A DNA stretch of 64,000 bases from an uncultured Prevotellaceae bacterium. GTDB taxonomy: Bacteria > Bacteroidota > Bacteroidia > Bacteroidales > Bacteroidaceae. The stretch covers positions 62,001 through 126,000 of the forward strand of contig ONFA01000004.1 of assembly GCA_900316975.1 (NCBI GenBank). The letters are read 5' to 3'. The notes beneath the pieces are model-generated. The model saw only the letters and a list, made by a program, of their open reading frames with translations, was not told where the DNA came from and ran no database searches. This document shows, piece after piece, positions 1 through 64,000 of the stretch. Position 1 is the stretch's first letter. Each line of letters opens with the position of its first letter. The position numbers were made by a program, and so were the translations under genes.

Positions 1-181
1 CCAATATCACATCACCCACAGCCAACCGATCCACCTTCCCAAACACCAACTTGTCTCTTCCATCCTCGATAAAGGGACGCATACTATTGCCTCGCGCCAC
101 AATTGTGGCTTGATGCCCCTCCTCTATCAACTGCACCACCTGAGGAAGGAATATGCTATTATCGACAGCCAGCTTCTGCAT
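1..181 (-). CDS. S24/S26-family peptidase, N-terminal part (runs off window)
   Basis: The reading frame opens at an ATG at 181 and runs leftward to the window edge without a stop, giving about 60 residues. Residues 31-37 read GNSMRPF, the serine-containing box of S24/S26 peptidases (signal peptidase and LexA folds), with Ser33 as the expected nucleophile. The catalytic Lys or His would lie beyond the edge, so activity cannot be judged. It starts 25 nt after the kinase-like gene on the same strand and is probably its operon partner. In Bacteroidota such short S24/S26 proteins often sit beside HPr-kinase-like proteins in peptide export or modification clusters (family knowledge). The frame is open upstream to a TGA at 200-202, with no better start codon. 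Confidence 0.7.
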   Translation of the reverse strand, partial: MQKLAVDNSIFLPQVVQLIEEGHQATIVARGNSMRPFIEDGRDKLVFGKVDRLAVGDVIL

Positions 182-206
182 GAAATCAAGCTTTAATTCT
201 CAACAA

Positions 207-1100
207 TCAACTCTCACCCGACATTGCCCGATAACTCATCCATACGGCTTCCTCATTAGGCAAGTTTTCCAAAAAGAAAGTAGGCACCAGTTCCAGCAAT
301 CTGGTCACAGTGTCGCTCGTTCCCACATAGTCACGCCTGTCCCACTTCATCACCGAGCAAGAAGGCAGCAAGGACACAAAACCCTCCACCGCAGTCATGC
401 GATGTATCTTGTTATAGGGTGCCTGCTTCAGTTGCAGAAAACCACCAACAGGGGCCTCCACATTGCGATAGCAGGGAGTCTTTCCGCTCCAAGGAGAGCC
501 GAACACACGTGCCACCCCGTCCCCACACACCCTCACCACTGGATTGTCATCATTCATCAAGTCCGTGTCAGGGATATATTTCAACCACTTTTGCGTGTGG
601 GTGCTCTTGCCTGTTCCACTCACGCCAAGGCACAAATAACCTCGTCCATCCTTTCTGATGACCGAAGCATGCATCAGCACCGTCATCTTGTCAGCGCCCG
701 CAAAAGCATACATCATCATGACGGCATTGTTCAGCCCGAAATTGCGCATGGACTCATTACCATTCAGACACACATTGGCAAAGGAGAAATCAGCCTTGGC
801 TTCTATCAGACAGCATTGCCTTCCCATCACGTCACTCACCATTATCTGATAGGATCCATCTTCCAAGATATAAACTCCATGATTGTTTCCTCCACAGTCA
901 AACTGCCCAATCTCCTTACCCTTCTGCACCGGCCGCCAATTGTCATCCACATTCAGTTCGAAAAGCAGCGGCTCATCTGCAGCAGGAGTCTCATTCAACA
1001 GAAAAGGATCACTCGATGGCAGCAGAGCCCTCGTGTTCCTGTCATCACAAAAGTTCACACGGTAATTGTGTCGTCCCACCCGATAGTATATAGTCTCCAT
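207..1100 (-). CDS. HPr-kinase/PEPCK-like P-loop protein
   Basis: The protein has 297 residues and no signal peptide, so it is cytoplasmic. A Walker A loop GVSGTGKST lies at residues 159-167, an NDD acidic motif at about 183-185 could act as Walker B, and a GSPWSGK motif follows at about 201. This order fits the HPr kinase/PEP-carboxykinase-like fold. The true HPr kinase is a different, longer protein, and proteins of this short type are known as accessory kinases in lasso-peptide-like and related RiPP clusters. The phosphorylated substrate cannot be named. It lies 22 nt after the clostripain-family gene and 25 nt before the S24/S26 gene, so co-transcription is likely. Confident for fold, weak for role. 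Confidence 0.72.
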   Translation of the reverse strand: METIYYRVGRHNYRVNFCDDRNTRALLPSSDPFLLNETPAADEPLLFELNVDDNWRPVQKGKEIGQFDCGGNNHGVYILEDGSYQIMVSDVMGRQCCLIEAKADFSFANVCLNGNESMRNFGLNNAVMMMYAFAGADKMTVLMHASVIRKDGRGYLCLGVSGTGKSTHTQKWLKYIPDTDLMNDDNPVVRVCGDGVARVFGSPWSGKTPCYRNVEAPVGGFLQLKQAPYNKIHRMTAVEGFVSLLPSCSVMKWDRRDYVGTSDTVTRLLELVPTFFLENLPNEEAVWMSYRAMSGES

Positions 1101-1122
1101 ATTTTTTTATTTTATCAGTATT

Positions 1123-2430
1123 TCAATCCATCCACACGTCTTTTGCCCACGATGTCTGTGAATAGGCTTCGTTGAAGGACTTGAAAGTGCTTTCAAAAGT
1201 TCTGGAGGAATACTTCTCAAATGGAATAAACATGGACACGCCACAGCATTGGGCATCATCGACAGAAACCCTCCCCTTGGTGTAACTCGTGTACCATTGG
1301 TCAGTATGCAAGCAATCAATCACCTTGTCGGTCTTAGCCTTCCACTGAGCGTATTCCTCATCATTCAGCACCTGTAACATGATGCCCTGCATGTCCAGAA
1401 AGTCAGGATAATTGAAGGTCCATTTGCCGTAGCAGATGTAATTCAGCATATCAGACACGTCAAGTTTCAGCATCTCAGCCTTATGTGCAGCCACAACCGT
1501 CTTCATGTAGGCAACATAGTCATCCAACATGCCCATGTTGACAGAAGAGACAACAATGCCATAACTGGCGCGGTGGGGACCCTCGGCATATTCACGATAA
1601 TAGGCTTCGAGAATATGTTCATGGGGCCTGTCCTTTCGGAACATGGCTTTTGACATGGTTGTGTAATTAGCACCCAACAGAGGAATTTCAGCAGGCGAAG
1701 AAATCATATACTTAGCCGTATGCCGCAGTTCATACGCCACCTCAATGTTCTGCATCAAACAGGCATCGAACAGGATGAACTCCAGCATCGGTTTGCCCTC
1801 CAACGCCTTCACCATGTCAGCGACACTCATCTGATTGCCTGGCAAGTATTTATTGCTCGAGTTCATTCCATTATCCAGCCCAAACGACTTTCGTCTGACA
1901 GGCGCCCCCGTGTCGTAGTCCCCTCCATAAGAGGACGGGAGCCACCCCGAAGCATGCGACCACAACAGCAGCCCATAACTCTCAGCAGGGTAATGGCTCA
2001 CAGCATAGTCCATGAAAGCAGACAACCCCTCTGCCGTCGCTGAGTTCACTTCCCCGTCATACGTCACCACAGGCTTCAGGTCTGAGAAGGTAGTCCCCTC
2101 CGTCATCTTGTCCACCACATAAATGCGCGGCAATCTGAGATCATCCACATAGATGACCAGACGGTCGCCCACCTTCAGGGAGTCATTCTTCATGCCCACC
2201 AACATTTCATTCACATCTGACCACACGTTCGCACTCAGCGAATTCTCTGCCACCATATACACCATCACCGTGCGGCTGTCAGCATACGGCGAAACAAAAG
2301 AGGGCGTCTCGTCGTCATCGTCAGCGCAAGCAGAAAACGAACAAGTTGCAACAACGGGAAACAACATTGCTGCAACTATGCCACACATTCTGCACCATAC
2401 CGTCTGGAGAAACCTATTCACTTTTTTCAT
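1123..2430 (-). CDS. Clostripain-family (C11) cysteine peptidase, probable lipoprotein
   Basis: From the ATG at 2430 the product has 435 residues. The N-terminus is hydrophobic and ends in FSAC at Cys35, a borderline lipobox followed by an acidic DDDDE stretch, so surface anchoring is plausible. The catalytic pair of the clostripain family is visible: His159 in LLLWSHASGW and Cys224 in LFDACLMQN, after a YMVAENSL segment typical of the family. Clostripain relatives cut after Arg or Lys. A longer frame opens at 2568, but it would overlap the upstream gene by 155 nt and would bury the signal sequence. The ATG at 2430 leaves a 17-nt overlap, consistent with translational coupling. Confidence 0.85.
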   Translation of the reverse strand: MKKVNRFLQTVWCRMCGIVAAMLFPVVATCSFSACADDDDETPSFVSPYADSRTVMVYMVAENSLSANVWSDVNEMLVGMKNDSLKVGDRLVIYVDDLRLPRIYVVDKMTEGTTFSDLKPVVTYDGEVNSATAEGLSAFMDYAVSHYPAESYGLLLWSHASGWLPSSYGGDYDTGAPVRRKSFGLDNGMNSSNKYLPGNQMSVADMVKALEGKPMLEFILFDACLMQNIEVAYELRHTAKYMISSPAEIPLLGANYTTMSKAMFRKDRPHEHILEAYYREYAEGPHRASYGIVVSSVNMGMLDDYVAYMKTVVAAHKAEMLKLDVSDMLNYICYGKWTFNYPDFLDMQGIMLQVLNDEEYAQWKAKTDKVIDCLHTDQWYTSYTKGRVSVDDAQCCGVSMFIPFEKYSSRTFESTFKSFNEAYSQTSWAKDVWMD

Positions 2431-2845
2431 TGGCGACAGACTCCATGGGATGCTTAAAGCGGAACTCATCAACGGGCACAATCTTCGTGTAAGGATTGTC
2501 AAGATAGCGCTTCTTAATTTTGTAATACTTCTTTGAAATCTTCTTACGACTCTTCGAGAAGAACACACAAGTCGTCTGGTGGTCCTTCTTCAGCGTGCCC
2601 TCCATATACTCCTTCAACTGCAAACTAAACTCCGAACGAAACGGGAGGAATTTCGTTTTCTTAGCCAAATCAAAACTATCCACCTCGTTGATGGTGGTGA
2701 TGTAAACCACCGAATCCGTCAACTCTTGACTCACGCCAAAAAGATATACCCTTCCCGTGCCACGACCGTAAGCTGACGGTTTCCGTTTCGCCACCGACGA
2801 CAACGCCAGCACCAACAAGACTGCAACTAACAGTACTTTTCTCAT
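2414..2845 (-). CDS. Small secreted protein of unknown function
   Basis: The product is about 143 residues starting at MRKVLLVAVLLVLALSS, a clear signal peptide ending near residue 18-20. The mature part is basic, with a Lys-rich stretch (KSRKKISKKYYKIKKR), and shows no motif I recognise. ATGs at 2848 and 2854 are alternatives. A GTG at 2893 is unlikely because the TATATTTG promoter box at 2862-2869 would fall inside the gene. It is first in the operon with the clostripain-family peptidase, which it overlaps by 17 nt. It might be a substrate or partner of that peptidase, but this is speculation. Confidence 0.6.
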   Translation of the reverse strand: MRKVLLVAVLLVLALSSVAKRKPSAYGRGTGRVYLFGVSQELTDSVVYITTINEVDSFDLAKKTKFLPFRSEFSLQLKEYMEGTLKKDHQTTCVFFSKSRKKISKKYYKIKKRYLDNPYTKIVPVDEFRFKHPMESVANEKSE

Positions 2846-2861
2846 CATTTCCATCTTGCCA

Positions 2862-2869
2862 CAAATATA
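2862..2869 (-). promoter_or_regulatory. Promoter box TATATTTG for the small secreted protein operon
   Basis: On the minus strand this is TATATTTG, a match to the Bacteroidota TAnnTTTG box. It lies only 16 nt before the ATG at 2845, so the mRNA leader would be very short. No good TTTG element is seen upstream. Confidence 0.6.
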
Positions 2870-2902
2870 CACATAAAAAAGCCCACCACACACAGGGGCA
2901 GA

Positions 2903-3772
2903 TTATCCCAAATAAGTCTTCAGCAGGCGGCTCTTTGACTGAGAGCGCAATCGTCTGATAGCCTTCTCCTTAATTTGTCGTACACGTTCACGAGTCAGAT
3001 TGAAGCGGTCGCCAATCTCCTCCAAAGTTTTCTCAGGCTCGCCCAGTCCAAAAAACATCTTGATGATTTCCTTCTCACGAGTAGTCAACGTGTCGAGCGC
3101 ACGCTCAATCTCCTTCTGCAAAGACTCCGTCACCAAAGTGCGGTCAGCCGATGGAGAGTCGGGATTGGAGAGAATGTCCAGCAGACTGTTGTCCTCACCC
3201 TCCACAAACGGAGCATCCACACTGATGTGGCGACCGCTCACCTTCATGGTGTCAGCCACCTTGTCGACCGGAAGATCCAGTTGAGCAGCCAACTCTTCCG
3301 GTGAAGGACGACGCTCATTCTCCTGCTCAAACTTCGAAAACGCTTTGCCAATCTTGTTGAGCGACCCCACCTGGTTGAGCGGCAGGCGCACAATGCGGCT
3401 CTGTTCAGCCAGCGCCTGCAAGATGGACTGGCGAATCCACCACACGGCATAGGAGATAAACTTGAAGCCACGCGTTTCGTCAAACTTCTCGGCAGCCTTG
3501 ATCAAGCCCAGATTGCCCTCATTGATAAGGTCGGGCAGACTCAAGCCCTGATTCTGATACTGCTTAGCCACCGAAACGACAAAACGAAGGTTCGCCCTCG
3601 TCAGTTTCTCCAAGGCCTTTCTGCCCTCGACACCTCCCTTGCGAATCTTCGCAGCCAATTCTACCTCTTCCTCTACAGTGATTAACTCCTCACGACCAAT
3701 TTCCTGCAAGTACTTATCCAACGAAGCACTCTCACGGTTCGTGATTGACTTGGTAATTTTTAATTGTCTCAT
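2903..3772 (-). CDS. rpoD: Primary RNA polymerase sigma factor (sigma-70/RpoD)
   Basis: The product has 289 residues, the short form typical of the Bacteroidota primary sigma factor, which lacks an extended region 1.1. Region 1.2 is at the N-terminus ([15 protein letters not shown]), region 2 includes [17 protein letters not shown] (promoter melting and -10-type recognition), region 3 is in the middle, and region 4 ends with [16 protein letters not shown], the DNA-binding helix-turn-helix. This protein is expected to read the TAnnTTTG boxes found throughout the window. The gene is monocistronic, with its own near-perfect promoter at 3795-3826. Confidence 0.97.
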
Positions 3773-3794
3773 ACTTTACGCGTAAAAAAGCATG

Positions 3795-3826
3795 CAAATA
3801 TAGAGCATTTTCTTCTAAAATTCAAA
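3795..3826 (-). promoter_or_regulatory. rpoD promoter (TTTG-N20-... N19/20 type, TATATTTG)
   Basis: On the minus strand TTTG (3823-3826) is followed after about 20 nt by TATATTTG (3795-3802), which fits the Bacteroidota consensus. The start codon is 22 nt downstream of the box. Confidence 0.8.
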
Positions 3827-3906
3827 TCTTTCACATAATTTATGACTGACGACAGGCTTTTTTCGCACAGGCATCATGAAAACCATGCCATGCCATAGCA
3901 GTTGTC

Positions 3907-4827
3907 CTATTTCAGTAGGCTGGTGAAAGCCACGGGGCAAGGTGTCTCAAATTTAAGCACTTCACCTGTGATAGGATGACGGAAAGCAAGACGATAAGCA
4001 TGGAGACAGAAACGCCCGACAGGGTTGCTGCGGTCACCATAAACCTCAACGGTACTGCCATATTTGTGGTCGCCAACAATGGGATGATGCAGGTCACTCA
4101 TGTGTACACGAATTTGGTTCTTCCTGCCAGTTTCAAGTTTCAATTCCACCAGCGAATAGCCATTTCTGCGCTGAAGGGTCTGATAGTGAGTGACGGCTTG
4201 TTTTCCCCCATTATCATAGGGCGATGAATAGGAAATAAACAAACGATTTTCGCTGAGCCAAGATGTGACAGTGCCCTTGTCCTTCTCCATCTCTCCCTGC
4301 ACAACTGCAACATATCGACGGTCAGTCACGATGTCCTGCCAGTTGTCTGTGAAAAACTTCTGAATGTCACGACGTTTCGCAAAAAGGAGAAGTCCAGATG
4401 TGCCTCGATCAAGACGATGGATGGTATGAACGGAAAAAGTTTTGTTCTGACGTTTCACATACTCATCAAGAATAGCCTTCACATTCTCATGGCGATCACC
4501 TGCAATTGCATTGGTCAGGATTCCCTCCTTCTTCTCCACCACCAGCAAAAAAGCATCCTCATACACAATGCGTACCCATTTATTGGCGAAAGCATGCTTG
4601 TGACGATTCTTTGCCACCTGAACCAACTGCCCGGGCTTGAGGGGATGGTTGTACTGCGTAGTGATTTCCTTATCCACATATACCATTCGTTGGCTCAAGT
4701 ACTCTTTAGCCTTCGTGCGGGAAATCCCTGAAATCGTAGTCATGAGGAACTGCATCAGTTCCGTCGGCTCTTTCACCATGTAGGTGGTGTAGTGATTGGC
4801 TGCTTTATAGTCTGAATACGTGCTCAT
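3907..4827 (-). CDS. RluA-family 23S rRNA/tRNA pseudouridine synthase
   Basis: The product is 306 residues from the ATG at 4827. An N-terminal S4-like RNA-binding part (residues about 25-85) precedes the catalytic domain, which carries the RluA signature HRLDRGTSG with the catalytic Asp. Later motifs such as LETGRKNQIRVHM and GDHKYG are also typical. It converts specific uridines in rRNA or tRNA to pseudouridine. Which position cannot be told from sequence alone, because several RluA paralogues exist per genome. An in-frame ATG at 4872 would add 15 residues, but the S4-domain start argues for 4827. Confidence 0.9.
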   Translation of the reverse strand: MSTYSDYKAANHYTTYMVKEPTELMQFLMTTISGISRTKAKEYLSQRMVYVDKEITTQYNHPLKPGQLVQVAKNRHKHAFANKWVRIVYEDAFLLVVEKKEGILTNAIAGDRHENVKAILDEYVKRQNKTFSVHTIHRLDRGTSGLLLFAKRRDIQKFFTDNWQDIVTDRRYVAVVQGEMEKDKGTVTSWLSENRLFISYSSPYDNGGKQAVTHYQTLQRRNGYSLVELKLETGRKNQIRVHMSDLHHPIVGDHKYGSTVEVYGDRSNPVGRFCLHAYRLAFRHPITGEVLKFETPCPVAFTSLLK

Positions 4828-4941
4828 TTTGTCAATTATTTGAAGTTTGATTTCGTCGCTAAAGGTTCGCAAAAGCTCAACTTCTTTGGAGCGAAAGGAG
4901 ATAGAAGAGTGAAAGCCAAATGTGATGCTGGTGTCAGATTA

Positions 4942-4962
4942 TCATTTGTCATTTATCATTTA
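4942..4962. repeat. Heptanucleotide repeat, three TCATTTR units
   Basis: TCATTTG, TCATTTA and TCATTTA follow one another exactly. The last unit overlaps the rlmD stop codon at 4960-4962. The same heptamer recurs at 33357-33384. Confidence 0.8.
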
Positions 4963-6402
4963 CTCGGAGAGGACTCTTCTTTCCAGCAATACGACATTCT
5001 CTACATGTTGAGTGTGAGGGAACATATCAACAGGCTGAATTTTAGTCACCCGATAGTCCGAGTCTAATAGTTGAAGGTCACGTGCTTGAGTGGCTGGATT
5101 GCAACTGACATAGACAATACGCTTGGGGGCAGCAAACAGAATTGTGTCAATCACATCATGATGCATTCCTGCACGTGGAGGGTCTGTGATGATGACATCT
5201 GGACGCCCATGCTCCTCTATGAAGTCTTTATTCAAAATGTCCTTCATGTCACCTGCATAGAACAGCGTGTTAGTGATGCCATTGATTTCTGAGTTCACCT
5301 TGGCATCCTCAATAGCCTCGGGTACATACTCGATACCGATGACTTGGCGCGCGTGATGCGCCACAAAGTTGGCGATGGTGCCAGTGCCCGTGTACAGGTC
5401 ATACACCAACTCCTTATCCGTCAATCCTGCAAAACTCCGCGCCACTTTGTATAGTTCATACGCCTGTTCCGTGTTTGTCTGATAGAACGACTTCGGTCCC
5501 ACCTTGAAGCGCAAATCTTCCATTTGTTCATAGATATGATCCTTGCCTTTCACTACATGAATTTCTTGATCGCCAAACGTGTCGTTAGCCTTGTGATTAT
5601 CAACGTAAAGTAGCGAGGTGATTTGAGGAAAGGTTTCACTCAAATGCTGCATCAAATCATCCGCCATTTTCTGCTCATCAGATGACTCAATTCGGAACTG
5701 CACCAAGAACATCAGTTCACCCGTATTGCTGGTGCGAATCATCAGTGAACGAAGCAGTCCCCTATTCTCTTTCAAGTCATAAAATTCAAGTCCTTTCTCA
5801 AGGGCATACTCACGGATGTCATTACGAATCTGATTGTTAACATCATCCATCAGATGACACTCCTTGATGTCCAAAATCTTGTCAAACGCTCCCGTGATAT
5901 GGAAACCCACGGCCGGGCCGCGCATCGGACGATTCTCGTCATCTGGCCAAGCCACCTCATCCTCAGTCAGCCAACGCTTGCTGCTGAAGCCAAACTCCAA
6001 CTTGTTTCGGTAGCCATAAATCTTTTTGCTGCCCAAAATCGGCATAAACTCAGGCAGTTCCACCTTCCCAATACGGGTCAGGTTGTCATACACCTGCTGT
6101 TGTTTCGCCTTCAACTGCTCCTCATATTGGAGACACTGCCACTTACATCCTCCACACACACCATAGTGCTTGCATTTAGGTATGGTGCGCAAAGGAGAAT
6201 ACTCGTGGAACTTCACAGCCACAGCCTCCATATAGGAGTTCTTTTTCTTCTTTACTTGTAAGTCCACCACATCGCCAGGAACCACAAAGGGCACGAACAC
6301 CACCTTGTCGTCCACCCTTGCCAAAGCCTTGCCTTCAGCAGCACAAGCCGTGATAGTCACATGTTCCAACACTGGGAGCTGTTTTTTCTTATTACGAGCC
6401 AT
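4960..6402 (-). CDS. rlmD: 23S rRNA (uracil-C5)-methyltransferase, RlmD/TrmA family
   Basis: The product has 480 residues. A TRAM-like RNA-binding domain occupies about residues 10-70. It is followed by the four-cysteine iron-sulfur motif CKHYGVCGGCKWQC and then a SAM-dependent methyltransferase domain with DLYTGTGTIA (SAM loop), DPPRAGM, and VYVSCNPATQARDL holding the catalytic Cys. This order matches the RlmD/RumA-type methyltransferases that make m5U in 23S rRNA. Bacteroidota often have two such paralogues, so the exact uridine (747 or 1939) is uncertain. The gene is transcribed from a TAACTTTG box at 6422-6429. Confidence 0.92.
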   Translation of the reverse strand: MARNKKKQLPVLEHVTITACAAEGKALARVDDKVVFVPFVVPGDVVDLQVKKKKNSYMEAVAVKFHEYSPLRTIPKCKHYGVCGGCKWQCLQYEEQLKAKQQQVYDNLTRIGKVELPEFMPILGSKKIYGYRNKLEFGFSSKRWLTEDEVAWPDDENRPMRGPAVGFHITGAFDKILDIKECHLMDDVNNQIRNDIREYALEKGLEFYDLKENRGLLRSLMIRTSNTGELMFLVQFRIESSDEQKMADDLMQHLSETFPQITSLLYVDNHKANDTFGDQEIHVVKGKDHIYEQMEDLRFKVGPKSFYQTNTEQAYELYKVARSFAGLTDKELVYDLYTGTGTIANFVAHHARQVIGIEYVPEAIEDAKVNSEINGITNTLFYAGDMKDILNKDFIEEHGRPDVIITDPPRAGMHHDVIDTILFAAPKRIVYVSCNPATQARDLQLLDSDYRVTKIQPVDMFPHTQHVENVVLLERRVLSE

Positions 6403-6421
6403 AAAATCTACTTTTTCAGTG

Positions 6422-6429
6422 CAAAGTTA
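6422..6429 (-). promoter_or_regulatory. rlmD promoter box TAACTTTG
   Basis: The minus strand reads TAACTTTG, 19 nt before the rlmD ATG. It matches the TAnnTTTG consensus. Confidence 0.7.
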
Positions 6430-6597
6430 CGATTAAGTGAGGAAACCACAAAATAAATATACTCATTTCTGTTTAAGGAACAATCCCAATCCCGCATAAG
6501 GGCTTTTTTCAAAGGGTATATATTTTACATTTCTCTTGTTTTTTTCATTCCGTGCAATTATTTCTGAAGAAATAGTGTTTTGTCTTGGATTTTTCCC

Positions 6598-6605
6598 TAT
6601 ATTTG
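6598..6605 (+). promoter_or_regulatory. Promoter box TATATTTG for the oxidoreductase-esterase pair
   Basis: TATATTTG lies 56 nt before the ATG at 6662. A TTTG at 6579-6582 is 15 nt upstream, a little close for the usual 19-21 nt spacing. Confidence 0.65.
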
Positions 6606-6661
6606 CAACCGAAAACAAAAAAGAAAAACAAGGAACAACTTACAACCAAACTAATACGACA

Positions 6662-7177
6662 ATGAAAGTTTTAATTTTACAGGCTTCGCCACGTGCGAAT
6701 GGCAACACCGCTTGGATGGCGGAAGAGTATAAGAAGGCTGCCGAGGCAGCAGGTCATGAGGTGACACTGGTGAATGTGTCGAAGAAGAAGATTGCAGGCT
6801 GTTTGGCTTGCGAGTATTGTCACAACAAGGGCAATGGCGCCTGCGTCCAAAAGGACGACATGCAGGAACTATATCCTCTGATGGAAGATGTTGAGGCGCT
6901 GGTGCTAGCAGCTCCCATCTACTATTTCACACTCTGTGCCCAGATTCAGGCTCCTATCCAACGCATGTACTGCGTGAACAAACCTGCCAAGGTGAAGAAG
7001 ATGGCATTGCTTGTGTCTTCATACTCGCCAAATGTCTATGACGGTGCCACTGCTGAGTTCCGCGACATCTGCAACTACTGGAGCACCGAGAACGTGGGTG
7101 TCGTGACAGCCAAGATTGACGAACAGAAGACGGAGGAGACCAAGCAGAAGGTGGTTGCCTTGGCTGGCAAACTGTAA
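6662..7177 (+). CDS. Flavodoxin-like NAD(P)H-dependent oxidoreductase (iron-sulfur flavoprotein type)
   Basis: The product is 171 residues and opens with MKVLILQASPRANGNTAWMA, the FMN-phosphate-binding loop of the NADPH-dependent FMN reductase and flavodoxin-fold families. A cysteine cluster at CLACEYCHNKGNGAC (about residues 44-58) and the APIYYFTLCAQ segment are typical of the iron-sulfur-flavoprotein-like subgroup, and such proteins usually act as small cytoplasmic redox enzymes. The frame is open from 6536, but the earlier ATG overlaps the promoter box at 6598-6605, so the ATG at 6662 is chosen. The esterase gene starts 13 nt downstream. Confidence 0.88.
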   Translation: MKVLILQASPRANGNTAWMAEEYKKAAEAAGHEVTLVNVSKKKIAGCLACEYCHNKGNGACVQKDDMQELYPLMEDVEALVLAAPIYYFTLCAQIQAPIQRMYCVNKPAKVKKMALLVSSYSPNVYDGATAEFRDICNYWSTENVGVVTAKIDEQKTEETKQKVVALAGKL

Positions 7178-7190
7178 AATTTCAATTATT

Positions 7191-8363
7191 ATGAAGACTA
7201 TAAAAACGATAATGGCCGTCATGTTGGCGGCCATTTTCTGCAATCAAGCCGCAGCTCAAGGGTTTCGAGGGGAAAGTTTTCCCGATGGGTCTTACTCACC
7301 TGTAACCAATATTAACCGCACGTCATATCCGCGTGTATTATCAGACAACAGCGTTCTGTTTCGTGTGAATGCCCCACAGGCACAGGGTGTCCAGATTGAC
7401 TTAGGCGGTACCAAGTATGACATGCAGAAATCGGAGAGCGGTGCGTGGACACTTACCACCAAGCCACAAATTCCAGGATTTCATTATTATTCTCTGATTA
7501 TAGATGGTGTGTCAGTGGCAGACCCAGCCAGTCAAACTTTCTACGGATGCAGCCGTTGGTCAAGTGCAATAGAGATAAAGGAAACAGGAATGGATGATTT
7601 TGAAATACAAGAGGTGCCACATGGTGACGTGCGCACGGTGTATTATTATTCAAAGGTGGATGAATCATGGCGTCCTCTGATGGTTTACACCCCTGCGGGT
7701 TACGATGAAAGCAAACAGGAGTATCCTGTGGTCTATATCCAGCATGGAGGCGGTGAGGATCATCGCGGATGGATGGAACAGGGGCGTACTGCCCAAATCT
7801 TGGACAATCTGATTGCTAAAGGGAAGGCTGTCCCCATGATTGTGGTGAGTGCCAACAGCAATGTGCGGTCACGCAACGGAGGCACGGGTGGTGGTTACAG
7901 TTGGCAAGGGATGCAGACATTTCGCAGTGAACTGTTGGAGAATGTGCTTCCGTTTGTGGAGAATACTTACCGTGTTAAAAAAGACCGCAAGAACCGCGCC
8001 ATGTGCGGTCTGTCGATGGGCGGTGGACAATCCTTTTACATTGGATTGCGCGATCCAGAAGTGTTTGCTAATGTCGGTGTGTTCTCAACGGGTATGTTTG
8101 GCGGCATTTCAGGCGCATCGAATTTTGATCTGGAAAAAGAAGTTCCGGGAATGTTGACAGACACCAAGACATTCAATGAACAATTTGATGTATTTTTCTT
8201 GAGTTGTGGGGAGCAGGATCCACGAATTGAATACACGCGCAACATTGTAAAAAAGATGCGTAATGGTGGTGTGGATGTGCGTTTCAACTCCTACCCTGGT
8301 GATCACGAATGGCAAGTGTGGCGCAAGTCGTTACATGAATTCGCACAATATCTTTTCAAATAA
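7191..8363 (+). CDS. Secreted CE1-type esterase (feruloyl/acetyl-xylan esterase-like)
   Basis: The product is 390 residues with a signal peptide cut near residue 23 (CNQAAAQ). An E-set/CBM48-like domain (residues about 45-130) precedes an alpha/beta-hydrolase domain of the esterase-D type. The nucleophile motif GLSMGG is visible, as are YIQHGGGED (oxyanion region) and the C-terminal GDHEWQVWR with the catalytic His. This arrangement is that of the Prevotella CE1 esterases that release ferulic or acetyl groups from xylan. It is co-transcribed with the oxidoreductase and ends before a strong bidirectional terminator. Exact substrate is inferred. Confidence 0.87.
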   Translation: MKTIKTIMAVMLAAIFCNQAAAQGFRGESFPDGSYSPVTNINRTSYPRVLSDNSVLFRVNAPQAQGVQIDLGGTKYDMQKSESGAWTLTTKPQIPGFHYYSLIIDGVSVADPASQTFYGCSRWSSAIEIKETGMDDFEIQEVPHGDVRTVYYYSKVDESWRPLMVYTPAGYDESKQEYPVVYIQHGGGEDHRGWMEQGRTAQILDNLIAKGKAVPMIVVSANSNVRSRNGGTGGGYSWQGMQTFRSELLENVLPFVENTYRVKKDRKNRAMCGLSMGGGQSFYIGLRDPEVFANVGVFSTGMFGGISGASNFDLEKEVPGMLTDTKTFNEQFDVFFLSCGEQDPRIEYTRNIVKKMRNGGVDVRFNSYPGDHEWQVWRKSLHEFAQYLFK

Positions 8364-8380
8364 ATAGAAAGACATCTCAC

Positions 8381-8430
8381 AAAAAGCTGTGCCATAGCCC
8401 TTGTTCCAAAGGCTATGGCACAGCTTTTTA
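8381..8430. terminator. Bidirectional rho-independent terminator
   Basis: A perfect 19-bp stem (8381-8399 against 8411-8429) with an 11-nt loop begins with an A-run and ends with a T-run. It can therefore stop transcription of the esterase from the left and of tex from the right. Confidence 0.93.
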
Positions 8431-8491
8431 TTGCTGAATTATTCCAACTTAGCATTCTTTCACCCTACAGCATGTAACATTTCTCTTTTCA

Positions 8492-10657
8492 TTATAGTCC
8501 TTTCATGCTAAGTTGCAATCTGCCACGTTGCAAATCCACCCCAATCACGCGCACGGTGACATGCTGATGCAGTTGAACTTCTTCGGAGGGGTCTTTCACA
8601 AAGTGATCAGCCAATTCGCTGATGTGGACAAGCCCCTTGGTGTGGACACCTACATCGACAAAACATCCAAAGTTGGTGATGTTGGTGATGATGCCCGGCA
8701 GAACCATGCCGACCTGAACATCTTCCAATTCCTTCACATCCTTAGAGAATTCGAAAACGGTAAGTTGCTGACGAGGGTCACGGCCAGGCTTGTCAAGTTC
8801 CTGCATGATGTCTTCAAGCGTGGGAAGTCCTACTTTATCTGTCACATATCTTTGAATGTCAATATGGCTGCGCAGTTCCTTATCCGCCATCAGTTCAGCT
8901 ACAGAACAGTGCTGGTCTTTTGCCATTCGTTCCACAATAGGATAACTCTCTGGATGCACGGCACTATTGTCCAGGGGTTGTTTACCTCCAGTCACGCGTA
9001 AGAATCCTGCCGCCTGTTCATAGGCTTTGGGACCTAATTTCGGTACTTTCAGCAAATCTTTACGGGAGGTGAAAGCACCATTTTCTGCTCGATAGGTGAC
9101 GATGTTTTGGGCAATGGCAGGACCAAGACCTGAGATGTATGTGAGCAGATGCTTGCTGGCAGTGTTCACGTTCACGCCCACCTTGTTCACACAGAATTCC
9201 ACGGTTTGGTCAAGGGAGTGCTTCAGTTCCTTCTGATCCACATCTTTCTGATACTGCCCCACTCCGATGCTGTTAGGGTCAATCTTCACCAATTCAGCCA
9301 AGGGGTCCATAAGACGACGACCAATGCTGACTGCCCCACGCACGGTCACATCATAGTCGGGAAACTCTTCTCGTGCCACCTTGGAGGCTGAGTAGATGCT
9401 GGCACCGTCTTCACTCACCACAAATATCTGAATCTCTTTGGGCAAACCAAGCCCACGCACAAACTCTTCAGTCTCTCGGCTGGCGGTTCCATTGCCAATG
9501 GAGATGGCTTCAATCTTATATTGCTTAGTGAGTGTCCACAGTTTGTCTGCTGCAGCACGTCGTTCATTCTTAGGAGGATGAGGATAGATGGTCTCGTTGT
9601 GGAGCAGGTTGCCCTCAGCATCAAGACACACCACTTTACAGCCTGTGCGGAAACCTGGATCAAGTGCCAAGACACGCTTCTGTCCCAAAGGAGGTGACAT
9701 AAGCAACTGTTCAAGGTTTTTGACAAAGATGCGGATGGCCTCTCGATCAGCACGTTCTTTGGAGAGGTTGGCAAACTCCGTCTCAATGCTGGGCTTGAGC
9801 AAACGCTTAAAACTGTCTTCAATGGCATCCCACACTAATTCTGCACTCTTGCTCGAATTGCGCAGGAATTGTCGATCCAACCTGTCAAGGCATCGTTCAT
9901 CATCACCACTGATGCTCACTCTCAAGAAGCCCTCGGCCTCACCTCTTCGCATAGCCAGCAGACGGTGGGAGGCACACTTGGCAAGTTTTTCCGAGAAATC
10001 AAAATAGTCACGGAATTTCTGTGCTTTTTGTTCCCATTCCTCTTCCTCCTCCTTCGTCTTTGCCTTAGCCTTCACTTTCACAGAAGTGATGACAGCATCT
10101 TTTTTGAAGTTGAAACGCATAATGTTTCTTGCTTCTTCACTCTCGCTCACCTGTTCGGCAATGATGTCTTGCGCACCCTGTATGGCTTCCTCCATACTTG
10201 CCACACCCTTTTCTTTGCAGACAAACTCCTTTGCCTTCTTGTTCACATCCGCAGCAGGGTTTTGCAACATCAGAAAAGTTGCCAATGGCTCCAATCCCTT
10301 TTGTCGAGCCACCTCTGCACGGGTCTTCCTCTTGGGTTTGAACGGCAGGTATATATCCTCCAATTCGGTACTGTCCCAAGAACCTTCCACACGAGACTTC
10401 AACTCTGGGGTCAGTTTGCCCTGCTCCTCAATGGTTTTCAGAATGGTCTCCTTGCGTTTTGCCAACTCGTTCAATTTCTCCAGTTGGTCACTTACACTCG
10501 CCACTTGCACTTCGTCAAGGGCACCTGTCACTTCTTTTCGGTATCGGCTGATGAACGGGATGGTGCACCCCTCTTCCAAAAGTTCTACAGTACCAGCAAC
10601 CTGCCGTTCACTGATGCCTGTTGCCTTCGATATGAGTTTTGTAAAAATTGTATTCAT
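8492..10657 (-). CDS. tex: Tex-family transcription accessory/RNA-binding protein
   Basis: The product is 721 residues from the ATG at 10657. It has the full Tex layout: an N-terminal helical part with the family motif TIPFISRYRKEVTG, a YqgF-like RNase H fold (VLALDPGFRTGCKV), helix-hairpin-helix repeats (LTYISGLGPAIAQNIV), and a C-terminal S1 RNA-binding domain (NITNFGCFVDVGVHTKGLVHI). Tex binds nucleic acid and is linked to transcription of some genes, but its exact role is not settled. A longer frame from 10705 exists, but the promoter box lies inside that extension. The box is only 4 nt from the ATG, implying a leaderless transcript. Confidence 0.95.
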   Translation of the reverse strand: MNTIFTKLISKATGISERQVAGTVELLEEGCTIPFISRYRKEVTGALDEVQVASVSDQLEKLNELAKRKETILKTIEEQGKLTPELKSRVEGSWDSTELEDIYLPFKPKRKTRAEVARQKGLEPLATFLMLQNPAADVNKKAKEFVCKEKGVASMEEAIQGAQDIIAEQVSESEEARNIMRFNFKKDAVITSVKVKAKAKTKEEEEEWEQKAQKFRDYFDFSEKLAKCASHRLLAMRRGEAEGFLRVSISGDDERCLDRLDRQFLRNSSKSAELVWDAIEDSFKRLLKPSIETEFANLSKERADREAIRIFVKNLEQLLMSPPLGQKRVLALDPGFRTGCKVVCLDAEGNLLHNETIYPHPPKNERRAAADKLWTLTKQYKIEAISIGNGTASRETEEFVRGLGLPKEIQIFVVSEDGASIYSASKVAREEFPDYDVTVRGAVSIGRRLMDPLAELVKIDPNSIGVGQYQKDVDQKELKHSLDQTVEFCVNKVGVNVNTASKHLLTYISGLGPAIAQNIVTYRAENGAFTSRKDLLKVPKLGPKAYEQAAGFLRVTGGKQPLDNSAVHPESYPIVERMAKDQHCSVAELMADKELRSHIDIQRYVTDKVGLPTLEDIMQELDKPGRDPRQQLTVFEFSKDVKELEDVQVGMVLPGIITNITNFGCFVDVGVHTKGLVHISELADHFVKDPSEEVQLHQHVTVRVIGVDLQRGRLQLSMKGL

Positions 10658-10661
10658 GATG

Positions 10662-10669
10662 CAAAGGTA
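10662..10669 (-). promoter_or_regulatory. tex promoter box TACCTTTG abutting the start codon
   Basis: The minus strand reads TACCTTTG and ends 4 nt before the tex ATG at 10657. Transcription would begin at or within the start codon. Confidence 0.65.
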
Positions 10670-10802
10670 AGAAAAAAATGAAAGAATGTACAACATTTTT
10701 CGCACACTCCAATTTTTCTAACACAAATTTGCGTAGTAACAGGGAAAAAACTGCATGTTGGTCAAAAGAATCTTTAAAAAGGGACTCCTTTGGAGATTTT
10801 CT

Positions 10803-10834
10803 TTTGATGAATTGGATTTTTTGTCGTAATTTTG
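10803..10834 (+). promoter_or_regulatory. Promoter TTTG-N20-TAATTTTG
   Basis: TTTG (10803-10806) and TAATTTTG (10827-10834) are 20 nt apart, which is ideal spacing. The next gene starts 144 nt downstream, and that leader contains a GC-rich stretch (about 10890-10925, with a run of eight G residues). Nothing else is seen between 10658 and 10978. Confidence 0.75.
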
Positions 10835-10978
10835 CGGCAAATAAATGTTAAGGGTAAAGGTTGAAAACCATGCTGCGTGTTAAGTGAAATGCCCTCTCCG
10901 ACTCCCCAGGGGGGGGAGGAGTGAGGAATTGGAACTTTCAACCCTCTACTCTAATCTCTAAACACGAAACTTTAAGAA

Positions 10979-11974
10979 ATGGAGAATCAGGAAATAGTCA
11001 AGTGGGGATTCATCGGCTGCGGTGAGGTGACGGAGAAGAAGAGCGGACCTGCTTTTGGCAAGATTGAAGGCAGCGAAGTGGTGGCTGTAATGAGCCGCGA
11101 CAGAGACAAGGCAAGGTCTTATGCTGAGCGTCATGGCATCAAAAAGTTTTATGCTGACGCTCAGTCACTGGTAAGCGACCCCGAGGTGACAGCCGTGTAT
11201 ATCGCCACTCCCCCATCCTCTCACGCCACTTTTGCCATCATGGCGATGAAGGCGGGGAAACCTGCATACATAGAGAAACCGCTGGCTGCCAGTTATGAGG
11301 ATTGCCTGAGGGTGAATCGCATTAGCGGGCTGACGGGGATTCCTTGTTTTGTGGCCTTCTACAGAAGATACATGCCTTATTTTGAGCGGGTGAAACAGAT
11401 TGTGTTTGATGGCGAAATCGGGAGTGTGCTGACTGTGCAGATTCGTTTCGCCGTGCCACCGAGGGAACTTGACTACAGGAGCGGAAAGGAATTGCCGTGG
11501 AGATTACAGCCGGAGGTGGCCGGAGGTGGTGGATATTTCTACGACCTTGCGGCTCATCAGATTGACTTGTTGCAATATTGGTTTGGACCTATTGTCGAGG
11601 CTGAGGGTTTCTGTCAGAACATGGCTGGATTGTATAAGGTGGAAGACACGTTCAATGCCTGTTTCCGATTCAGCAACGGATTGACAGGCAGTGCTTCATG
11701 GTGTTTTGTGGCACATGAGTCGGCACGAAGGGACAGAATCTCCATTGTGGGCACGAAAGGAAAGATTGTGTTTTCGGTGTTTGACTATGAGCCAATCGTT
11801 CTTGACACGGAACGTGGACAGGAGCAGATTATTGTGCCGAATCCCCCACATGTGCAGATGGGACTGATTGAGAAGGTGGTGAGACACTTGAGGGGCATGG
11901 AGAAATGCGATTGCGACTCTCTGAGTGCCACACCTACAAACTGGGTGATGGACAGAATATTGGGAAAAGTGTAA
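10979..11974 (+). CDS. Gfo/Idh/MocA-family oxidoreductase
   Basis: The product is 331 residues. The Rossmann dinucleotide-binding motif WGFIGCGEVTEKK is at the N-terminus. The family signature EKPLA (the catalytic Lys) lies near residue 100, and DLAAHQIDLLQYWFG supplies the conserved His/Asp of the C-terminal domain. These enzymes are NAD(P)-dependent dehydrogenases or reductases of sugars and inositols, and the substrate is not predictable here. There is no signal peptide. The DUF4421 gene follows after 96 nt of a GC-rich spacer similar in style to the one upstream. Confidence 0.9.
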   Translation: MENQEIVKWGFIGCGEVTEKKSGPAFGKIEGSEVVAVMSRDRDKARSYAERHGIKKFYADAQSLVSDPEVTAVYIATPPSSHATFAIMAMKAGKPAYIEKPLAASYEDCLRVNRISGLTGIPCFVAFYRRYMPYFERVKQIVFDGEIGSVLTVQIRFAVPPRELDYRSGKELPWRLQPEVAGGGGYFYDLAAHQIDLLQYWFGPIVEAEGFCQNMAGLYKVEDTFNACFRFSNGLTGSASWCFVAHESARRDRISIVGTKGKIVFSVFDYEPIVLDTERGQEQIIVPNPPHVQMGLIEKVVRHLRGMEKCDCDSLSATPTNWVMDRILGKV

Positions 11975-12070
11975 GAGACCCTCTCTGTCCTGCGGACATC
12001 TCCCCCGCAATGGGGAGAACCATGCGGGATATGAGTGGGAAAGGTTTAGGTTTAGGTTAAAGTCAGAGTT

Positions 12071-13228
12071 ATGTATAAATACATGAAACGAGTTGTGTGT
12101 GTAGCTTGGCTGATGATGGTGTCGGGCATGGTTGCTACGGCACAGGATGACTCTATACGTGTGGTTGAGGAGGTGGAGAAGCAGACTCTTGACAGTATTG
12201 TGGTGACGGAGAGAACTCAAAACTCTCCCCCAAAAACTCTAAGTCCAAAGAGGCCTTCTTTGCCCCTGCGCATGATGAGTAGTGTAGAGAATTTCTTCAT
12301 GGGATGTGACACGGCTTATGTGACGCCTCAGAAGTATAATCTGACGGCTCAGATGGAACTTTCCTACTGGCACGACTACTACTTCCTAAGGTCTTCGCAG
12401 ACGGGTAATACCATGGTGATTCAGTCTGACCCTTCTGTCATCCTTGGAGGATATGTCTATTACAGCATCTTCGGATATGGTGCCGTATGGAACCTGAACG
12501 ACCTGGGCATCAAAGCGGGCAAGACTAATGGCACGTCACTGAGGCAGTCGTTTGTGATTCACACTGCGAAGTTTTTTGCCGAGTATTATACGTTCAATTC
12601 TGGTAAGGGTGCGGAGATTAGGAGTGTGAGCGGAATTGAAACGAAGGGAAAAGACAGAACTTTTCATGGCCTGGACTCCCGCTGCAATGGGTTTAGTGTC
12701 ATGTACTTGTTCAACAACAGGCATTTCTCTTGGCCTGCTGCCTTTGGGGCGAATGCTGTGCAGCGAAAGAGTTGTGGCAGTTGGAGCATTGGATTTCAAT
12801 ATAACCACCAACGCATCACATTTAACAAGGAGGAATTGCCTGACTACATCAAAGAGGATATAGACTCTACGCTGCTTTTCACTAAAGTGAACTACAATGA
12901 CTATAGCGTGAGCGCGGGATATAATTACAACTGTGTGTTGGGACGCAATGTGCTCTTTGCCATATCGTTCATTCCCAGTATTGGTTACCGAAGGTCGAAT
13001 ATCACGGAAGCTGAAGATTTAGGACGCTCCATCCTGAACAACATATCCACTGACTTTAACCTGCGAATGTCCATCTTTTGGAACAACACGAGGATGTTCA
13101 GCGGACTGATATTGGAAGCACACACCTATGACTACAGGAAGGACAAGTTTGGTCTGACCAACACCTACGGGACATTAAAATACCTGTTAGGAGTGAACTT
13201 TTGGAGGAAACCGCAACGGAAGACTTAG
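12071..13228 (+). CDS. DUF4421-type outer-membrane protein
   Basis: The product is 385 residues with a signal peptide (cleavage near VATAQ, about residue 25). The rest is rich in alternating aromatic segments (LTAQMELSYWHDYYFLR, YSVSAGYNYNC, LRMSIFWNNTRMFSGLIL), suggesting an outer-membrane beta-barrel, and overall it resembles the Bacteroidota DUF4421 family. No enzymatic motif is seen. An alternative start at 12083 (MKRVVCV) gives a more compact signal peptide. It is followed 60 nt later by the first CotH-domain gene and may be co-transcribed with it. Confidence 0.72.
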   Translation: MYKYMKRVVCVAWLMMVSGMVATAQDDSIRVVEEVEKQTLDSIVVTERTQNSPPKTLSPKRPSLPLRMMSSVENFFMGCDTAYVTPQKYNLTAQMELSYWHDYYFLRSSQTGNTMVIQSDPSVILGGYVYYSIFGYGAVWNLNDLGIKAGKTNGTSLRQSFVIHTAKFFAEYYTFNSGKGAEIRSVSGIETKGKDRTFHGLDSRCNGFSVMYLFNNRHFSWPAAFGANAVQRKSCGSWSIGFQYNHQRITFNKEELPDYIKEDIDSTLLFTKVNYNDYSVSAGYNYNCVLGRNVLFAISFIPSIGYRRSNITEAEDLGRSILNNISTDFNLRMSIFWNNTRMFSGLILEAHTYDYRKDKFGLTNTYGTLKYLLGVNFWRKPQRKT

Positions 13229-13288
13229 ATGAAAGAATACTCTTTATATACACGACAAAAAGATTAACCTAAAAGCAAAAGTAAAAAA

Positions 13289-16200
13289 ATGAATATGATG
13301 AATAAACTGTACACTGTTCTTTTCCTAACCTGCGCTTCTTTGTCTGGACATGCGCAGAAGGCATGGATTGATGTGACCGATGCCTACATGATCAATCCGA
13401 GATTTGACAACAATGACCTCGTTACAGGCTGGGAGGGCACTGAATATGGTGCCTATAACCCGGCAGGGAATGCTGAACATTATGAGAGGATTTATGATTC
13501 GTACCAGACACTCTCTGGACTGAAGGCGGGCACGTATCGTGTCAGTGTCAATGCATTTTACCGTTGTGGAGACGCCAACAATGACTATAGCATTTATAGT
13601 TCTGGAAATTATGAAAGTTACCAGCACTCCCGTCTTTATGCACGTTCAAGCAAGAACTATTATGATTCACCCATTGCACTGGCATCGTCGGGTGCCCAGG
13701 AAAAATCGCTTGGAGGTGGCATTAGTGTGGTAGGCTCGACATGGGAGTTGATAGGCAATGATTGGCAGGAGGTAGGCTATTACATTCCGAACAATATGGA
13801 GGCTGCTGACTACTGGTTCAAGGCTGGACTGTATAATAATTATGTAGACTGTGAAGTGGAAAGTGATGGAGTGCTGACAGTCGGAATCAGAAAGGATGAA
13901 ATTGTCGGGATGGACTGGACCTGTCTTGACAACTGGAAATTGGAGTATTATGGCACTGTTATCAGTGTCACTTCCATAACCTTGTCTGAAACGAGTCTGG
14001 AGATGGCTCAGTCAGAGATTCACGACCTCACAGCAACGGCTCTGCCTACCAATGCCACTTTCCCGAATGTGTCATGGTCATCGACCAAGGAAAGTGTGGC
14101 AACAGTAGATAGTAAAGGTCAAATCAAGGCTGTCGGCATTGGCGTTTGTTATATCGTTGCCACTGCGAAGGATGGCAGCAACCAGAAAGCTTATTGCAGG
14201 GTGACAGTCAAGAGAGATGAGCCTACGAGTGAGAATCTCGTCATTAACGAAATCATGGCTGCCAATGTGGATGTGTATCTTGACCCGTCATTCAACTATG
14301 GCAGTTGGGTGGAGTTGTATAATCCGACTGACAGAAGTGTCTCTTTGGGCGGTCTTTACATTACGGACGACCCGAACAACCTGAAAAAGAATCAGCTGCT
14401 GAACACTTACGGCGCTATTCCTGCGCATGGATATGCTTTGCTCAATTTTGACCATCATGAGGAATGGACGATGCCTTCATTCCGCCAGATTGATGACAAA
14501 TTGGATTGTGATGGTGGCATCATCATCATCTCTGATGGCACTAACATCATTGCTCAGCAGGAGTATCCTGAAGCCATCTCACGAACTTCTTATGCCCGCA
14601 AAACGGATGGCGGCGCTGAATGGGGTGTGACGGGAAGACCTTCGCCGGGGGCTTCGAATCAGGTGAACGGCGGGTTTGCCACGCAGCAGTTGGCGGCTCC
14701 GTCAGTGGATAGGGACGGGCAGCGTTTCAGCGCCTCCCTGCTGGTGAGCGTGAACATTCCCCAGGGGGCTACATTGAGATACACGACAGATGGTTCGACT
14801 CCTACCCTTGAGAATGGAGAGACTTCGAAAACGGGTCTTTTCAGGGTGACTAACAATGTGTGCTATCGGTTCCGCTTGTTCCAAGAGGGGTATTTGCCGT
14901 CGCCTGTGGTGACTCGTTCCTACATCTATGAGAATAAGGATTATCCCTTCCCTATCGTCTCGGTGGTGACTCAGAATGACAACATCTATTCGACGGATTA
15001 TGGCGTGTTCCAGAGGGGTCCTCATGGACGTCCGGGCAATGGACAAACGAGCAACTGCAACTGGAACATGGACTGGGACCGTCCTGTCTCATTTGAGTAC
15101 ATCACGGAACAGAATGAATGCCTTGTATCTCAGGAGTGTGACCTCTCTGTGTGTGGTGGCTGGACTCGTGCCTCCAATCCGAAATCATTCAAACTGAAGG
15201 CTTCCAAGGCTTACGACATGAACAATTTCTTCCAAGCACAACTCTTTGAGGAGAAGCCTTACATCAAGAATAAGACTTTACAGATTCGCAATGGCGGTAA
15301 TGACGGAAGTTGCCGCATCAGGGATGTTGCCATTCAGCAGGTGGTGTCGCGAAGCGGCCTCTATGTAGATTACCAGGCATGGCAACCAGTGCATGTGTTC
15401 ATCAATGGTAGCCACTATGCCGTGCTGAACATGCGTGAACCTAACAACAAGCATCATGCCTATGCCAACTATGGCATCGACACGGACGAAATGGATCAGT
15501 TTGAAATCTGCCCCGACTCGGGCTATGTGCAGATGGAAGGCACGAAAGAGAGTTTCGACAGGTTGATGAAGCTGTGTGAGAATGCTGCCGATGACAAGAC
15601 GTATGAGGAAATTGCCCAATTGCTAGACGTTGATGAATTCATCAACTACATGGCTGTGGAACTCCATATCGGCAACTGGGACTGGCCTCAGAACAATGCG
15701 AAGGGTTTCAGAGACAGAAATGAGGGCAAGTTCCACTTTGTGCTCTTTGACCTTGACGGGGCTTTCAGTGTGGGCGCTGGTGATATATTCAACACCTTCT
15801 TCAACAAGGAACACTACCGGTTTGACACCTTGCACGGATATGACTATTCAAAGGACGAGAGCATTGAGGGCAAGCGCCTTAGCGAGCAAATTGAGTTGGT
15901 GACACTGTTCAAGAACCTGCTGGCGAACGACACTTTCAGAAAGAAGTTCATCGATGCTTTCTGTCTGTTGGGTGGCTCTGTGTTTCAGCAGTATAAGGTG
16001 GAAGAGATTGTGAATGAGGCGGCTTCTTATCTCGCCACAGGTGGGTTTGTGAATCCTTGGAGCACTGCCAACGATGTGATGAACAAGTTAGGGTCGCGCA
16101 ACAACAGTGCCACACAGGCTTTGCAGAATTGCAACTACATGCAGCTGCAGGGGGTGGAACGTCAGAAAGTAAAGTTCTCTGCCAATGTGGAAGGAGCAAG

Positions 16201-17704
16201 GGTGATGATGAATGACATAGAAGTGCCATACACGGAGTTTGATGGTTATTTGTTCGGTCCTGTCACCTTGAAGGCTCAGGCTCCTGCAGGCTATCGGTTC
16301 TATGGATGGAAGAGCACTGGAACGACCCAAACAAAGAGCGTCTTCACCACTGGCGAAAATTGGAAGTATTACGACAAAGGCTCGCTGGATGGCACAAATT
16401 GGAAGTCGTCAACATACAACGACACTCAATGGAATAGTGGTGCTGCCCGCATCGGCTATGACGAAAACAATTGGCACTCTGGACTCAAGACGAAAACGGA
16501 GAGTTATCTGACCACGTACTATATACGCAAATCATTCAATCTTGCAACCAGCCCATCCGCTACCGATGAGTTCATCTTGGACTATGTGATTGATGACGGC
16601 ATGATTGTCTATGTCAATGGTGTGGAAGCCGGGCGTTACAACATGCCTTCGGGCACTATATTATATAATGATGTGGCAACCACGCATGCACACAACAATC
16701 CTGATACGGGTCAAATGACTCTGAAAGGGTCGCTCTTCAAAAAGGGGAAGAATGTGATTGCTGTGGAGGTGCACAACAACAGCACGACATCGAGTGACAT
16801 CCTTTGGGACGCTTCTCTCTCTACCATTGTGCAAAACACGACAGATGAATATCTCTCCACAAAGGAGGAATACACGCTACCATCGTCTGGTACACAGAAT
16901 ATCGAAGCGGTGTTTGAGCCATTGCCCAAGTCGGAAATGCTGGCGGAGGGCATCACTCCTGTCCGCGTGAATGAGGTCAGCGCCGCCAACTCCATCTATG
17001 TCAATGATTACTTCAAGAAAAATGACTGGATTGAGCTGTACAACACCACTGACGAGCCTATTGACATCAAGGGCATGTACATCTCAGACAACACCACGAA
17101 GCCAGAGAAGTATCAGGTTCCTTCCGATGACGTGAACATCAACACCATCATTCCTGCCCATGGATACAAGGTCATCTGGTGTGACAAACTTGACAACATC
17201 GGTGCTGACATCCACACATCCTTCAAGTTGGCTTCTGAGGGTGGAGAAATTGTCATCACCACGAAGGACTACTCTGATGTGCTGACCTACGGGGAGCACC
17301 TCGGCACTCAGACTTTCGGTCGCTATCCTGATGGAGCAAATGACACCTACGTAATGAATGTGCCCACCATCGCCAAGGCGAATCAGATTGGCTCTTATGA
17401 CGAACTATTCATTAAGCCAGTTGATCCAACACCAGAGCCTGACGCCATCCGCTCCTACACAAAAGAAGGAGGCATCACCATCGCCTATGTGGATGGAGTC
17501 GTCAATGTCAAGAGTGAGGAATCTCCCATTCGGACTGCTAACATCTACAATATGTCGGGCATAAAGATGGGGACAACACTGTTTGGCAATGCCGGGAGCC
17601 ACTTCGTAACCATCAATGTGGCTGGACTCCCCAAAGGCATCTACATTGTTAAGGCAACAACCGAAGATGGCAATGAGTGCCATGTCAAATTCGTCATAAA
17701 GTAA
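13289..17704 (+). CDS. Giant secreted CotH-kinase-domain protein with lamin-tail and Big2 domains
   Basis: The product has 1471 residues. Domains in order: signal peptide (to about 23); a jelly-roll domain with GLKAGTYRVSVNAFYRCG (to about 225); a bacterial Ig-like (Big2) domain (about 230-305); a lamin-tail domain starting LVINEIMAAN (about 316-450); a chitobiase-C-like domain with LRYTTDGSTPT (about 475-545); and a CotH kinase-like domain (about 550-890). The CotH domain has VFINGSHYAVLNMREPNN at about 703 and FHFVLFDLDGAF at about 815-826, giving the DxD-type metal motif. It is followed by a linker and beta-domain, a second lamin-tail domain (about 1225-1360), and a C-terminal tail with NIYNMSGIK...GLPKGIYIVK, like type IX secretion sorting domains. 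CotH proteins phosphorylate spore-coat or other secreted proteins in better-studied cases. Activity here is inferred. Confidence 0.88.
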   Translation: MNMMNKLYTVLFLTCASLSGHAQKAWIDVTDAYMINPRFDNNDLVTGWEGTEYGAYNPAGNAEHYERIYDSYQTLSGLKAGTYRVSVNAFYRCGDANNDYSIYSSGNYESYQHSRLYARSSKNYYDSPIALASSGAQEKSLGGGISVVGSTWELIGNDWQEVGYYIPNNMEAADYWFKAGLYNNYVDCEVESDGVLTVGIRKDEIVGMDWTCLDNWKLEYYGTVISVTSITLSETSLEMAQSEIHDLTATALPTNATFPNVSWSSTKESVATVDSKGQIKAVGIGVCYIVATAKDGSNQKAYCRVTVKRDEPTSENLVINEIMAANVDVYLDPSFNYGSWVELYNPTDRSVSLGGLYITDDPNNLKKNQLLNTYGAIPAHGYALLNFDHHEEWTMPSFRQIDDKLDCDGGIIIISDGTNIIAQQEYPEAISRTSYARKTDGGAEWGVTGRPSPGASNQVNGGFATQQLAAPSVDRDGQRFSASLLVSVNIPQGATLRYTTDGSTPTLENGETSKTGLFRVTNNVCYRFRLFQEGYLPSPVVTRSYIYENKDYPFPIVSVVTQNDNIYSTDYGVFQRGPHGRPGNGQTSNCNWNMDWDRPVSFEYITEQNECLVSQECDLSVCGGWTRASNPKSFKLKASKAYDMNNFFQAQLFEEKPYIKNKTLQIRNGGNDGSCRIRDVAIQQVVSRSGLYVDYQAWQPVHVFINGSHYAVLNMREPNNKHHAYANYGIDTDEMDQFEICPDSGYVQMEGTKESFDRLMKLCENAADDKTYEEIAQLLDVDEFINYMAVELHIGNWDWPQNNAKGFRDRNEGKFHFVLFDLDGAFSVGAGDIFNTFFNKEHYRFDTLHGYDYSKDESIEGKRLSEQIELVTLFKNLLANDTFRKKFIDAFCLLGGSVFQQYKVEEIVNEAASYLATGGFVNPWSTANDVMNKLGSRNNSATQALQNCNYMQLQGVERQKVKFSANVEGARVMMNDIEVPYTEFDGYLFGPVTLKAQAPAGYRFYGWKSTGTTQTKSVFTTGENWKYYDKGSLDGTNWKSSTYNDTQWNSGAARIGYDENNWHSGLKTKTESYLTTYYIRKSFNLATSPSATDEFILDYVIDDGMIVYVNGVEAGRYNMPSGTILYNDVATTHAHNNPDTGQMTLKGSLFKKGKNVIAVEVHNNSTTSSDILWDASLSTIVQNTTDEYLSTKEEYTLPSSGTQNIEAVFEPLPKSEMLAEGITPVRVNEVSAANSIYVNDYFKKNDWIELYNTTDEPIDIKGMYISDNTTKPEKYQVPSDDVNINTIIPAHGYKVIWCDKLDNIGADIHTSFKLASEGGEIVITTKDYSDVLTYGEHLGTQTFGRYPDGANDTYVMNVPTIAKANQIGSYDELFIKPVDPTPEPDAIRSYTKEGGITIAYVDGVVNVKSEESPIRTANIYNMSGIKMGTTLFGNAGSHFVTINVAGLPKGIYIVKATTEDGNECHVKFVIK

Positions 17705-17787
17705 GAAAAAAAGGTGTTTTATTATCAAAAGTGGACTCCTCGCGAAAATAATTGAAATTTGAATGAAGAAGAATGAATATTTTGTTC

Positions 17788-17795
17788 TATATTTG
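17788..17795 (+). promoter_or_regulatory. galE promoter box TATATTTG
   Basis: TATATTTG is a full match to TAnnTTTG, 89 nt before the galE ATG. It shows that galE has its own promoter after the CotH gene. Confidence 0.65.
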
Positions 17796-17884
17796 CAAAA
17801 CCAAACATAAAACAAAAACGATTCACTCTTCTTCATTCATTTTATATGAATAACACTAATTATTAAACATTAAACTGCACATAC

Positions 17885-18919
17885 ATGAAAGAAACAATCC
17901 TTGTGACTGGTGGAACCGGATTCATAGGCTCACATACCACAGTAGAACTCCAGCAAGCGGGTTACGATGTGGTCATTATCGACAACTTATCAAACTCAAA
18001 CGCCTCTGTTATTGATGGCATCGAAAAAATCACAGGCATTCGTCCTGCATTTGAAAAGATAGACCTTAATGACTTCGCAGCAACAGAAGCCGTATTCAAA
18101 AAATATAGCATCAAGGGTTGCATCCACTTTGCAGCATCAAAAGCCGTCGGGGAATCGGTGGAAAAGCCCCTGCTCTACTACCGCAACAATCTCAACTCAC
18201 TCATGAATGTTCTTGAACTCATGACCAAGTATGGCGGCAAGGGCATCATATTCTCCTCTTCATGTACCGTGTATGGTCAGCCTACCAAGGAGAATCTGCC
18301 AGTCACAGAACAGGCGCCTATTCAAAAAGCATTGTCACCTTATGGCAACACGAAGCAAATTAACGAGGAAATCATTCAAGACTACATCCATTCGGGTGCA
18401 CCCATCAAGTCTGTCATCCTCCGTTACTTCAACCCGATTGGCGCCCACCCTTCTGCACTGATTGGAGAATTGCCTAACGGAGTGCCGATGAACCTCATCC
18501 CATTTGTCACCCAGACAGCCATCGGTATCCGCAAACAGCTGAAAGTGTTCGGAAATGACTATGACACCCCAGACCACACTTGTATCCGAGATTACATTTA
18601 TGTGGTTGATTTGGCCAAAGCACATGTAAAGGCTATGCAGCGAGTTCTCGAACAAGACACAGACCCCATTGAGGTGTTCAACATCGGCACAGGACATGGT
18701 TATTCCACTCTTGAGATTGTTGAAGGCTTTGAAAGAGCGACAGGCGTAAAACTGCCTTGGGAATATGCACCACGTCGTGAAGGTGACATTGAAGCCATTT
18801 GGGGTAATGTGGACAAAGCCAACAAGGTGCTCGGCTGGAGTGCTGACACCCCACTCGACGACATCCTTCGCTCAGCATGGAAATGGCAAAAGAAACTTCG
18901 TGCTGAAGGTGTACAATAA
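17885..18919 (+). CDS. galE: UDP-glucose 4-epimerase
   Basis: The product has 344 residues, the usual length. It opens with ILVTGGTGFIGSHT, the NAD-binding glycine motif of extended short-chain dehydrogenases. It then shows the SSSCTVYG segment and the active-site YGNTK (YxxxK) motif, with HTCIRDYIYVVDLAKAH characteristic of GalE. It interconverts UDP-glucose and UDP-galactose in the cytoplasm, supplying galactose for Leloir catabolism and for surface polysaccharides. It lies between the two secreted giant-protein genes but has its own promoter and terminator, so a functional link with them is not required. Confidence 0.96.
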   Translation: MKETILVTGGTGFIGSHTTVELQQAGYDVVIIDNLSNSNASVIDGIEKITGIRPAFEKIDLNDFAATEAVFKKYSIKGCIHFAASKAVGESVEKPLLYYRNNLNSLMNVLELMTKYGGKGIIFSSSCTVYGQPTKENLPVTEQAPIQKALSPYGNTKQINEEIIQDYIHSGAPIKSVILRYFNPIGAHPSALIGELPNGVPMNLIPFVTQTAIGIRKQLKVFGNDYDTPDHTCIRDYIYVVDLAKAHVKAMQRVLEQDTDPIEVFNIGTGHGYSTLEIVEGFERATGVKLPWEYAPRREGDIEAIWGNVDKANKVLGWSADTPLDDILRSAWKWQKKLRAEGVQ

Positions 18920-19026
18920 GAGCATAACGCGTTAGGAGAACCAAACACTCTTCTGACGTGTGCCAGAACAACGTTCTGGTCGTGTACCAGAATCGTTTGT
19001 CGTGTTTTATTTTGTGTTTGTGTTGT

Positions 19027-19064
19027 GGCTATTCCTTTTCGTGAGAAACGGGGTAGCCCTTTTT
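19027..19064 (+). terminator. Terminator after galE
   Basis: GGCTATTCC (19027-19035) pairs with GGGGTAGCC (19050-19058), with two G-U pairs, and is followed by CTTTTTATT. Confidence 0.75.
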
Positions 19065-19130
19065 ATTATGTCCAATACAGAGAGCACAACATCAGTCTGC
19101 AAGATGGTGGAGACACTAAATCTATAGAAA

Positions 19131-19164
19131 GCGGGCAAAAGTTGTTGTTGCAACTTTTGCCCGC
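19131..19164 (-). terminator. Probable terminator of the secreted phosphatase gene
   Basis: A perfect 14-bp stem (19131-19144 against 19151-19164) with a 6-nt loop lies 45 nt after the minus-strand stop. On that strand it is followed by a short TTTCTAT tail, so the U-run is weak. Confidence 0.65.
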
Positions 19165-19209
19165 TAGGGTATTACGCCTTATAGATGATATAAGTATGTA
19201 AACGAAGGA

Positions 19210-22200
19210 TTACTTCACTACAATCTTCTTTGATGCGCCATTGTTGTACTTCACAACGTAGATGCCCGTATGATTGAGTGCACTGGTAGGCAATTCAGTA
19301 CCTGTGACGCTATAAACAGCCTTGATTTCTGATTTATCCTTAGCACTTAAATCTTCGATTGCGTCTGGTGCATCAGGATCATCACCGACAAGCATAATGC
19401 TACGGAATTCGTCAATGAGTTCTTGGCTGACGCCCACTTCCTTTGTCCAATAGGTGTCAAACTTATCACGAAGTGTCTCACCCTCGTAAGTCTTGATCTT
19501 CTCAATCAGCTTCTGGTGGTCACCATCGGCATATCCACTCTTTGGACGAAGACCTGCAAATGACAGAGATGTCAACTCATACTCAAGATTCATCTGTTCT
19601 TGTGAGAGTCCAAGAAGACCTTCGAGCAATACAGACACGAGTCCTGTACGGTCAGCGCCCCATACACAGTGATAATAAACAGCCTTTCCTTCCTTGATGT
19701 GATTAACAATGAATGGGAACCACTGCTTGTAGCGATTCTTTGATGCTGCTGCAGTCAAATGCTCAAGTTTACAATCGTATCCACCTTCCTTGAAGAAGTA
19801 GTCTGTTTTGGGGAAGCCAAAAGCACATTTACCAACCTGGCCATTACCACTATCGTAGTTGTTATCCTTACGGAGGTCTATTTCAGCACCCACACCAAGG
19901 TCAATAAGAGTTTGACGGTCGTCTGCTACTGAAGGATGGAGACCATTTGCCTCACCACCACGGTAAATAAGGCCATAACGAACTGTCCTGCCATCCTGCA
20001 CTGTCCAACCACCAAGGTCTCGGATGTTGTTGATACTTGGTGCATAAATCATGCGAACAGGTCCTTCGACCTGGAACTTACCCTGAGTCAGCACCTCGCC
20101 TCCAGCCTCGACCTTGAAGTAATAGGTATTGCCAGGAATGAGGTTGGGCATGTAAGCCATATCTGAACCATCAAGAATCATACGGCTCTGAGCATCACTG
20201 AAGTCACTCTCGAGACCAAACTTCACCACAGCATCCTTCACCTTATCAGCCGGAACTGGTACACCAATATTGTGAGGGATATCAAGACGTGGAGGAGCAG
20301 GTTTGAAGTAGTTTTCAATCACAGATGGAGTTTCTGGCTCTGGATACTTGGTGTTCTCCAAATACTGACGAGCACGGAAGTTCTCAATGTTAGCAACGAA
20401 ATCCATGTTCTTTGCATCAACATATTCGAAAGTCGTAAAGTATGATGCATCAACCTCCTTCTCTGACAGGGTGGCAGCCTTCCAAGTGAAAGTATCTGGA
20501 ACACGGTAAACAAGCCCACCATCCCACATCACAGGCAGTTGGTCGGGCTGTGCTGCTACAATTAAAGTCGGCTCTTCTACGATAATCTCATCAACATCCT
20601 CATTTGCCACAACATAGCAAGGAACGTTTGCACTGACGTGGTCAACTGGGCAAAGTACTGCAGTCTTAGTCTCCTCGTCCAGTGAACCAATCGCATAGAC
20701 AGCCTTGAATTTAGAAGCAGGTATGTCACATGGAACTGCCAATGGAGTCAACTCTCCAGCCTTGAACTGTTTCTTCAGTACAACAGGAGCATGGGTGTCG
20801 TCAAATACTACCGGTGGAAGTGCAACTCCTTCTATATGGTTAACGATAACAGGAGCTGGAGTGCCGTAGTAGAGGCGGAAGTTATCTATAGTAATCCATG
20901 TTTCAGCCGGAGCACCAGTGGTTAGGCTGATACCGATGGTCAGGTCGCCATCCTCTGCATGAGTGGCTGTCATTTCATTCCAGTAGTGCCCATGATTGAG
21001 AGCCTGCTTAGCGATATCGGCAGTTTTGATAGCGTTTGAGCGGTTGTTTGCATCGATATAATGACTGTGAGGATAACCCTTACCGCTTACGACAGCAAAC
21101 ACATCGGCAGACTTGTGATGCTTACCTTCCAGCATATAGCAACCATCTGCGAAGATACTCTTCAACGGCTGTGTTTTGGAGTAGTCATCCACATAGATAC
21201 CAGCCTTGACAACATCCTTGCCACGCTCATAGTTTGCCAATGCTTGCTTCCACTCACCATTACGATAGAAACCCTGCACCTTAACAGTATAATCGCCTGC
21301 AGGCATATCCTTAATCACCTGATACATACGAGCGGCGGTCCTGGTTCCAAAGGACTCCACGATATTACTTCCATATTTGAAATAACTACCAGGAGCGGTC
21401 CAACCCTTGATACCGCTATTGAACGATGGATTGTTGACGAAACTTGTAATATCATATTGACCAGAAATAGCAGGAACCGTCTTCATCAGTTTGAAGAGTT
21501 CAGCCTTCAACGTAGCCTTTGCGTTAGCCACATCATCATCCGTCATAGTGCCAGCCTCCAATTGTTTCTTAAAGTTTTCCAGTACGGCATAGTACGCACT
21601 TGGGTCTGAAGATTGGTCTGCAATTTCGTTGTAGAGATCGAACTGGTCAGCAGCAATAGCAGAGGCCTTGTAATAACGAGTCAGCGTCACATTGGCAAAA
21701 GTGAACCAGTCGAGGTCGTAGTCACCACCCGAATTATTGACAGACGGTACAACATACTTCAACGTCAGCTGACCGTCATTCACGTATGCCCAAACCGTTG
21801 TAGTGTACTTAGAATTTGTTGTGAATTTGTCAAAGTCACCACGAGAGTAAGGCAGCGTGGCAGAAGTGCGTATTTTTGACCACTCAACAGCCTCCGCTTG
21901 ATTGTCATTGGCTGCAAAATAAGCATTACAGATGCTGATGCCATCTTCCGTTGAATATTTTGTCAAAGTTTCGCGCTTGGAAGAACGATATGTATTCTGG
22001 ATGGTTGCCTTGTAAATGCCATTAGGCACTTCCAGCGACTGCGAAACCTCTATAGCAGAGTTCTGATACAGCGTCATTGGATACTGATCTTTGTAGGCGA
22101 TGTTGCTATTTCCTGCCAACACATTCACTGTCCAACCATCTTGACTTGTAGCCAATGTGGGATTAGAAATCAGATCAGTGGCATCTTCAGACGAAAATGC

Positions 22201-22740
22201 CTTCAAAGCCTCATTAAACTGAGCCATCTTGTCTGTACCAGCAGCAAGCGAGATGCCTGCAGCCTTGGCAATTGCTTCAATCTGTGCCAATCCCATATCA
22301 CCAACAATTGCGTCCCGTTCTGCTTGAGTCAACAACTGCCACTTTGCATTGAAGCCTGAAGCATCAGCCTTAACGGAAAGTGTACCTGTACTGCTCTCAA
22401 CGCCAAGGAATTCACCGTCTTTCAAAGAAACGGTGTAGTTGTCGCCATCAACCTCGATGGCAGCATACGCAGCACTTGACTGATTACCCTTAACCGTTGT
22501 ACCACTCAGAGCAACATAACATCCATTGTCGAGGAACATAAGTGAATAGCCATTAGCACCTTTCTTCACCTCGACAGGAATGCCAAATCTGTCAATCGTA
22601 GCATTACCATTCGCCGAACGGCTCAAGAACGCCTTTGCGGTGTTGTACAAATAGAACTTGCCTTCAGGTTGAGCTGTCACCTGTAAGCAAACCATTACCA
22701 GCATCAAAGAGGTAATGAACCATTTAGTTTTCTGTTTCAT
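19210..22740 (-). CDS. Large secreted protein with C-terminal tyrosine-phosphatase domain
   Basis: The product has 1176 residues. A signal peptide (to about 24) is followed by a beta-rich region, then two jelly-roll-like segments, the second with NNPSFNSGIKGW and DYTVKVQGFYRNG (about 455-650) resembling the N-terminal domain of the neighbouring CotH protein. An Fn3-like domain (about 835-905) leads into a dual-specificity/IphP-type phosphatase domain containing NIRDLGGW, RYGLIYRGGEANGL and the CX5R loop HCVWGADRTG, with Cys1025 and Arg1031. The end (GIYVVKYNNGASKKIVVK) resembles a type IX sorting tail. It is expected on the surface or outside the cell. The gene is transcribed divergently from the second CotH gene. 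Substrate unknown; a phosphoprotein or phospholipid/inositol phosphate are both possible. Confidence 0.87.
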   Translation of the reverse strand: MKQKTKWFITSLMLVMVCLQVTAQPEGKFYLYNTAKAFLSRSANGNATIDRFGIPVEVKKGANGYSLMFLDNGCYVALSGTTVKGNQSSAAYAAIEVDGDNYTVSLKDGEFLGVESSTGTLSVKADASGFNAKWQLLTQAERDAIVGDMGLAQIEAIAKAAGISLAAGTDKMAQFNEALKAFSSEDATDLISNPTLATSQDGWTVNVLAGNSNIAYKDQYPMTLYQNSAIEVSQSLEVPNGIYKATIQNTYRSSKRETLTKYSTEDGISICNAYFAANDNQAEAVEWSKIRTSATLPYSRGDFDKFTTNSKYTTTVWAYVNDGQLTLKYVVPSVNNSGGDYDLDWFTFANVTLTRYYKASAIAADQFDLYNEIADQSSDPSAYYAVLENFKKQLEAGTMTDDDVANAKATLKAELFKLMKTVPAISGQYDITSFVNNPSFNSGIKGWTAPGSYFKYGSNIVESFGTRTAARMYQVIKDMPAGDYTVKVQGFYRNGEWKQALANYERGKDVVKAGIYVDDYSKTQPLKSIFADGCYMLEGKHHKSADVFAVVSGKGYPHSHYIDANNRSNAIKTADIAKQALNHGHYWNEMTATHAEDGDLTIGISLTTGAPAETWITIDNFRLYYGTPAPVIVNHIEGVALPPVVFDDTHAPVVLKKQFKAGELTPLAVPCDIPASKFKAVYAIGSLDEETKTAVLCPVDHVSANVPCYVVANEDVDEIIVEEPTLIVAAQPDQLPVMWDGGLVYRVPDTFTWKAATLSEKEVDASYFTTFEYVDAKNMDFVANIENFRARQYLENTKYPEPETPSVIENYFKPAPPRLDIPHNIGVPVPADKVKDAVVKFGLESDFSDAQSRMILDGSDMAYMPNLIPGNTYYFKVEAGGEVLTQGKFQVEGPVRMIYAPSINNIRDLGGWTVQDGRTVRYGLIYRGGEANGLHPSVADDRQTLIDLGVGAEIDLRKDNNYDSGNGQVGKCAFGFPKTDYFFKEGGYDCKLEHLTAAASKNRYKQWFPFIVNHIKEGKAVYYHCVWGADRTGLVSVLLEGLLGLSQEQMNLEYELTSLSFAGLRPKSGYADGDHQKLIEKIKTYEGETLRDKFDTYWTKEVGVSQELIDEFRSIMLVGDDPDAPDAIEDLSAKDKSEIKAVYSVTGTELPTSALNHTGIYVVKYNNGASKKIVVK

Positions 22741-22826
22741 GATTTAGTAGTAATAAAATTGATAATAATAAAAAAGAGTATGCCTCAAAAAAAGTATATT
22801 GGTAGGTATTGTTCGTTTTCAGTTAG

Positions 22827-22854
22827 CAAAGATACAAAATATATTTTTGTCAAA
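22827..22854 (-). promoter_or_regulatory. Promoter of the secreted phosphatase gene (TTTG-N16-TATCTTTG)
   Basis: On the minus strand TTTG (22851-22854) precedes TATCTTTG (22827-22834), with 16 nt between. The leader to the ATG is about 80 nt. Confidence 0.7.
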
Positions 22855-23109
22855 CTCTATTTTGAAGGATTTAATTAAAAAAAAGAAGAGAAAAAAAGAA
22901 AAAGACCACAAAACAAGCGTTCTGTTTGCACTTTTTAAGATAGATTATTAAGAGATAGCCATCATTCTGTTTTGTTGTTCTGTTTCATAATGACAAATCG
23001 GGAATGTCCGTGTCAACACACCCCTCCTTTTTCATTCATTACAATTCTTTTCTAAAGATTTTTTTTGAAAAAAAGGAGAATTCACATACGCTGTTCACAA
23101 AAAAACATA

Positions 23110-23117
23110 TAACTTTG
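23110..23117 (+). promoter_or_regulatory. Promoter box TAACTTTG for the second CotH gene
   Basis: TAACTTTG lies 88 nt before the ATG at 23206. No clear TTTG element sits at the ideal upstream distance. Confidence 0.65.
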
Positions 23118-23205
23118 TGCTTGAAAAGGGTAAAATAACGATCGAAAACTAAACTTCTTCCCTTGTTTGTACATCAAAAAGAGGGAATTTTATTAATCAA
23201 ATCAA

Positions 23206-26200
23206 ATGAAGAAAAATGTGATTTTGGGCGCATTGGCTCTCTTGTCATGCTCCCAAGTTGTCAACGCACAAAGTACCGCATCAAAACTGGTTATTAATGA
23301 AATCATGGCGAGAAACATCGACATGATGATGGACCCATCATTCAACTATGGTGGATGGATTGAATTATACAACCCGACTAACACTGCCATCAACCTGAAT
23401 GGATTGTATATCAGTCATGATAAAACCAATCCTAAAATGGTTGCCATACCTGCAGGTAACGGTTCTGTTCCTGCAAAGGGTTTCAAAACCTTGTGGTTCG
23501 ACCACTATTCCACAGGAGGCGAATATAGTGACAAGGCTAAAAATCAGATTGACTTCAAGATTGACACTGATGGCGACGAGCTTTTCATCTCCGACAAGAA
23601 CGGCACCATCCTCGTCAGCCAAGTTGTTCCTCCAGCCATTGCACGCACCAGCTATGCTCGCAAAACTGACGGAGGGTCGGAATGGGGGTTCACATACACC
23701 CCCACTCAGGGTAAATCAAACGAGGGCAGCATCTTTGCTGAAGTACAGCTGGCAACTCCTGTAGTTGACCGCACGGGAACCGTTTACACTTCTGATTTTG
23801 ACATCCATGTCACCATACCCGAAGGAGCTACGCTTCGCTATACGACAGATGGCACCACACCTGATTTGATTAATGGTGCAACCAGTCAAGACGGTGTTTT
23901 CGGCATCAATGGGAAAAAGAACTACGTTTACCGTTTCCGACTCTACCAGGATGGATTCCTTCCCAGCGATGTGGCTACACATACTTATATATATAACTCC
24001 AGCAACTACTACCTTCCCATCGTGTCTGTCGTCACCAATCCCGACAACCTCTACGACAACAAGATTGGTGTGCTTGTGGACGGAACAAACGGTACAGGTG
24101 GCAATGGTGGCTATAAGTTTGTTCATGGTTCAGATGGGACAAGCAATAAGAACCGTGGATGGGAACGTCCCGTCAACTTCGAGCTGATTGTGCCCAACAA
24201 GGATAAAGAATATTGTGTGGCACTCAACCAAGGAGTTGACTTAGAGGTGAGTGGTGGATGGAGCCGTCACTTTCCACCTTCCCCATCCTTCAAACTGAAA
24301 GCAGGAAAGTTATATGGTGAGAAATATTTCTCCTACCCTATCTTTTCTCAGAAACCCTATACCAGAAGCAAGGCCATCATCGTGCGCAACGGTGGTAACG
24401 ACTGCGAATGCCGTATCGTGGATGCTGCCATTCATGAGATTATCTCCAGCAGTGGCTTCTATATTGACTGTCAGGCTTATCAGCCATCCCACGTGTTCAT
24501 CAACGGCGAGTACAAGTTCATGTTCAACCTCCGTGAGACCACCAACAAAAACTACGCCTACTCCAACTATGGCATCGACACAGACGAAGTTGACCAGCTT
24601 GAGTACAGCGGTGGTTATGCTGTGAAGGCTGGTGATGACATCACATATAAGAAATGGACTAACCTTTGCAATGATCTTGCCTCCAATCCTTCTGACAATA
24701 CTATATGGGAACAAATTTGTGAGCTCTGCGACATTGACGAGGTGTGCAACTACTTCGCCACCCAGCTTTACGTAGGTTCGGAGGATTGGGTGACCAACAA
24801 CAATAACACCAAATTGTTCCGCGACCGTAACAATGGCAAGTTCCACATCGTGTTCTTCGATGTAGATGAAGCATTCAAGCGCACCGACCTCTTCAGCAAA
24901 TTCGACGCCAACAAAGGTCAAAACAGCGGCGGTGGCGGCTGGGGTGGCTGGGGAGGCTGGGGAGGCTGGTTCAACGAGACCTCCCTCACAGACCTCTTGT
25001 CCAATTTGCTCGCTCGTCCCGCATTCAGAAAACAGTTCATCGACACCTATTGCATTGTGGCAGGTAGTGTCTTCGATGCAGAGCGTTCATCCCAAATTCT
25101 CAACAGCATGGCTTCCTTCAGCGAAGCAGCATTGGCTCTTGACGGTTTGAATCCATGGGATGCCCAAGGAATCCATAACCTTGCAGGTCACGACATTTCT
25201 GGTCGCACATTGCTCAACGACCTCACCAACAAGTCCAAGCGCGCTGGTCGCATCAATGCGATGAAGAACTTCTTTGGACTTCAAGAGAGCTTTGATGTCA
25301 CCATCCAGAGCGACCTTGACAAGGCTCAACTGATGCTCAACGATGTACGAATCCCCACAGGCAAACTCGAAGGCACCGTGTTTGCACCCGCAGTGCTTAA
25401 AGCCGAAGCTCCTGCTGGCTACACCTTCACGGGCTGGAAGGTCGTATCTGCACAATCAAGCAGTGTGAGACGTACCGCCAATCTCAACCTGGCTAACGTC
25501 ATCAAAAACAATGGGCACACCACCATCACTGCTTGTTTCGCACCAATCGCAGACGATGAAATCATTGCCAATCGGGAGAAATCGCCTTATGCACCTATCC
25601 GCGTTAACGAAGTGAGTGCAGGCAATACAATCTACGTGAACGAACAATACAAAAAGAACGACTGGATTGAACTGTACAACCCAACCGACATGACTCTCAA
25701 TGTGGCTGGTCTCTACGTGAGCGACAATCCTAACAAGCCACAGAAATATCAAATTCCTGCAGGTAACCCTGAAATCCAAACTTTTATCAAACCTGGTGGG
25801 AAACTCATTATCTGGGCTGACAAACTCGATTCGCAGGATCTCATCTTCACCAACACCCCACTCGGTGTGGTTCGTGAAGGCATCTACTTCTCAAACCTCC
25901 ACGCATCGTTCAAACTCAACAACGATGAGGGCGTTGAGCAAGAGGTCATCATCACATGGTCTGACGAGTTCATTGCTAATAATCAAGAGTATTTTGAGAA
26001 GCATCCATCTTTCAAGCACTTTGCAGACCACCTCGTATATCAGGCACATAAGGGTGACCAGACCGTGGGACGCTACCCTGATGGCGGAAACAGCTTCTAT
26101 ATCATGAACCATCCAACAATTGGGCAGAACAACGCTCTCCACTCCTACGACAAATTTATCGGGACGGATAACGGTGTAATTATTGAAGAACCTGATGATA

Positions 26201-26454
26201 TTGCGGCTGTTTTGGCAAAAGACAACAGAATCAGCATCCGTTTCGCTGGTACACAACTCATCATCCAGGGAGAAGCATCAACCATACAACTTGACATCTA
26301 CTCTATTGCTGGTCTGCAGCAAAAGCACCAGGCTGTCAATCTCGACAATGGTAACGCTACAGTATCCATCAGTGACCTCCCAGCAGGTGTTTACATTGCT
26401 CACGTGAAAGGAGCGAACGGCAGCGAGAACAGTTGCAAGTTCATCATCAGATAA
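23206..26454 (+). CDS. Secreted CotH-kinase-domain protein with two lamin-tail domains
   Basis: The product has 1082 residues and is a paralogue of the 1471-residue protein 5.5 kb upstream, without that protein's N-terminal jelly-roll and Big2 domains. After a signal peptide (to about 22) come a lamin-tail domain (LVINEIMARN, about 28-165), a chitobiase-C-like domain (LRYTTDGTTPD, about 190-265), the CotH domain (INGEYKFMFNLRETTN at about 432; FHIVFFDVDEAF at about 545-556), a second lamin-tail domain (about 800-940), and a type IX-like sorting tail (LPAGVYIAHVKG). The CotH domain carries a Gly/Trp insert of GGW repeats at about 574-590 that the paralogue lacks. A strong terminator follows. 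Confidence 0.88.
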   Translation: MKKNVILGALALLSCSQVVNAQSTASKLVINEIMARNIDMMMDPSFNYGGWIELYNPTNTAINLNGLYISHDKTNPKMVAIPAGNGSVPAKGFKTLWFDHYSTGGEYSDKAKNQIDFKIDTDGDELFISDKNGTILVSQVVPPAIARTSYARKTDGGSEWGFTYTPTQGKSNEGSIFAEVQLATPVVDRTGTVYTSDFDIHVTIPEGATLRYTTDGTTPDLINGATSQDGVFGINGKKNYVYRFRLYQDGFLPSDVATHTYIYNSSNYYLPIVSVVTNPDNLYDNKIGVLVDGTNGTGGNGGYKFVHGSDGTSNKNRGWERPVNFELIVPNKDKEYCVALNQGVDLEVSGGWSRHFPPSPSFKLKAGKLYGEKYFSYPIFSQKPYTRSKAIIVRNGGNDCECRIVDAAIHEIISSSGFYIDCQAYQPSHVFINGEYKFMFNLRETTNKNYAYSNYGIDTDEVDQLEYSGGYAVKAGDDITYKKWTNLCNDLASNPSDNTIWEQICELCDIDEVCNYFATQLYVGSEDWVTNNNNTKLFRDRNNGKFHIVFFDVDEAFKRTDLFSKFDANKGQNSGGGGWGGWGGWGGWFNETSLTDLLSNLLARPAFRKQFIDTYCIVAGSVFDAERSSQILNSMASFSEAALALDGLNPWDAQGIHNLAGHDISGRTLLNDLTNKSKRAGRINAMKNFFGLQESFDVTIQSDLDKAQLMLNDVRIPTGKLEGTVFAPAVLKAEAPAGYTFTGWKVVSAQSSSVRRTANLNLANVIKNNGHTTITACFAPIADDEIIANREKSPYAPIRVNEVSAGNTIYVNEQYKKNDWIELYNPTDMTLNVAGLYVSDNPNKPQKYQIPAGNPEIQTFIKPGGKLIIWADKLDSQDLIFTNTPLGVVREGIYFSNLHASFKLNNDEGVEQEVIITWSDEFIANNQEYFEKHPSFKHFADHLVYQAHKGDQTVGRYPDGGNSFYIMNHPTIGQNNALHSYDKFIGTDNGVIIEEPDDIAAVLAKDNRISIRFAGTQLIIQGEASTIQLDIYSIAGLQQKHQAVNLDNGNATVSISDLPAGVYIAHVKGANGSENSCKFIIR

Positions 26455-26526
26455 AAAGCAATAAAAGTACAATCAAGTAAGAAGAAAACGGATTATTTAA
26501 TACTCCTTTTTCCCGACCTATTTACA

Positions 26527-26562
26527 CCACCGTATGTACAAATCCACATACGGTGGTTTTTT
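26527..26562 (+). terminator. Rho-independent terminator after the second CotH gene
   Basis: A perfect 11-bp stem (26527-26537 against 26546-26556) with an 8-nt loop is followed by TTTTTT. Confidence 0.9.
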
Positions 26563-26710
26563 ATTTAAGGCATCAATAAACAAAACCTTACTTTTCATAG
26601 AAGTGTCCACAAAAGTACCCGTTTCGTGACATTTCGTCACACAAAATCTATTTTTGCTATCAAATATAAAAAAATCCGACAAGAATGATGATAAAAAGAG
26701 ATTTATTCCG

Positions 26711-26718
26711 TACCTTTG
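26711..26718 (+). promoter_or_regulatory. glmS-carAB promoter box TACCTTTG
   Basis: TACCTTTG lies 23 nt before the glmS ATG. It probably drives the three-gene operon. Confidence 0.7.
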
Positions 26719-26741
26719 CACAAACAAAATGAAATGGTATT

Positions 26742-28586
26742 ATGTGTGGAATTGTTGGATATTTAGGCAAACGTAACGCCTACCCCGTCTTAATCAAGGG
26801 ACTTAAGCGATTGGAATACAGAGGTTACGACAGTGCAGGAGTGGCTCTTCTGACAGAGAATGGAGATTTAAGAATTTACAAAACGAAAGGCAAGGTGGCT
26901 GATTTGGAAGCCTATGCCTCTGACAAAGACATTAGCGGAACCGTCGGCATTGCCCATACACGTTGGGCGACTCATGGTGAGCCCAATTCCACCAATGCAC
27001 ACCCCCACATTTCTTTTACAGGCAATCTTGCCATCATTCACAATGGTATCATTGAGAACTATGCCGTTCTGAAGAAGCAACTTCAGGAAAATGGCATAGA
27101 ATTCAAAAGCAATACCGACACCGAAGTGTTGGTACAACTAATAGAATATGTACGCACGAAGAAGAATGTAGATTTGCTTACAGCCGTACGCATTGCCCTT
27201 CGTTCCGTCATTGGTGCATACGCCATTGCCATCCTCGACAAGAACGATCCCGACCAAATCATTGCTGCACGCAAGAGCAGCCCTTTGGTAGTGGGCATCG
27301 GCGAAGAGGAGTTTTTCCTCGGTTCTGATGCCAGCCCTATCATTGAATACACAGACAAGGTCATCTATCTCGACGATAAAGACATTGCCGTGATTCGCCG
27401 TGGCAAAGAGGTGGAAGTGGTCGATTTCAATAACGAGAAGATGGAACATGAAGTGACAAAGGTGGACCTGAATCTGGCACAGATTGAGAAAGGTGGTTTC
27501 CCGCACTTCATGCTGAAGGAAATCTTTGAACAGCCCGATTGTCTGAAAGACTGCATGAGGGGACGCGTGAATGTGGAAGCAAACAATGTGGTTCTTTCAG
27601 CCATCATCGACAACCGCAAGTACCTTCTCAACCCTCGGCGCATCATCATTGTGGCATGTGGTACTTCATGGCATGCCGGATTGATTGGCAAACAACTCAT
27701 CGAAGACTTCTGCCAGATTCCTGTCGAAGTGGAATATGCCAGTGAATTCAGGTATAGCAAACCAGTCATCAACGAGCAAGACGTAGTCATCGCCATCAGT
27801 CAGTCGGGCGAAACAGCAGACACCTTGGCTGCCATTGAACTGGCAAAATCGAAAGGTGCTTTCATCTATGGCATCTGTAATGCTATTGGTTCCAGCATTC
27901 CACGTGCCACCAACACAGGTTCATACATTCACGTGGGTCCCGAAATCGGTGTGGCATCCACCAAGGCTTTCACGGGTCAAGTAACTGTGCTCACCATGCT
28001 GGCATTGGCGTTAGGTAAGGAGAGAGGCACAATTGACAACATGCGTTACACGAAAGTCTTGACCGCCTTGAATGCTATTCCAGAAAAGATGGAGCAACTG
28101 CTCAAACAAGGCGACGCCATCAAAGACATTAGCCGCATCTTCACCTATGCCCATAACTTCCTCTACCTCGGTCGTGGCTACAACTATCCCGTAGCATTGG
28201 AAGGTGCACTAAAACTGAAAGAAATCTCCTACATTCATGCCGAAGGCTATCCTGCCGCCGAGATGAAGCATGGTCCTATTGCACTCATCGATGACGAGAT
28301 GCCCGTAGTCGTCGTAGCCACCAAGAACGTGCTCTACGAAAAAGTGGTCAGCAACATTCAGGAAATCAAAGCACGCAAGGCACGTGTCATTGCCATTGTG
28401 AGTGAGGGTGACGAAACTATCCGCAAGATGGCAGATGCAGTCATTGAGTTGCCACATACAGAAGAATGCCTTGAACCGCTCTTGGCATCCATTCCTCTCC
28501 AAATGCTTGCTTATTACATAGCCATCGCAAAAGGTAAAGATGTAGATCAACCACGCAATTTGGCAAAATCAGTTACAGTGGAATAA
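26742..28586 (+). CDS. glmS: Glutamine-fructose-6-phosphate aminotransferase
   Basis: The product has 614 residues, the family length. It begins MCGIVGYLG, so Cys2 is the N-terminal nucleophile of the class II glutaminase domain once Met is removed. Two SIS sugar-isomerase domains follow, with ACGTSWHAG and ISQSGETADT marking the sugar-phosphate site, and the C-terminus ends in DQPRNLAKSVTVE as in other GlmS proteins. It makes glucosamine-6-phosphate for peptidoglycan and lipid A. There is no sign of a glmS ribozyme in the short leader. carA begins 15 nt after the stop, so the genes form an operon of glutamine-dependent enzymes. Confidence 0.97.
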   Translation: MCGIVGYLGKRNAYPVLIKGLKRLEYRGYDSAGVALLTENGDLRIYKTKGKVADLEAYASDKDISGTVGIAHTRWATHGEPNSTNAHPHISFTGNLAIIHNGIIENYAVLKKQLQENGIEFKSNTDTEVLVQLIEYVRTKKNVDLLTAVRIALRSVIGAYAIAILDKNDPDQIIAARKSSPLVVGIGEEEFFLGSDASPIIEYTDKVIYLDDKDIAVIRRGKEVEVVDFNNEKMEHEVTKVDLNLAQIEKGGFPHFMLKEIFEQPDCLKDCMRGRVNVEANNVVLSAIIDNRKYLLNPRRIIIVACGTSWHAGLIGKQLIEDFCQIPVEVEYASEFRYSKPVINEQDVVIAISQSGETADTLAAIELAKSKGAFIYGICNAIGSSIPRATNTGSYIHVGPEIGVASTKAFTGQVTVLTMLALALGKERGTIDNMRYTKVLTALNAIPEKMEQLLKQGDAIKDISRIFTYAHNFLYLGRGYNYPVALEGALKLKEISYIHAEGYPAAEMKHGPIALIDDEMPVVVVATKNVLYEKVVSNIQEIKARKARVIAIVSEGDETIRKMADAVIELPHTEECLEPLLASIPLQMLAYYIAIAKGKDVDQPRNLAKSVTVE

Positions 28587-28601
28587 AAAACAAACACATA
28601 A

Positions 28602-29690
28602 ATGAGAAACGTAACACTTCTTTTGGAAGACGGCACTGCTTTCCACGGGAAATCATTCGGCTACGAAAAACCTGTGGCAGGCGAGGTGGTCTTCAACACA
28701 GCCATGATGGGCTATCCGGAAAGCTTGACCGACCCCTCTTATGCTGGTCAGATGATGGTACTCACCTACCCTCTGGTCGGAAACTATGGTGTTCCCCCAT
28801 TCAGCATTGAAGAGAATGGCATCGCCACCTTTATGGAAAGTGAAAAGATTCATGCCGAAGCCATCATCGTCAGCGACTATAGCACCGACTATTCGCATTG
28901 GAACGCCAAAGAAAGCCTCGCCGATTGGCTGAAACGTGAACAAGTGCCAGGCATCACAGGCATCGACACTCGCCAACTCACCAAAGTATTGCGCGAGCAT
29001 GGTGTCATGATGGGAAAGATCCTCTTCGATGACGAGCCCGACAATATTCCTTCAGCACAATATGAAGGAGTGAACTACATTGCCAAGGTCTCCTGCAAGG
29101 AAGTGATTCATTATAGTGAAGGGAAAGGCAAAAAAGTTGTTCTCGTCGATTGCGGCGTAAAAAACAACATCATCCGTTGCCTCCTTCGTCGTGGCGTTGA
29201 AGTGATTAGAGTTCCATGGAACTACGATTTCAACGCGCTCGATTTTGATGGTCTTTTTCTTGCCAATGGTCCAGGCGACCCCGACACCGCAATAGATGCA
29301 GTAGAGAACATAAAAAAATTCCTCAACACTGAAAAGGAAAAAGGAAATGTACGTCCCTGCATGGGTATCTGCATGGGAAACCAACTGCTGGCAAAGGCAG
29401 CAGGTGCCACCATCTACAAACTGAAATACGGGCATCGTTCGCACAACCAACCAGTGCAGCAAGTGGGCACCAACCGCTGCTTCATCACTTCGCAGAATCA
29501 TGGTTATGCCGTTGACAGCACTACCCTACCATCGGATTGGGAACCCCTCTTCATCAACATGAACGATGGTTCCAACGAAGGCATCCGCCACAAGCACTTT
29601 CCGTGGTTCTCAGCACAGTTTCACCCCGAAGCCGCCAGCGGTCCTGTCGATACGGAATTCCTGTTCGATGATTTTGTCAAACTCCTTTAA
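28602..29690 (+). CDS. carA: Carbamoyl-phosphate synthase small subunit
   Basis: The product has 362 residues. The N-terminal CPSase small-subunit domain is followed by a class I glutamine amidotransferase domain with the nucleophile motif GICMGNQLL. The residue after the Gly is Asn rather than the His of the enterobacterial enzyme, while the catalytic Cys, the later HPEAASGP (catalytic His and Glu) and SQNHGYAVD are kept. It releases ammonia from glutamine and channels it to CarB for arginine and pyrimidine synthesis. carB follows after 12 nt. Confidence 0.95.
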   Translation: MRNVTLLLEDGTAFHGKSFGYEKPVAGEVVFNTAMMGYPESLTDPSYAGQMMVLTYPLVGNYGVPPFSIEENGIATFMESEKIHAEAIIVSDYSTDYSHWNAKESLADWLKREQVPGITGIDTRQLTKVLREHGVMMGKILFDDEPDNIPSAQYEGVNYIAKVSCKEVIHYSEGKGKKVVLVDCGVKNNIIRCLLRRGVEVIRVPWNYDFNALDFDGLFLANGPGDPDTAIDAVENIKKFLNTEKEKGNVRPCMGICMGNQLLAKAAGATIYKLKYGHRSHNQPVQQVGTNRCFITSQNHGYAVDSTTLPSDWEPLFINMNDGSNEGIRHKHFPWFSAQFHPEAASGPVDTEFLFDDFVKLL

Positions 29691-29702
29691 GACTTCAAGA
29701 CG

Positions 29703-32700
29703 ATGATAGATAAAAGCATTCAAAAAGTTCTTCTCTTAGGCTCTGGAGCCTTAAAGATTGGTGAGGCTGGCGAGTTCGACTACTCTGGTTCACAAGCCCT
29801 GAAAGCCCTGAAGGAAGAGGGCATCGAGACCGTGCTCATTAACCCCAATATCGCCACAGTGCAGACCTCCGAAGGTGTGGCCGACAAGATTTACTTTCTG
29901 CCCGTCACCCCCTTCTTCGTAGAGAAAGTGATTCAGAAGGAACGACCACAAGGCATCCTATTGGCGTTCGGTGGACAAACCGCCCTCAACTGCGGCGTGG
30001 AACTCTATCAGCAGCACATCCTTGAGAAATACAACGTGCGTGTGCTTGGCACTCCTGTTCAAGCCATCATCGACACCGAAGACCGTGAACTCTTCGTGAA
30101 GAAACTGGACGAGATTGACGTGAAAACCATCAAAAGCCACGCTTGCGAAACCATCGAAGAGGCTCGCCAAGCCGCTTCTGACCTCGGCTATCCCGTCATC
30201 ATCCGTGCTGCCTACGCATTGGGTGGTCTCGGCTCCGGCTTCTGCGACAATGAGGAAGGACTGAACAAGTTGGCAGAGAAAGCCTTCTCGTTCTCTCCCC
30301 AAGTGCTCGTCGAAAAATCGCTGAAGGGTTGGAAAGAGATTGAGTACGAGGTGGTGCGCGACCGCTTTGACAACTGCATCACCGTCTGCAACATGGAGAA
30401 TTTCGATCCCCTCGGCATCCATACGGGTGAGAGCATCGTCATCGCTCCATCACAGACACTCACCAACAGCGAATACCACAAACTCCGCGCCCTTGCCATC
30501 AAGATCATCCGCCACATCGGCATCGTCGGCGAGTGCAACGTGCAGTATGCTTTCGACCCCGAAAGCGAGGATTACCGTGTCATTGAGGTGAATGCCCGTC
30601 TTTCGCGTTCCTCCGCTTTGGCATCAAAAGCCACGGGCTATCCGCTCGCCTTTGTCGCAGCCAAACTCGGTCTCGGCTACGGACTCTTCGACCTGAAGAA
30701 CTCTGTCACCAAGACCACCTCTGCCTTCTTCGAGCCAGCCCTCGACTATGTGGTGTGCAAGATACCCCGTTGGGACCTCGGCAAGTTCCGTGGTGTTGAC
30801 CGTGAATTGGGTTCTTCCATGAAGTCGGTGGGCGAAGTGATGGCAATTGGACGCACTTTCGAAGAGGCCATCCAGAAAGGTCTCCGCATGATTGGGCAAG
30901 GTCTGCACGGCTTCGTCGGCAATCACGAACTGGAAATTGATGATGTAGATGCCGCCCTCAAAGCCCCCACCGACAAGCGAGTGCTGGTGGTGGAAAAGGC
31001 TCTCCACATGGGCTACACGGTCGAGCAGATTCACGACCTCACAAAGATAGACAAGTGGTTCCTATACAAGTTGCAGAACATCCGCAACACCTATGTGGAA
31101 TTGCAGCAGAAAGGAGCCATCCAAAATGTGCGCAAAGACCTGATGCTTCGTGCCAAGGTGCAGGGTTTCACTGATTTCCAAATCTCCCGTGCCGTAGGTC
31201 TCGAAGCCCTCATCGACCCAGAAATCGCGACCAAACTGGTGCGTGAACTGCGCAAGCAAATGGGCATTCTCCCTGTCGTCAAACAAATCGACACCCTCGC
31301 TGCCGAGTACCCTGCACAGACGAACTACCTCTATCTTACCTACCAAGGTTGCGGTTCCGTATGCTGCGACGCCGTCGCTGCACAGGGAAAAGCAGCCCAC
31401 GACATCACCTACGAAAACGACCGCCGCTCCATCATCGTCCTCGGTTCAGGAGCCTATCGCATTGGTTCAAGTGTAGAGTTTGACTGGTGTGGTGTTCAGG
31501 CACTTAACACTATCAGGAAGAATGGCTACCGTTCGGTGATGATTAACTACAACCCTGAGACAGTCTCCACCGACTACGACATGTGCGACCGCCTCTACTT
31601 TGACGAACTCACCTTCGAGCGTGTGATGGACATCATCGAACTGGAGAACCCTCATGGCGTGATTGTTTCCACAGGTGGACAAATCCCCAACAACCTTGCC
31701 ATGCGTCTTGACAGTGAACGTGTCCCCATTCTCGGAACTTCTGCCAAGAGCATTGACAACGCAGAAGACCGCGACAAGTTCTCTGCCATGTGCGATCGCA
31801 TCGGAGTGGATCAGCCAGCATGGGCAGCCCTCACCTCGATGGACGACATCAACACCTTCATTGAGAAAGTCGGTTTCCCAGTCTTGGTGCGTCCGTCTTA
31901 CGTGCTCAGCGGTGCAGCCATGAACGTCTGCTCCAATCAAGAAGAGTTGGAACGTTTCCTCCAATTGGCTGCCAACATCAGCAAGAAGCACCCTGTAGTG
32001 GTGAGCAAGTTCCACGAACACAACAAGGAGATTGAAATGGATGCTGTGGCAAAAGACGGTGAAATCATAGCCTATGCCATCAGCGAGCACATCGAGTTTG
32101 CCGGTGTTCACTCAGGCGATGCCACCATCCAGTTCCCACCCCAGAAGATTTATGTGGAGACCGTTCGCCAAATCAAGAAAGCCTCCAAGAAGATAGCCAA
32201 GGAACTTAACATCTCAGGACCATTCAACATCCAGTTCCTTGCCGAACAGAACCATCTGCGTGTCATCGAGTGTAACCTTCGTGCCTCACGTTCGTTCCCG
32301 TTCGTGTCGAAGGTGCTCAAACTCAACCTCATCGAGTTGGCCACCAAGATTATGCTTGGCTTACCTTTCGAGCGTCCAGAGAAAAACCTTTTCGACCTCG
32401 ACTATGTGGGTATCAAGGCATCGCAGTTCTCCTTCAACCGTCTGCAGAAGGCTGACCCTGTACTTGGCGTCGATATGGCATCGACGGGAGAAGTGGGTTG
32501 CATCGGCGATGACACAGACTCTGCCCTCCTCTGCGCTATGCTCTCCGTGGGGCATCGCATTCCAAAGAAAGGTGTGCTGCTCTCCACCGGCCCTGGCAAA
32601 CAAAAGGCTGACATGCTCCGTGCGGCCCAGCAACTCATTGAACATGGCTATCAACTCTATGCCACAGGCGGCACATCGCGCTATCTGGCAGAAAACGGCA

Positions 32701-32969
32701 TCGCCAACACCCTCGTCCATTGGCCCAGCGAGGAAGGACAGCAGCCACAGGCGCTCGACCTCCTCCACAACCACGACATCGACATGGTGGTCAACGTGCC
32801 CAAGAACCTCTCTGTGGGCGAACTCACCAATGGCTACAAGATTCGCCGTGCAGCCATCGACCTCAACATTCCTCTCATCACCAACTCCCGCCTTGCCTCC
32901 GCCTTCATCAATGCCTTCTGCACGAAGAGCCTCGATGATATTGAAATCAAGGCATGGAGCGAGTTCTGA
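29703..32969 (+). CDS. carB: Carbamoyl-phosphate synthase large subunit
   Basis: The product has 1088 residues, the full family length. Two homologous ATP-grasp halves are visible, each beginning with a KIGEAGEFDYSG- or RIGSSVEFDWCG-type segment and carrying VIRAAYALGGLGSG in the first half and VLVRPSYVLSG in the second. The C-terminal MGS-like allosteric domain starts near residue 955 (KGVLLSTGPGKQKADM) and contains LYATGGTSRYL. It joins bicarbonate, ammonia from CarA and two ATP to make carbamoyl phosphate. It is the last gene of the operon, followed by a hairpin terminator. Confidence 0.97.
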   Translation: MIDKSIQKVLLLGSGALKIGEAGEFDYSGSQALKALKEEGIETVLINPNIATVQTSEGVADKIYFLPVTPFFVEKVIQKERPQGILLAFGGQTALNCGVELYQQHILEKYNVRVLGTPVQAIIDTEDRELFVKKLDEIDVKTIKSHACETIEEARQAASDLGYPVIIRAAYALGGLGSGFCDNEEGLNKLAEKAFSFSPQVLVEKSLKGWKEIEYEVVRDRFDNCITVCNMENFDPLGIHTGESIVIAPSQTLTNSEYHKLRALAIKIIRHIGIVGECNVQYAFDPESEDYRVIEVNARLSRSSALASKATGYPLAFVAAKLGLGYGLFDLKNSVTKTTSAFFEPALDYVVCKIPRWDLGKFRGVDRELGSSMKSVGEVMAIGRTFEEAIQKGLRMIGQGLHGFVGNHELEIDDVDAALKAPTDKRVLVVEKALHMGYTVEQIHDLTKIDKWFLYKLQNIRNTYVELQQKGAIQNVRKDLMLRAKVQGFTDFQISRAVGLEALIDPEIATKLVRELRKQMGILPVVKQIDTLAAEYPAQTNYLYLTYQGCGSVCCDAVAAQGKAAHDITYENDRRSIIVLGSGAYRIGSSVEFDWCGVQALNTIRKNGYRSVMINYNPETVSTDYDMCDRLYFDELTFERVMDIIELENPHGVIVSTGGQIPNNLAMRLDSERVPILGTSAKSIDNAEDRDKFSAMCDRIGVDQPAWAALTSMDDINTFIEKVGFPVLVRPSYVLSGAAMNVCSNQEELERFLQLAANISKKHPVVVSKFHEHNKEIEMDAVAKDGEIIAYAISEHIEFAGVHSGDATIQFPPQKIYVETVRQIKKASKKIAKELNISGPFNIQFLAEQNHLRVIECNLRASRSFPFVSKVLKLNLIELATKIMLGLPFERPEKNLFDLDYVGIKASQFSFNRLQKADPVLGVDMASTGEVGCIGDDTDSALLCAMLSVGHRIPKKGVLLSTGPGKQKADMLRAAQQLIEHGYQLYATGGTSRYLAENGIANTLVHWPSEEGQQPQALDLLHNHDIDMVVNVPKNLSVGELTNGYKIRRAAIDLNIPLITNSRLASAFINAFCTKSLDDIEIKAWSEF

Positions 32970-33011
32970 TGAGAAAGAGCACTCTCGCAAATTAAGAACA
33001 TTCTCCTATAT

Positions 33012-33057
33012 AAAGCAAGCGGTATACCCGTTGTGGTGTGCCGCTTGCTTTGTTTTT
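33012..33057 (+). terminator. Terminator of the glmS-carAB operon
   Basis: AAAGCAAGCGG (33012-33022) pairs perfectly with CCGCTTGCTTT (33041-33051), followed by GTTTTT. Confidence 0.85.
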
Positions 33058-33356
33058 ACCATTATGTATAGAGCATCTTTGGCTAGTGGAAAACACCCAA
33101 ATACAGGTGATGGTCCCAATTCACTGTAAAGCTATAATCTGGGGCAAAGAAAGTTATTTTTACACAATCTCCCAAATCTCTTGCTCGAAAACTGTGGACT
33201 CAGACGGGAGAACAGATCATCCCCGTGTGTCTCGGGACTTTTTTGTCACAAAGTTCGTCTGCCAATAACATGACTTCTTAATTGGCGGTTTTTCCATCTT
33301 TGGGGAACAGATCAAAGAACCGTCCGCTGACTTCTGCACTCACTCAATCGCATCTT
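33058..33356. other. Gene-free stretch, nothing recognised
   Basis: Short ORFs exist here (for example 33038-33268), but none has a promoter box, a start context or family features. I see no hairpin or repeat in this part. Confidence 0.5.
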
Positions 33357-33384
33357 TCATTTATCATTTGTCATTTATCATTTA
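33357..33384. repeat. Heptanucleotide repeat, four TCATTTR units
   Basis: TCATTTA, TCATTTG, TCATTTA and TCATTTA run exactly head to tail. The last merges with a perfect 17-nt palindrome (33381-33397), and the 23-nt-period array begins right after it. Confidence 0.85.
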
Positions 33385-33394
33385 GCGCAGCGCT

Positions 33395-33696
33395 AAACAT
33401 ACCCTTTGAGGATAGCCCTTACACAGACTTGAGAATACCCCTTAAGCACGAGCGAGTATAGCCTTGACACAGAAGCGAGAATATTAGTGACATCGAGCTG
33501 AGTATATTAGTGACGTTTAATGTTGTATACGAGTGACATTGAAGTGTGTATATTAGTGACGCTGAAAGGTGTTGATGAACTACGTGCTCACCGTGCGCAT
33601 CTCATTTCGCTCACCCAGTGCATAATATTACGGACACCCAGCGCATGTTATTTCGCGCTGAGTGCCCATCTTTGATAGCCAAAGGGTTATGTGTTT
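33395..33696. repeat. Degenerate 23-nt-period tandem array 1 with imperfect terminal inverted repeats
   Basis: From 33408 to about 33683, twelve units follow with an exact 23-nt period: starts at 33408, 33431, 33454, 33477, 33500, 33523, 33546, 33569, 33592, 33615, 33638 and 33661. Units 1-7 share GAG/GTG-TAT at positions 1-6 and most carry AGTGAC at positions 10-15. Units 9-12 share a GTGCGCAT-like segment. The left edge (about 33395-33413, AAACATACCCTTTGAGGAT) matches the reverse complement of the right edge (about 33674-33696, with ACATAACCCTTTGGCTATC). A 23-nt unit shifts the reading frame at each copy, so the array is not coding. It resembles a minisatellite-bearing MITE. Confidence 0.8.
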
Positions 33697-33774
33697 TTGC
33701 AATTAGCGGAAGAAAGCATGCCTAAATGTCGACACTCGTTGCCACCTTGAGCTTAACGTCGTAAGGCTCATGAG

Positions 33775-33812
33775 CAGACCTCCGTAAGGCTCGCGAGCTT
33801 TACGGAGGTCTG
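33775..33812. repeat. 38-nt near-perfect palindrome
   Basis: CAGACCTCCGTAA pairs with TTACGGAGGTCTG, and the inner 12 nt (GGCTCGCGAGCT) are also self-complementary apart from one G-T. There is no T-run, so a terminator is less likely than a cruciform or protein-binding site. The region 33697-33899 otherwise holds nothing that I recognise. Confidence 0.75.
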
Positions 33813-33899
33813 TTGAGAGGGGGTTAGGTTAACTGTTCAAGGTAAGGCAAAGACAAGTAATTATCTTCTTGCGGAAGCAAAAAGACAATGACATTTCAC

Positions 33900-34400
33900 T
33901 CATTCCACCTTTCTGACGACCCACCACTTCGCTTCTATGTTATAGTTGTTCCACCAAAGAATCACGACTCCTATTAGCATTACCAGATAACTTGCAGCCC
34001 AAAGATAATTGCCTAAACGCAGAGATTCTAGATGATAAATTGGATATAGAAAATAACAAAGGGATGCACTAAAAGCCAATATCGTCAGCCATACCGTCCT
34101 CTTTCTCACCTTAGTACGAAGCGTGTCAATGATAGCCCAAAAGTAGAGAATGTTGGAGCCCCACAAGAAAAGAGAGACAAAGGCATTAAAGATGGTCATG
34201 AGGGGGTATTTCAAGAGAGCCTCTTTTGGAAAAAACACTGCGGTCCATCCACCCACCACACACCAAATCCCACGCACTTCATCCTCTGGGTCAATGCCGA
34301 CAACCACCCCTGATGGCAAAGCGCAAGCCAACACATAAAGCAGGAGGCTGATACCAATAGTGCTCCATGCTATCCATCTCATTATCATCTGTGTCTTCAT
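33900..34400 (-). CDS. Small multi-pass membrane protein, unknown family
   Basis: The product has 166 residues and no recognised domain. Hydrophobic segments at about 8-28, 62-85, 100-120 and 130-150 suggest four membrane passes. The first 29 codons, with about 10 nt upstream, are duplicated at 36570-36661 (88 of 92 nt identical by eye), where the copy is truncated. It lies at the downstream end of a run of minus-strand envelope genes. No promoter box was found just upstream. Confidence 0.6.
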   Translation of the reverse strand: MKTQMIMRWIAWSTIGISLLLYVLACALPSGVVVGIDPEDEVRGIWCVVGGWTAVFFPKEALLKYPLMTIFNAFVSLFLWGSNILYFWAIIDTLRTKVRKRTVWLTILAFSASLCYFLYPIYHLESLRLGNYLWAASYLVMLIGVVILWWNNYNIEAKWWVVRKVE

Positions 34401-34504
34401 TGTTCAATCCTTTCTCTTATATGGTTGAAGATTTATCATTTCATCCGCTCGCCATGCCGTAATTGCAAGGTGTCATTAATGATACAGGTTTTAGCAGAAT
34501 TCCA

Positions 34505-35572
34505 TCATTGACTATTTTCACTTTCAATATCCATAAAAGTCCACGCTCCATTATGTGTAGCATATAGAATCCTTCCAGGCATCAATTCTCCGTCAATAGT
34601 GAATTGAGGAGAAAAAAGCAATGGTGGAATCTTTGGAAAGGCGTTTCTCAGTTCTTCCAAATACGGAATGTCCTCCTCAGCCAAGGTTCTCTCGTCAAGC
34701 ACAGTCATCTCACATCGTCCATCTTTCCGCATAGATACATATATTGGAATTTTATTTGTCTTGTGATACCTATTAAAAGAAAGAGAACAATACTTGTTCA
34801 CTTCATATGCAAGCAACAGCATTTCTGATTCTTTCCTGCGTTCAGCTTTTTCCTTATCATCTAAAGAGCGGGAATCTTCTGGCAGAAGATCAAATAATTG
34901 AATATAGAGCGTATGACAAGGATTCTTGAAAACATCCTTAGAGAAATAGTCCCATAATCGAATGCTATCCCTTTCATATATATGTTCACCTACTTTGTAA
35001 TCCTCCAAAAGCTCGCCCTCATTGACACAAATGAAATCTGGAAGTCCGATGTACACTCCCCCGTAATATTTGATGTATTTTAGGGTCGCAATGGTATCGG
35101 ATATCCAAATGGCAGGAATTCCTTCCATCTTTCCATCTGCAGATGGAATGCTACCGTATTTAATTTTCAGTTTCTTTCGAATACTTGTTTCTTCTTTCAC
35201 AGAGCCCATTCGCAGTCCCATCCAACAAAGAATGCATTTCTCGTCAGCTTCCAGATAACGGGTCTCATTTTCATAAGAGAACCCTTTTTGTTCATTTCCA
35301 ATCATCAATCCCCAATTAGAAGGAGGAAGTTCCATATCCCTCACGTTCCTCAATTTGGGGTTCTTACAGATGTACTCATCAGCATCAAACATCTTGTCAT
35401 ACAACATTAGTTTTGTGGTGTCACTTACATGAAGAAACTTTTCTTTCATCATCTCAGGAGATACAATTCTCTGAGCATGAAGTTGTAGTGTGCCAACAGA
35501 TACATTCAATAATGTTGAAAGGACCAGAAACGCATGAAAAACACTATTTCTTTTCAATCTTGTTTGTTGCAT
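34505..35572 (-). CDS. Secreted protein of unknown function
   Basis: The product has 355 residues. An N-terminal hydrophobic stretch (residues about 12-32, ending LQLHAQ) looks like a signal peptide. The mature protein is mixed charged and hydrophobic with two cysteines in ADEKCILCWMG, and no motif I recognise. It belongs to a block of minus-strand envelope-targeted orphans between the carAB operon and the TraB-like gene. The DNA here looks more AT-rich than in the housekeeping genes, by eye, which would suit acquired DNA. Confidence 0.6.
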   Translation of the reverse strand: MQQTRLKRNSVFHAFLVLSTLLNVSVGTLQLHAQRIVSPEMMKEKFLHVSDTTKLMLYDKMFDADEYICKNPKLRNVRDMELPPSNWGLMIGNEQKGFSYENETRYLEADEKCILCWMGLRMGSVKEETSIRKKLKIKYGSIPSADGKMEGIPAIWISDTIATLKYIKYYGGVYIGLPDFICVNEGELLEDYKVGEHIYERDSIRLWDYFSKDVFKNPCHTLYIQLFDLLPEDSRSLDDKEKAERRKESEMLLLAYEVNKYCSLSFNRYHKTNKIPIYVSMRKDGRCEMTVLDERTLAEEDIPYLEELRNAFPKIPPLLFSPQFTIDGELMPGRILYATHNGAWTFMDIESENSQ

Positions 35573-35680
35573 TTAAAATCGTTTTTATAGGATTTATATT
35601 CGAAGCAAATACGTATAAGTAGAATCTCACAGCACTAATGCATACTTTATAGAACACCTTTTTTCCTTGAATCACCACAA

Positions 35681-36244
35681 TTATGAAGAAGTTTTCACTT
35701 TTCTTCTAATCTCTCTTCCTTGCAATTTGATAATCACATATTGGGGTGGTGGCGCAAGGCTATCCATAGAAATGAGTATATCGAGTGGACAATTATTTTG
35801 AATACGTTTTTTTACAATCTGCAAAGTGCGATGTGTACTCATGTCTTTATGAATCGAATCGGTGAACAGATATAATGCATCCAACGGATCATAGCGCATT
35901 GGGGCAACATTCAGAATATAATCATCCAATCGTTCGTGTGTGTGTGACTCTATGGTCATACCCAATATGCTATCAACACAACCACGAGTATAAGGGCGTA
36001 CAGAACTTGCCCTAAAACCATATTTGTAATGAACGGGGGAAATTGACAATCGAATCAAATAATGTCGATGTCCGTCACAGGTTGAATCATCCAGCAAGAC
36101 TCTTTCGATACTAACATCATCAATCCTATAGTCAATCGCCTGGCGATCTTTCCAATCAATGTGGTAGATGATATATGCAACAAGAAGGAAAAGTATGATT
36201 AGACAGCTTAATAAAACCTTCTTTTTAAATGTCAACGCCTTCAT
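35681..36244 (-). CDS. Membrane-anchored protein of unknown function
   Basis: The product has 187 residues. A single membrane segment (about 9-27, VLLSCLIILFLLVAYIIY) preceded by lysines predicts an N-in anchor with the rest outside the cytoplasm. The C-terminal part is basic and no family is recognised. The 397 nt upstream contain only a truncated copy of another gene's 5' end. Confidence 0.6.
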   Translation of the reverse strand: MKALTFKKKVLLSCLIILFLLVAYIIYHIDWKDRQAIDYRIDDVSIERVLLDDSTCDGHRHYLIRLSISPVHYKYGFRASSVRPYTRGCVDSILGMTIESHTHERLDDYILNVAPMRYDPLDALYLFTDSIHKDMSTHRTLQIVKKRIQNNCPLDILISMDSLAPPPQYVIIKLQGREIRRKVKTSS

Positions 36245-36522
36245 TTTTTTTGTATTTTATAAATAAAAAATATTGCAGCATTTGTTGAGTGATTGTCTTC
36301 CTTCCCCCAATGCCAAAAAGTAACACCTGTTTCATCGTAAAACACCTGTCACTTGAATGTAATGTGTGGGGTATAAACCAGCCTCTTCAAAAGTGTATTC
36401 GCCGCCCCCTTTCTTTCAGCAAATAAGACAGATAACGGTATCTATCACTATCCATCTTATGAGTGATATAGACGAGACATTTCATTCTTCTGGAACACCT
36501 TTTTTATCGCATCCAACTAATC

Positions 36523-36661
36523 CTAATAAAAAACATCAATTATTATGCGTTTCCACCAACTTTGTCTGTATGGCAAAGCGCAAGCCAACACATAAAGCAG
36601 GAGGCTGACGCCAATAGTGCTCCATGCTATCCATCTCATTATCATCTGTGTTTTAATTGTT
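36523..36661 (-). pseudogene. Truncated duplicate of the 5' end of the 166-residue membrane-protein gene
   Basis: Bases 36570-36661 match 34313-34404 at all but about 4 of 92 positions. The original ATG is changed to ATT, but the following in-frame ATG (36645) stays open for about 40 codons to a TAG at 36523-36525. Homology stops after the ALACALP-coding region, so membrane passes 2-4 are missing. The fragment overlaps the end of the TPR lipoprotein gene. The remaining 36245-36522 shows nothing I can name. Confidence 0.75.
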
Positions 36662-37199
36662 TATGGAGGTTGAAAATGTCCTTTTTATCTTTATCGTATA
36701 AAACACCACGCCAATTTTCAATGTTTGCAGAATCTTCTGGGGTTCGGGCGGATTGAGCAATTTTTGTTATTTCTTCGTTGTAAGCATCTTCGCCATACAA
36801 TATCTGTATGATGAAAGCACGATTAATCTTGCCATCAACGCCATCATCTTGAATGACCAAGGAATCATAAAGCATCAATGCCTTTTCAAAACATCTCCGC
36901 GATTTGATGCTATCGTCCTCCATATCGTAAATCCAGCCTTCGGCAAAGTGAAATTGCGGGTCGTCAGGATAACGTGCATGAAGCGTGTCAAGCAACGAAA
37001 GAGCATTCTCAAAGTCCTGCTCGCTCAACATGGACATCAAACGTAGTCCATCTGCACTTCTTTGCTCTTTCGCGACTTGGGCTGTCTTGGTTTGTGCATC
37101 TGCCTGGCCTTGCCCCTTTCCTTGCATGCATGATGTACTTACACTAACGGAAAGCAGAATCAATCCTAATACACCCCCAAGAGGCCACTTTAGAAACAT
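36642..37199 (-). CDS. TPR-like lipoprotein
   Basis: The product has 185 residues. A hydrophobic leader ends at SVSTSC (Cys24), a plausible lipobox, so the protein is probably a membrane lipoprotein. Residues about 55-125 look like two tetratricopeptide-type helix pairs (FENALSLLDTLHARYPDDPQFHFAEGWIY, then SIKSRRCFEKALMLYDSL), suggesting a protein-protein interaction scaffold. The first about 55 codons exist again, nearly identical, at 38286-38448. Its 3' end runs into the duplicated fragment of the 166-residue gene, so its native C-terminus may have been replaced. Confidence 0.65.
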   Translation of the reverse strand: MFLKWPLGGVLGLILLSVSVSTSCMQGKGQGQADAQTKTAQVAKEQRSADGLRLMSMLSEQDFENALSLLDTLHARYPDDPQFHFAEGWIYDMEDDSIKSRRCFEKALMLYDSLVIQDDGVDGKINRAFIIQILYGEDAYNEEITKIAQSARTPEDSANIENWRGVLYDKDKKDIFNLHKQLKHR

Positions 37200-37273
37200 T
37201 TATGAGTTATACGAAGGGGTATATGGTTATCGTGTCATGTGCCATTATCATGATTGCGTGTCGCATATTTCTA

Positions 37274-38155
37274 TCAGTCCAGATTTCTTTCCAAATATTT
37301 CGATGCAATGTAATGTGAGGCGATAGTCCAAGGAAGAACCTCCAGGCATAATATGACAATGCTGAATGCTACACTTCCCTCATATTTGTCATAGGCGTTG
37401 AAGACCAACCAGCACGCAGCCATAAGAATCGCAGAGAATACTGTAATGGAAAAGAAGGAGTATCGGTTTCTCCCGAATTTCTTGTAAAGCCAAAGGGATA
37501 GAGCACAAACCGGCATTGTGAATAATCCCGAATACCCAAGCCCAATGTTGTCCACATGCTTGCTTAATGCATTATTTCCACCGATGCCTATGATGCCAGA
37601 AAGTACATAACCAAGAATTGCCATAAAACAGATATACAATAAGGGAAGCAAATAAAACAAGTCATAGTAGATGTCATTCTTCCTCTCACCCGATTCAGCA
37701 ACAAGCCGTTTCCTGATAAGCGAAAGAGTGAAAAAAGAAACAAGAATGAAGGGAACATGCTGCAGGAAACTTTCCAATGCTCTATAATAAATCCATTCCG
37801 CATATCCCGTTGTCTCTGTATAAGCTTGAATTATCAAACCAACCTCATCTTTCAGACATACAATTAACAGCAAAACATTGATGCCGATAATGATTTTCCA
37901 ACTGTAAATCAATTTGCGTTCAATATAAAGCAGAATGTAAAGCCATATACATAATACCAACATAATGACGGGGGAGAACACAATCATCCCCACCCTCGGA
38001 GACGGTCCCAAAATCTGCCTTTCTTGAAAGAATTCTGCTGGTAGTGAAGCAAGGATCTTATCATGAATAGACGTAAAGAGCAGAGTCTGAAGGAGCCATA
38101 GGATAGCAAACAGGACAGGAAGGCTCCAATAAAAGAGATTTAGTTTTTTTTTCAT
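37274..38155 (-). CDS. Multi-pass membrane protein, unknown family
   Basis: The product has 293 residues with about seven hydrophobic segments (about 8-28, 55-77, 85-103, 130-150, 165-185, 205-225, 235-285). I recognise no transporter or enzyme motif. The gene lies between a full-length TPR lipoprotein gene and the truncated copy of that same gene, so it was probably caught between two halves of a duplication. Confidence 0.6.
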   Translation of the reverse strand: MKKKLNLFYWSLPVLFAILWLLQTLLFTSIHDKILASLPAEFFQERQILGPSPRVGMIVFSPVIMLVLCIWLYILLYIERKLIYSWKIIIGINVLLLIVCLKDEVGLIIQAYTETTGYAEWIYYRALESFLQHVPFILVSFFTLSLIRKRLVAESGERKNDIYYDLFYLLPLLYICFMAILGYVLSGIIGIGGNNALSKHVDNIGLGYSGLFTMPVCALSLWLYKKFGRNRYSFFSITVFSAILMAACWLVFNAYDKYEGSVAFSIVILCLEVLPWTIASHYIASKYLERNLD

Positions 38156-38201
38156 AAAAATGAAATGTTTATGTATTAATAGATTCCAGTTAAGTCTCTC
38201 A

Positions 38202-38448
38202 TCACATTTTGTTCTTGAATTCTTTTACCCTTCTCGCTAGTTTCCCCACAGAATCAGGGGACGGTTCTTTGGTCCGACGGTGACACATGGACATCAAACG
38301 TAGTCCATCTGCACTTCTTTGCTCTTTCGCGACTTGGGCTGTCTCGGTCTGTGCATCTGCCTGGCCTTGCCCCTTTCCTTGCATGCATGATGTACTTACA
38401 CTAACGGAAAGCAGAATCAATCCTAATACACCCCCAAGAGGCCACTTT
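38202..38448 (-). pseudogene. Truncated duplicate of the 5' end of the TPR lipoprotein gene
   Basis: Bases 38286-38448 match 37029-37191 except for two positions. The start codon has been lost, since the upstream in-frame codon is TGA, and only a TTG could initiate. After the conserved stretch the sequence changes completely to an unrelated tail ending at 38202. In that tail a ggggacggttctttggtcc segment resembles motifs seen in widespread small repeat elements (recollection, unverified). Confidence 0.75.
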
Positions 38449-38468
38449 CAAACTTTTTAATACATTAT

Positions 38469-38524
38469 GTTCCCTTTCATTTTTATATTCCCCATTTTTC
38501 GAGAAATGTATAACGAACACACAA
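38469..38524. repeat. 56-nt direct repeat, copy downstream of the TraB-like gene
   Basis: Identical to 39533-39588 except for one base. It ends 9 nt before the TraB-like stop codon position at 38533. Confidence 0.9.
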
Positions 38525-38532
38525 TATGAATG

Positions 38533-39465
38533 TTAAGGCTTCATCTGCTCCACAGTGTACCCTGCATTGCGCAACAGTTGGATGATGCCGTGTTCTCCTG
38601 GCAGACGCCACGCTTCGAACTCAAACATGATAGAGGCTTTCGGCATGGCATCCTGCATGTGCGAGATCCATTTTTCGTGACGTTTCTCCTGGCTCTTCTG
38701 CCAGATGTAGTCAGAATTATGTGGAAGTATAGCTGCATAACCTTCATAGTCACCCTTCTTCCCGCAGAGGGTCGCCATCATTTCCCTTTTTGGTTTCTCT
38801 TCCCGTTCCTTGATTGCTGTCTGCAATCGTTGGTCATAAGTGGCAATGACGGTCATGAGTGTGTCAATCTGTTCATCAAGGCTCGTTAGCCATTGTCCCC
38901 AGTATGCGTCATCATAGTATGTGTAGTTATCGTATCCGATGTCCCAAACTTTCAAACCATGAAGTTTAGCCTGTTCAAGGGGCTCATTTTTAATATCTCG
39001 TTGTTCTCCATGTTCTTCCGGGTATCGATTTCGGACTTCTTGAAGGATGGAAAAAGTGAAAATGCATGTATAAGTAAGGGGCTTGCTGTATTTCCATCCC
39101 AATCCCATTCCTTCGAACATATCTGCCAGATGCTGATGCCTTACTTTATATACCCCTGCATCCAGTGCCTCAATTTGCTCCTTGCTCAGCACGTCGTAGA
39201 TGGTTTTGCCGTCGGGCAACCTCGTCAGTCCTTCTGAGGGGTCTGAAAAAATGGTATGGTCCTCTGCCATACAAAACTGTTGACATTGAGCCTCTACCTC
39301 CGTATACCCAAACAGGCTGTCAAGGTGTGCGTTGGATAGATTACCCACCATTCCAAGCATGTACGATGGCTTCTCCAACCCATTTTCACTGATGCGGAAG
39401 AGGAACTGCGCATGGAGAGAGGAGGCAGCAAATGTCAGAAGTAATATGTATAACCAACGCTTCAT
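38533..39465 (-). CDS. TraB/GumN-family protein with degenerate N-terminal motif
   Basis: The product has 310 residues with a signal peptide (to about 20, SSLHAQ). The beginning KPSYMLGMVGNLSNAHLDS aligns with the GxxH start region of TraB/GumN proteins, but the usual G-T-x-H is not intact. The end has RHEKWISHM and LPGEHGIIQLLRNAGYTVE, matching the family's C-terminal motifs. Members are proposed proteases, with unclear function. The gene is bracketed by a 56-nt direct repeat and has its own TAACTTTG promoter box. Confidence 0.72.
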   Translation of the reverse strand: MKRWLYILLLTFAASSLHAQFLFRISENGLEKPSYMLGMVGNLSNAHLDSLFGYTEVEAQCQQFCMAEDHTIFSDPSEGLTRLPDGKTIYDVLSKEQIEALDAGVYKVRHQHLADMFEGMGLGWKYSKPLTYTCIFTFSILQEVRNRYPEEHGEQRDIKNEPLEQAKLHGLKVWDIGYDNYTYYDDAYWGQWLTSLDEQIDTLMTVIATYDQRLQTAIKEREEKPKREMMATLCGKKGDYEGYAAILPHNSDYIWQKSQEKRHEKWISHMQDAMPKASIMFEFEAWRLPGEHGIIQLLRNAGYTVEQMKP

Positions 39466-39499
39466 GGGTTGTTTTTATTTATATAACGAATAAGAGTGG

Positions 39500-39507
39500 C
39501 AAAGTTA
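39500..39507 (-). promoter_or_regulatory. TraB-like gene promoter box TAACTTTG
   Basis: The minus strand reads TAACTTTG, 34 nt before the ATG at 39465. Confidence 0.7.
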
Positions 39508-39532
39508 AACAAAAAAAAAGTTTTTTTTAATT

Positions 39533-39588
39533 GTTCCCTTTCATTTTTATATTCCCCATTTTTCGAAAAATGTATAACGAACACACAA
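39533..39588. repeat. 56-nt direct repeat, copy upstream of the TraB-like gene
   Basis: Partner of 38469-38524. The two copies are 1,064 nt apart and enclose the TraB-like gene and its promoter. Confidence 0.9.
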
Positions 39589-39760
39589 CTTTTTAAGGTA
39601 AAGGGTGTGTTTTTAACATTGTGCACGGCAAAGTTAGTTATTTATTTTCACCAAACAAAGAAGATAAGTATAAAAGTGAGGGTGCACCTGCATTTCTCAA
39701 ACTAGTTTAAGCACAATTCGTAAAGAGTGTTAAAAATTCGGGGAGGCAGGAAAGATGTGC

Positions 39761-39768
39761 TATCTTTG
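39761..39768 (+). promoter_or_regulatory. Crp/Fnr gene promoter box TATCTTTG
   Basis: TATCTTTG lies 21 nt before the ATG at 39790. Confidence 0.7.
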
Positions 39769-39789
39769 CATTGCAAAAAAAGAAAGGGA

Positions 39790-40380
39790 ATGGACAAATT
39801 CAACATCTACAAGGAAGGGCTTGATTTGCAGTTTGCCATAGATGCATGTATGCAAAGAGGTAGAATCTGGCACATGAAGAAGGGCGAAGTATTTGAACTT
39901 GTAGGAGAGCCTGCACGATGGATGGGCTTCATCAAGACTGGCTATCTGAAGTATGTGGCACACAATGAGGTGGACGGAAAAGACTACAGCATGGCTTTCG
40001 TTTTCGAGGGGGAACTGGCTGGTGACTATCCCTTCTGTTTCTATGGCGGCATGTCAGATGTGAGTATCGTAGCAGGCGAGGACTGCACCCTCTATGTGAT
40101 GGAAGGTGCCGAGTTCAACCTGCTGTTCGAAGAGAGCATCGACACCATGCGTGCTGGAAAGCAATTTGCCGAGCATCTGTTCATTCAAGCATACACTCGA
40201 GTACTCAACTTCTATCGTACCGATGCCAAGAATCGCTACATAGGACTCCTGCAACGCTGTCCCCATGTGGTGAAGAAGTTGCCCCTGCTGGAAATCGCCT
40301 CATATCTCCGTGTCACACCCACCACTATCAGCAAAATTCGAAAGGAACTATCGGAAGAGAACAAATCATTTGAAGAGTGA
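39790..40380 (+). CDS. Crp/Fnr-family transcriptional regulator
   Basis: The product has 196 residues from the ATG at 39790. The frame extends to 39727, but that would include the promoter box. A cyclic-nucleotide-binding-like beta-barrel spans about residues 20-125 (GEVFELVGEPARWMGFIKTGYLKY, CTLYVMEG). A short helix-turn-helix at the C-terminus (LLEIASYLRVTPTTISKIRKEL) would bind DNA. The barrel lacks the iron-sulfur cysteines of Fnr, and the arginine/glutamate pair of true cAMP sites is not evident, so the effector is unknown. It stands alone, next to the second 23-nt-period array. Confidence 0.85.
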   Translation: MDKFNIYKEGLDLQFAIDACMQRGRIWHMKKGEVFELVGEPARWMGFIKTGYLKYVAHNEVDGKDYSMAFVFEGELAGDYPFCFYGGMSDVSIVAGEDCTLYVMEGAEFNLLFEESIDTMRAGKQFAEHLFIQAYTRVLNFYRTDAKNRYIGLLQRCPHVVKKLPLLEIASYLRVTPTTISKIRKELSEENKSFEE

Positions 40381-40503
40381 TGAGTCGGAATTAAGAGATA
40401 AGATTTAGGAGGGAGGAGGGAGGCATACGCTTCTTGTGCTCACTTGCATCCACCTAAGAGGCTCAGAAATGTTCTCTCCGGCGCCTCAGTCGTTATCTCT
40501 CGG

Positions 40504-40943
40504 GAGATGACGAGCCTCAGAGCTTGGAGATGACGAGCCTCAGAGCTTGGAGATGACGAGCGTCAGAGCTGGGAGATGACGAGTGACAGAGCTGGGAGAT
40601 GACGGAAGGGAGAACGAAGAGATGACGAGTGTGACAAAGCAAAGATGACGAGTGTGAGGCTGTGGTGGATACGAGCAAGCGTGAGCGGAGATGACGAAAG
40701 GGACGAGGCGGTGATGACGAGTGCGAGGAAGTGGTAGATACGAGCAAGCGTGAGCGGAGATGACGAAAGGGAGTCTTGTGAGATGATGTTGAGAGGGAAG
40801 AGGCGACGCCCAGATTTGCGGAAAGTTCTATGAGTGAGACCTCATTGTGTGTATGGGTGAGACACCGACACCTGTATGGGTGAGACACCGACACCTGTAT
40901 GGGTAAGATACCTCAACGACTGTGAGCGAGCAAATGGAGAGTG
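40504..40943. repeat. Degenerate 23-nt-period tandem array 2 (about 19 units)
   Basis: Anchored on GATGACGAG, units begin (anchor positions) at 40506, 40529, 40552, 40575, 40598, 40621, 40644, 40667, 40690, 40713, 40736, 40759 and 40782, then 40805, 40828, 40851, 40874, 40897 and 40920. Every step is 23 nt. The first four units are nearly identical (GAGATGACGAGCCTCAGAGC), a three-unit block repeats at 40644-40703 and 40713-40772, and two perfect copies of a GTATGGGTGAGACACCGA unit plus a partial one end the array. The core AGTGAC at positions 10-15 matches array 1 in the same phase. The minus-strand ORF over it (40517-40894) is an artefact. Confidence 0.85.
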
Positions 40944-41046
40944 GCAGGATAGGTTTAGTGCTAACCCTAATGGAGCACCATGAGTAATATGAAACAAAAA
41001 TGGATGAAAATGTGTAATATTAGAAGGTGACAGTTGATAACTACCA

Positions 41047-41065
41047 CCTTACTACTACGAACCCA
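41047..41065. repeat. 19-nt direct repeat, left copy (flanks the PIN module)
   Basis: CCTTACTACTACGAACCCA. The same 19 nt recur at 42064-42082 on the other side of the toxin-antitoxin pair. Confidence 0.9.
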
Positions 41066-41139
41066 AGGAGGAATAAAGGAGCACTAAAGGAGCACTAAAG
41101 GAACACCAAAGGTCAAGGGGGGAGAAAACAATCTCCACC

Positions 41140-41164
41140 AAATCGATGTCGACGACGTCGATTT
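41140..41164. repeat. 25-nt palindrome
   Basis: A 12-bp stem around a single central base (with AATCGATGTCGACG on the left), with one G-T mismatch. There is no T-run, so it is more likely a protein-binding or cruciform site than a terminator. It lies about 86 nt after the PIN gene in its direction of transcription. Confidence 0.7.
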
Positions 41165-41250
41165 AGAGGTTACGGAAGAGACTTTCAAATGAAGAATCCA
41201 CAAACAAAGAAGCCCATCCAAATGGACAGGCTTCATGGGTTAAATAAAGG

Positions 41251-41664
41251 TTATCGTTTATCCCTCAGCAGAATCTCAATCATCTCAGCAGGCGTGACAA
41301 CAATTGGAGTCTTAGGGAAGTGTTTTATATTGCCAGTTATAAGGTAAGCATCCTCTTTAGAAAGGGCAACCTCATAAAACACCACATCATCTTTATCTGG
41401 AAAAACTTCATCACTCTTAACACGTTCTGAAGAAATTCCCAATTTGCAAATACTTTTCAAATACTTATTGACCAAAGAGGGTGTGAAATGAAATTTCGAA
41501 CGTCGAAGGACATCTTCATATTCTGCGATAATCTCGTCGTTGTACAAAGGTACAATTTCCCCTTGAAATATCGCGTCCAACACTTTTACAGTGGCAGCGT
41601 TGATGTTTTTGGAGAACAAAGCAGAGACAAAAACGTTCGTGTCAATGACAGCGTATATCATCAC
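41251..41664 (-). CDS. PIN-domain toxin
   Basis: The product has 137 residues, all PIN domain. The expected acidic residues are visible: Asp8 in VIDTNVFVSAL, a Glu in IIAEYEDVLRR, an Asp in FPDKDDVVFYEVAL, and an Asp in DAYLITGNIKHF. PIN toxins are Mg-dependent ribonucleases, often cutting tRNA or mRNA. It overlaps the upstream antitoxin gene by 4 nt (ATGA), the usual coupling in such pairs. It belongs to the putative PIN-family toxin-antitoxin class. Confidence 0.9.
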   Translation of the reverse strand: MMIYAVIDTNVFVSALFSKNINAATVKVLDAIFQGEIVPLYNDEIIAEYEDVLRRSKFHFTPSLVNKYLKSICKLGISSERVKSDEVFPDKDDVVFYEVALSKEDAYLITGNIKHFPKTPIVVTPAEMIEILLRDKR

Positions 41665-41969
41665 TTCTGCATTTTTGAGCGTCTTTCTTCACGGGCAAGA
41701 CGGATTTCTTCATTAATCTCGTCTAGCGTCATCTCTTGCAGTCCATTCTCTTGCGCCTCCGTCCTTAGGGCATGGAATGCATCCAACGCACTCATAGATT
41801 TCTTCTCAGGAGCCGCCTTGATCTCAAAAGGAATTCTGCGTTGCATGACCACTGCATTTGCAAAGATGTTCATTGCAGCATTTGCACTCATGCCAAACTG
41901 AGCACAAAGTTTGTCAAAAGCTGCCTTGATGCCTGAGTCCATACGGACTGTCATAGATACTTGTGCCAT
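41661..41969 (-). CDS. RelB/DinJ-like antitoxin
   Basis: The product has 102 residues from the ATG at 41969 (the ATG at 41975 adds two residues). The N-terminus (MAQVSMTVRMDSGIKAAFDKLCAQFGMSANAAMNIF) has the ribbon-helix-helix layout of RelB/DinJ antitoxins, and the charged C-terminal tail (IRLAREERRSKMQK) is the likely toxin-binding segment. Such pairs normally autorepress their own promoter, which is the TAACTTTG box at 41992-41999. Confidence 0.88.
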   Translation of the reverse strand: MAQVSMTVRMDSGIKAAFDKLCAQFGMSANAAMNIFANAVVMQRRIPFEIKAAPEKKSMSALDAFHALRTEAQENGLQEMTLDEINEEIRLAREERRSKMQK

Positions 41970-41991
41970 AATCATATTCTTTTTGATGCCG

Positions 41992-41999
41992 CAAAGTTA
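41992..41999 (-). promoter_or_regulatory. Toxin-antitoxin promoter box TAACTTTG
   Basis: The minus strand reads TAACTTTG, 22 nt before the antitoxin ATG. An autoregulatory operator is expected close by, but I cannot assign it. Confidence 0.7.
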
Positions 42000-42063
42000 A
42001 GTATTTTATTCCAATCTGCCATCATCTTGACTTAATTTTTTATTATTTTGCCATCAACTTCAA

Positions 42064-42099
42064 CCTTACTACTACGAACCCACTACCTTACTACTACGA
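42064..42099. repeat. 19-nt direct repeat, right copy plus a 14-nt partial copy
   Basis: 42064-42082 is identical to 41047-41065, and 42086-42099 repeats its first 14 nt. It lies between the antitoxin promoter and the end of the AbiEii-like gene. Confidence 0.9.
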
Positions 42100-42125
42100 G
42101 TCCTGGAGCAAGTAAGGGAAGATAA

Positions 42126-43145
42126 TCACTCACCAATCTGATTTTTAAACAGTAACTCCAAACTCCTCATACTATCCATTAAGGTCTCAAATGTAGGGTG
42201 CTCACCATAAATCATAGCAGCTGACATTTCTTCATAATCTTTTTCCCAGCCTTCCCTACATTGCATCGGGGGGAGCAGTTGAATACGTTTGCGAATGTCT
42301 GACGTGTAGTCAACACCTTGCATACTGGTGAGTGTAGAACGATGGTGATGTATAGTCTGCCAAAGTTCGTCGTTGGGAACAGCCTTGTCTGCTACACCTT
42401 GCTGGATCATCATGTAGAGGTCATAAATATGCCGAGAACGGCGATGCGCCTCTACACTTTTATTGACAGAGAAAAGTTCGTGAAGCAAAAACGCTTTCTC
42501 CAAGAATGTTTTCTCTGAAATGGCAGTCTTTACCATTACATCAGATATTGTGGTGCTAATAGAAGGAAACGCTTCTTCTACCATACTTGTGATAGAAGTT
42601 TCTATATACGGCTCCAATAAAGATCGTGCGCCAGCCTCTACTTTCACCACAGAAGGTATGTAGTCTAATTTGTCTTCGAAGACCGACTTATAACGAATGA
42701 ATATGCTCCGTGGCTCTGGATAGGTGGAATCACCTTCGCCATCAGGTTCCGGCTCTATCTGGCAAGAATCTTTCAAGGATGTTTGATTGACTGCCGCTAC
42801 CAACTGCTGATATAGTGTGTCACGAACAAAAAGTGAGGAAACTTTTCGCAGTTTCTTAACCTGCTTCTTTTTCAGATCACCTTCAAGTTCAAATACGGCC
42901 CTATCTATTGCCAAATCAATGTCTTCAGAAAAACGATTTATCAATTTCCAAACCTTGCTAAGCGATGTGCCACCTTTGAATACTAAATTGTCAGCACAGG
43001 GCAGGCTAAATAGCAACTGAATCACAGCCGTCACCCATAAGTCCTTCTCTACGGCTTGTTTTGGCAAACCTTGCTTAATAGCCGTCTGTTCTAATATAGT
43101 GCGTTGCTGAGGTGCAGTCAGCGAAAAGTAGTCATTCTTCTTCAT
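42126..43145 (-). CDS. AbiEii/AbiGii-family nucleotidyltransferase toxin
   Basis: The product has 339 residues. The nucleotidyltransferase signature KGGTSLSKVWKL followed by FSEDIDLAID gives the GS and DxD metal-binding motifs of the AbiEii/AbiGii family. In better-studied AbiE systems such proteins act as toxins that modify tRNA 3' ends and cause abortive infection. The gene starts within the end of the partner gene (14-nt overlap), as usual for AbiE pairs. Confidence 0.88.
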   Translation of the reverse strand: MKKNDYFSLTAPQQRTILEQTAIKQGLPKQAVEKDLWVTAVIQLLFSLPCADNLVFKGGTSLSKVWKLINRFSEDIDLAIDRAVFELEGDLKKKQVKKLRKVSSLFVRDTLYQQLVAAVNQTSLKDSCQIEPEPDGEGDSTYPEPRSIFIRYKSVFEDKLDYIPSVVKVEAGARSLLEPYIETSITSMVEEAFPSISTTISDVMVKTAISEKTFLEKAFLLHELFSVNKSVEAHRRSRHIYDLYMMIQQGVADKAVPNDELWQTIHHHRSTLTSMQGVDYTSDIRKRIQLLPPMQCREGWEKDYEEMSAAMIYGEHPTFETLMDSMRSLELLFKNQIGE

Positions 43146-43749
43146 ACAGGGATTTGATGATTGATGACACCCATGCAGGCATCAGTTGATAATCCTTCTC
43201 TATGACTTTCCTATCTTCTTTTGCCAACAATTCTTTTGTATGGGCAAGAATCTCAGGTGCGATATTATCCTTACCTATATTTTTATAGGCAAAAGTCAAC
43301 AGCATTGCAAGTTGAGACTTGAAAGCAAAATTCTTGGGGGCAGCATTCCTGAATTCTATCGTTGCGCCATTACTAAGATTCAGCTTACGCTCAGAACCAT
43401 CTGTCAGATATACAATATTCATCGGGATTTGAGTTGAAAACCCCAATCTGTTAAGCGCATAGATGCCTGTAGGTACAATACGGGCTTTATCTCTTTTTGC
43501 CACAGCCTCTGCAATGTCTTCTAAGGTGGGATACAACACACCTAACCCTAAAACCTTGTCTATCTTAGGATAGCAATAGATGCCACGACTAATACGGAGA
43601 ATGACTCCTTCGTTTGTCAGCCTCTCCAATGCCTTATTGATGGTTTTCTGTTCCCCTAACCGCACAAAGTCACCAGCAAAAAGCAAACGGCCTCTGTTGC
43701 CTTTCTTAATCTGTTCCAGTACTTTCTTCTCAATAGATTGCTCAGCCAT
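43132..43749 (-). CDS. AbiEi-like antitoxin/transcriptional regulator (DUF6088 type)
   Basis: The product has 205 residues. A winged-helix N-terminal domain (about 1-65, with INKALERLTNEGVILRISRGIYCYP) is followed by a conserved C-terminal domain, the layout of AbiEi-type antitoxins. It is expected to repress its operon and neutralise the downstream nucleotidyltransferase. A TAAATTTG box lies 19 nt upstream. It is the first gene of a two-gene module with a 14-nt overlap. Confidence 0.82.
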   Translation of the reverse strand: MAEQSIEKKVLEQIKKGNRGRLLFAGDFVRLGEQKTINKALERLTNEGVILRISRGIYCYPKIDKVLGLGVLYPTLEDIAEAVAKRDKARIVPTGIYALNRLGFSTQIPMNIVYLTDGSERKLNLSNGATIEFRNAAPKNFAFKSQLAMLLTFAYKNIGKDNIAPEILAHTKELLAKEDRKVIEKDYQLMPAWVSSIIKSLYEEE

Positions 43750-43768
43750 AGCTTTTATGATTTTGTCG

Positions 43769-43776
43769 CAAATTTA
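43769..43776 (-). promoter_or_regulatory. AbiE-like module promoter box TAAATTTG
   Basis: The minus strand reads TAAATTTG, 19 nt before the ATG at 43749. Confidence 0.65.
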
Positions 43777-43866
43777 GGGTATTTTTTCGACAACACAAAA
43801 ACAACTCTCAACTTTTTTCACTTTTACATTATTTTTCTTTCAATTTTGTGTTATCCTCGCTTATTC

Positions 43867-44040
43867 GTACGTTGGCTACACCGAACTTAGGCTGCATCTC
43901 GGAAATAAAAATGAAAAAATGTTTTTTCATTTTGTATTTCGCTCGATTATTCGTAACGTTGGCTACGCCGAACTTAGGCTGCATCTCGGAAATAAAAATG
44001 AAAAAATGTTTTTTCATTTTGTATTTCGCTCGATTTGCAC
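43867..44040. repeat. Two tandem 87-nt units, each with a 12-bp hairpin, upstream of trmD
   Basis: Units starting at about 43867 and 43954 are nearly identical (about 2-3 differences plus one indel at the start). Each contains the perfect hairpin AAAATGAAAAAA-TG-TTTTTTCATTTT (43908-43933 and 43995-44020) and ends in a TTTTGTATTTCGCTCGATT stretch. The TAACTTTG box of the trmD promoter (44041-44048) lies exactly 87 nt after a TAACGTTG (43954-43961), so the repeated unit spans the promoter. Confidence 0.85.
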
Positions 44041-44048
44041 TAACTTTG
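44018..44048 (+). promoter_or_regulatory. trmD promoter TTTG-N19-TAACTTTG
   Basis: TTTG at 44018-44021 and TAACTTTG at 44041-44048 are 19 nt apart, the ideal spacing. The ATG follows 26 nt later. Confidence 0.8.
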
Positions 44049-44074
44049 CCACAGAAAATAGAAAAAGGTCATTT

Positions 44075-44773
44075 ATGCGCATTGACATCATCACGGTTCT
44101 TCCTGAACTGATAGAACCGTTTACACAAGAGAGCATTCTCGGACGTGCTCAGAAGAAAGGACTGGCAGAAATACATGTACATAACCTGAGGGACTACACC
44201 ACCGACAAGCATCGGCGGGTGGATGACTACCCGTTTGGCGGTGCGGCTGGCATGCTGATTCAGTGCCAACCACTGGATGCTTGTATTGCAGCACTGAAGG
44301 CGGAACGTAAGTATGATGAGATTATCTTCACTGCTCCTGATGGCGAGAAGTTCGACCAGCCAATGGCTAACGAACTTTCGCTGAAGGAGAACATCATTAT
44401 TATTTGTGGACACTACAAGGGCATTGACTACCGCATCCGCGAACACCTCATCACAAAGGAAGTCAGCATCGGCGACTATGTGCTGACGGGTGGCGAACTG
44501 GCTGCGGCAGTGATGGCTGACTCTATCGTGCGAGTCATTCCCGGTGTGATTGGTGACGTGGAAAGTGCCTTATCCGACTCTTTCCAAGATAATCTGCTTG
44601 AGCCGCCCGTCTATACACGCCCGGCGGAGTATCACCCCGTGAGTTGTCCGGATGAAACTTGGACAGTGCCAGAAATACTCCTCTCCGGTCACGAGGCAAA
44701 AATCAAGGAGTGGGAGTATGAACAGGCGTTAGCCAGAACGAAGACCTTGCGGCCTGATCTTTTAGACAAGTGA
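44075..44773 (+). CDS. trmD: tRNA (guanine-N1-)-methyltransferase
   Basis: The product has 232 residues from [12 protein letters not shown]. It has the TrmD SPOUT-class features: [11 protein letters not shown], the trefoil-knot region [16 protein letters not shown], and [17 protein letters not shown] for SAM and dimer contacts. It methylates G37 next to the anticodon, preventing frameshifting. The frame is open upstream to 43919 across the repeat units, but that extension is repeat-derived and its start would precede the promoter. It converges on the Na/Pi cotransporter gene with only 6 nt between stops. Confidence 0.96.
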
Positions 44774-44779
44774 AAGAGT

Positions 44780-46549
44780 TCACACATCTTTCACTCGTGT
44801 ACCCATACGAGCTTCAACCACATTCACCACATAGTCACCAAGTTTCTCACACTCGTTAATAAGATCCATATAGATGGTGCCCACCGCATAGGTGTATTTA
44901 TGGCTATTGATGTCGTTGATGTTCTGCGACTTCAACTGGGAGCGATAGCTATTGATTTCGTTCTCGATGTTGACCGTACGATTCATATCGTAACTTTCCT
45001 TTCTGCCACCCATCAGACGGTTCATCTCTGACAGTGACTGGTCAGTAAGGCTCATCATCTGGTGGATATGTTCATATTGCTCCTCCGTGAAGTGGTCTTG
45101 CTTCCCGTTGAACTTGCGGTTGATGGTGCGAGCCATATTGTAGCAAGCATCGCCAATAGATTCAAGTTCAGAAATCTCACGCAACATGGCACGAATCTTT
45201 GCTTTCGTCTCGTCAGACAAATGTGCATCACTGACAGAATCGAGGTATTTGGCAATTTCCAATTCCATATTGTCTGAAATGTCCTCATATTTCTCTATGC
45301 GTGAATAGAGTTTGTCAAAGTCTCCCGCTTTAGCGTCTTTCTTCTTGGGCGATACGGTACTGGACAAGTCAAGCAATTCAACAACCATGTTGAACATACG
45401 CTGCATACGCTCTGAGAAAGAAGTAATCTCTTTCTGAGCTTCGAACACAGAAAGTTCTGGAGTCTTCATGAAGCCAGCCGTGATGAAATGCAGGCGGAAG
45501 TCTTCCTCCTCGTCCACCTTCTTAGGCTTGATGACCCAGCAGACAAATTTTTCTATTTGAGGAATGAACCAAATGAGAATGGCTGTGTTGACCACATTGA
45601 AGGTGGTGTGGAAAGCAGCCAACACGAAATTCAGTTTGGCAGCGTTGGCAAGGAAAGCGGTGCTGCTGGCATTGCTCTTAGTCATTTCCACATCATAACC
45701 AACCCATCCGCACACCATATCAATGAAGTAACGGAAGACGAACAGAATCCACAGCACACCAAACACGTTGAAGAACATATGGGCAAGAGCGGCACGGCGA
45801 GCCTGCGTGTTGGCAGACAGAGCGGCGAGGTTTGAGGTGATCGTTGTTCCGATGTTCTCGCCCAACACCAATGCAATACCTTGGTAGATAGGCATCGCAC
45901 CCGTAGAACACAACAACATCGTGATGGCCATCACCGCGGCAGACGACTGCACGCAGAAGGTCATGACACCACCCAAGACGAGGAATATGAGCGTGGTCCA
46001 GAAGGAGTCTGGATCAAATGACTTGAAGAAGGATGTGACGGCTTCGTTGTTTGCCAGGTCCATAGACATGCCTGTTGCCTTCAGGGTCGTAAGTCCTAAC
46101 AGCAAAAGACCGATACCAAACAGAAAATCGCCCAAATAGCGGTGCTTTTTCATGTAGATGAGCACGATGCCGATGAAGAAGCCCACATATGACACGATAC
46201 TGATGTCGAATGGAGAGGTTTCGTTGCCAGCCGTACCTACTGCCATAATCCATGCAGTAAGCGTTGTACCAATATTGGCACCCATGATGACAGAAATGGC
46301 TTGTGCCAAAGTGAGCAGACCGGCATTGACAAACGAGACGGTCATCACGGTTGTTGCGGTTGATGACTGAACGGATGCTGTGACCAAAGTACCTGTCAAC
46401 ATTCCTGTAAAGCGGTTGGTGGTCATTGCACCTAAAACATGACGCAACTGTGGACCTGCCATCTTCTGGAGGGCTTCGCTCATGGCTTTCATACCGAACA
46501 TAAGGAGTGCAAGCGAACCCAGAAGTTTTAAAATAATCCAAATAGACAT
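44780..46549 (-). CDS. Na/Pi cotransporter family protein with PhoU-like C-terminal domain
   Basis: The product has 589 residues. The N-terminal half has two inverted sets of membrane segments containing the paired QSS signatures (SVQSSTATTVM and VQSSAAVMAI) of the NptA/PNaS family. The C-terminal half (about 350-580) is helical and charged, like PhoU. It would move phosphate with sodium across the inner membrane. The gene is divergent from the GH35 gene, with back-to-back promoters. Confidence 0.88.
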   Translation of the reverse strand: MSIWIILKLLGSLALLMFGMKAMSEALQKMAGPQLRHVLGAMTTNRFTGMLTGTLVTASVQSSTATTVMTVSFVNAGLLTLAQAISVIMGANIGTTLTAWIMAVGTAGNETSPFDISIVSYVGFFIGIVLIYMKKHRYLGDFLFGIGLLLLGLTTLKATGMSMDLANNEAVTSFFKSFDPDSFWTTLIFLVLGGVMTFCVQSSAAVMAITMLLCSTGAMPIYQGIALVLGENIGTTITSNLAALSANTQARRAALAHMFFNVFGVLWILFVFRYFIDMVCGWVGYDVEMTKSNASSTAFLANAAKLNFVLAAFHTTFNVVNTAILIWFIPQIEKFVCWVIKPKKVDEEEDFRLHFITAGFMKTPELSVFEAQKEITSFSERMQRMFNMVVELLDLSSTVSPKKKDAKAGDFDKLYSRIEKYEDISDNMELEIAKYLDSVSDAHLSDETKAKIRAMLREISELESIGDACYNMARTINRKFNGKQDHFTEEQYEHIHQMMSLTDQSLSEMNRLMGGRKESYDMNRTVNIENEINSYRSQLKSQNINDINSHKYTYAVGTIYMDLINECEKLGDYVVNVVEARMGTRVKDV

Positions 46550-46597
46550 ATTGGTAAATCTATAATACGATGGATAAATAATTAGCGTTTTGCCTTA

Positions 46598-46628
46598 CAA
46601 AGGTACGTCATTTTTATATTTATCACAA
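46598..46628 (-). promoter_or_regulatory. Na/Pi cotransporter promoter (TTG-N20-TACCTTTG)
   Basis: On the minus strand TTG (46626-46628) precedes TACCTTTG (46598-46605) by 20 nt. Confidence 0.7.
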
Positions 46629-46644
46629 GAATTTGATAAAAAAG

Positions 46645-46676
46645 TTTGTAGAAAAAAGAAAGATACAGTACCTTTG
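46645..46676 (+). promoter_or_regulatory. GH35 promoter TTTG-N20-TACCTTTG
   Basis: TTTG (46645-46648) and TACCTTTG (46669-46676) are 20 nt apart. It is one of the best consensus matches in the window. Confidence 0.8.
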
Positions 46677-46713
46677 TCAAAAGAAAACTAATATAAACCT
46701 ATTTATTCATACA

Positions 46714-49116
46714 ATGAAAAAAATCATTTCTTTGTTTTCTCTCTTGGTTGCCCTATTGGTAACAATACCTTCTAACGCACAAAAAGCCAAGGGAACATTC
46801 GAGGCAGGTAACGGTACGTTCCTGCTCAATGGCAACCCCTTCGTGGTGAAGGCTGCCGAGATTCATTATCCCCGTATCCCTAAGCCCTATTGGGAGCATC
46901 GCATCAAGATGTGCAAGGCTTTGGGCATGAACACCGTATGCATTTACATTTTCTGGAACATCCACGAACAGCGTGAGGGACAATTCGACTTCACGGGCAA
47001 CAACGATGTGGCAGAATTTTGCCGTCTGGCACAGAAGAACGGCATGTACGTCATCGTACGTCCTGGTCCATACGTGTGCGCTGAATGGGAAATGGGCGGT
47101 CTGCCTTGGTGGCTGCTGAAGAAGAAGGACATCCGATTGAGGGAGCAGGACCCCTACTTCATGGAGCGTGTGAAAATTTTCGAGCAGAAGGTAGGCGAGC
47201 AACTGGCTCCGCTCACCATCCAGAACGGAGGTCCCATCATCATGGTTCAGGTGGAGAACGAGTACGGTTCCTATGGAGAGGACAAACCTTATGTCTCCGA
47301 AATCCGAGACTGCTTACGTGGCATTTATGGTAAGGACTTGGCACTCTTCCAGTGCGACTGGAGTTCCAACTTTGAAAAGAACGGTCTCGATGACCTCACA
47401 TGGACGATGAACTTCGGCACAGGTGCCAACATCAACGACCAATTCCGTCGCTTGGGCGAACTTCGTCCTAATGCACCCAAGATGTGCTCGGAGTTCTGGA
47501 GCGGATGGTTCGACAAGTGGGGTGCCCGTCATGAGACCCGTCCTGCCAAGGACATGGTGGACGGTATGGACGAGATGCTTTCCAAGGGCATCAGTTTCTC
47601 CCTCTACATGACACACGGAGGCACCTCGTTTGGTCATTGGGCTGGTGCTAACTCTCCTGGCTTTGCGCCCGACGTGACGAGTTATGACTACGATGCGCCC
47701 ATCAACGAGTATGGGCAAACCACTCCTAAGTATTTCGAACTCCGAAAGATGATGGAGAAATACAATGACGGTAAGGCTTTGCCCGCTGTGCCCAAGCCTG
47801 CTGCACCTATCATCACGATTCCCAAGTTTGAACTGAAGGAGTTCTCTTCTATATTCAATGGTTCAGATACTGAACTCAAAATGCCCATTCGCAAGGAAGG
47901 GGGCTTGATGACCTTCGAGGAGATGGACATGGGTTGGGGTTCGATGCTCTACACAACCACAATGCCGGAGATTCCTGTACAGAGCGTTATCACGGCAGAT
48001 TTCCACGACTTTGCACAGGTATTCATCAATGGCAAATACATAGGCAAGATTGACCGCGTGAAGAATGAGAAGAGCCTCACGCTGCCCCCTGTGAAGAAAG
48101 GTGACGAATTGGAAATCCTTGTTGAAGCGATGGGGCGCATCAACTTTGGGCGAGCCATCAAAGACTTCAAAGGCATCGTGGGCGAAGTAGCCATCACAGC
48201 AGAAGTAGAAGGCATCGAAACCACATGGAAACCACAAGGTTGGGTAAAATTCGGATTGCCAGACTCTTATGAGAAAGCCGCTGATGCTTTTGTCCACAAC
48301 AATGATTATACTCAAGCCGAGAAAGAAGGACAGCGATTGGGCAAGAAGCCACAATGGAATGTTGATGGTCTCGACCTTGTGAGCAAGCGTGGCTACTATC
48401 GCGGCTACTTTAATATTAATAAGGTGGGCGACACCTTCCTCAACTTCGAGACATGGGGCAAAGGACAGGTGTATGTGAACGGTCATGCGCTCGGTCGCAT
48501 CTGGAGCATTGGCCCTCAGCAGACACTCTACTGTCCCGGTTGCTGGCTGAAGAAAGGGAAGAACGAAATCATCGTGCTTGATGTGGTTGGGCCGAAAGAG
48601 GCTGTTGTCTGGGGACAAGACAAGCCTGAACTCAACAAACTCCAGTTGGAGAAGTCGAACAAGCACAACAACATTGGCGACAAACCCGACCTCAACAGTG
48701 CCACTCCTGCTGCCACGGGTGCCTTCAATGGTGGCAATGGCTGGCAGACCGTCAAGTTTGCTGCTCCACAAAAGGGACGTTATCTCGCCATCGAATGCAC
48801 GTCAACCCAAGACGGAAAGGCGCAAGTAGCCATCGCAGAGCTCTATCTGCAAGGAACCGACGGCAAGCGCATCTCTCGTGAGCCTTGGACAACCAAGTAT
48901 GCCAACAGCGAAGAAGAGAACGGCAACCATACGGGTGACAAGGTGTATGACCTGCAGGAATCCACCTATTGGCAGACCGAAAAGAGTGCCACACTCCCCC
49001 ACCTTCTCGTCATTGACCTCGGCAGCGAACAGACCATTTCCGCTCTCGAATATCTGCCACGCGCCGAACAAGGAGCCCCTGGCAGCGTGAAGAACTACAA
49101 GATTTACCTCTACTGA
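46714..49116 (+). CDS. GH35 beta-galactosidase with C-terminal F5/8-type domain
   Basis: The product has 800 residues from the ATG at 46714, with a signal peptide (to about 22). The GH35 catalytic barrel spans about residues 30-330: ENEYGSYG carries the acid/base (Glu183) and CSEFWSGWFDKWG the nucleophile (Glu260), with the family opening AAEIHYPRIPKPYWEHR. A beta-sandwich region follows, and the last about 150 residues look like an F5/8 type C (discoidin-like) carbohydrate-binding domain. It would release beta-linked galactose from galactan or galactosylated xyloglucan in the periplasm or outside. Substrate is inferred. Confidence 0.93.
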   Translation: MKKIISLFSLLVALLVTIPSNAQKAKGTFEAGNGTFLLNGNPFVVKAAEIHYPRIPKPYWEHRIKMCKALGMNTVCIYIFWNIHEQREGQFDFTGNNDVAEFCRLAQKNGMYVIVRPGPYVCAEWEMGGLPWWLLKKKDIRLREQDPYFMERVKIFEQKVGEQLAPLTIQNGGPIIMVQVENEYGSYGEDKPYVSEIRDCLRGIYGKDLALFQCDWSSNFEKNGLDDLTWTMNFGTGANINDQFRRLGELRPNAPKMCSEFWSGWFDKWGARHETRPAKDMVDGMDEMLSKGISFSLYMTHGGTSFGHWAGANSPGFAPDVTSYDYDAPINEYGQTTPKYFELRKMMEKYNDGKALPAVPKPAAPIITIPKFELKEFSSIFNGSDTELKMPIRKEGGLMTFEEMDMGWGSMLYTTTMPEIPVQSVITADFHDFAQVFINGKYIGKIDRVKNEKSLTLPPVKKGDELEILVEAMGRINFGRAIKDFKGIVGEVAITAEVEGIETTWKPQGWVKFGLPDSYEKAADAFVHNNDYTQAEKEGQRLGKKPQWNVDGLDLVSKRGYYRGYFNINKVGDTFLNFETWGKGQVYVNGHALGRIWSIGPQQTLYCPGCWLKKGKNEIIVLDVVGPKEAVVWGQDKPELNKLQLEKSNKHNNIGDKPDLNSATPAATGAFNGGNGWQTVKFAAPQKGRYLAIECTSTQDGKAQVAIAELYLQGTDGKRISREPWTTKYANSEEENGNHTGDKVYDLQESTYWQTEKSATLPHLLVIDLGSEQTISALEYLPRAEQGAPGSVKNYKIYLY

Positions 49117-49132
49117 TAGACTATTTAAGCGT

Positions 49133-49336
49133 CGGGCGTTTTTTCAACAACGAATTACACTAATTTCACTAATTTTTCCATGCGGCGAGAAGAAGTATTG
49201 CACGAAGCACCTTCGGTGCAACGAATGACACGAATGAGACTTCCTCGATTGAAGTCCACCATTCGGTTGGCATTGTTTTAGCCAAGATGCTAAAGGTTCG
49301 TAAAATTAGTGTCATTCATTGTTGAAAAAACATCCG
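49133..49336. repeat. 204-nt inverted-repeat element (MITE-like)
   Basis: The outer 34 nt (49133-49166) match the reverse complement of 49303-49336 with 4 differences. The middle contains a small GCACCTTCGGTGC hairpin and short degenerate CGAATNACACNAAT repeats, with no ORF. It lies between the convergent GH35 and ilvC genes, and no target-site duplication could be fixed by eye. Confidence 0.7.
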
Positions 49337-49360
49337 AAAGTTGAGTTAGATTAATAAAAG

Positions 49361-49395
49361 AACAAGGGCGTATGTCATGAGACACACGCCCTTGT
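49361..49395 (-). terminator. Terminator of the ilv operon
   Basis: AACAAGGGCGT (49361-49371) pairs perfectly with ACGCCCTTGTT (49385-49395). On the minus strand it is followed by CTTTTATT. Confidence 0.8.
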
Positions 49396-49414
49396 TTATA
49401 CAAGATTGAAATGA

Positions 49415-50458
49415 TTAGTTATTCTCAGGACGGAGCTGACGAACAACCTCTGCTGTGCGCCACATTTCAGAGTCGTGGAGAGCAGCAAGTTCCTTCTCAA
49501 GACCAACGCGATAGTCGGGCTTAGAGTTGGCATCGATAGAGATCTGAGCCTCATGACCAGACTTCACCGAAGCGTAGAGTTTCTCAACAACAGGCTTGAT
49601 GGCATCGTGGAAAGGACCCATCCAGTCGAGGGCACCACGCTGAGCGGTAGTAGAGCAGTTTGCGTACATCCAGTCCATACCCTTCTGTGCGAAGAGAGGC
49701 ATGAGTGACTGAGTGAGTTCCTCCACTGTCTCGTTGAATGCCTCAGATGGAGTGTGACCATTCTCGCGGAGGACTTCGTACTGAGCAAGGAGAAGACCCT
49801 GAATAGCACCCATGAGTGAACCACGCTCGCCAGTGAGGTCAGAAGTGGCCTCGCGCTGGAAAGTAGTCTCGAACAGGTAGCCAGAACCGATACCGATACC
49901 CAGAGCGAGTGTACGGTCAAGAGCCTTGCCTGTAGCGTCCTGATATACTGCGTAAGAAGAGTTCAGGCCACGACCTTCGAGGAACATGGTGCGGAGTGAT
50001 GTACCAGAACCCTTAGGAGCCACCATGATGACGTCGATGTCCTTGGCAGGAACACAACCAGTGCGGTCGTTCCAAGTGATAGCGAAGCCATGTGAGAAGT
50101 AGAGAGCCTTACCAGGAGTGAGGTGCTTCTTGAGGGTTGGCCATACAGACATCACTGCTGCGTCAGAAAGCAGGCACATCACGATCGTACCCTTCTCGGC
50201 AGCCTCTTCGATAGAGAAAAGAGTCTCGCCAGGAACCCAACCGTCCTTGATAGCCTTCTCGAAAGTCTTGCCCTGACGCTGACCAACGATTACGTTGAAA
50301 CCGTTGTCGCGGAGGTTACAAGACTGACCAGGACCCTGTACACCATAACCAATCACAGCGATAGTCTCGTCTTTCAAGATTTCACGAGCCTTCTCGAGTG
50401 GGAACTCTTCACGTGTCATTACCTCTTCGATAACGCCACCAAAATTCATTTTTGCCAT
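49415..50458 (-). CDS. ilvC: Ketol-acid reductoisomerase
   Basis: The product has 347 residues. The N-terminal Rossmann domain has the nucleotide loop AVIGYGVQGPGQSCNLRDNGFNV, and the C-terminal knotted domain includes SDLTGERGSLMGAIQ, with the conserved metal-binding Asp and Glu residues. It converts acetolactate or acetohydroxybutyrate to the dihydroxy acid for valine and isoleucine. It is the last gene of ilvD-ilvB-ilvN-ilvC, 60 nt after ilvN, and is followed by a terminator. Confidence 0.96.
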   Translation of the reverse strand: MAKMNFGGVIEEVMTREEFPLEKAREILKDETIAVIGYGVQGPGQSCNLRDNGFNVIVGQRQGKTFEKAIKDGWVPGETLFSIEEAAEKGTIVMCLLSDAAVMSVWPTLKKHLTPGKALYFSHGFAITWNDRTGCVPAKDIDVIMVAPKGSGTSLRTMFLEGRGLNSSYAVYQDATGKALDRTLALGIGIGSGYLFETTFQREATSDLTGERGSLMGAIQGLLLAQYEVLRENGHTPSEAFNETVEELTQSLMPLFAQKGMDWMYANCSTTAQRGALDWMGPFHDAIKPVVEKLYASVKSGHEAQISIDANSKPDYRVGLEKELAALHDSEMWRTAEVVRQLRPENN

Positions 50459-50518
50459 TTTGTTTTTGTTTTTATTTGTGCAAGGATAATCCTTGCGGGT
50501 TACTATAAAAATGTTAAT

Positions 50519-51208
50519 CTATTTCTTTTGGTTCTTTATTCTTTTAGACTCACGCACAGCCAGATACTCATCGAGATGTTCTACACGGCTCTTGGTGATA
50601 CAGATGCGACCGGAACGAACAAACTGCAAGACACAATCCAATTTCTTCAGTTCATCGAAGAGAGAGATAATCTTGTCTGTATCATCCGTTATCTCCACCA
50701 CTGCATAAGTGCTGTTCACCTCGATGATGCGGGCATCGTAAGAGCGCACCAACCGACTGATTTCTCGATTCTTCATCATGACGGGAGTGCTCAATTTGAA
50801 GAGTGCTGTCTCATTGATGAAAAGTTCATCGTCTGTATAGAAATGTGCCTGAAGCACTTCTATACGCTTCTCTATCTGCGCTGTCAGAATGCGTGCCATA
50901 CGCTCGTCGCAGTTGGCAGTAACGGTATATTTATGTGCCCCAGGAGTGCTGGATGCACACACGTTCAATGACTCGATATTCACCTGACGACGAGTGAAAA
51001 CAGCCGTAATCTGCGAAAGCAAACCAGGCACATTCTCTGAGTAAATCAGGAAGGTATAGAGTTTTGTTGTTGTATCTTGTTCCATTGTTGGAGTTTGTAC
51101 TTTAATTTTCCTTTCTTTGGGTTGATTCTGCTCAAGCACGCGCTGACATTTGCCACAGGACGAGCATTCACCACATTGTCCTCCGAAAGTCTTTTTCGTA
51201 TTTTGCAT
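50519..51208 (-). CDS. ilvN: Acetolactate synthase small (regulatory) subunit with an N-terminal Cys-rich extension
   Basis: The product has 229 residues. From residue about 42 on (MEQDTTTKLYTFLIYSENV) it is a normal ACT-domain subunit, with NVPGLLSQITAVFTRRQVNIES as the effector-binding motif, and it would confer feedback control by valine. The first about 41 residues carry CGECSSCGKC (Cys12, 15, 18, 21), a CX2CX2CX2C cluster not expected in this family. The ATG at 51208 overlaps the ilvB stop by 1 nt (TAATG), favouring the long form. A start at residue 42 (51085) is the alternative. Confidence 0.88.
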   Translation of the reverse strand: MQNTKKTFGGQCGECSSCGKCQRVLEQNQPKERKIKVQTPTMEQDTTTKLYTFLIYSENVPGLLSQITAVFTRRQVNIESLNVCASSTPGAHKYTVTANCDERMARILTAQIEKRIEVLQAHFYTDDELFINETALFKLSTPVMMKNREISRLVRSYDARIIEVNSTYAVVEITDDTDKIISLFDELKKLDCVLQFVRSGRICITKSRVEHLDEYLAVRESKRIKNQKK

Positions 51209-52899
51209 TATATCTCAAGAAGCATTTCATCGATGTTTGCCCCAGGAGGTGTCATCGGAAGCACATTGTCCTCCTCCTTGATAGCGCACTGCAAGAGGTA
51301 TGGACCTGGAGTTGCCAACATTTCGGCAATAGCCGCATCGAGGTCAGCACGTTCTATCACCGTCTTGGCAGGAATGCCATACCCCTTTGCAATCAGTTCG
51401 TAATCGGGGTTCTGCATCGGAGTGAACGAATAGCGGTGAGCAAAGAACATCTCTTGCCACTGACGCACATTACCCAAGAAGTTGTTGTTCAAGAGAATAA
51501 TTTTCACAGGGGCTCCCTGTTCCATGATGGTGCCGAGTTCCTGAATGGTCATCTGCAAACCACCATCGCCAACAAAGAGACACACAGTTCTGTCTGGTGC
51601 TCCGAAGGTGGCGCCAATAGCAGCAGGAAGACCATAGCCCATCGTGCCCAAACCACCTGAAGTAACCACTGAACGCTCTTTCGTGAATTTGAAATAACGG
51701 CATGCCATCAACTGATTCTGACCCACATCAGTCACCATGATCCCCTCATTGTGAGCGGCCTCACTGACCTTGCGAATCACCTCACCCATCAAGAGCGGGC
51801 CTTCCGTCGGATGGAGAGCCTTGTCTATCACTTTCGTATATTCTTTCTCCTCATAAGGCTTGAAGCCCTCAATCCATGAGGTGTGCTGAGCCTGATCCAT
51901 CAACTTGGTCACAGCAGGAAGTGTCTCCTTACAGTTGCCAAGCACTGCCAAATCAACAGTCACATTCTTGTTGAACTCAGCAGGGTCGATGTCAAAATGG
52001 ATGATCTTTGCCTGCTTCGCATAAGTGGCAAGATTGCCCGTCACACGGTCGTCAAAACGCATACCAATCGCAATGAGCAGGTCACACTGATTCGTCATCA
52101 CATTCGGACCCAAATTGCCGTGCATACCGAGAATTCCCATGTTCAAACGATGGTCGGAAGGGATGGCTGAAAGTCCCAAGAATGTCGTTCCACAAGGAAG
52201 GTCTGCTTTCTCCAAGAAAGTGCGGAGTTCTTTCTGCGCATTGCCCAATTCCACACCCTGTCCCACAAGGACAAAAGGCTTGACACTGTTGTTGATCATC
52301 TTGGCAGCACGTTCAATGTCTGTCAAGTTCATGTCTGGCTCTGGGTCATAACTACGGATGAAATCCACCTTGGCGGGTTCGAATTCTACCATACCCGTCT
52401 GGGCGTTCTTGGCAAAATCGAGCACCACAGGACCAGGACGACCGCTCTTCGCAATATAGAAAGCACGAGCGACAGCCCAAGCCACATCTTCTGCACGGCG
52501 AATCTGGTAACTCCACTTGCTGATAGGTGAAGTCACACCCACCACATCGACCTCCTGAAAGGCATCCGTACCCAGCATGGCAACACCCACCTGCCCACAG
52601 ATGACCACCATCGGAGTGGAGTCTATCATTGCATCTGCTATGCCTGTCACCGTGTTGGTGGCACCCGGGCCAGAAGTCACGATGGCACAACCCACCTTGC
52701 CACTCACACGAGCATAGCCCTGAGCAGCATGTACGGCACCCTGTTCATGACGAACAAGGATGTGATTCAACGTCTTCTTATGATCATAAAGTGCATCGTA
52801 TGTCGGCATGATGGAACCGCCGGGATAGCCGAAAAGCACATCCACACCCTCATGTTCGAGGGCACGCATCATAGCCTCTGCACCTGTTATCTTTTCCAT
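51208..52899 (-). CDS. ilvB: Acetolactate synthase large (catalytic) subunit
   Basis: The product has 563 residues. The three thiamine-diphosphate-enzyme domains are visible: FGYPGGSIMPTYDAL with the Glu-containing pyrimidine-binding segment RHEQGAVHAAQGYARVSG, a central domain, and the GDG-metal motif FVGDGGLQMTIQELGTI followed by NNNFLG. It condenses two pyruvates, or pyruvate and 2-ketobutyrate. It starts 7 nt after ilvD and shares the TAATG overlap with ilvN. Confidence 0.96.
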   Translation of the reverse strand: MEKITGAEAMMRALEHEGVDVLFGYPGGSIMPTYDALYDHKKTLNHILVRHEQGAVHAAQGYARVSGKVGCAIVTSGPGATNTVTGIADAMIDSTPMVVICGQVGVAMLGTDAFQEVDVVGVTSPISKWSYQIRRAEDVAWAVARAFYIAKSGRPGPVVLDFAKNAQTGMVEFEPAKVDFIRSYDPEPDMNLTDIERAAKMINNSVKPFVLVGQGVELGNAQKELRTFLEKADLPCGTTFLGLSAIPSDHRLNMGILGMHGNLGPNVMTNQCDLLIAIGMRFDDRVTGNLATYAKQAKIIHFDIDPAEFNKNVTVDLAVLGNCKETLPAVTKLMDQAQHTSWIEGFKPYEEKEYTKVIDKALHPTEGPLLMGEVIRKVSEAAHNEGIMVTDVGQNQLMACRYFKFTKERSVVTSGGLGTMGYGLPAAIGATFGAPDRTVCLFVGDGGLQMTIQELGTIMEQGAPVKIILLNNNFLGNVRQWQEMFFAHRYSFTPMQNPDYELIAKGYGIPAKTVIERADLDAAIAEMLATPGPYLLQCAIKEEDNVLPMTPPGANIDEMLLEI

Positions 52900-52906
52900 A
52901 TATACC

Positions 52907-54709
52907 TTAATCTATAATTCTTACGCCTCCCTTGTCTGCACTTGCCACACTTTGAGCGTATGCGCGGAGGGCTTTTGATACTACACGATTACGTTTAAGC
53001 GGTTGCTGTGGACGTGCTGCCAGTTCTTCATCACTGAGACGCACGTTGATGCTGCGGTTAGGAATGTCGATGTCGATGATGTCGCCATCCACAATCTTAC
53101 CGATGTTACCACCCGATGCAGCTTCGGGAGAAATATGACCGATAGACAATCCTGAAGTACCGCCAGAGAAACGTCCGTCAGTGATAAGAGCACATTCCTT
53201 ACCCATGTGCATACTCTTGATATAAGAAGTTGGGTAAAGCATCTCCTGCATGCCAGGACCACCCTTTGGACCTTCATGCGTGATGACCACCACATCGCCC
53301 TTTTTCACCTTACCACCAAGGATACCCTCACAAGCGTCCTCCTGTGAGTCGAACACCACAGCGGGACCAGAGAACTTCCAAATGCTCTCGTCAACACCGG
53401 CGGTCTTCACTACACAACCATCCTGTGCAATGTTGCCGAAGAGGATTGCCATGCCACCATCCTTGGTGTAGGCATGTTCGATGTCACGGATACAACCATT
53501 CGCACGGTCGGTGTCAAGCGTTTCATAATTGGTGTTCTGAACACCCAACTGATTGCAGAATACACCTGCAGGTGCACTGCTGTAGATGCGCTTTGCCTCT
53601 GGATCAATATTGTCTTTCAAAATCGAATACTTCTCTATGTCTTCAGCCAAAGTGGAACCGTTCACACGCTTCACAGAGGTGTCAATCAATCCACCCTTAG
53701 CCAGTTCACCGAGCAGGTTCAACATACCGCCCGCGCGACCACACTCTTGCACGCTGTACTTCTGAGAATTTGGAGCCAGTTTGCAAAGGAAAGGAGTCTT
53801 GCGGGAAAGTTTGTCGATGTCAGCCATCGTGAAGTCCACCCCAGCCTCTTGAGCCACAGCCAAGAGGTGCAGCACCGTATTGGTCGATGCACCCATGGCA
53901 ATGTCAAGGGTCATGGCATTGAGGAAAGCCTTGCGGGTGGCTATTGAACGAGGAAGGACTGACTCATCACCATCTTCGTAATAAGCGAATGCGTTCTTCA
54001 CAATCTGACGGGCAGCCGCCTTCATCAGTTCCTTACGGTTCACATGGGTGGCAAGAATCGTTCCGTTACCAGGAAGAGAAAGACCGATGGCCTCCGTCAA
54101 GTTGTTCATTGAGTTGGCTGTAAACATACCTGAGCAGCAACCGCAACCAGGACAAGCACGGTTCTCCACCTCAGCCAATTCTTCGTCCGACACCGTCTTG
54201 TCTGCACCCTTAATCATCGCAGCAATCAGGTCGAGGTTCTCGCCCTTGTACTTGCCTGCCTCCATAGGACCACCGCTGACAAACACGGCAGGGATGTTCA
54301 GACGCATGGCAGCCATGAGCATACCCGGGGTAATCTTGTCACAGTTGGAGATGCAAATCATCGCATCTGCCTTGTGGGCATTACACATATACTCCACAGA
54401 GTCTGCAATAATATCGCGTGAAGGCAGCGAATAAAGCATACCATCATGTCCCATGGCAATACCGTCATCGATGGCGATGGTGTTGAACTCTGCTGCATAG
54501 CATCCCATCTTTTCAATTTCCTCTTTCACAATCTGTCCTGCCTCATGCAGATGAGTATGACCCGGAACAAACTGAGTGAAAGAATTGACGATGGCAATGA
54601 TTGGTTTTCCAAATTGTTCACGCTTCATGCCGTTGGCTACCCACAGAGCACGTGCTCCTGCCATACGGCGACCTTCAGTGCAGACAGCACTCCGTAACTG
54701 ATGTTTCAT
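52907..54709 (-). CDS. ilvD: Dihydroxy-acid dehydratase
   Basis: The product has 600 residues. The cluster-binding cysteines are visible in [11 protein letters not shown] and [17 protein letters not shown], along with [10 protein letters not shown] and the C-terminal [22 protein letters not shown], the family signature. It dehydrates dihydroxy acids to the keto acid precursors of valine and isoleucine. It is the first gene of the ilv operon, with a 107-nt leader from a TAACTTTG box. I see no clear leader peptide or attenuator in that leader. Confidence 0.96.
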
Positions 54710-54816
54710 AATTATGTTAGAGTTCTATTAACCTTTTTACGCTTAGAGGTGGTATTCCCCCTCTTTTTTACAACAAAACGTCTCTCCCATTCGATAGGAA
54801 AAAACGAAAAACTTTG

Positions 54817-54824
54817 CAAAGTTA
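54817..54824 (-). promoter_or_regulatory. ilvD operon promoter box TAACTTTG
   Basis: The minus strand reads TAACTTTG, 107 nt upstream of the ilvD ATG. The rest of the 54710-54947 interval is AT-rich and otherwise empty. Confidence 0.65.
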
Positions 54825-54947
54825 CAAAATCCCCGCCACATTTTACACATATTTTAATATAAAAAAAGATGGAACTTGACTTTTCGCAAGGTTTCCATCC
54901 TTTTTTCTTTCATTTTTGCACACAAATGTGTTATTTGAGAACCAAAT

Positions 54948-55553
54948 TCACAAGTTGAACGATTGAATTCGAGCAATGTATTTACCGATGATGTCAAACT
55001 CCAGATTCACCTTCGTACCCACCTCTATTGTATGGAAATTGGTATTGTCGTAGGTGTAAGGAATGATGTTCACCTCAAAACAGTCATCCTGTGAATTGCA
55101 TACCGTCAGGCTGACACCATTCACCGTCACACTCCCCTTGTCCACCGTCATATAGCCCTTCTTGGCCATTTCCTTGTCAAACAGATATTTGAAGCGGAAT
55201 GTGTAACTGCCTTGCTGGTCAATCTTCGCCACACACACAGCGGTCTGGTCAACATGTCCCTGCACGATATGACCGTCCAAGCGTCCGTTCATCATCATGG
55301 AGCGTTCCACATTCACCTTGTCACCCACCTTCAGCAAACCAAGATTACTCTTCAGCAAGGTTTCCTTCATAGCCGTAACCACGTACTTCCCGTCAAAAAT
55401 CTTCACCACCGTGAGACACACGCCGTTATGCGCCACACTTTGGTCTATCTTCAATTCATCCACAAATGAACAAGTGAGGGTGAAATGCACATTCTCCTGT
55501 TCCTTTTCTATCGCCACAACTGTGGCAAATTCTTCTACAATTCCGCTAAACAT
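54948..55553 (-). CDS. ribE: Riboflavin synthase alpha subunit
   Basis: The product has 201 residues. It has the two homologous lumazine-binding halves, the first starting MFSGIVEE with VAHNGVCLTVV and the second with VTVNGVSLTVCNS. GHIVQGHVDQ in the first half is also characteristic. It dismutates two 6,7-dimethyl-8-ribityllumazine molecules to riboflavin. No FMN-riboswitch-like structure is seen in the short leader. Transcription comes from a TATCTTTG box at 55582-55589, back-to-back with the next operon. Confidence 0.95.
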   Translation of the reverse strand: MFSGIVEEFATVVAIEKEQENVHFTLTCSFVDELKIDQSVAHNGVCLTVVKIFDGKYVVTAMKETLLKSNLGLLKVGDKVNVERSMMMNGRLDGHIVQGHVDQTAVCVAKIDQQGSYTFRFKYLFDKEMAKKGYMTVDKGSVTVNGVSLTVCNSQDDCFEVNIIPYTYDNTNFHTIEVGTKVNLEFDIIGKYIARIQSFNL

Positions 55554-55581
55554 AATCCTTAATAATTATAAAATATGTATG

Positions 55582-55589
55582 CAAAGATA
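55582..55589 (-). promoter_or_regulatory. ribE promoter box TATCTTTG
   Basis: The minus strand reads TATCTTTG, 28 nt before the ribE ATG. Confidence 0.7.
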
Positions 55590-55600
55590 CGGATAAATCG

Positions 55601-55625
55601 ATTATCAATTATCAATTATCAATTA
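55601..55625. repeat. Heptanucleotide repeat, three ATTATCA units plus ATTA
   Basis: The repeat fills the space between the divergent ribE and lipoprotein promoter boxes, where both upstream promoter elements should fall. Confidence 0.85.
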
Positions 55626-55632
55626 AAATAAT

Positions 55633-55640
55633 TAACTTTG
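55633..55640 (+). promoter_or_regulatory. Lipoprotein-GH51-CE2 promoter box TAACTTTG
   Basis: TAACTTTG lies 42 nt before the ATG at 55683. Confidence 0.7.
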
Positions 55641-55682
55641 CAACAAAAATAAAACAAATCAAGCAAAATTTACAGACAAACA

Positions 55683-56132
55683 ATGAAACGTAACATCCTT
55701 CTGCTTGCAACATTTATGATGGTTGCATGCCCTCTTTTCTTCACCAATTGCAGTAACGACCCTGAAATGGATGCAGTTCCACCCTCATTCAAAGAAGTGG
55801 TAATAAATCCCAGCAAACCATCCATGGGCGACACCGTGACTGCCACCATTAAGTTCATGTCGGCAGGAAAGTCTTGGTACAAAATGGAGTACAAATGGAC
55901 ACTCAGCCGTTATGGGCAAGAACCACAGTACAACGTAAAAGGAGGAGCCAGTTCGCTCGAAATTAAAGAACCGACCTTCACCTTCGTAGTGCCAGACACA
56001 GCAGGAATGTACACTTTACGAGTGAACGTGGGCACAATACAAGCATCAAGCCTGTTCCCCAACGGAAGTCCTTTCGGCAGCGCCAGCATTGAAAACAACA
56101 GCGTGACATTCACAGTCAAAGCAACAGAATAA
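55683..56132 (+). CDS. Small lipoprotein with Ig-like fold features
   Basis: The product has 149 residues. The leader ends at FFTNCSND, a plausible lipobox with Cys23. The rest alternates short beta-type segments (TVTATIKFMSAG, YKWTLSRYG, TFTFVVPDTAGMYTLRVNV), suggesting an Ig-like or PKD-like fold. No enzyme motif is seen. It lies 16 nt before the GH51 gene and is probably its operon partner, perhaps a surface glycan-binding lipoprotein (inference). Confidence 0.7.
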   Translation: MKRNILLLATFMMVACPLFFTNCSNDPEMDAVPPSFKEVVINPSKPSMGDTVTATIKFMSAGKSWYKMEYKWTLSRYGQEPQYNVKGGASSLEIKEPTFTFVVPDTAGMYTLRVNVGTIQASSLFPNGSPFGSASIENNSVTFTVKATE

Positions 56133-56148
56133 GAACCATTTTCCTATC

Positions 56149-58620
56149 ATGAAACAATCTTTGATGACGGTCATCATAATAATGATGTCATTGCCTGTAT
56201 TTGCCGACCAGCCCGACTCCGTATGGGTGCGCCCCGATGTGAAAAATGGCACACGCGACATGCAAATTGCATACTCCATTGACAAGAAACATTGGACACA
56301 CGTGAATTGCAACCTTTTCGAGAGTGACTATGGCACATGGGGCAGCGAGAAAAAACTCCACCACCCCGTTCTCTCCTACGATGGAAAGACCTATCGCGCC
56401 ACCTTCATTCCCAATCTCAAGAATGGACAGATTGCCGTGACCGAATCCGAGAACTTCGCTCTCTGGAAACCACAGGACTATCCCTATGTGGAAGAAAGCG
56501 AGTTTTCCAACATCGTGGCAAAACAAGAGAAGGCATCTCAAAGCAACATCATCCACATCCCCTATGCAGGACTACAGAATCTGCTCAACAAGCAGATGCG
56601 TGTCAATCAGAACAATGCATGGGAGCGCGATGATTTCTTAAGTGCCACCAATGTGCTATTGAAGACGGCGAAAAACATCAATGCAACCCTCAAAGTGGAC
56701 ATGAATGATGTGAAAGACATCTCGCCAGACCTCATGGGCATCTTCTTTGAGGACATCAGTTATGCAGCCGATGGTGGTCTTTATGCAGAACTCATCCAGA
56801 ACCGCGATTTTGAATACACAGCAGATGATCATCGTGATTGGAATGCACAGACAGCATGGAGATTAGAAGGAAGTGGCACCACATGGAACATCAAAACCGA
56901 AGCACCAATCCATAAGAACAATGCCCACTATTCAAACCTGAAAGCCACCCAAGCAGGTGCAAAACTCATCAATGAAGGATGGGACGGCATTCCCCTTCAA
57001 AAAGGCAAAAAATACAACCTTTCTCTCTTTACGAAGGGTGCAGGCTCCCTGAATGTCAGCCTTGTAGCCAATGGCGTCAACATTGCATCAACAACAGTGA
57101 AAGCCTCCAAAGAGTGGAAACAACAAAAATTCACATTAACCCCCTCCAAATCAGCAGACAATGCCGAGTTGGTTATAGAACCACTTGGTGCATGTAATAT
57201 TGATGTCGATTTTGTTTCACTCTTTCCGCAAGAGACCTTCAAGAACCGCCCCAACGGACTTCGCAAAGACCTTGCCGAAGTAATTGCCGACTTGGAGCCA
57301 CGCTTCGTTCGTTTTCCCGGTGGATGCGCCACTCATGGACAAGGCATCGACAACATTTACCACTGGCAAGCAACCATAGGCGATCTTTGGGAACGCCAAC
57401 CCGACATGAACATCTGGAACTACCACCAGACACGTGGATTAGGCTTCTACGAATATTTTCAATTCTGCGAAGACATCGGTGCCGAACCGCTTCCCGTGTT
57501 AGCGGCAGGTGTGCCTTGTCAGAACTCATGGAAAGGAGGAGCCGGTCAACAAGGTGGCATTCCTTTCGAAGCAGATCTGAAAGGTAAACCATCCCCCTAC
57601 ACTTATAGGGGCAAAGACCTCACGATGGAAAGTTACCTGCAAGAACTGCTCGACCTCATTGAATGGGCTAATGGCGATGCCAAGACATCTGAATTGGCGA
57701 AACTTCGTGCTAAAGCAGGTCATCCAAAGCCTTTCAATCTCAAATATCTGGGCATTGGCAACGAAGATTTGATTGGAGAAGTGTTTCTCAAGCGCTACCG
57801 CTTTTTGATTGACGGCATCCGCAAGGCACATCCCGAAATCACAATTGTCGGCACCGTCGGACCGTTCTGGGAAGGTAGCGACTACGAATACGGATGGCGT
57901 GAAGCGAAAACCAAGAACATTCCCATTGTTGACGAGCACTATTATAACTCCATCAACTGGTATTTCCATCACCGTGACTTTTACGACAGTTACGACCGGC
58001 AAGGAACCAAAGTATATTTAGGTGAATGGGCATCCAAAGGCAACAACGTCATCAATGCACTGTTGGAAGCAGCCTACCTTGCCAACGTGGAACGCAATGC
58101 CGACGTGGTGGTGATGTCCTCCTATGCCCCTCTGCTTGCCAAGGAAGGACACACAAACTGGAATCCAGATCTCATCTACTTCAACAACAAGGAAGTGAAG
58201 CCTACTGCCAACTATTTTGTGCAACGTGCCTATGGACAGAATTCCGGAGACAAATACGTCTATTCAGAACTTCAAGCCTCCTATGCCCCCTTAGACGGCA
58301 AGCAGAACTTCCCAAGCGGCCGATTGACGGACTATATCGACAAGTCTGTGGTCATCGACAGTCGCACGGGCGACCTTATCATCAAGGTGGTCAGCCTCCT
58401 ACCGATCGAGACTGATCTTAACATCAATTTGGAAGAAGGCACACTAAATGGCTATAACACGGCTGCAGACTTCACCGTGATGGCAGGTGACAGCAATCCA
58501 AAGAATGAGCGCAATTGGAAGACCAACGAAACTCAGACAATCACCGTTGGCAACACATTCAATGTAAAACTTCCAGCCAACTCCTTCTCCATCATCCGAA
58601 TCAAAAAGAACAAAAAATAA
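56149..58620 (+). CDS. GH51 alpha-L-arabinofuranosidase, multidomain
   Basis: The product has 823 residues with a signal peptide (to about 20). An N-terminal region (about 20-140) of unknown fold precedes a CBM-like beta domain (about 190-360), then the GH51 catalytic barrel (about 365-640), then a beta-sandwich end. GIGNED holds the acid/base (Glu539) and YLGEWAS the nucleophile (Glu626), with FFEDISYAADGGLYAELIQN and FVRFPGGCATHG as further family marks. It removes arabinose side chains from arabinoxylan or arabinan. It lies between the lipoprotein gene (16 nt) and the CE2 esterase gene (5 nt), so the three form an operon. Confidence 0.95.
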   Translation: MKQSLMTVIIIMMSLPVFADQPDSVWVRPDVKNGTRDMQIAYSIDKKHWTHVNCNLFESDYGTWGSEKKLHHPVLSYDGKTYRATFIPNLKNGQIAVTESENFALWKPQDYPYVEESEFSNIVAKQEKASQSNIIHIPYAGLQNLLNKQMRVNQNNAWERDDFLSATNVLLKTAKNINATLKVDMNDVKDISPDLMGIFFEDISYAADGGLYAELIQNRDFEYTADDHRDWNAQTAWRLEGSGTTWNIKTEAPIHKNNAHYSNLKATQAGAKLINEGWDGIPLQKGKKYNLSLFTKGAGSLNVSLVANGVNIASTTVKASKEWKQQKFTLTPSKSADNAELVIEPLGACNIDVDFVSLFPQETFKNRPNGLRKDLAEVIADLEPRFVRFPGGCATHGQGIDNIYHWQATIGDLWERQPDMNIWNYHQTRGLGFYEYFQFCEDIGAEPLPVLAAGVPCQNSWKGGAGQQGGIPFEADLKGKPSPYTYRGKDLTMESYLQELLDLIEWANGDAKTSELAKLRAKAGHPKPFNLKYLGIGNEDLIGEVFLKRYRFLIDGIRKAHPEITIVGTVGPFWEGSDYEYGWREAKTKNIPIVDEHYYNSINWYFHHRDFYDSYDRQGTKVYLGEWASKGNNVINALLEAAYLANVERNADVVVMSSYAPLLAKEGHTNWNPDLIYFNNKEVKPTANYFVQRAYGQNSGDKYVYSELQASYAPLDGKQNFPSGRLTDYIDKSVVIDSRTGDLIIKVVSLLPIETDLNINLEEGTLNGYNTAADFTVMAGDSNPKNERNWKTNETQTITVGNTFNVKLPANSFSIIRIKKNKK

Positions 58621-58625
58621 CTGTC

Positions 58626-59732
58626 ATGAAACAAACATTCATCATACCATTTTTTGCCCTATTCCTGTTTCTCAGCATTCAATGCGTCCATTCTCAAAAC
58701 CAGCAAGGAAAGAACACCGACATGGCGCTATTCCATCCCGACGATCCCAACATCCAATACATTGGGCGCATAGAAAACTCTGATCCTACCTGCATCGTGT
58801 TCACCTATCCGGGGGTGCAGATACGCACGGGATTCACGGGCACTTCGCTCGACATGATGTGCAAAATGGGGAGCGGATACTTCATGGCGGAGATCGACGG
58901 AGGCGCACCCACCAAAGTGTCCTTTCTCGACAATACCATTGTGAAACTTGCACACGGATTGACAGATGGCACCCATCAAGTCATTGTCACTTATATTGGT
59001 GAAGGCTATGAGACCCTTCCCGAATTTCATGGATTCTTCGTCGATAAAGGCAAGACACTCGTTCCTGCCACCAACGTGCCCACACGAAAGATTGAGTTCA
59101 TAGGCAACTCCATCACTTGCGGTTACGGCATCGAAGCCAACTCGGAGGCTGAACACTACGAGGAAAAAACTGCCAACTTCTACCACACCTATGCCGCCCG
59201 TACAGCCCGCAATCTCAATGCACAAGCCCTCGTAGTGGCACGTAGCGGCATCGGCGTGTATCGCAGTTACAACGGCCCCAAAACTGGCGACAAAGTGAAC
59301 ATGAATACAGAATATCCCAATACTTTGTTATATAATGACAAGTACAAGTGGGACTTCTCACGATACACTCCAGATTTGGTGTGCATCAATCTTGGCACCA
59401 ACGACACCTCCACCCAGGGAGCCGATTCCCTTCTGTTGCTCAATGGTTTCAAGAACCTCTACCAACAAGTCCGTTCCCACTACCCCAAAGCCAAGATTGT
59501 GCTCCTCTGCGGTTGTATGATGTCTGGTGATCAACTCCATGCCGCCCAACAGGCGATGGATACCACCACCGAATATGCCCACCAACAAGGAGACGCAGAA
59601 GTCTATCGCTTCGACTTCACTCCCCACGACGGTTCTCTTGGTTATGGAGCCGACTGGCATCCCTCTATGCGTCAGCACGAAAAGATGGCAAACGAACTCA
59701 CTCCCTATTTAAGGAAATTGATGCACTGGTGA
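58626..59732 (+). CDS. CE2-type SGNH carbohydrate esterase
   Basis: The product has 368 residues with a signal peptide (to about 23). The CE2 family's N-terminal jelly-roll (about 40-150, YIGRIENSDPTCIVFTYPG) is followed by an SGNH hydrolase domain: IEFIGNSITCGYG (Ser), NLGTNDTS (Asn) and the late DWHPSM (Asp/His). It would remove acetyl groups from xylan or other hemicelluloses. It starts only 5 nt after the GH51 gene, and the pairing suggests coordinated debranching. A terminator follows. Confidence 0.93.
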   Translation: MKQTFIIPFFALFLFLSIQCVHSQNQQGKNTDMALFHPDDPNIQYIGRIENSDPTCIVFTYPGVQIRTGFTGTSLDMMCKMGSGYFMAEIDGGAPTKVSFLDNTIVKLAHGLTDGTHQVIVTYIGEGYETLPEFHGFFVDKGKTLVPATNVPTRKIEFIGNSITCGYGIEANSEAEHYEEKTANFYHTYAARTARNLNAQALVVARSGIGVYRSYNGPKTGDKVNMNTEYPNTLLYNDKYKWDFSRYTPDLVCINLGTNDTSTQGADSLLLLNGFKNLYQQVRSHYPKAKIVLLCGCMMSGDQLHAAQQAMDTTTEYAHQQGDAEVYRFDFTPHDGSLGYGADWHPSMRQHEKMANELTPYLRKLMHW

Positions 59733-59755
59733 TGACCATCTCCATCCCTATGAAC

Positions 59756-59810
59756 AAACAAGGGCGGAAATCCCGAAAATCTTCGGAAATCCCGCCCTTG
59801 TTTTGTTTTT
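59756..59810. terminator. Terminator between the CE2 and DUF1573 genes
   Basis: A 12-bp stem (59756-59767 against 59792-59803) with an internal loop is followed by TTTTGTTTTT. The reverse strand also begins with an A/T-rich tail, so it may serve both convergent genes. Confidence 0.85.
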
Positions 59811-59820
59811 AGTCGTATGC

Positions 59821-60237
59821 TTATTGCTGTTTCTTTGTTTTCTTGCTGACAGGCACATCAGTCATGTCGCCTTGTATAAAGATGCGTGCCATGTCCTCTT
59901 TACAGTTAGAGAAAACTTGAATGTTTTTCTTGAACCGCCCAGGCATCTTATTGGAACCATCGTAAGTGACAGTGATTTCGCCACTGGCACCTGGTGCAAT
60001 GAAGTCTTTGGGATAGTCAGCCACTGTGCAACCGCATGAAGCATGAACAGCAGTAATGACAAGTTTGGCTTCGCCAACATTCGTAAACTTAAAAGTGCAT
60101 TTCTGCACGGGTTCATCCATCGAGAAAGTACCAAAATCTATTGTTGTCTTCTCAAACTTGATTTGTGGATACTTCTTGGCGTGCATGCCGAGTGCCATCG
60201 TGAAAATGGCGAGGAACAATAAGAATTTCGTTCTCAT
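59821..60237 (-). CDS. DUF1573-family secreted protein
   Basis: The product has 138 residues from the ATG at 60237, with a signal peptide (to about 20). The DUF1573 Ig-like domain shows TIDFGTFSMDEPVQKCTFKF and the cysteine pair of HASCGCTVADYP, a conserved family motif. The function is unknown in the family; it is common in Bacteroidota envelopes. The longer start at 60267 lies within the promoter box at 60265-60272, so it is rejected. Confidence 0.85.
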   Translation of the reverse strand: MRTKFLLFLAIFTMALGMHAKKYPQIKFEKTTIDFGTFSMDEPVQKCTFKFTNVGEAKLVITAVHASCGCTVADYPKDFIAPGASGEITVTYDGSNKMPGRFKKNIQVFSNCKEDMARIFIQGDMTDVPVSKKTKKQQ

Positions 60238-60264
60238 ATTCTTTGTTTTATGTTGATTTTGATG

Positions 60265-60272
60265 CAAAGGTA
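60265..60272 (-). promoter_or_regulatory. DUF1573 gene promoter box TACCTTTG
   Basis: The minus strand reads TACCTTTG, 27 nt before the ATG at 60237. Confidence 0.7.
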
Positions 60273-60280
60273 AGAAAAAA

Positions 60281-60308
60281 CTCCTAACTCCTAACTCCTA
60301 ACTCCCAA
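60281..60308. repeat. Heptanucleotide repeat, three CTCCTAA plus one CTCCCAA
   Basis: Four units run exactly head to tail between the divergent DUF1573 and yidC promoter boxes, covering the place of both upstream elements. Confidence 0.9.
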
Positions 60309-60316
60309 CTTTTTCG

Positions 60317-60324
60317 TATCTTTG
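60317..60324 (+). promoter_or_regulatory. yidC promoter box TATCTTTG
   Basis: TATCTTTG lies 50 nt before the yidC ATG. Confidence 0.7.
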
Positions 60325-60374
60325 CACGATTTTTGTATTATTTAAGATTCCAAACTATTTTATAAAGATAAGAA

Positions 60375-62261
60375 ATGAACAAAAACACATTAACGGCATT
60401 TGTGCTAATGGCATTGGTTGTTTTCGGCTTTATGGCATATGAAAACTATGCACGACGTGAACAAATGGCTGAGCAATTAGTATTGGATTCCATTGCGCAA
60501 GTAGAAGCACAGAAAGAGGCGAAGATAAAACAAAAGGAGATTGAAAAGAAAGTGGAGGAGGCAACGGATTCCTTGAACCCACTCTTCGAAGCACGCCAAG
60601 GAACCGTTAGCACGACAGTCATAGAGAACGAACTGCTGCGTGTGACGCTTTCAAACAAGGGAGGGCAGTTACAGAAAGTTGAACTGAAGGACAGCACTTA
60701 CAAGAGCCGCGAGGGTGGCAATGTGGTGCTTTTTGACAGCAACGACCAAAACATGCGTCTGATGCTGGACGGCAAAACCGCCAACATTGTGACAGACGAA
60801 CTTTTCTTCACGCCTACGGATGTAAAGAGCACGGGCGTGACCATGCATCTGCCTGTAGGCAACGGCTCGCTTGACATCGTCTATTCACTCAAGCCCAATG
60901 CATACATCCTCGACATGGATGTGAAAGCAACAGGTCTGGAAGGCTTCTTCCCCTCGAAGACAAAGGAAATGCAGATTGAGTGGACTGAAAACATGAAACA
61001 GCAAGAGAAGGGTTACGACTTCGAAAACCGCTACTCAACAGTGACCTACCGCGACGTGGATGGTGACACCCATGAATTGTCTGTAAGCGGTGGCGATGAA
61101 GAAGAGGATGAGTTTGAAGAGAAAATCAAATGGATTACATACAAGACACAGTTCTTCAGCCAAGTACTCATTGCCGAACAGCCATTGTCAGTGAGCAACA
61201 TGTCTTCTGTATATTTGGAAAAAGGCTCAGGGTATTTGAAGACATACAAGACCTCGTTTGCTGCCGACTTCGACACAAAAGGTGTGAAACCGACAAGTTT
61301 CCACCTGTATCTCGGTCCCAACAAATTCTCCACGCTGGAGGAGAACGAAAAGATGCTCAATTCGAGTGACGACCTCGACTTGCAGTCGCTCGTCTATATG
61401 GGTTGGCCTATCATCAAGTGGATTAACCGCTTCATCTTCCTCTATGCATTCGACTTCCTCACAGGTCTGGGTTTGAGCATGGGTCTTGTGTTGGTGCTCC
61501 TGACACTCATTGTGAAGTTCCTCGTCTTCCCGCTGATGAAGAAGTCCTACATTGCTTCAGCCAATATGCGCGTACTACGTCCTAAGATGGATGAAATCAA
61601 CGCAAAATATCCCAAGAAAGAGGATGCGATGCTGAAGCAGCAGGAGGTGATGAAACTCTACAGCGAGTATGGTGTAAGCCCCATGGGCGGATGTCTGCCA
61701 ATGTTAATACAGATGCCTATCTGGATTGCACTCTTCAACTTCATCCCCAACTACATTGAGATGCGTGGCGAGTCATTCTTATGGGCAGACGACCTCTCCA
61801 CCTACGATGACATCATCAATTGGGGATTCAATATCTGGGGAATCGGCGACCACTTGTCATTGTTCTGCATCCTGTGGTGTGTCTCTACCGTCATTAACTC
61901 CATCATCACGCAACGTCAGCAGCAGTATGCCATGACGCCAGAGCAACAGCAACAGATGGGCATGATGAAGTGGATGACCTATCTCATGCCAATCATATTC
62001 TTCTTCTCCTTCAACAGCTACAGTGCAGGTTTGAACTGGTACTACTTCATTTCAGGTCTGGTCAGCATCCTCATGATGTGGTTCCTTCGCAAGACAACAG
62101 ATGACACCAAACTCTTGGAGAAGCTGGAGAAACGCCATGCCGAGCGCAAAGCCAATGCTGGCGAAAAGAAAAAGGCATCAAGTATCATGGAGCGTCTGCA
62201 AGCCATGCAGGAAAAGCAGATGGAAATCCTGAAGCAGCAACAAGAACGAAACAATAAATAA
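60375..62261 (+). CDS. yidC: YidC membrane protein insertase
   Basis: The product has 628 residues. It has an N-terminal membrane segment (about 5-22), a large periplasmic domain (about 40-350), and the YidC/Oxa1 core with LGLSMGLVLVLLTLIVKFLV, the cytoplasmic helices KMDEINAKYPKKEDAMLKQQEVMKLY, and MGGCLPMLIQMPIWIALF. The end is a lysine-rich charged tail. It inserts and folds inner-membrane proteins, with or without SecYEG. The POT-family gene starts 25 nt later. Confidence 0.97.
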   Translation: MNKNTLTAFVLMALVVFGFMAYENYARREQMAEQLVLDSIAQVEAQKEAKIKQKEIEKKVEEATDSLNPLFEARQGTVSTTVIENELLRVTLSNKGGQLQKVELKDSTYKSREGGNVVLFDSNDQNMRLMLDGKTANIVTDELFFTPTDVKSTGVTMHLPVGNGSLDIVYSLKPNAYILDMDVKATGLEGFFPSKTKEMQIEWTENMKQQEKGYDFENRYSTVTYRDVDGDTHELSVSGGDEEEDEFEEKIKWITYKTQFFSQVLIAEQPLSVSNMSSVYLEKGSGYLKTYKTSFAADFDTKGVKPTSFHLYLGPNKFSTLEENEKMLNSSDDLDLQSLVYMGWPIIKWINRFIFLYAFDFLTGLGLSMGLVLVLLTLIVKFLVFPLMKKSYIASANMRVLRPKMDEINAKYPKKEDAMLKQQEVMKLYSEYGVSPMGGCLPMLIQMPIWIALFNFIPNYIEMRGESFLWADDLSTYDDIINWGFNIWGIGDHLSLFCILWCVSTVINSIITQRQQQYAMTPEQQQQMGMMKWMTYLMPIIFFFSFNSYSAGLNWYYFISGLVSILMMWFLRKTTDDTKLLEKLEKRHAERKANAGEKKKASSIMERLQAMQEKQMEILKQQQERNNK

Positions 62262-62286
62262 TCAACAACAAAGATAAACTTATACT

Positions 62287-63906
62287 ATGGCACAAAAAGG
62301 ACATCCCAAGGGACTCTATCTGCTGTTTGTCACAGAAATGGCAGAGCGCTTCAGTTACTACGGCATGCGTGCACTCTTCGTGCTCTACCTCGTGGCAGCA
62401 TTTTTCAACAGCGCTGACGCAAGTCAGATTTATGGTTCCTACACTGGACTCGTTTATCTCACCCCCCTCTTAGGTGGTTACATAGCCGACCGCTACTGGG
62501 GAAACCGTCGCAGCATCATCGTTGGTGGCATTGTAATGGCAATCGGACAATTCCTCATGTTTGCCTCTGCTTGTGTTGTACAACAAAGTATATTCTCCGA
62601 CCCGGCGACAGGAGGTGTCATCAGCGAGTCTGTCAACAATGGTCTTGCCATGACGCTTATGTTTACAGGTCTTGGAGCACTCATTATTGGCAATGGCTTT
62701 TTCAAACCCAATATCTCAACGATGGTGGGCGACCTCTATGCCCCACAGGATCATCGTAAAGATTCCGCTTTCACCATCTTCTACATGGGCATCAACACAG
62801 GAGCACTCATTGCTCCATTGGTATGTGGCTCGGTAGCCGCTGATGGTAATTGGATGAATCCAGGTGCCTTCAAGTGGGGGTTCTTCTGTGCTGGTGTGGC
62901 AATGATCGTGTCAGTTGCTGTCTTTATGATGGGGAAGAAAAAATACCTCAACACTCCCGAAGGTCTTGCTATCGGCTTACCTCCATCACAGAGTCAATTA
63001 ATGCATCAGAAAGACCTTCAAAAAGAGGAGGAGAGTACATCTCTAAATGTGTCAAAAACAAAAAATTCCCCACTTCGCCTTTGGGGCTGTCTCATTGGTG
63101 CCATTGCCCTTTTCATTGTCTTCTCATTGGATGTGGACAATTTCAATGACTACATATCTGCTGCCATTTATGCCATCTCCATCGCCCTTCCCATCTTCAT
63201 CATTACGGACAAAGGGCTCACGAATGTGGAGAAGCAGCGCATTGGTGTCATCTATATCATTGCAGTGTTCGTCATCTTCTTCTGGAGCGCATTCGAACAG
63301 GCAGGTTCTTCATTGACCATTTTCGCAGATCAGCAGTGTGACAGAACCATCGGAAATTGGGAAATGCCAACAACGTGGTTCCAGTCCATCAACCCAATTG
63401 TCGTCGTTGCTTTTGCACCTATCATGGCGACACTTTGGGAAACGCTTGCCAAACACAAGTTGGAACCAGCATCACCCGTCAAGCAGGCTATTGGTCTTCT
63501 TCTCCTCGCCATTGGCTATGCCATCATCGCATTCGGCACCAATGGTCTTGAAGATGGGCAGAAAGCATCCATGTGGTGGCTCTTCGCCCTCTATTTCATC
63601 CACACGATTGGTGAACTCTCCCTCTCACCTATTGGCTTGTCAATGGTCAACAAACTTTCACCAGTTCATCTTGCCTCGTTGTTGATGGGTGTCTGGTTTA
63701 TGAGCAATGCCGCCAGCAACATCCTGGCAGGGAAATTAGCCACTCTTTTACCGACAGCAGAACAGCCCGTCCACTCATTCCTTGGCTATCAAATCACCAA
63801 CCTCACAGACTTCTTCACACTCTTTGCTGTCATGGCAGGAGTTGCAGCCATCCTCCTCTTCTGCCTCTGTCCATTGCTGAAGAAGATGATGAAGGGTGTA
63901 GAATAA
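62287..63906 (+). CDS. POT/PTR-family proton-dependent peptide transporter
   Basis: The product has 539 residues with about 12-14 hydrophobic segments. The N-terminal EMAERFSYYGMRALFVLYL is the ExxERFxYYG motif of the POT family, followed by a second family segment GNGFFKPNISTMVGDLY (PTR signature). It couples proton influx to uptake of di- and tripeptides through the inner membrane. It lies 25 nt after yidC and is followed by a terminator. Exact substrate is inferred from the family. Confidence 0.95.
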   Translation: MAQKGHPKGLYLLFVTEMAERFSYYGMRALFVLYLVAAFFNSADASQIYGSYTGLVYLTPLLGGYIADRYWGNRRSIIVGGIVMAIGQFLMFASACVVQQSIFSDPATGGVISESVNNGLAMTLMFTGLGALIIGNGFFKPNISTMVGDLYAPQDHRKDSAFTIFYMGINTGALIAPLVCGSVAADGNWMNPGAFKWGFFCAGVAMIVSVAVFMMGKKKYLNTPEGLAIGLPPSQSQLMHQKDLQKEEESTSLNVSKTKNSPLRLWGCLIGAIALFIVFSLDVDNFNDYISAAIYAISIALPIFIITDKGLTNVEKQRIGVIYIIAVFVIFFWSAFEQAGSSLTIFADQQCDRTIGNWEMPTTWFQSINPIVVVAFAPIMATLWETLAKHKLEPASPVKQAIGLLLLAIGYAIIAFGTNGLEDGQKASMWWLFALYFIHTIGELSLSPIGLSMVNKLSPVHLASLLMGVWFMSNAASNILAGKLATLLPTAEQPVHSFLGYQITNLTDFFTLFAVMAGVAAILLFCLCPLLKKMMKGVE

Positions 63907-63970
63907 TGAGGAAATAACCAGATTACCCCAAAAGCCCAGTACGACTGACTTCGTAATCTAATCTCCACAA

Positions 63971-64000
63971 ATAAAGGGAAGCCTTCAGGCTTCCCTTTAT
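63971..64000. terminator. Terminator after the POT-family gene (at window edge)
   Basis: A perfect 13-bp stem (63971-63983 against 63988-64000) with a TTCA loop. The sequence after the stem lies outside the window. Confidence 0.8.

Follow-up and report, generated by a model that had tools for sequence, protein, structure and literature searches.

The intergenic gap behind carB in the 64,000-nt stretch of DNA analysed here (the window) contains a tandem array whose units start every 23 nt even though their sequences have drifted apart. The window lies on contig C58 of a 3.08-Mb genome in 94 contigs (G000), which its CarB sequence assigns to an uncultured rumen Bacteroidaceae. The locus raises the question of why the length of a unit should be kept when its sequence is not, and whether this is a peculiarity of one element or a more general property of the intergenic DNA of these bacteria.

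Structure of the array

Over positions 33395-33696, identity at lag 23 is 0.552, and that at lags 22 and 24 (0.20 and 0.23, respectively) is at background. Multiples of 23 are raised as well (0.48 at lag 46 and 0.38 at lag 69), no lag between 10 and 60 exceeds 0.371 in 1,000 shuffles of the segment, and TRF also recovered the 23-nt period. The spacing of unit starts runs from 33395 to ~33671, and unit identity falls beyond 33648, at the end of the array. Thus, the twelve units at exact 23-nt steps reported in the preliminary description form a real array, since the lag-23 value exceeds anything obtained by shuffling. Both the period and the unit count stand, but the units do not make up a single family; eight belong to one family and four to another that is unrelated to it. 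Adjacent units agree at 10-16 of 23 positions inside each block, with lower values at the right end, and this agreement drops to 5/23 (chance level) at 33556. Because of this break and because the two blocks are found apart elsewhere, the array divides into an eight-unit left module and a four-unit right module (Table 1). A coding role was ruled out, as the period is no multiple of three and a long ORF is absent, and a search of the window against Rfam 15 gave no match above the gathering score.

Table 1. Positions of the array, its parts and its neighbours in the window.
Feature	Position	Strand	Basis or remark
TCATTTA heptamer repeat	33357..33384	+	also upstream of several other left-module copies
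Left edge, imperfect inverted repeat	33395..33413	+	seen directly; missing in left-truncated copies L010, L046 and L055
Left module, eight 23-nt units	33396..33578	+	unit alignment, 13-copy alignment, pooled position profile
Right module, four 23-nt units with cores such as GCTCACCCAGTGC and GGACACCCAGCGC and AT-rich linkers	33579..33676	+	multi-copy
Hairpin from right-module units 3 and 4, 14-bp stem, 10-nt loop	33631..33669	+	24-copy pairing, fold z
Right edge, imperfect inverted repeat	33674..33696	-	seen directly; restricted to some right-module copies
Shared right flank, not a 23-nt array	33677..33825	+	identity to congener copies
carB, carbamoyl-phosphate synthase large chain (left neighbour)	29703..32969	+	ORF; orthologues 75-95% identical
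166-aa ORF, no Pfam match, convergent with carB (right neighbour)	33900..34400	-	ORF call

The two modules differ in plan. According to the pooled position profile, the left-module unit has a conserved box of ~13 nt (GTATA..AGTGAC) and a spacer of ~10 nt that is variable in the later units. It contains neither palindromic units nor dyads, and its RNA folding z scores of +0.64 and +1.21 mark it as unstructured; therefore, RNA structure cannot account for its period. Each right-module unit, on the other hand, combines a variable 7-nt head with a CAGCGC core and an AT-rich linker, and the heads (GGGCACT, GTTCTTA, GTCCTTC, GCGCACC and GTTATTA) have been exchanged among units and copies. The right module matches its own reverse complement, and its last two units form a hairpin. 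Across 24 copies, 86% of the hairpin cells are paired and two-sided changes occupy 21 cells versus 8.8 in shuffled data (none of 500 shuffles reached the observed value), while 8-10 of the 24 copies, i.e. a third or more, have unpaired positions in the hairpin head. The fold z score of the right part as RNA is -1.95 on the plus strand and -3.66 on the minus strand. The shared sequence also extends past 33696, where the preliminary description had set the right limit, to ~33825. Identity over this right flank is 88-93% with two further full copies in a congener (contigs C29 and C49 of G016) and 75-87% with partial ones. The flank has a fold z score of -5.05 and includes a 38-nt near-perfect palindrome (CAGACCTCCGTAAGGCTCGCGAGCTTTACGGAGGTCTG, 33775-33812) common to the full copies in the congener. 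Two right-module copies (L050 and L054) carry an identical 22-nt insertion, GCCTAACGGCGAGCTAAAGGTT, in the first linker, and a part of it, CGAGCTAAAGGTTC, recurs near other copies (L049 and L055).

Comparison of the copies bore out the earlier proposal that length is kept better than sequence, as they vary by substitutions or by whole units and almost never by small indels. Among 13 left-module copies aligned over 157 columns, there were 43 substitution events and no indels, and 27 right-module copies yielded 84 substitution events, one single-base indel (a 1-nt deletion), and the one 22-nt insertion. Pooling gives 127 substitution events and 1 one-base indel for the arrays, compared to 56 and 5 in the adjoining shared flanks (p = 0.014). 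The comparison supports a constraint upon array length but does not prove it, given that the counts are modest and that detection at a fixed lag favours indel-free arrays.

Dispersed copies and their gene context

Searches with the element returned 18 matches in its own genome, matches in 7 of 24 congeners, and none in 16 genomes of other families; among 118 genomes across the phylum (67 genera), only its own genome matched. The feature is a dispersed, composite, non-coding mosaic repeat that is limited to the genus within the genomes searched, and the array behind carB is one composite copy of such modular repeats, which are located behind genes. Both modules have many intergenic copies, joined or apart, in the genome itself and in some congeners. 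The right module occurs alone at ~13 further places in its own genome, several other left-module copies (L009, L010, L054, and L056) continue into a different tail, and in one congener copy (L055) a GTATGGGTGAGAC module, which also forms part of a second array in the window, comes after the left module. The full left-plus-right element is present several times in G016 at 83-92% identity. The preliminary description had called for a comparison of array lengths, and these were found to change by whole units, several copies being longer by exactly 23 nt. It had also made its proposal depend upon an enrichment of lag-23 arrays in related strains or in the rest of the genome, and such arrays are indeed enriched in both. 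The second array (40502-40772 and 40850-40912) comprises two more 23-nt families, one with a GAGATGACGAG box and a variable spacer and the other with a GTATGGGTGAGACAC box; weak copies of these occur at other places in the genome, and the second also adjoins the left module in L055. A tandem repeat of another kind, with an 87-nt unit in 2.3 copies that are 93% identical, is found at 43838-44035. On contigs C61, C75, C90, C44, C60, and C35 of G000, several copies are no more than a few hundred to ~1,100 bases away from the contig ends; the repeats may break the assembly, in which case the copy number would be an underestimate.

To compare individual sites, the flanks of three right-module copies (sites A, B, and C) were located in congeners. 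Site A is filled in both G000 and G002, with flanks that are 98.6 and 96.4% identical, and 18 of the 98 array positions differ between the two genomes with no change in length. At site B, G000 and G002 carry the element, G005, G013, G015, and G016 do not, and G009 and G010 have an array made of three palindromic 23-nt units of unrelated sequence. At site C, the element is present in G000, while G015 and G024 lack it and have gaps of about half the length. Hence, the empty orthologous sites that had been suggested as a check do exist among the congeners; copies are gained and lost, and the array evolves more rapidly than the sequence around it.

The 3' end of carB faces the element, and immediately behind the gene (~33015-33060) there is a distinct hairpin with a T-run after it. 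CarB is 95% identical to its counterparts in the rumen Bacteroidaceae MAGs RGIG6789, RUI029, and RGIG8278 and ~82% identical to that of Paraprevotella. A conserved location behind carB was ruled out, because the congener RUI029 has another gene directly there. Using genes called by a simple longest-ORF rule, the 31 copies with both neighbours were distributed over 17 convergent, 12 tandem, and 2 divergent gaps, versus 20, 68, and 31, respectively, for the 119 baseline gaps of ≥150 nt. Convergent 3'-3' gaps are therefore enriched (17/31 vs 20/119, p = 4e-5). In the tandem cases, the element is oriented with the genes in 6 and against them in 6. The 23-nt modules spread as blocks into 3' intergenic gaps, where they become joined to one another and are shortened or extended by whole units. 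To the right of two copies (L014 and L050), the neighbouring genes encode InlB/Flg_new-like repeat proteins that end in KGVNIIRYPNG..K-type tails, which by eye we take to be T9SS C-terminal sorting signals.

Unit length across Bacteroidales

Two samples of DNA were surveyed for further arrays, 464 kb of G000 and 3.4 Mb from Bacteroidia. In the former, lag 23 is the commonest array period, the arrays found have unrelated unit sequences, and most of the arrays tested belong to further dispersed families in the genome and its congeners. The latter contains 112 non-coding arrays at lags 10-60, of which 66 are at lags 21-24. After sequence clustering, 52 of 85 independent non-coding arrays (lags 12-60) fall at 21-24 nt, with 26 at 22 nt, 16 at 23 nt, 8 at 21 nt, and 2 at 24 nt. 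The mode is 23 in the genus (10 arrays at 23 and 5 at 22) versus 22 in the rest of the order (6 at 23 and 21 at 22; p = 0.008), and arrays within one genome tend toward a common period (p = 0.03). Arrays of B. bouchesdurhonensis have periods of 21 and 22 nt and those of Paraprevotella clara a period of 22 nt. Dyad symmetry beyond that of a column-permuted null was detected in 31 of the 66 arrays, with ~3 expected. Some Bacteroides (L140, L147, L164, and L176) have unrelated 22-nt arrays in the carA-carB gap, just upstream of carB; in most relatives, this gap is only ~10-30 nt long. A small control set from outside Bacteroidota, four of whose five members are plasmids (E. coli, pSymB, pMP118, pRHL1, and pHG1; 550 kb, ~54 kb of it non-coding), contained no non-coding arrays of 21-24 nt. 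The gene context of all 21-24 nt arrays pooled is near baseline, so the 3' bias described above belongs to the family in hand and cannot be claimed for the whole class. In the literature covered, which consisted of papers outside subscription, the BrickBuilt repeat of Porphyromonas was the only precedent found for a 22-23 nt array preference in Bacteroidetes.

Within the limits of a sample, these results suggest that Bacteroidales strongly prefer intergenic tandem repeats of 22-23 nt, whatever their sequence, which is a more interesting result than the cause of the 23-nt period in this one element. Bacterial minisatellites are usually taken as idiosyncratic, whereas here unrelated units share one length across an order. 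We tentatively propose that Bacteroidales might share a sequence-independent ruler of 22-23 nt for intergenic arrays, which would measure 22 nt in Bacteroides and Paraprevotella but 23 nt in the present genus. A lineage-specific process acting upon DNA, or a protein, would set it, and BrickBuilt would be one described instance. A shared unit length poses a testable problem, as something, be it a protein, a polymerase, or a step of repair, has to measure out 22-23 nt, and a general class would take in the P. gingivalis repeat, so far an isolated curiosity. From a practical viewpoint, such arrays may break assemblies and may make the intergenic DNA of gut and oral Bacteroidales vary in a mosaic fashion.

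Candidate origins of the element and its period

The preliminary description had pointed to BrickBuilt and read the edges of the array as MITE-like ends. BrickBuilt is a MITE of P. gingivalis (P. gulae is named too) made of 23-nt imperfect tandem units without spacers; it is intergenic, has ~20 dispersed copies whose unit number shifts by whole units, and is predicted to form stem-loops, its unit being AGAYCATARTATCCTCTCRTRTG and its IS5-type TIR GAGACCTTTGCA, and several copies adjoin genes for T9SS (PorSS) C-terminal-domain proteins (PMC4596501). The comparison is apt inasmuch as the present feature is also a 23-nt tandem repeat, intergenic and multi-copy, with T9SS-like neighbour genes at L014 and L050. 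However, the sequences do not agree. The BrickBuilt unit has no match in the window at up to 3 mismatches, the rotation-optimised similarity of units is no better than random (p 0.2-0.8), and no match to the TIR (GAGACCTTTGCA / TGCAAAGGTCTC) occurs near 33395-33696 at up to 2 mismatches. The two TIR matches in the window (21346 and 29081) are below the number expected by chance, and the edge and the TIR have only a CCTTTG core in common. Homology to BrickBuilt is thus ruled out by the sequence of both unit and TIR. The present element also differs in that no leader or tail was recognised, its two modules are unrelated and freely combined, and the same genome contains many other 23-nt families. 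As to the edges, the inverted repeat (AAACATACCCTTTG / CAAAGGGTTATGTGTTT) does exist, but its arms are not the paired ends of one unit; complete copies do not share terminal inverted repeats as MITEs generally do, and many or most copies carry one edge or none. A classical MITE of the BrickBuilt kind, in which an IS transposase recognises both ends and the internal array is passive, would fit the filled and empty sites, the imperfect inverted edges, and the published precedent. We nonetheless regard it as very unlikely, since the two modules are independent with one edge missing in most copies, the BrickBuilt unit and TIR are absent, and no target-site duplication was seen, although a flank identity of ~80-90% is too low to read one. 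Even less probable, to the point of being barely credible, is mobilisation by a REP-associated tyrosine transposase (RAYT). BIMEs are extragenic mosaics of REP palindromes, i.e. short palindromic units that are regularly spaced and alternate in orientation (PMC2817692, PMC3733652). The right module resembles these in its palindromic units of alternating orientation, the element is likewise extragenic and mosaic, and the genome does encode one Y1_Tnp protein. That sole Y1_Tnp gene has no such array in its flanks, however, and its lack of association with the repeats led us to reject a RAYT-mobilised origin; moreover, the left module is not palindromic, several sequence-unrelated families coexist in one genome, and a fixed period of 22-23 nt is held across unrelated families. 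Iterons of plasmids and replication origins, which are direct repeats of ~22 bp with a box and a spacer at constant length, are similar in repeat size, plan, and constancy of length, but the present repeats are dispersed at gene 3' ends, lack a replication gene, are degenerate, and comprise many families per genome.

The explanation toward which we lean, tentatively, is that unit spacing is kept at the level of DNA, probably as phased protein-binding sites. Each unit would constitute a site (a box, often with a dyad) that needs a fixed distance to the next site on duplex DNA, so that a DNA-binding protein would occupy the array cooperatively at the ends of genes. Selection would then remove indels that break the register and tolerate whole-unit gains or losses as well as spacer substitutions, while exchanges between copies, by gene conversion or recombination, would reshuffle the unit heads. 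This explanation is consistent with the ratio of substitutions to indels in arrays and flanks (127:1 vs 56:5), the constant length at site A, the enrichment in convergent gaps, the occurrence of multi-copy modules both apart and combined, the varying occupancy of sites, the unrelated array of 3 x 23 nt at one of these sites in two congeners, and the retention of 22-23 nt by arrays of unrelated sequence, 31 of 66 of which contain dyads. A role at the level of DNA rather than RNA is indicated by the unstructured left module and the 6:6 orientation. For the same reason, an RNA element at gene 3' ends, in which trains of hairpins end or protect the transcripts of converging genes, is unlikely. The 3' location, the hairpin covariation, and the stable folding of the right module (z -3.66) and right flank (z -5.05) all speak for it, but the pairing heads are missing in a third or more of the copies, carB already has a hairpin and T-run of its own, Rfam provides no match, and hairpins fail as a sole explanation for the left module. 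Neutral turnover with gene conversion is a serious rival that is only a little less probable than the spaced sites we favour. According to this rival, slippage or template switching specific to Bacteroidales makes duplications of 21-24 nt, unequal recombination and gene conversion keep the register, and nothing binds. It would readily produce the gains and losses of whole units (+23 in several copies), the exchanged heads and shuffled spacers, arrays that change faster than their flanks, a single unit length with unrelated unit sequences, and hairpin arms that are nearly perfect, as quasipalindrome correction leaves them. Alone, it does not explain why small indels are rarer in arrays than in flanks, why the length is taxon-specific (23 vs 22), or why convergent gaps are enriched. 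Against spaced sites, in turn, no candidate protein was found, the units are so wholly different between families that no one protein with sequence specificity could recognise every family, and one 22-nt insertion and one 1-nt deletion have been tolerated among indel counts that are small. Nor is 23 bp a whole number of helical turns. The notion of binding once per two turns was inexact, as the A/T dinucleotide peak of the genome lies at 10.5 bp, making 23 bp equal to 2.19 turns. A period set by a genome-specific helical repeat was also rejected, since A/T dinucleotide periodicity was 10.5-10.8 bp in the four sets covered and did not track the difference between 23 and 22 nt.
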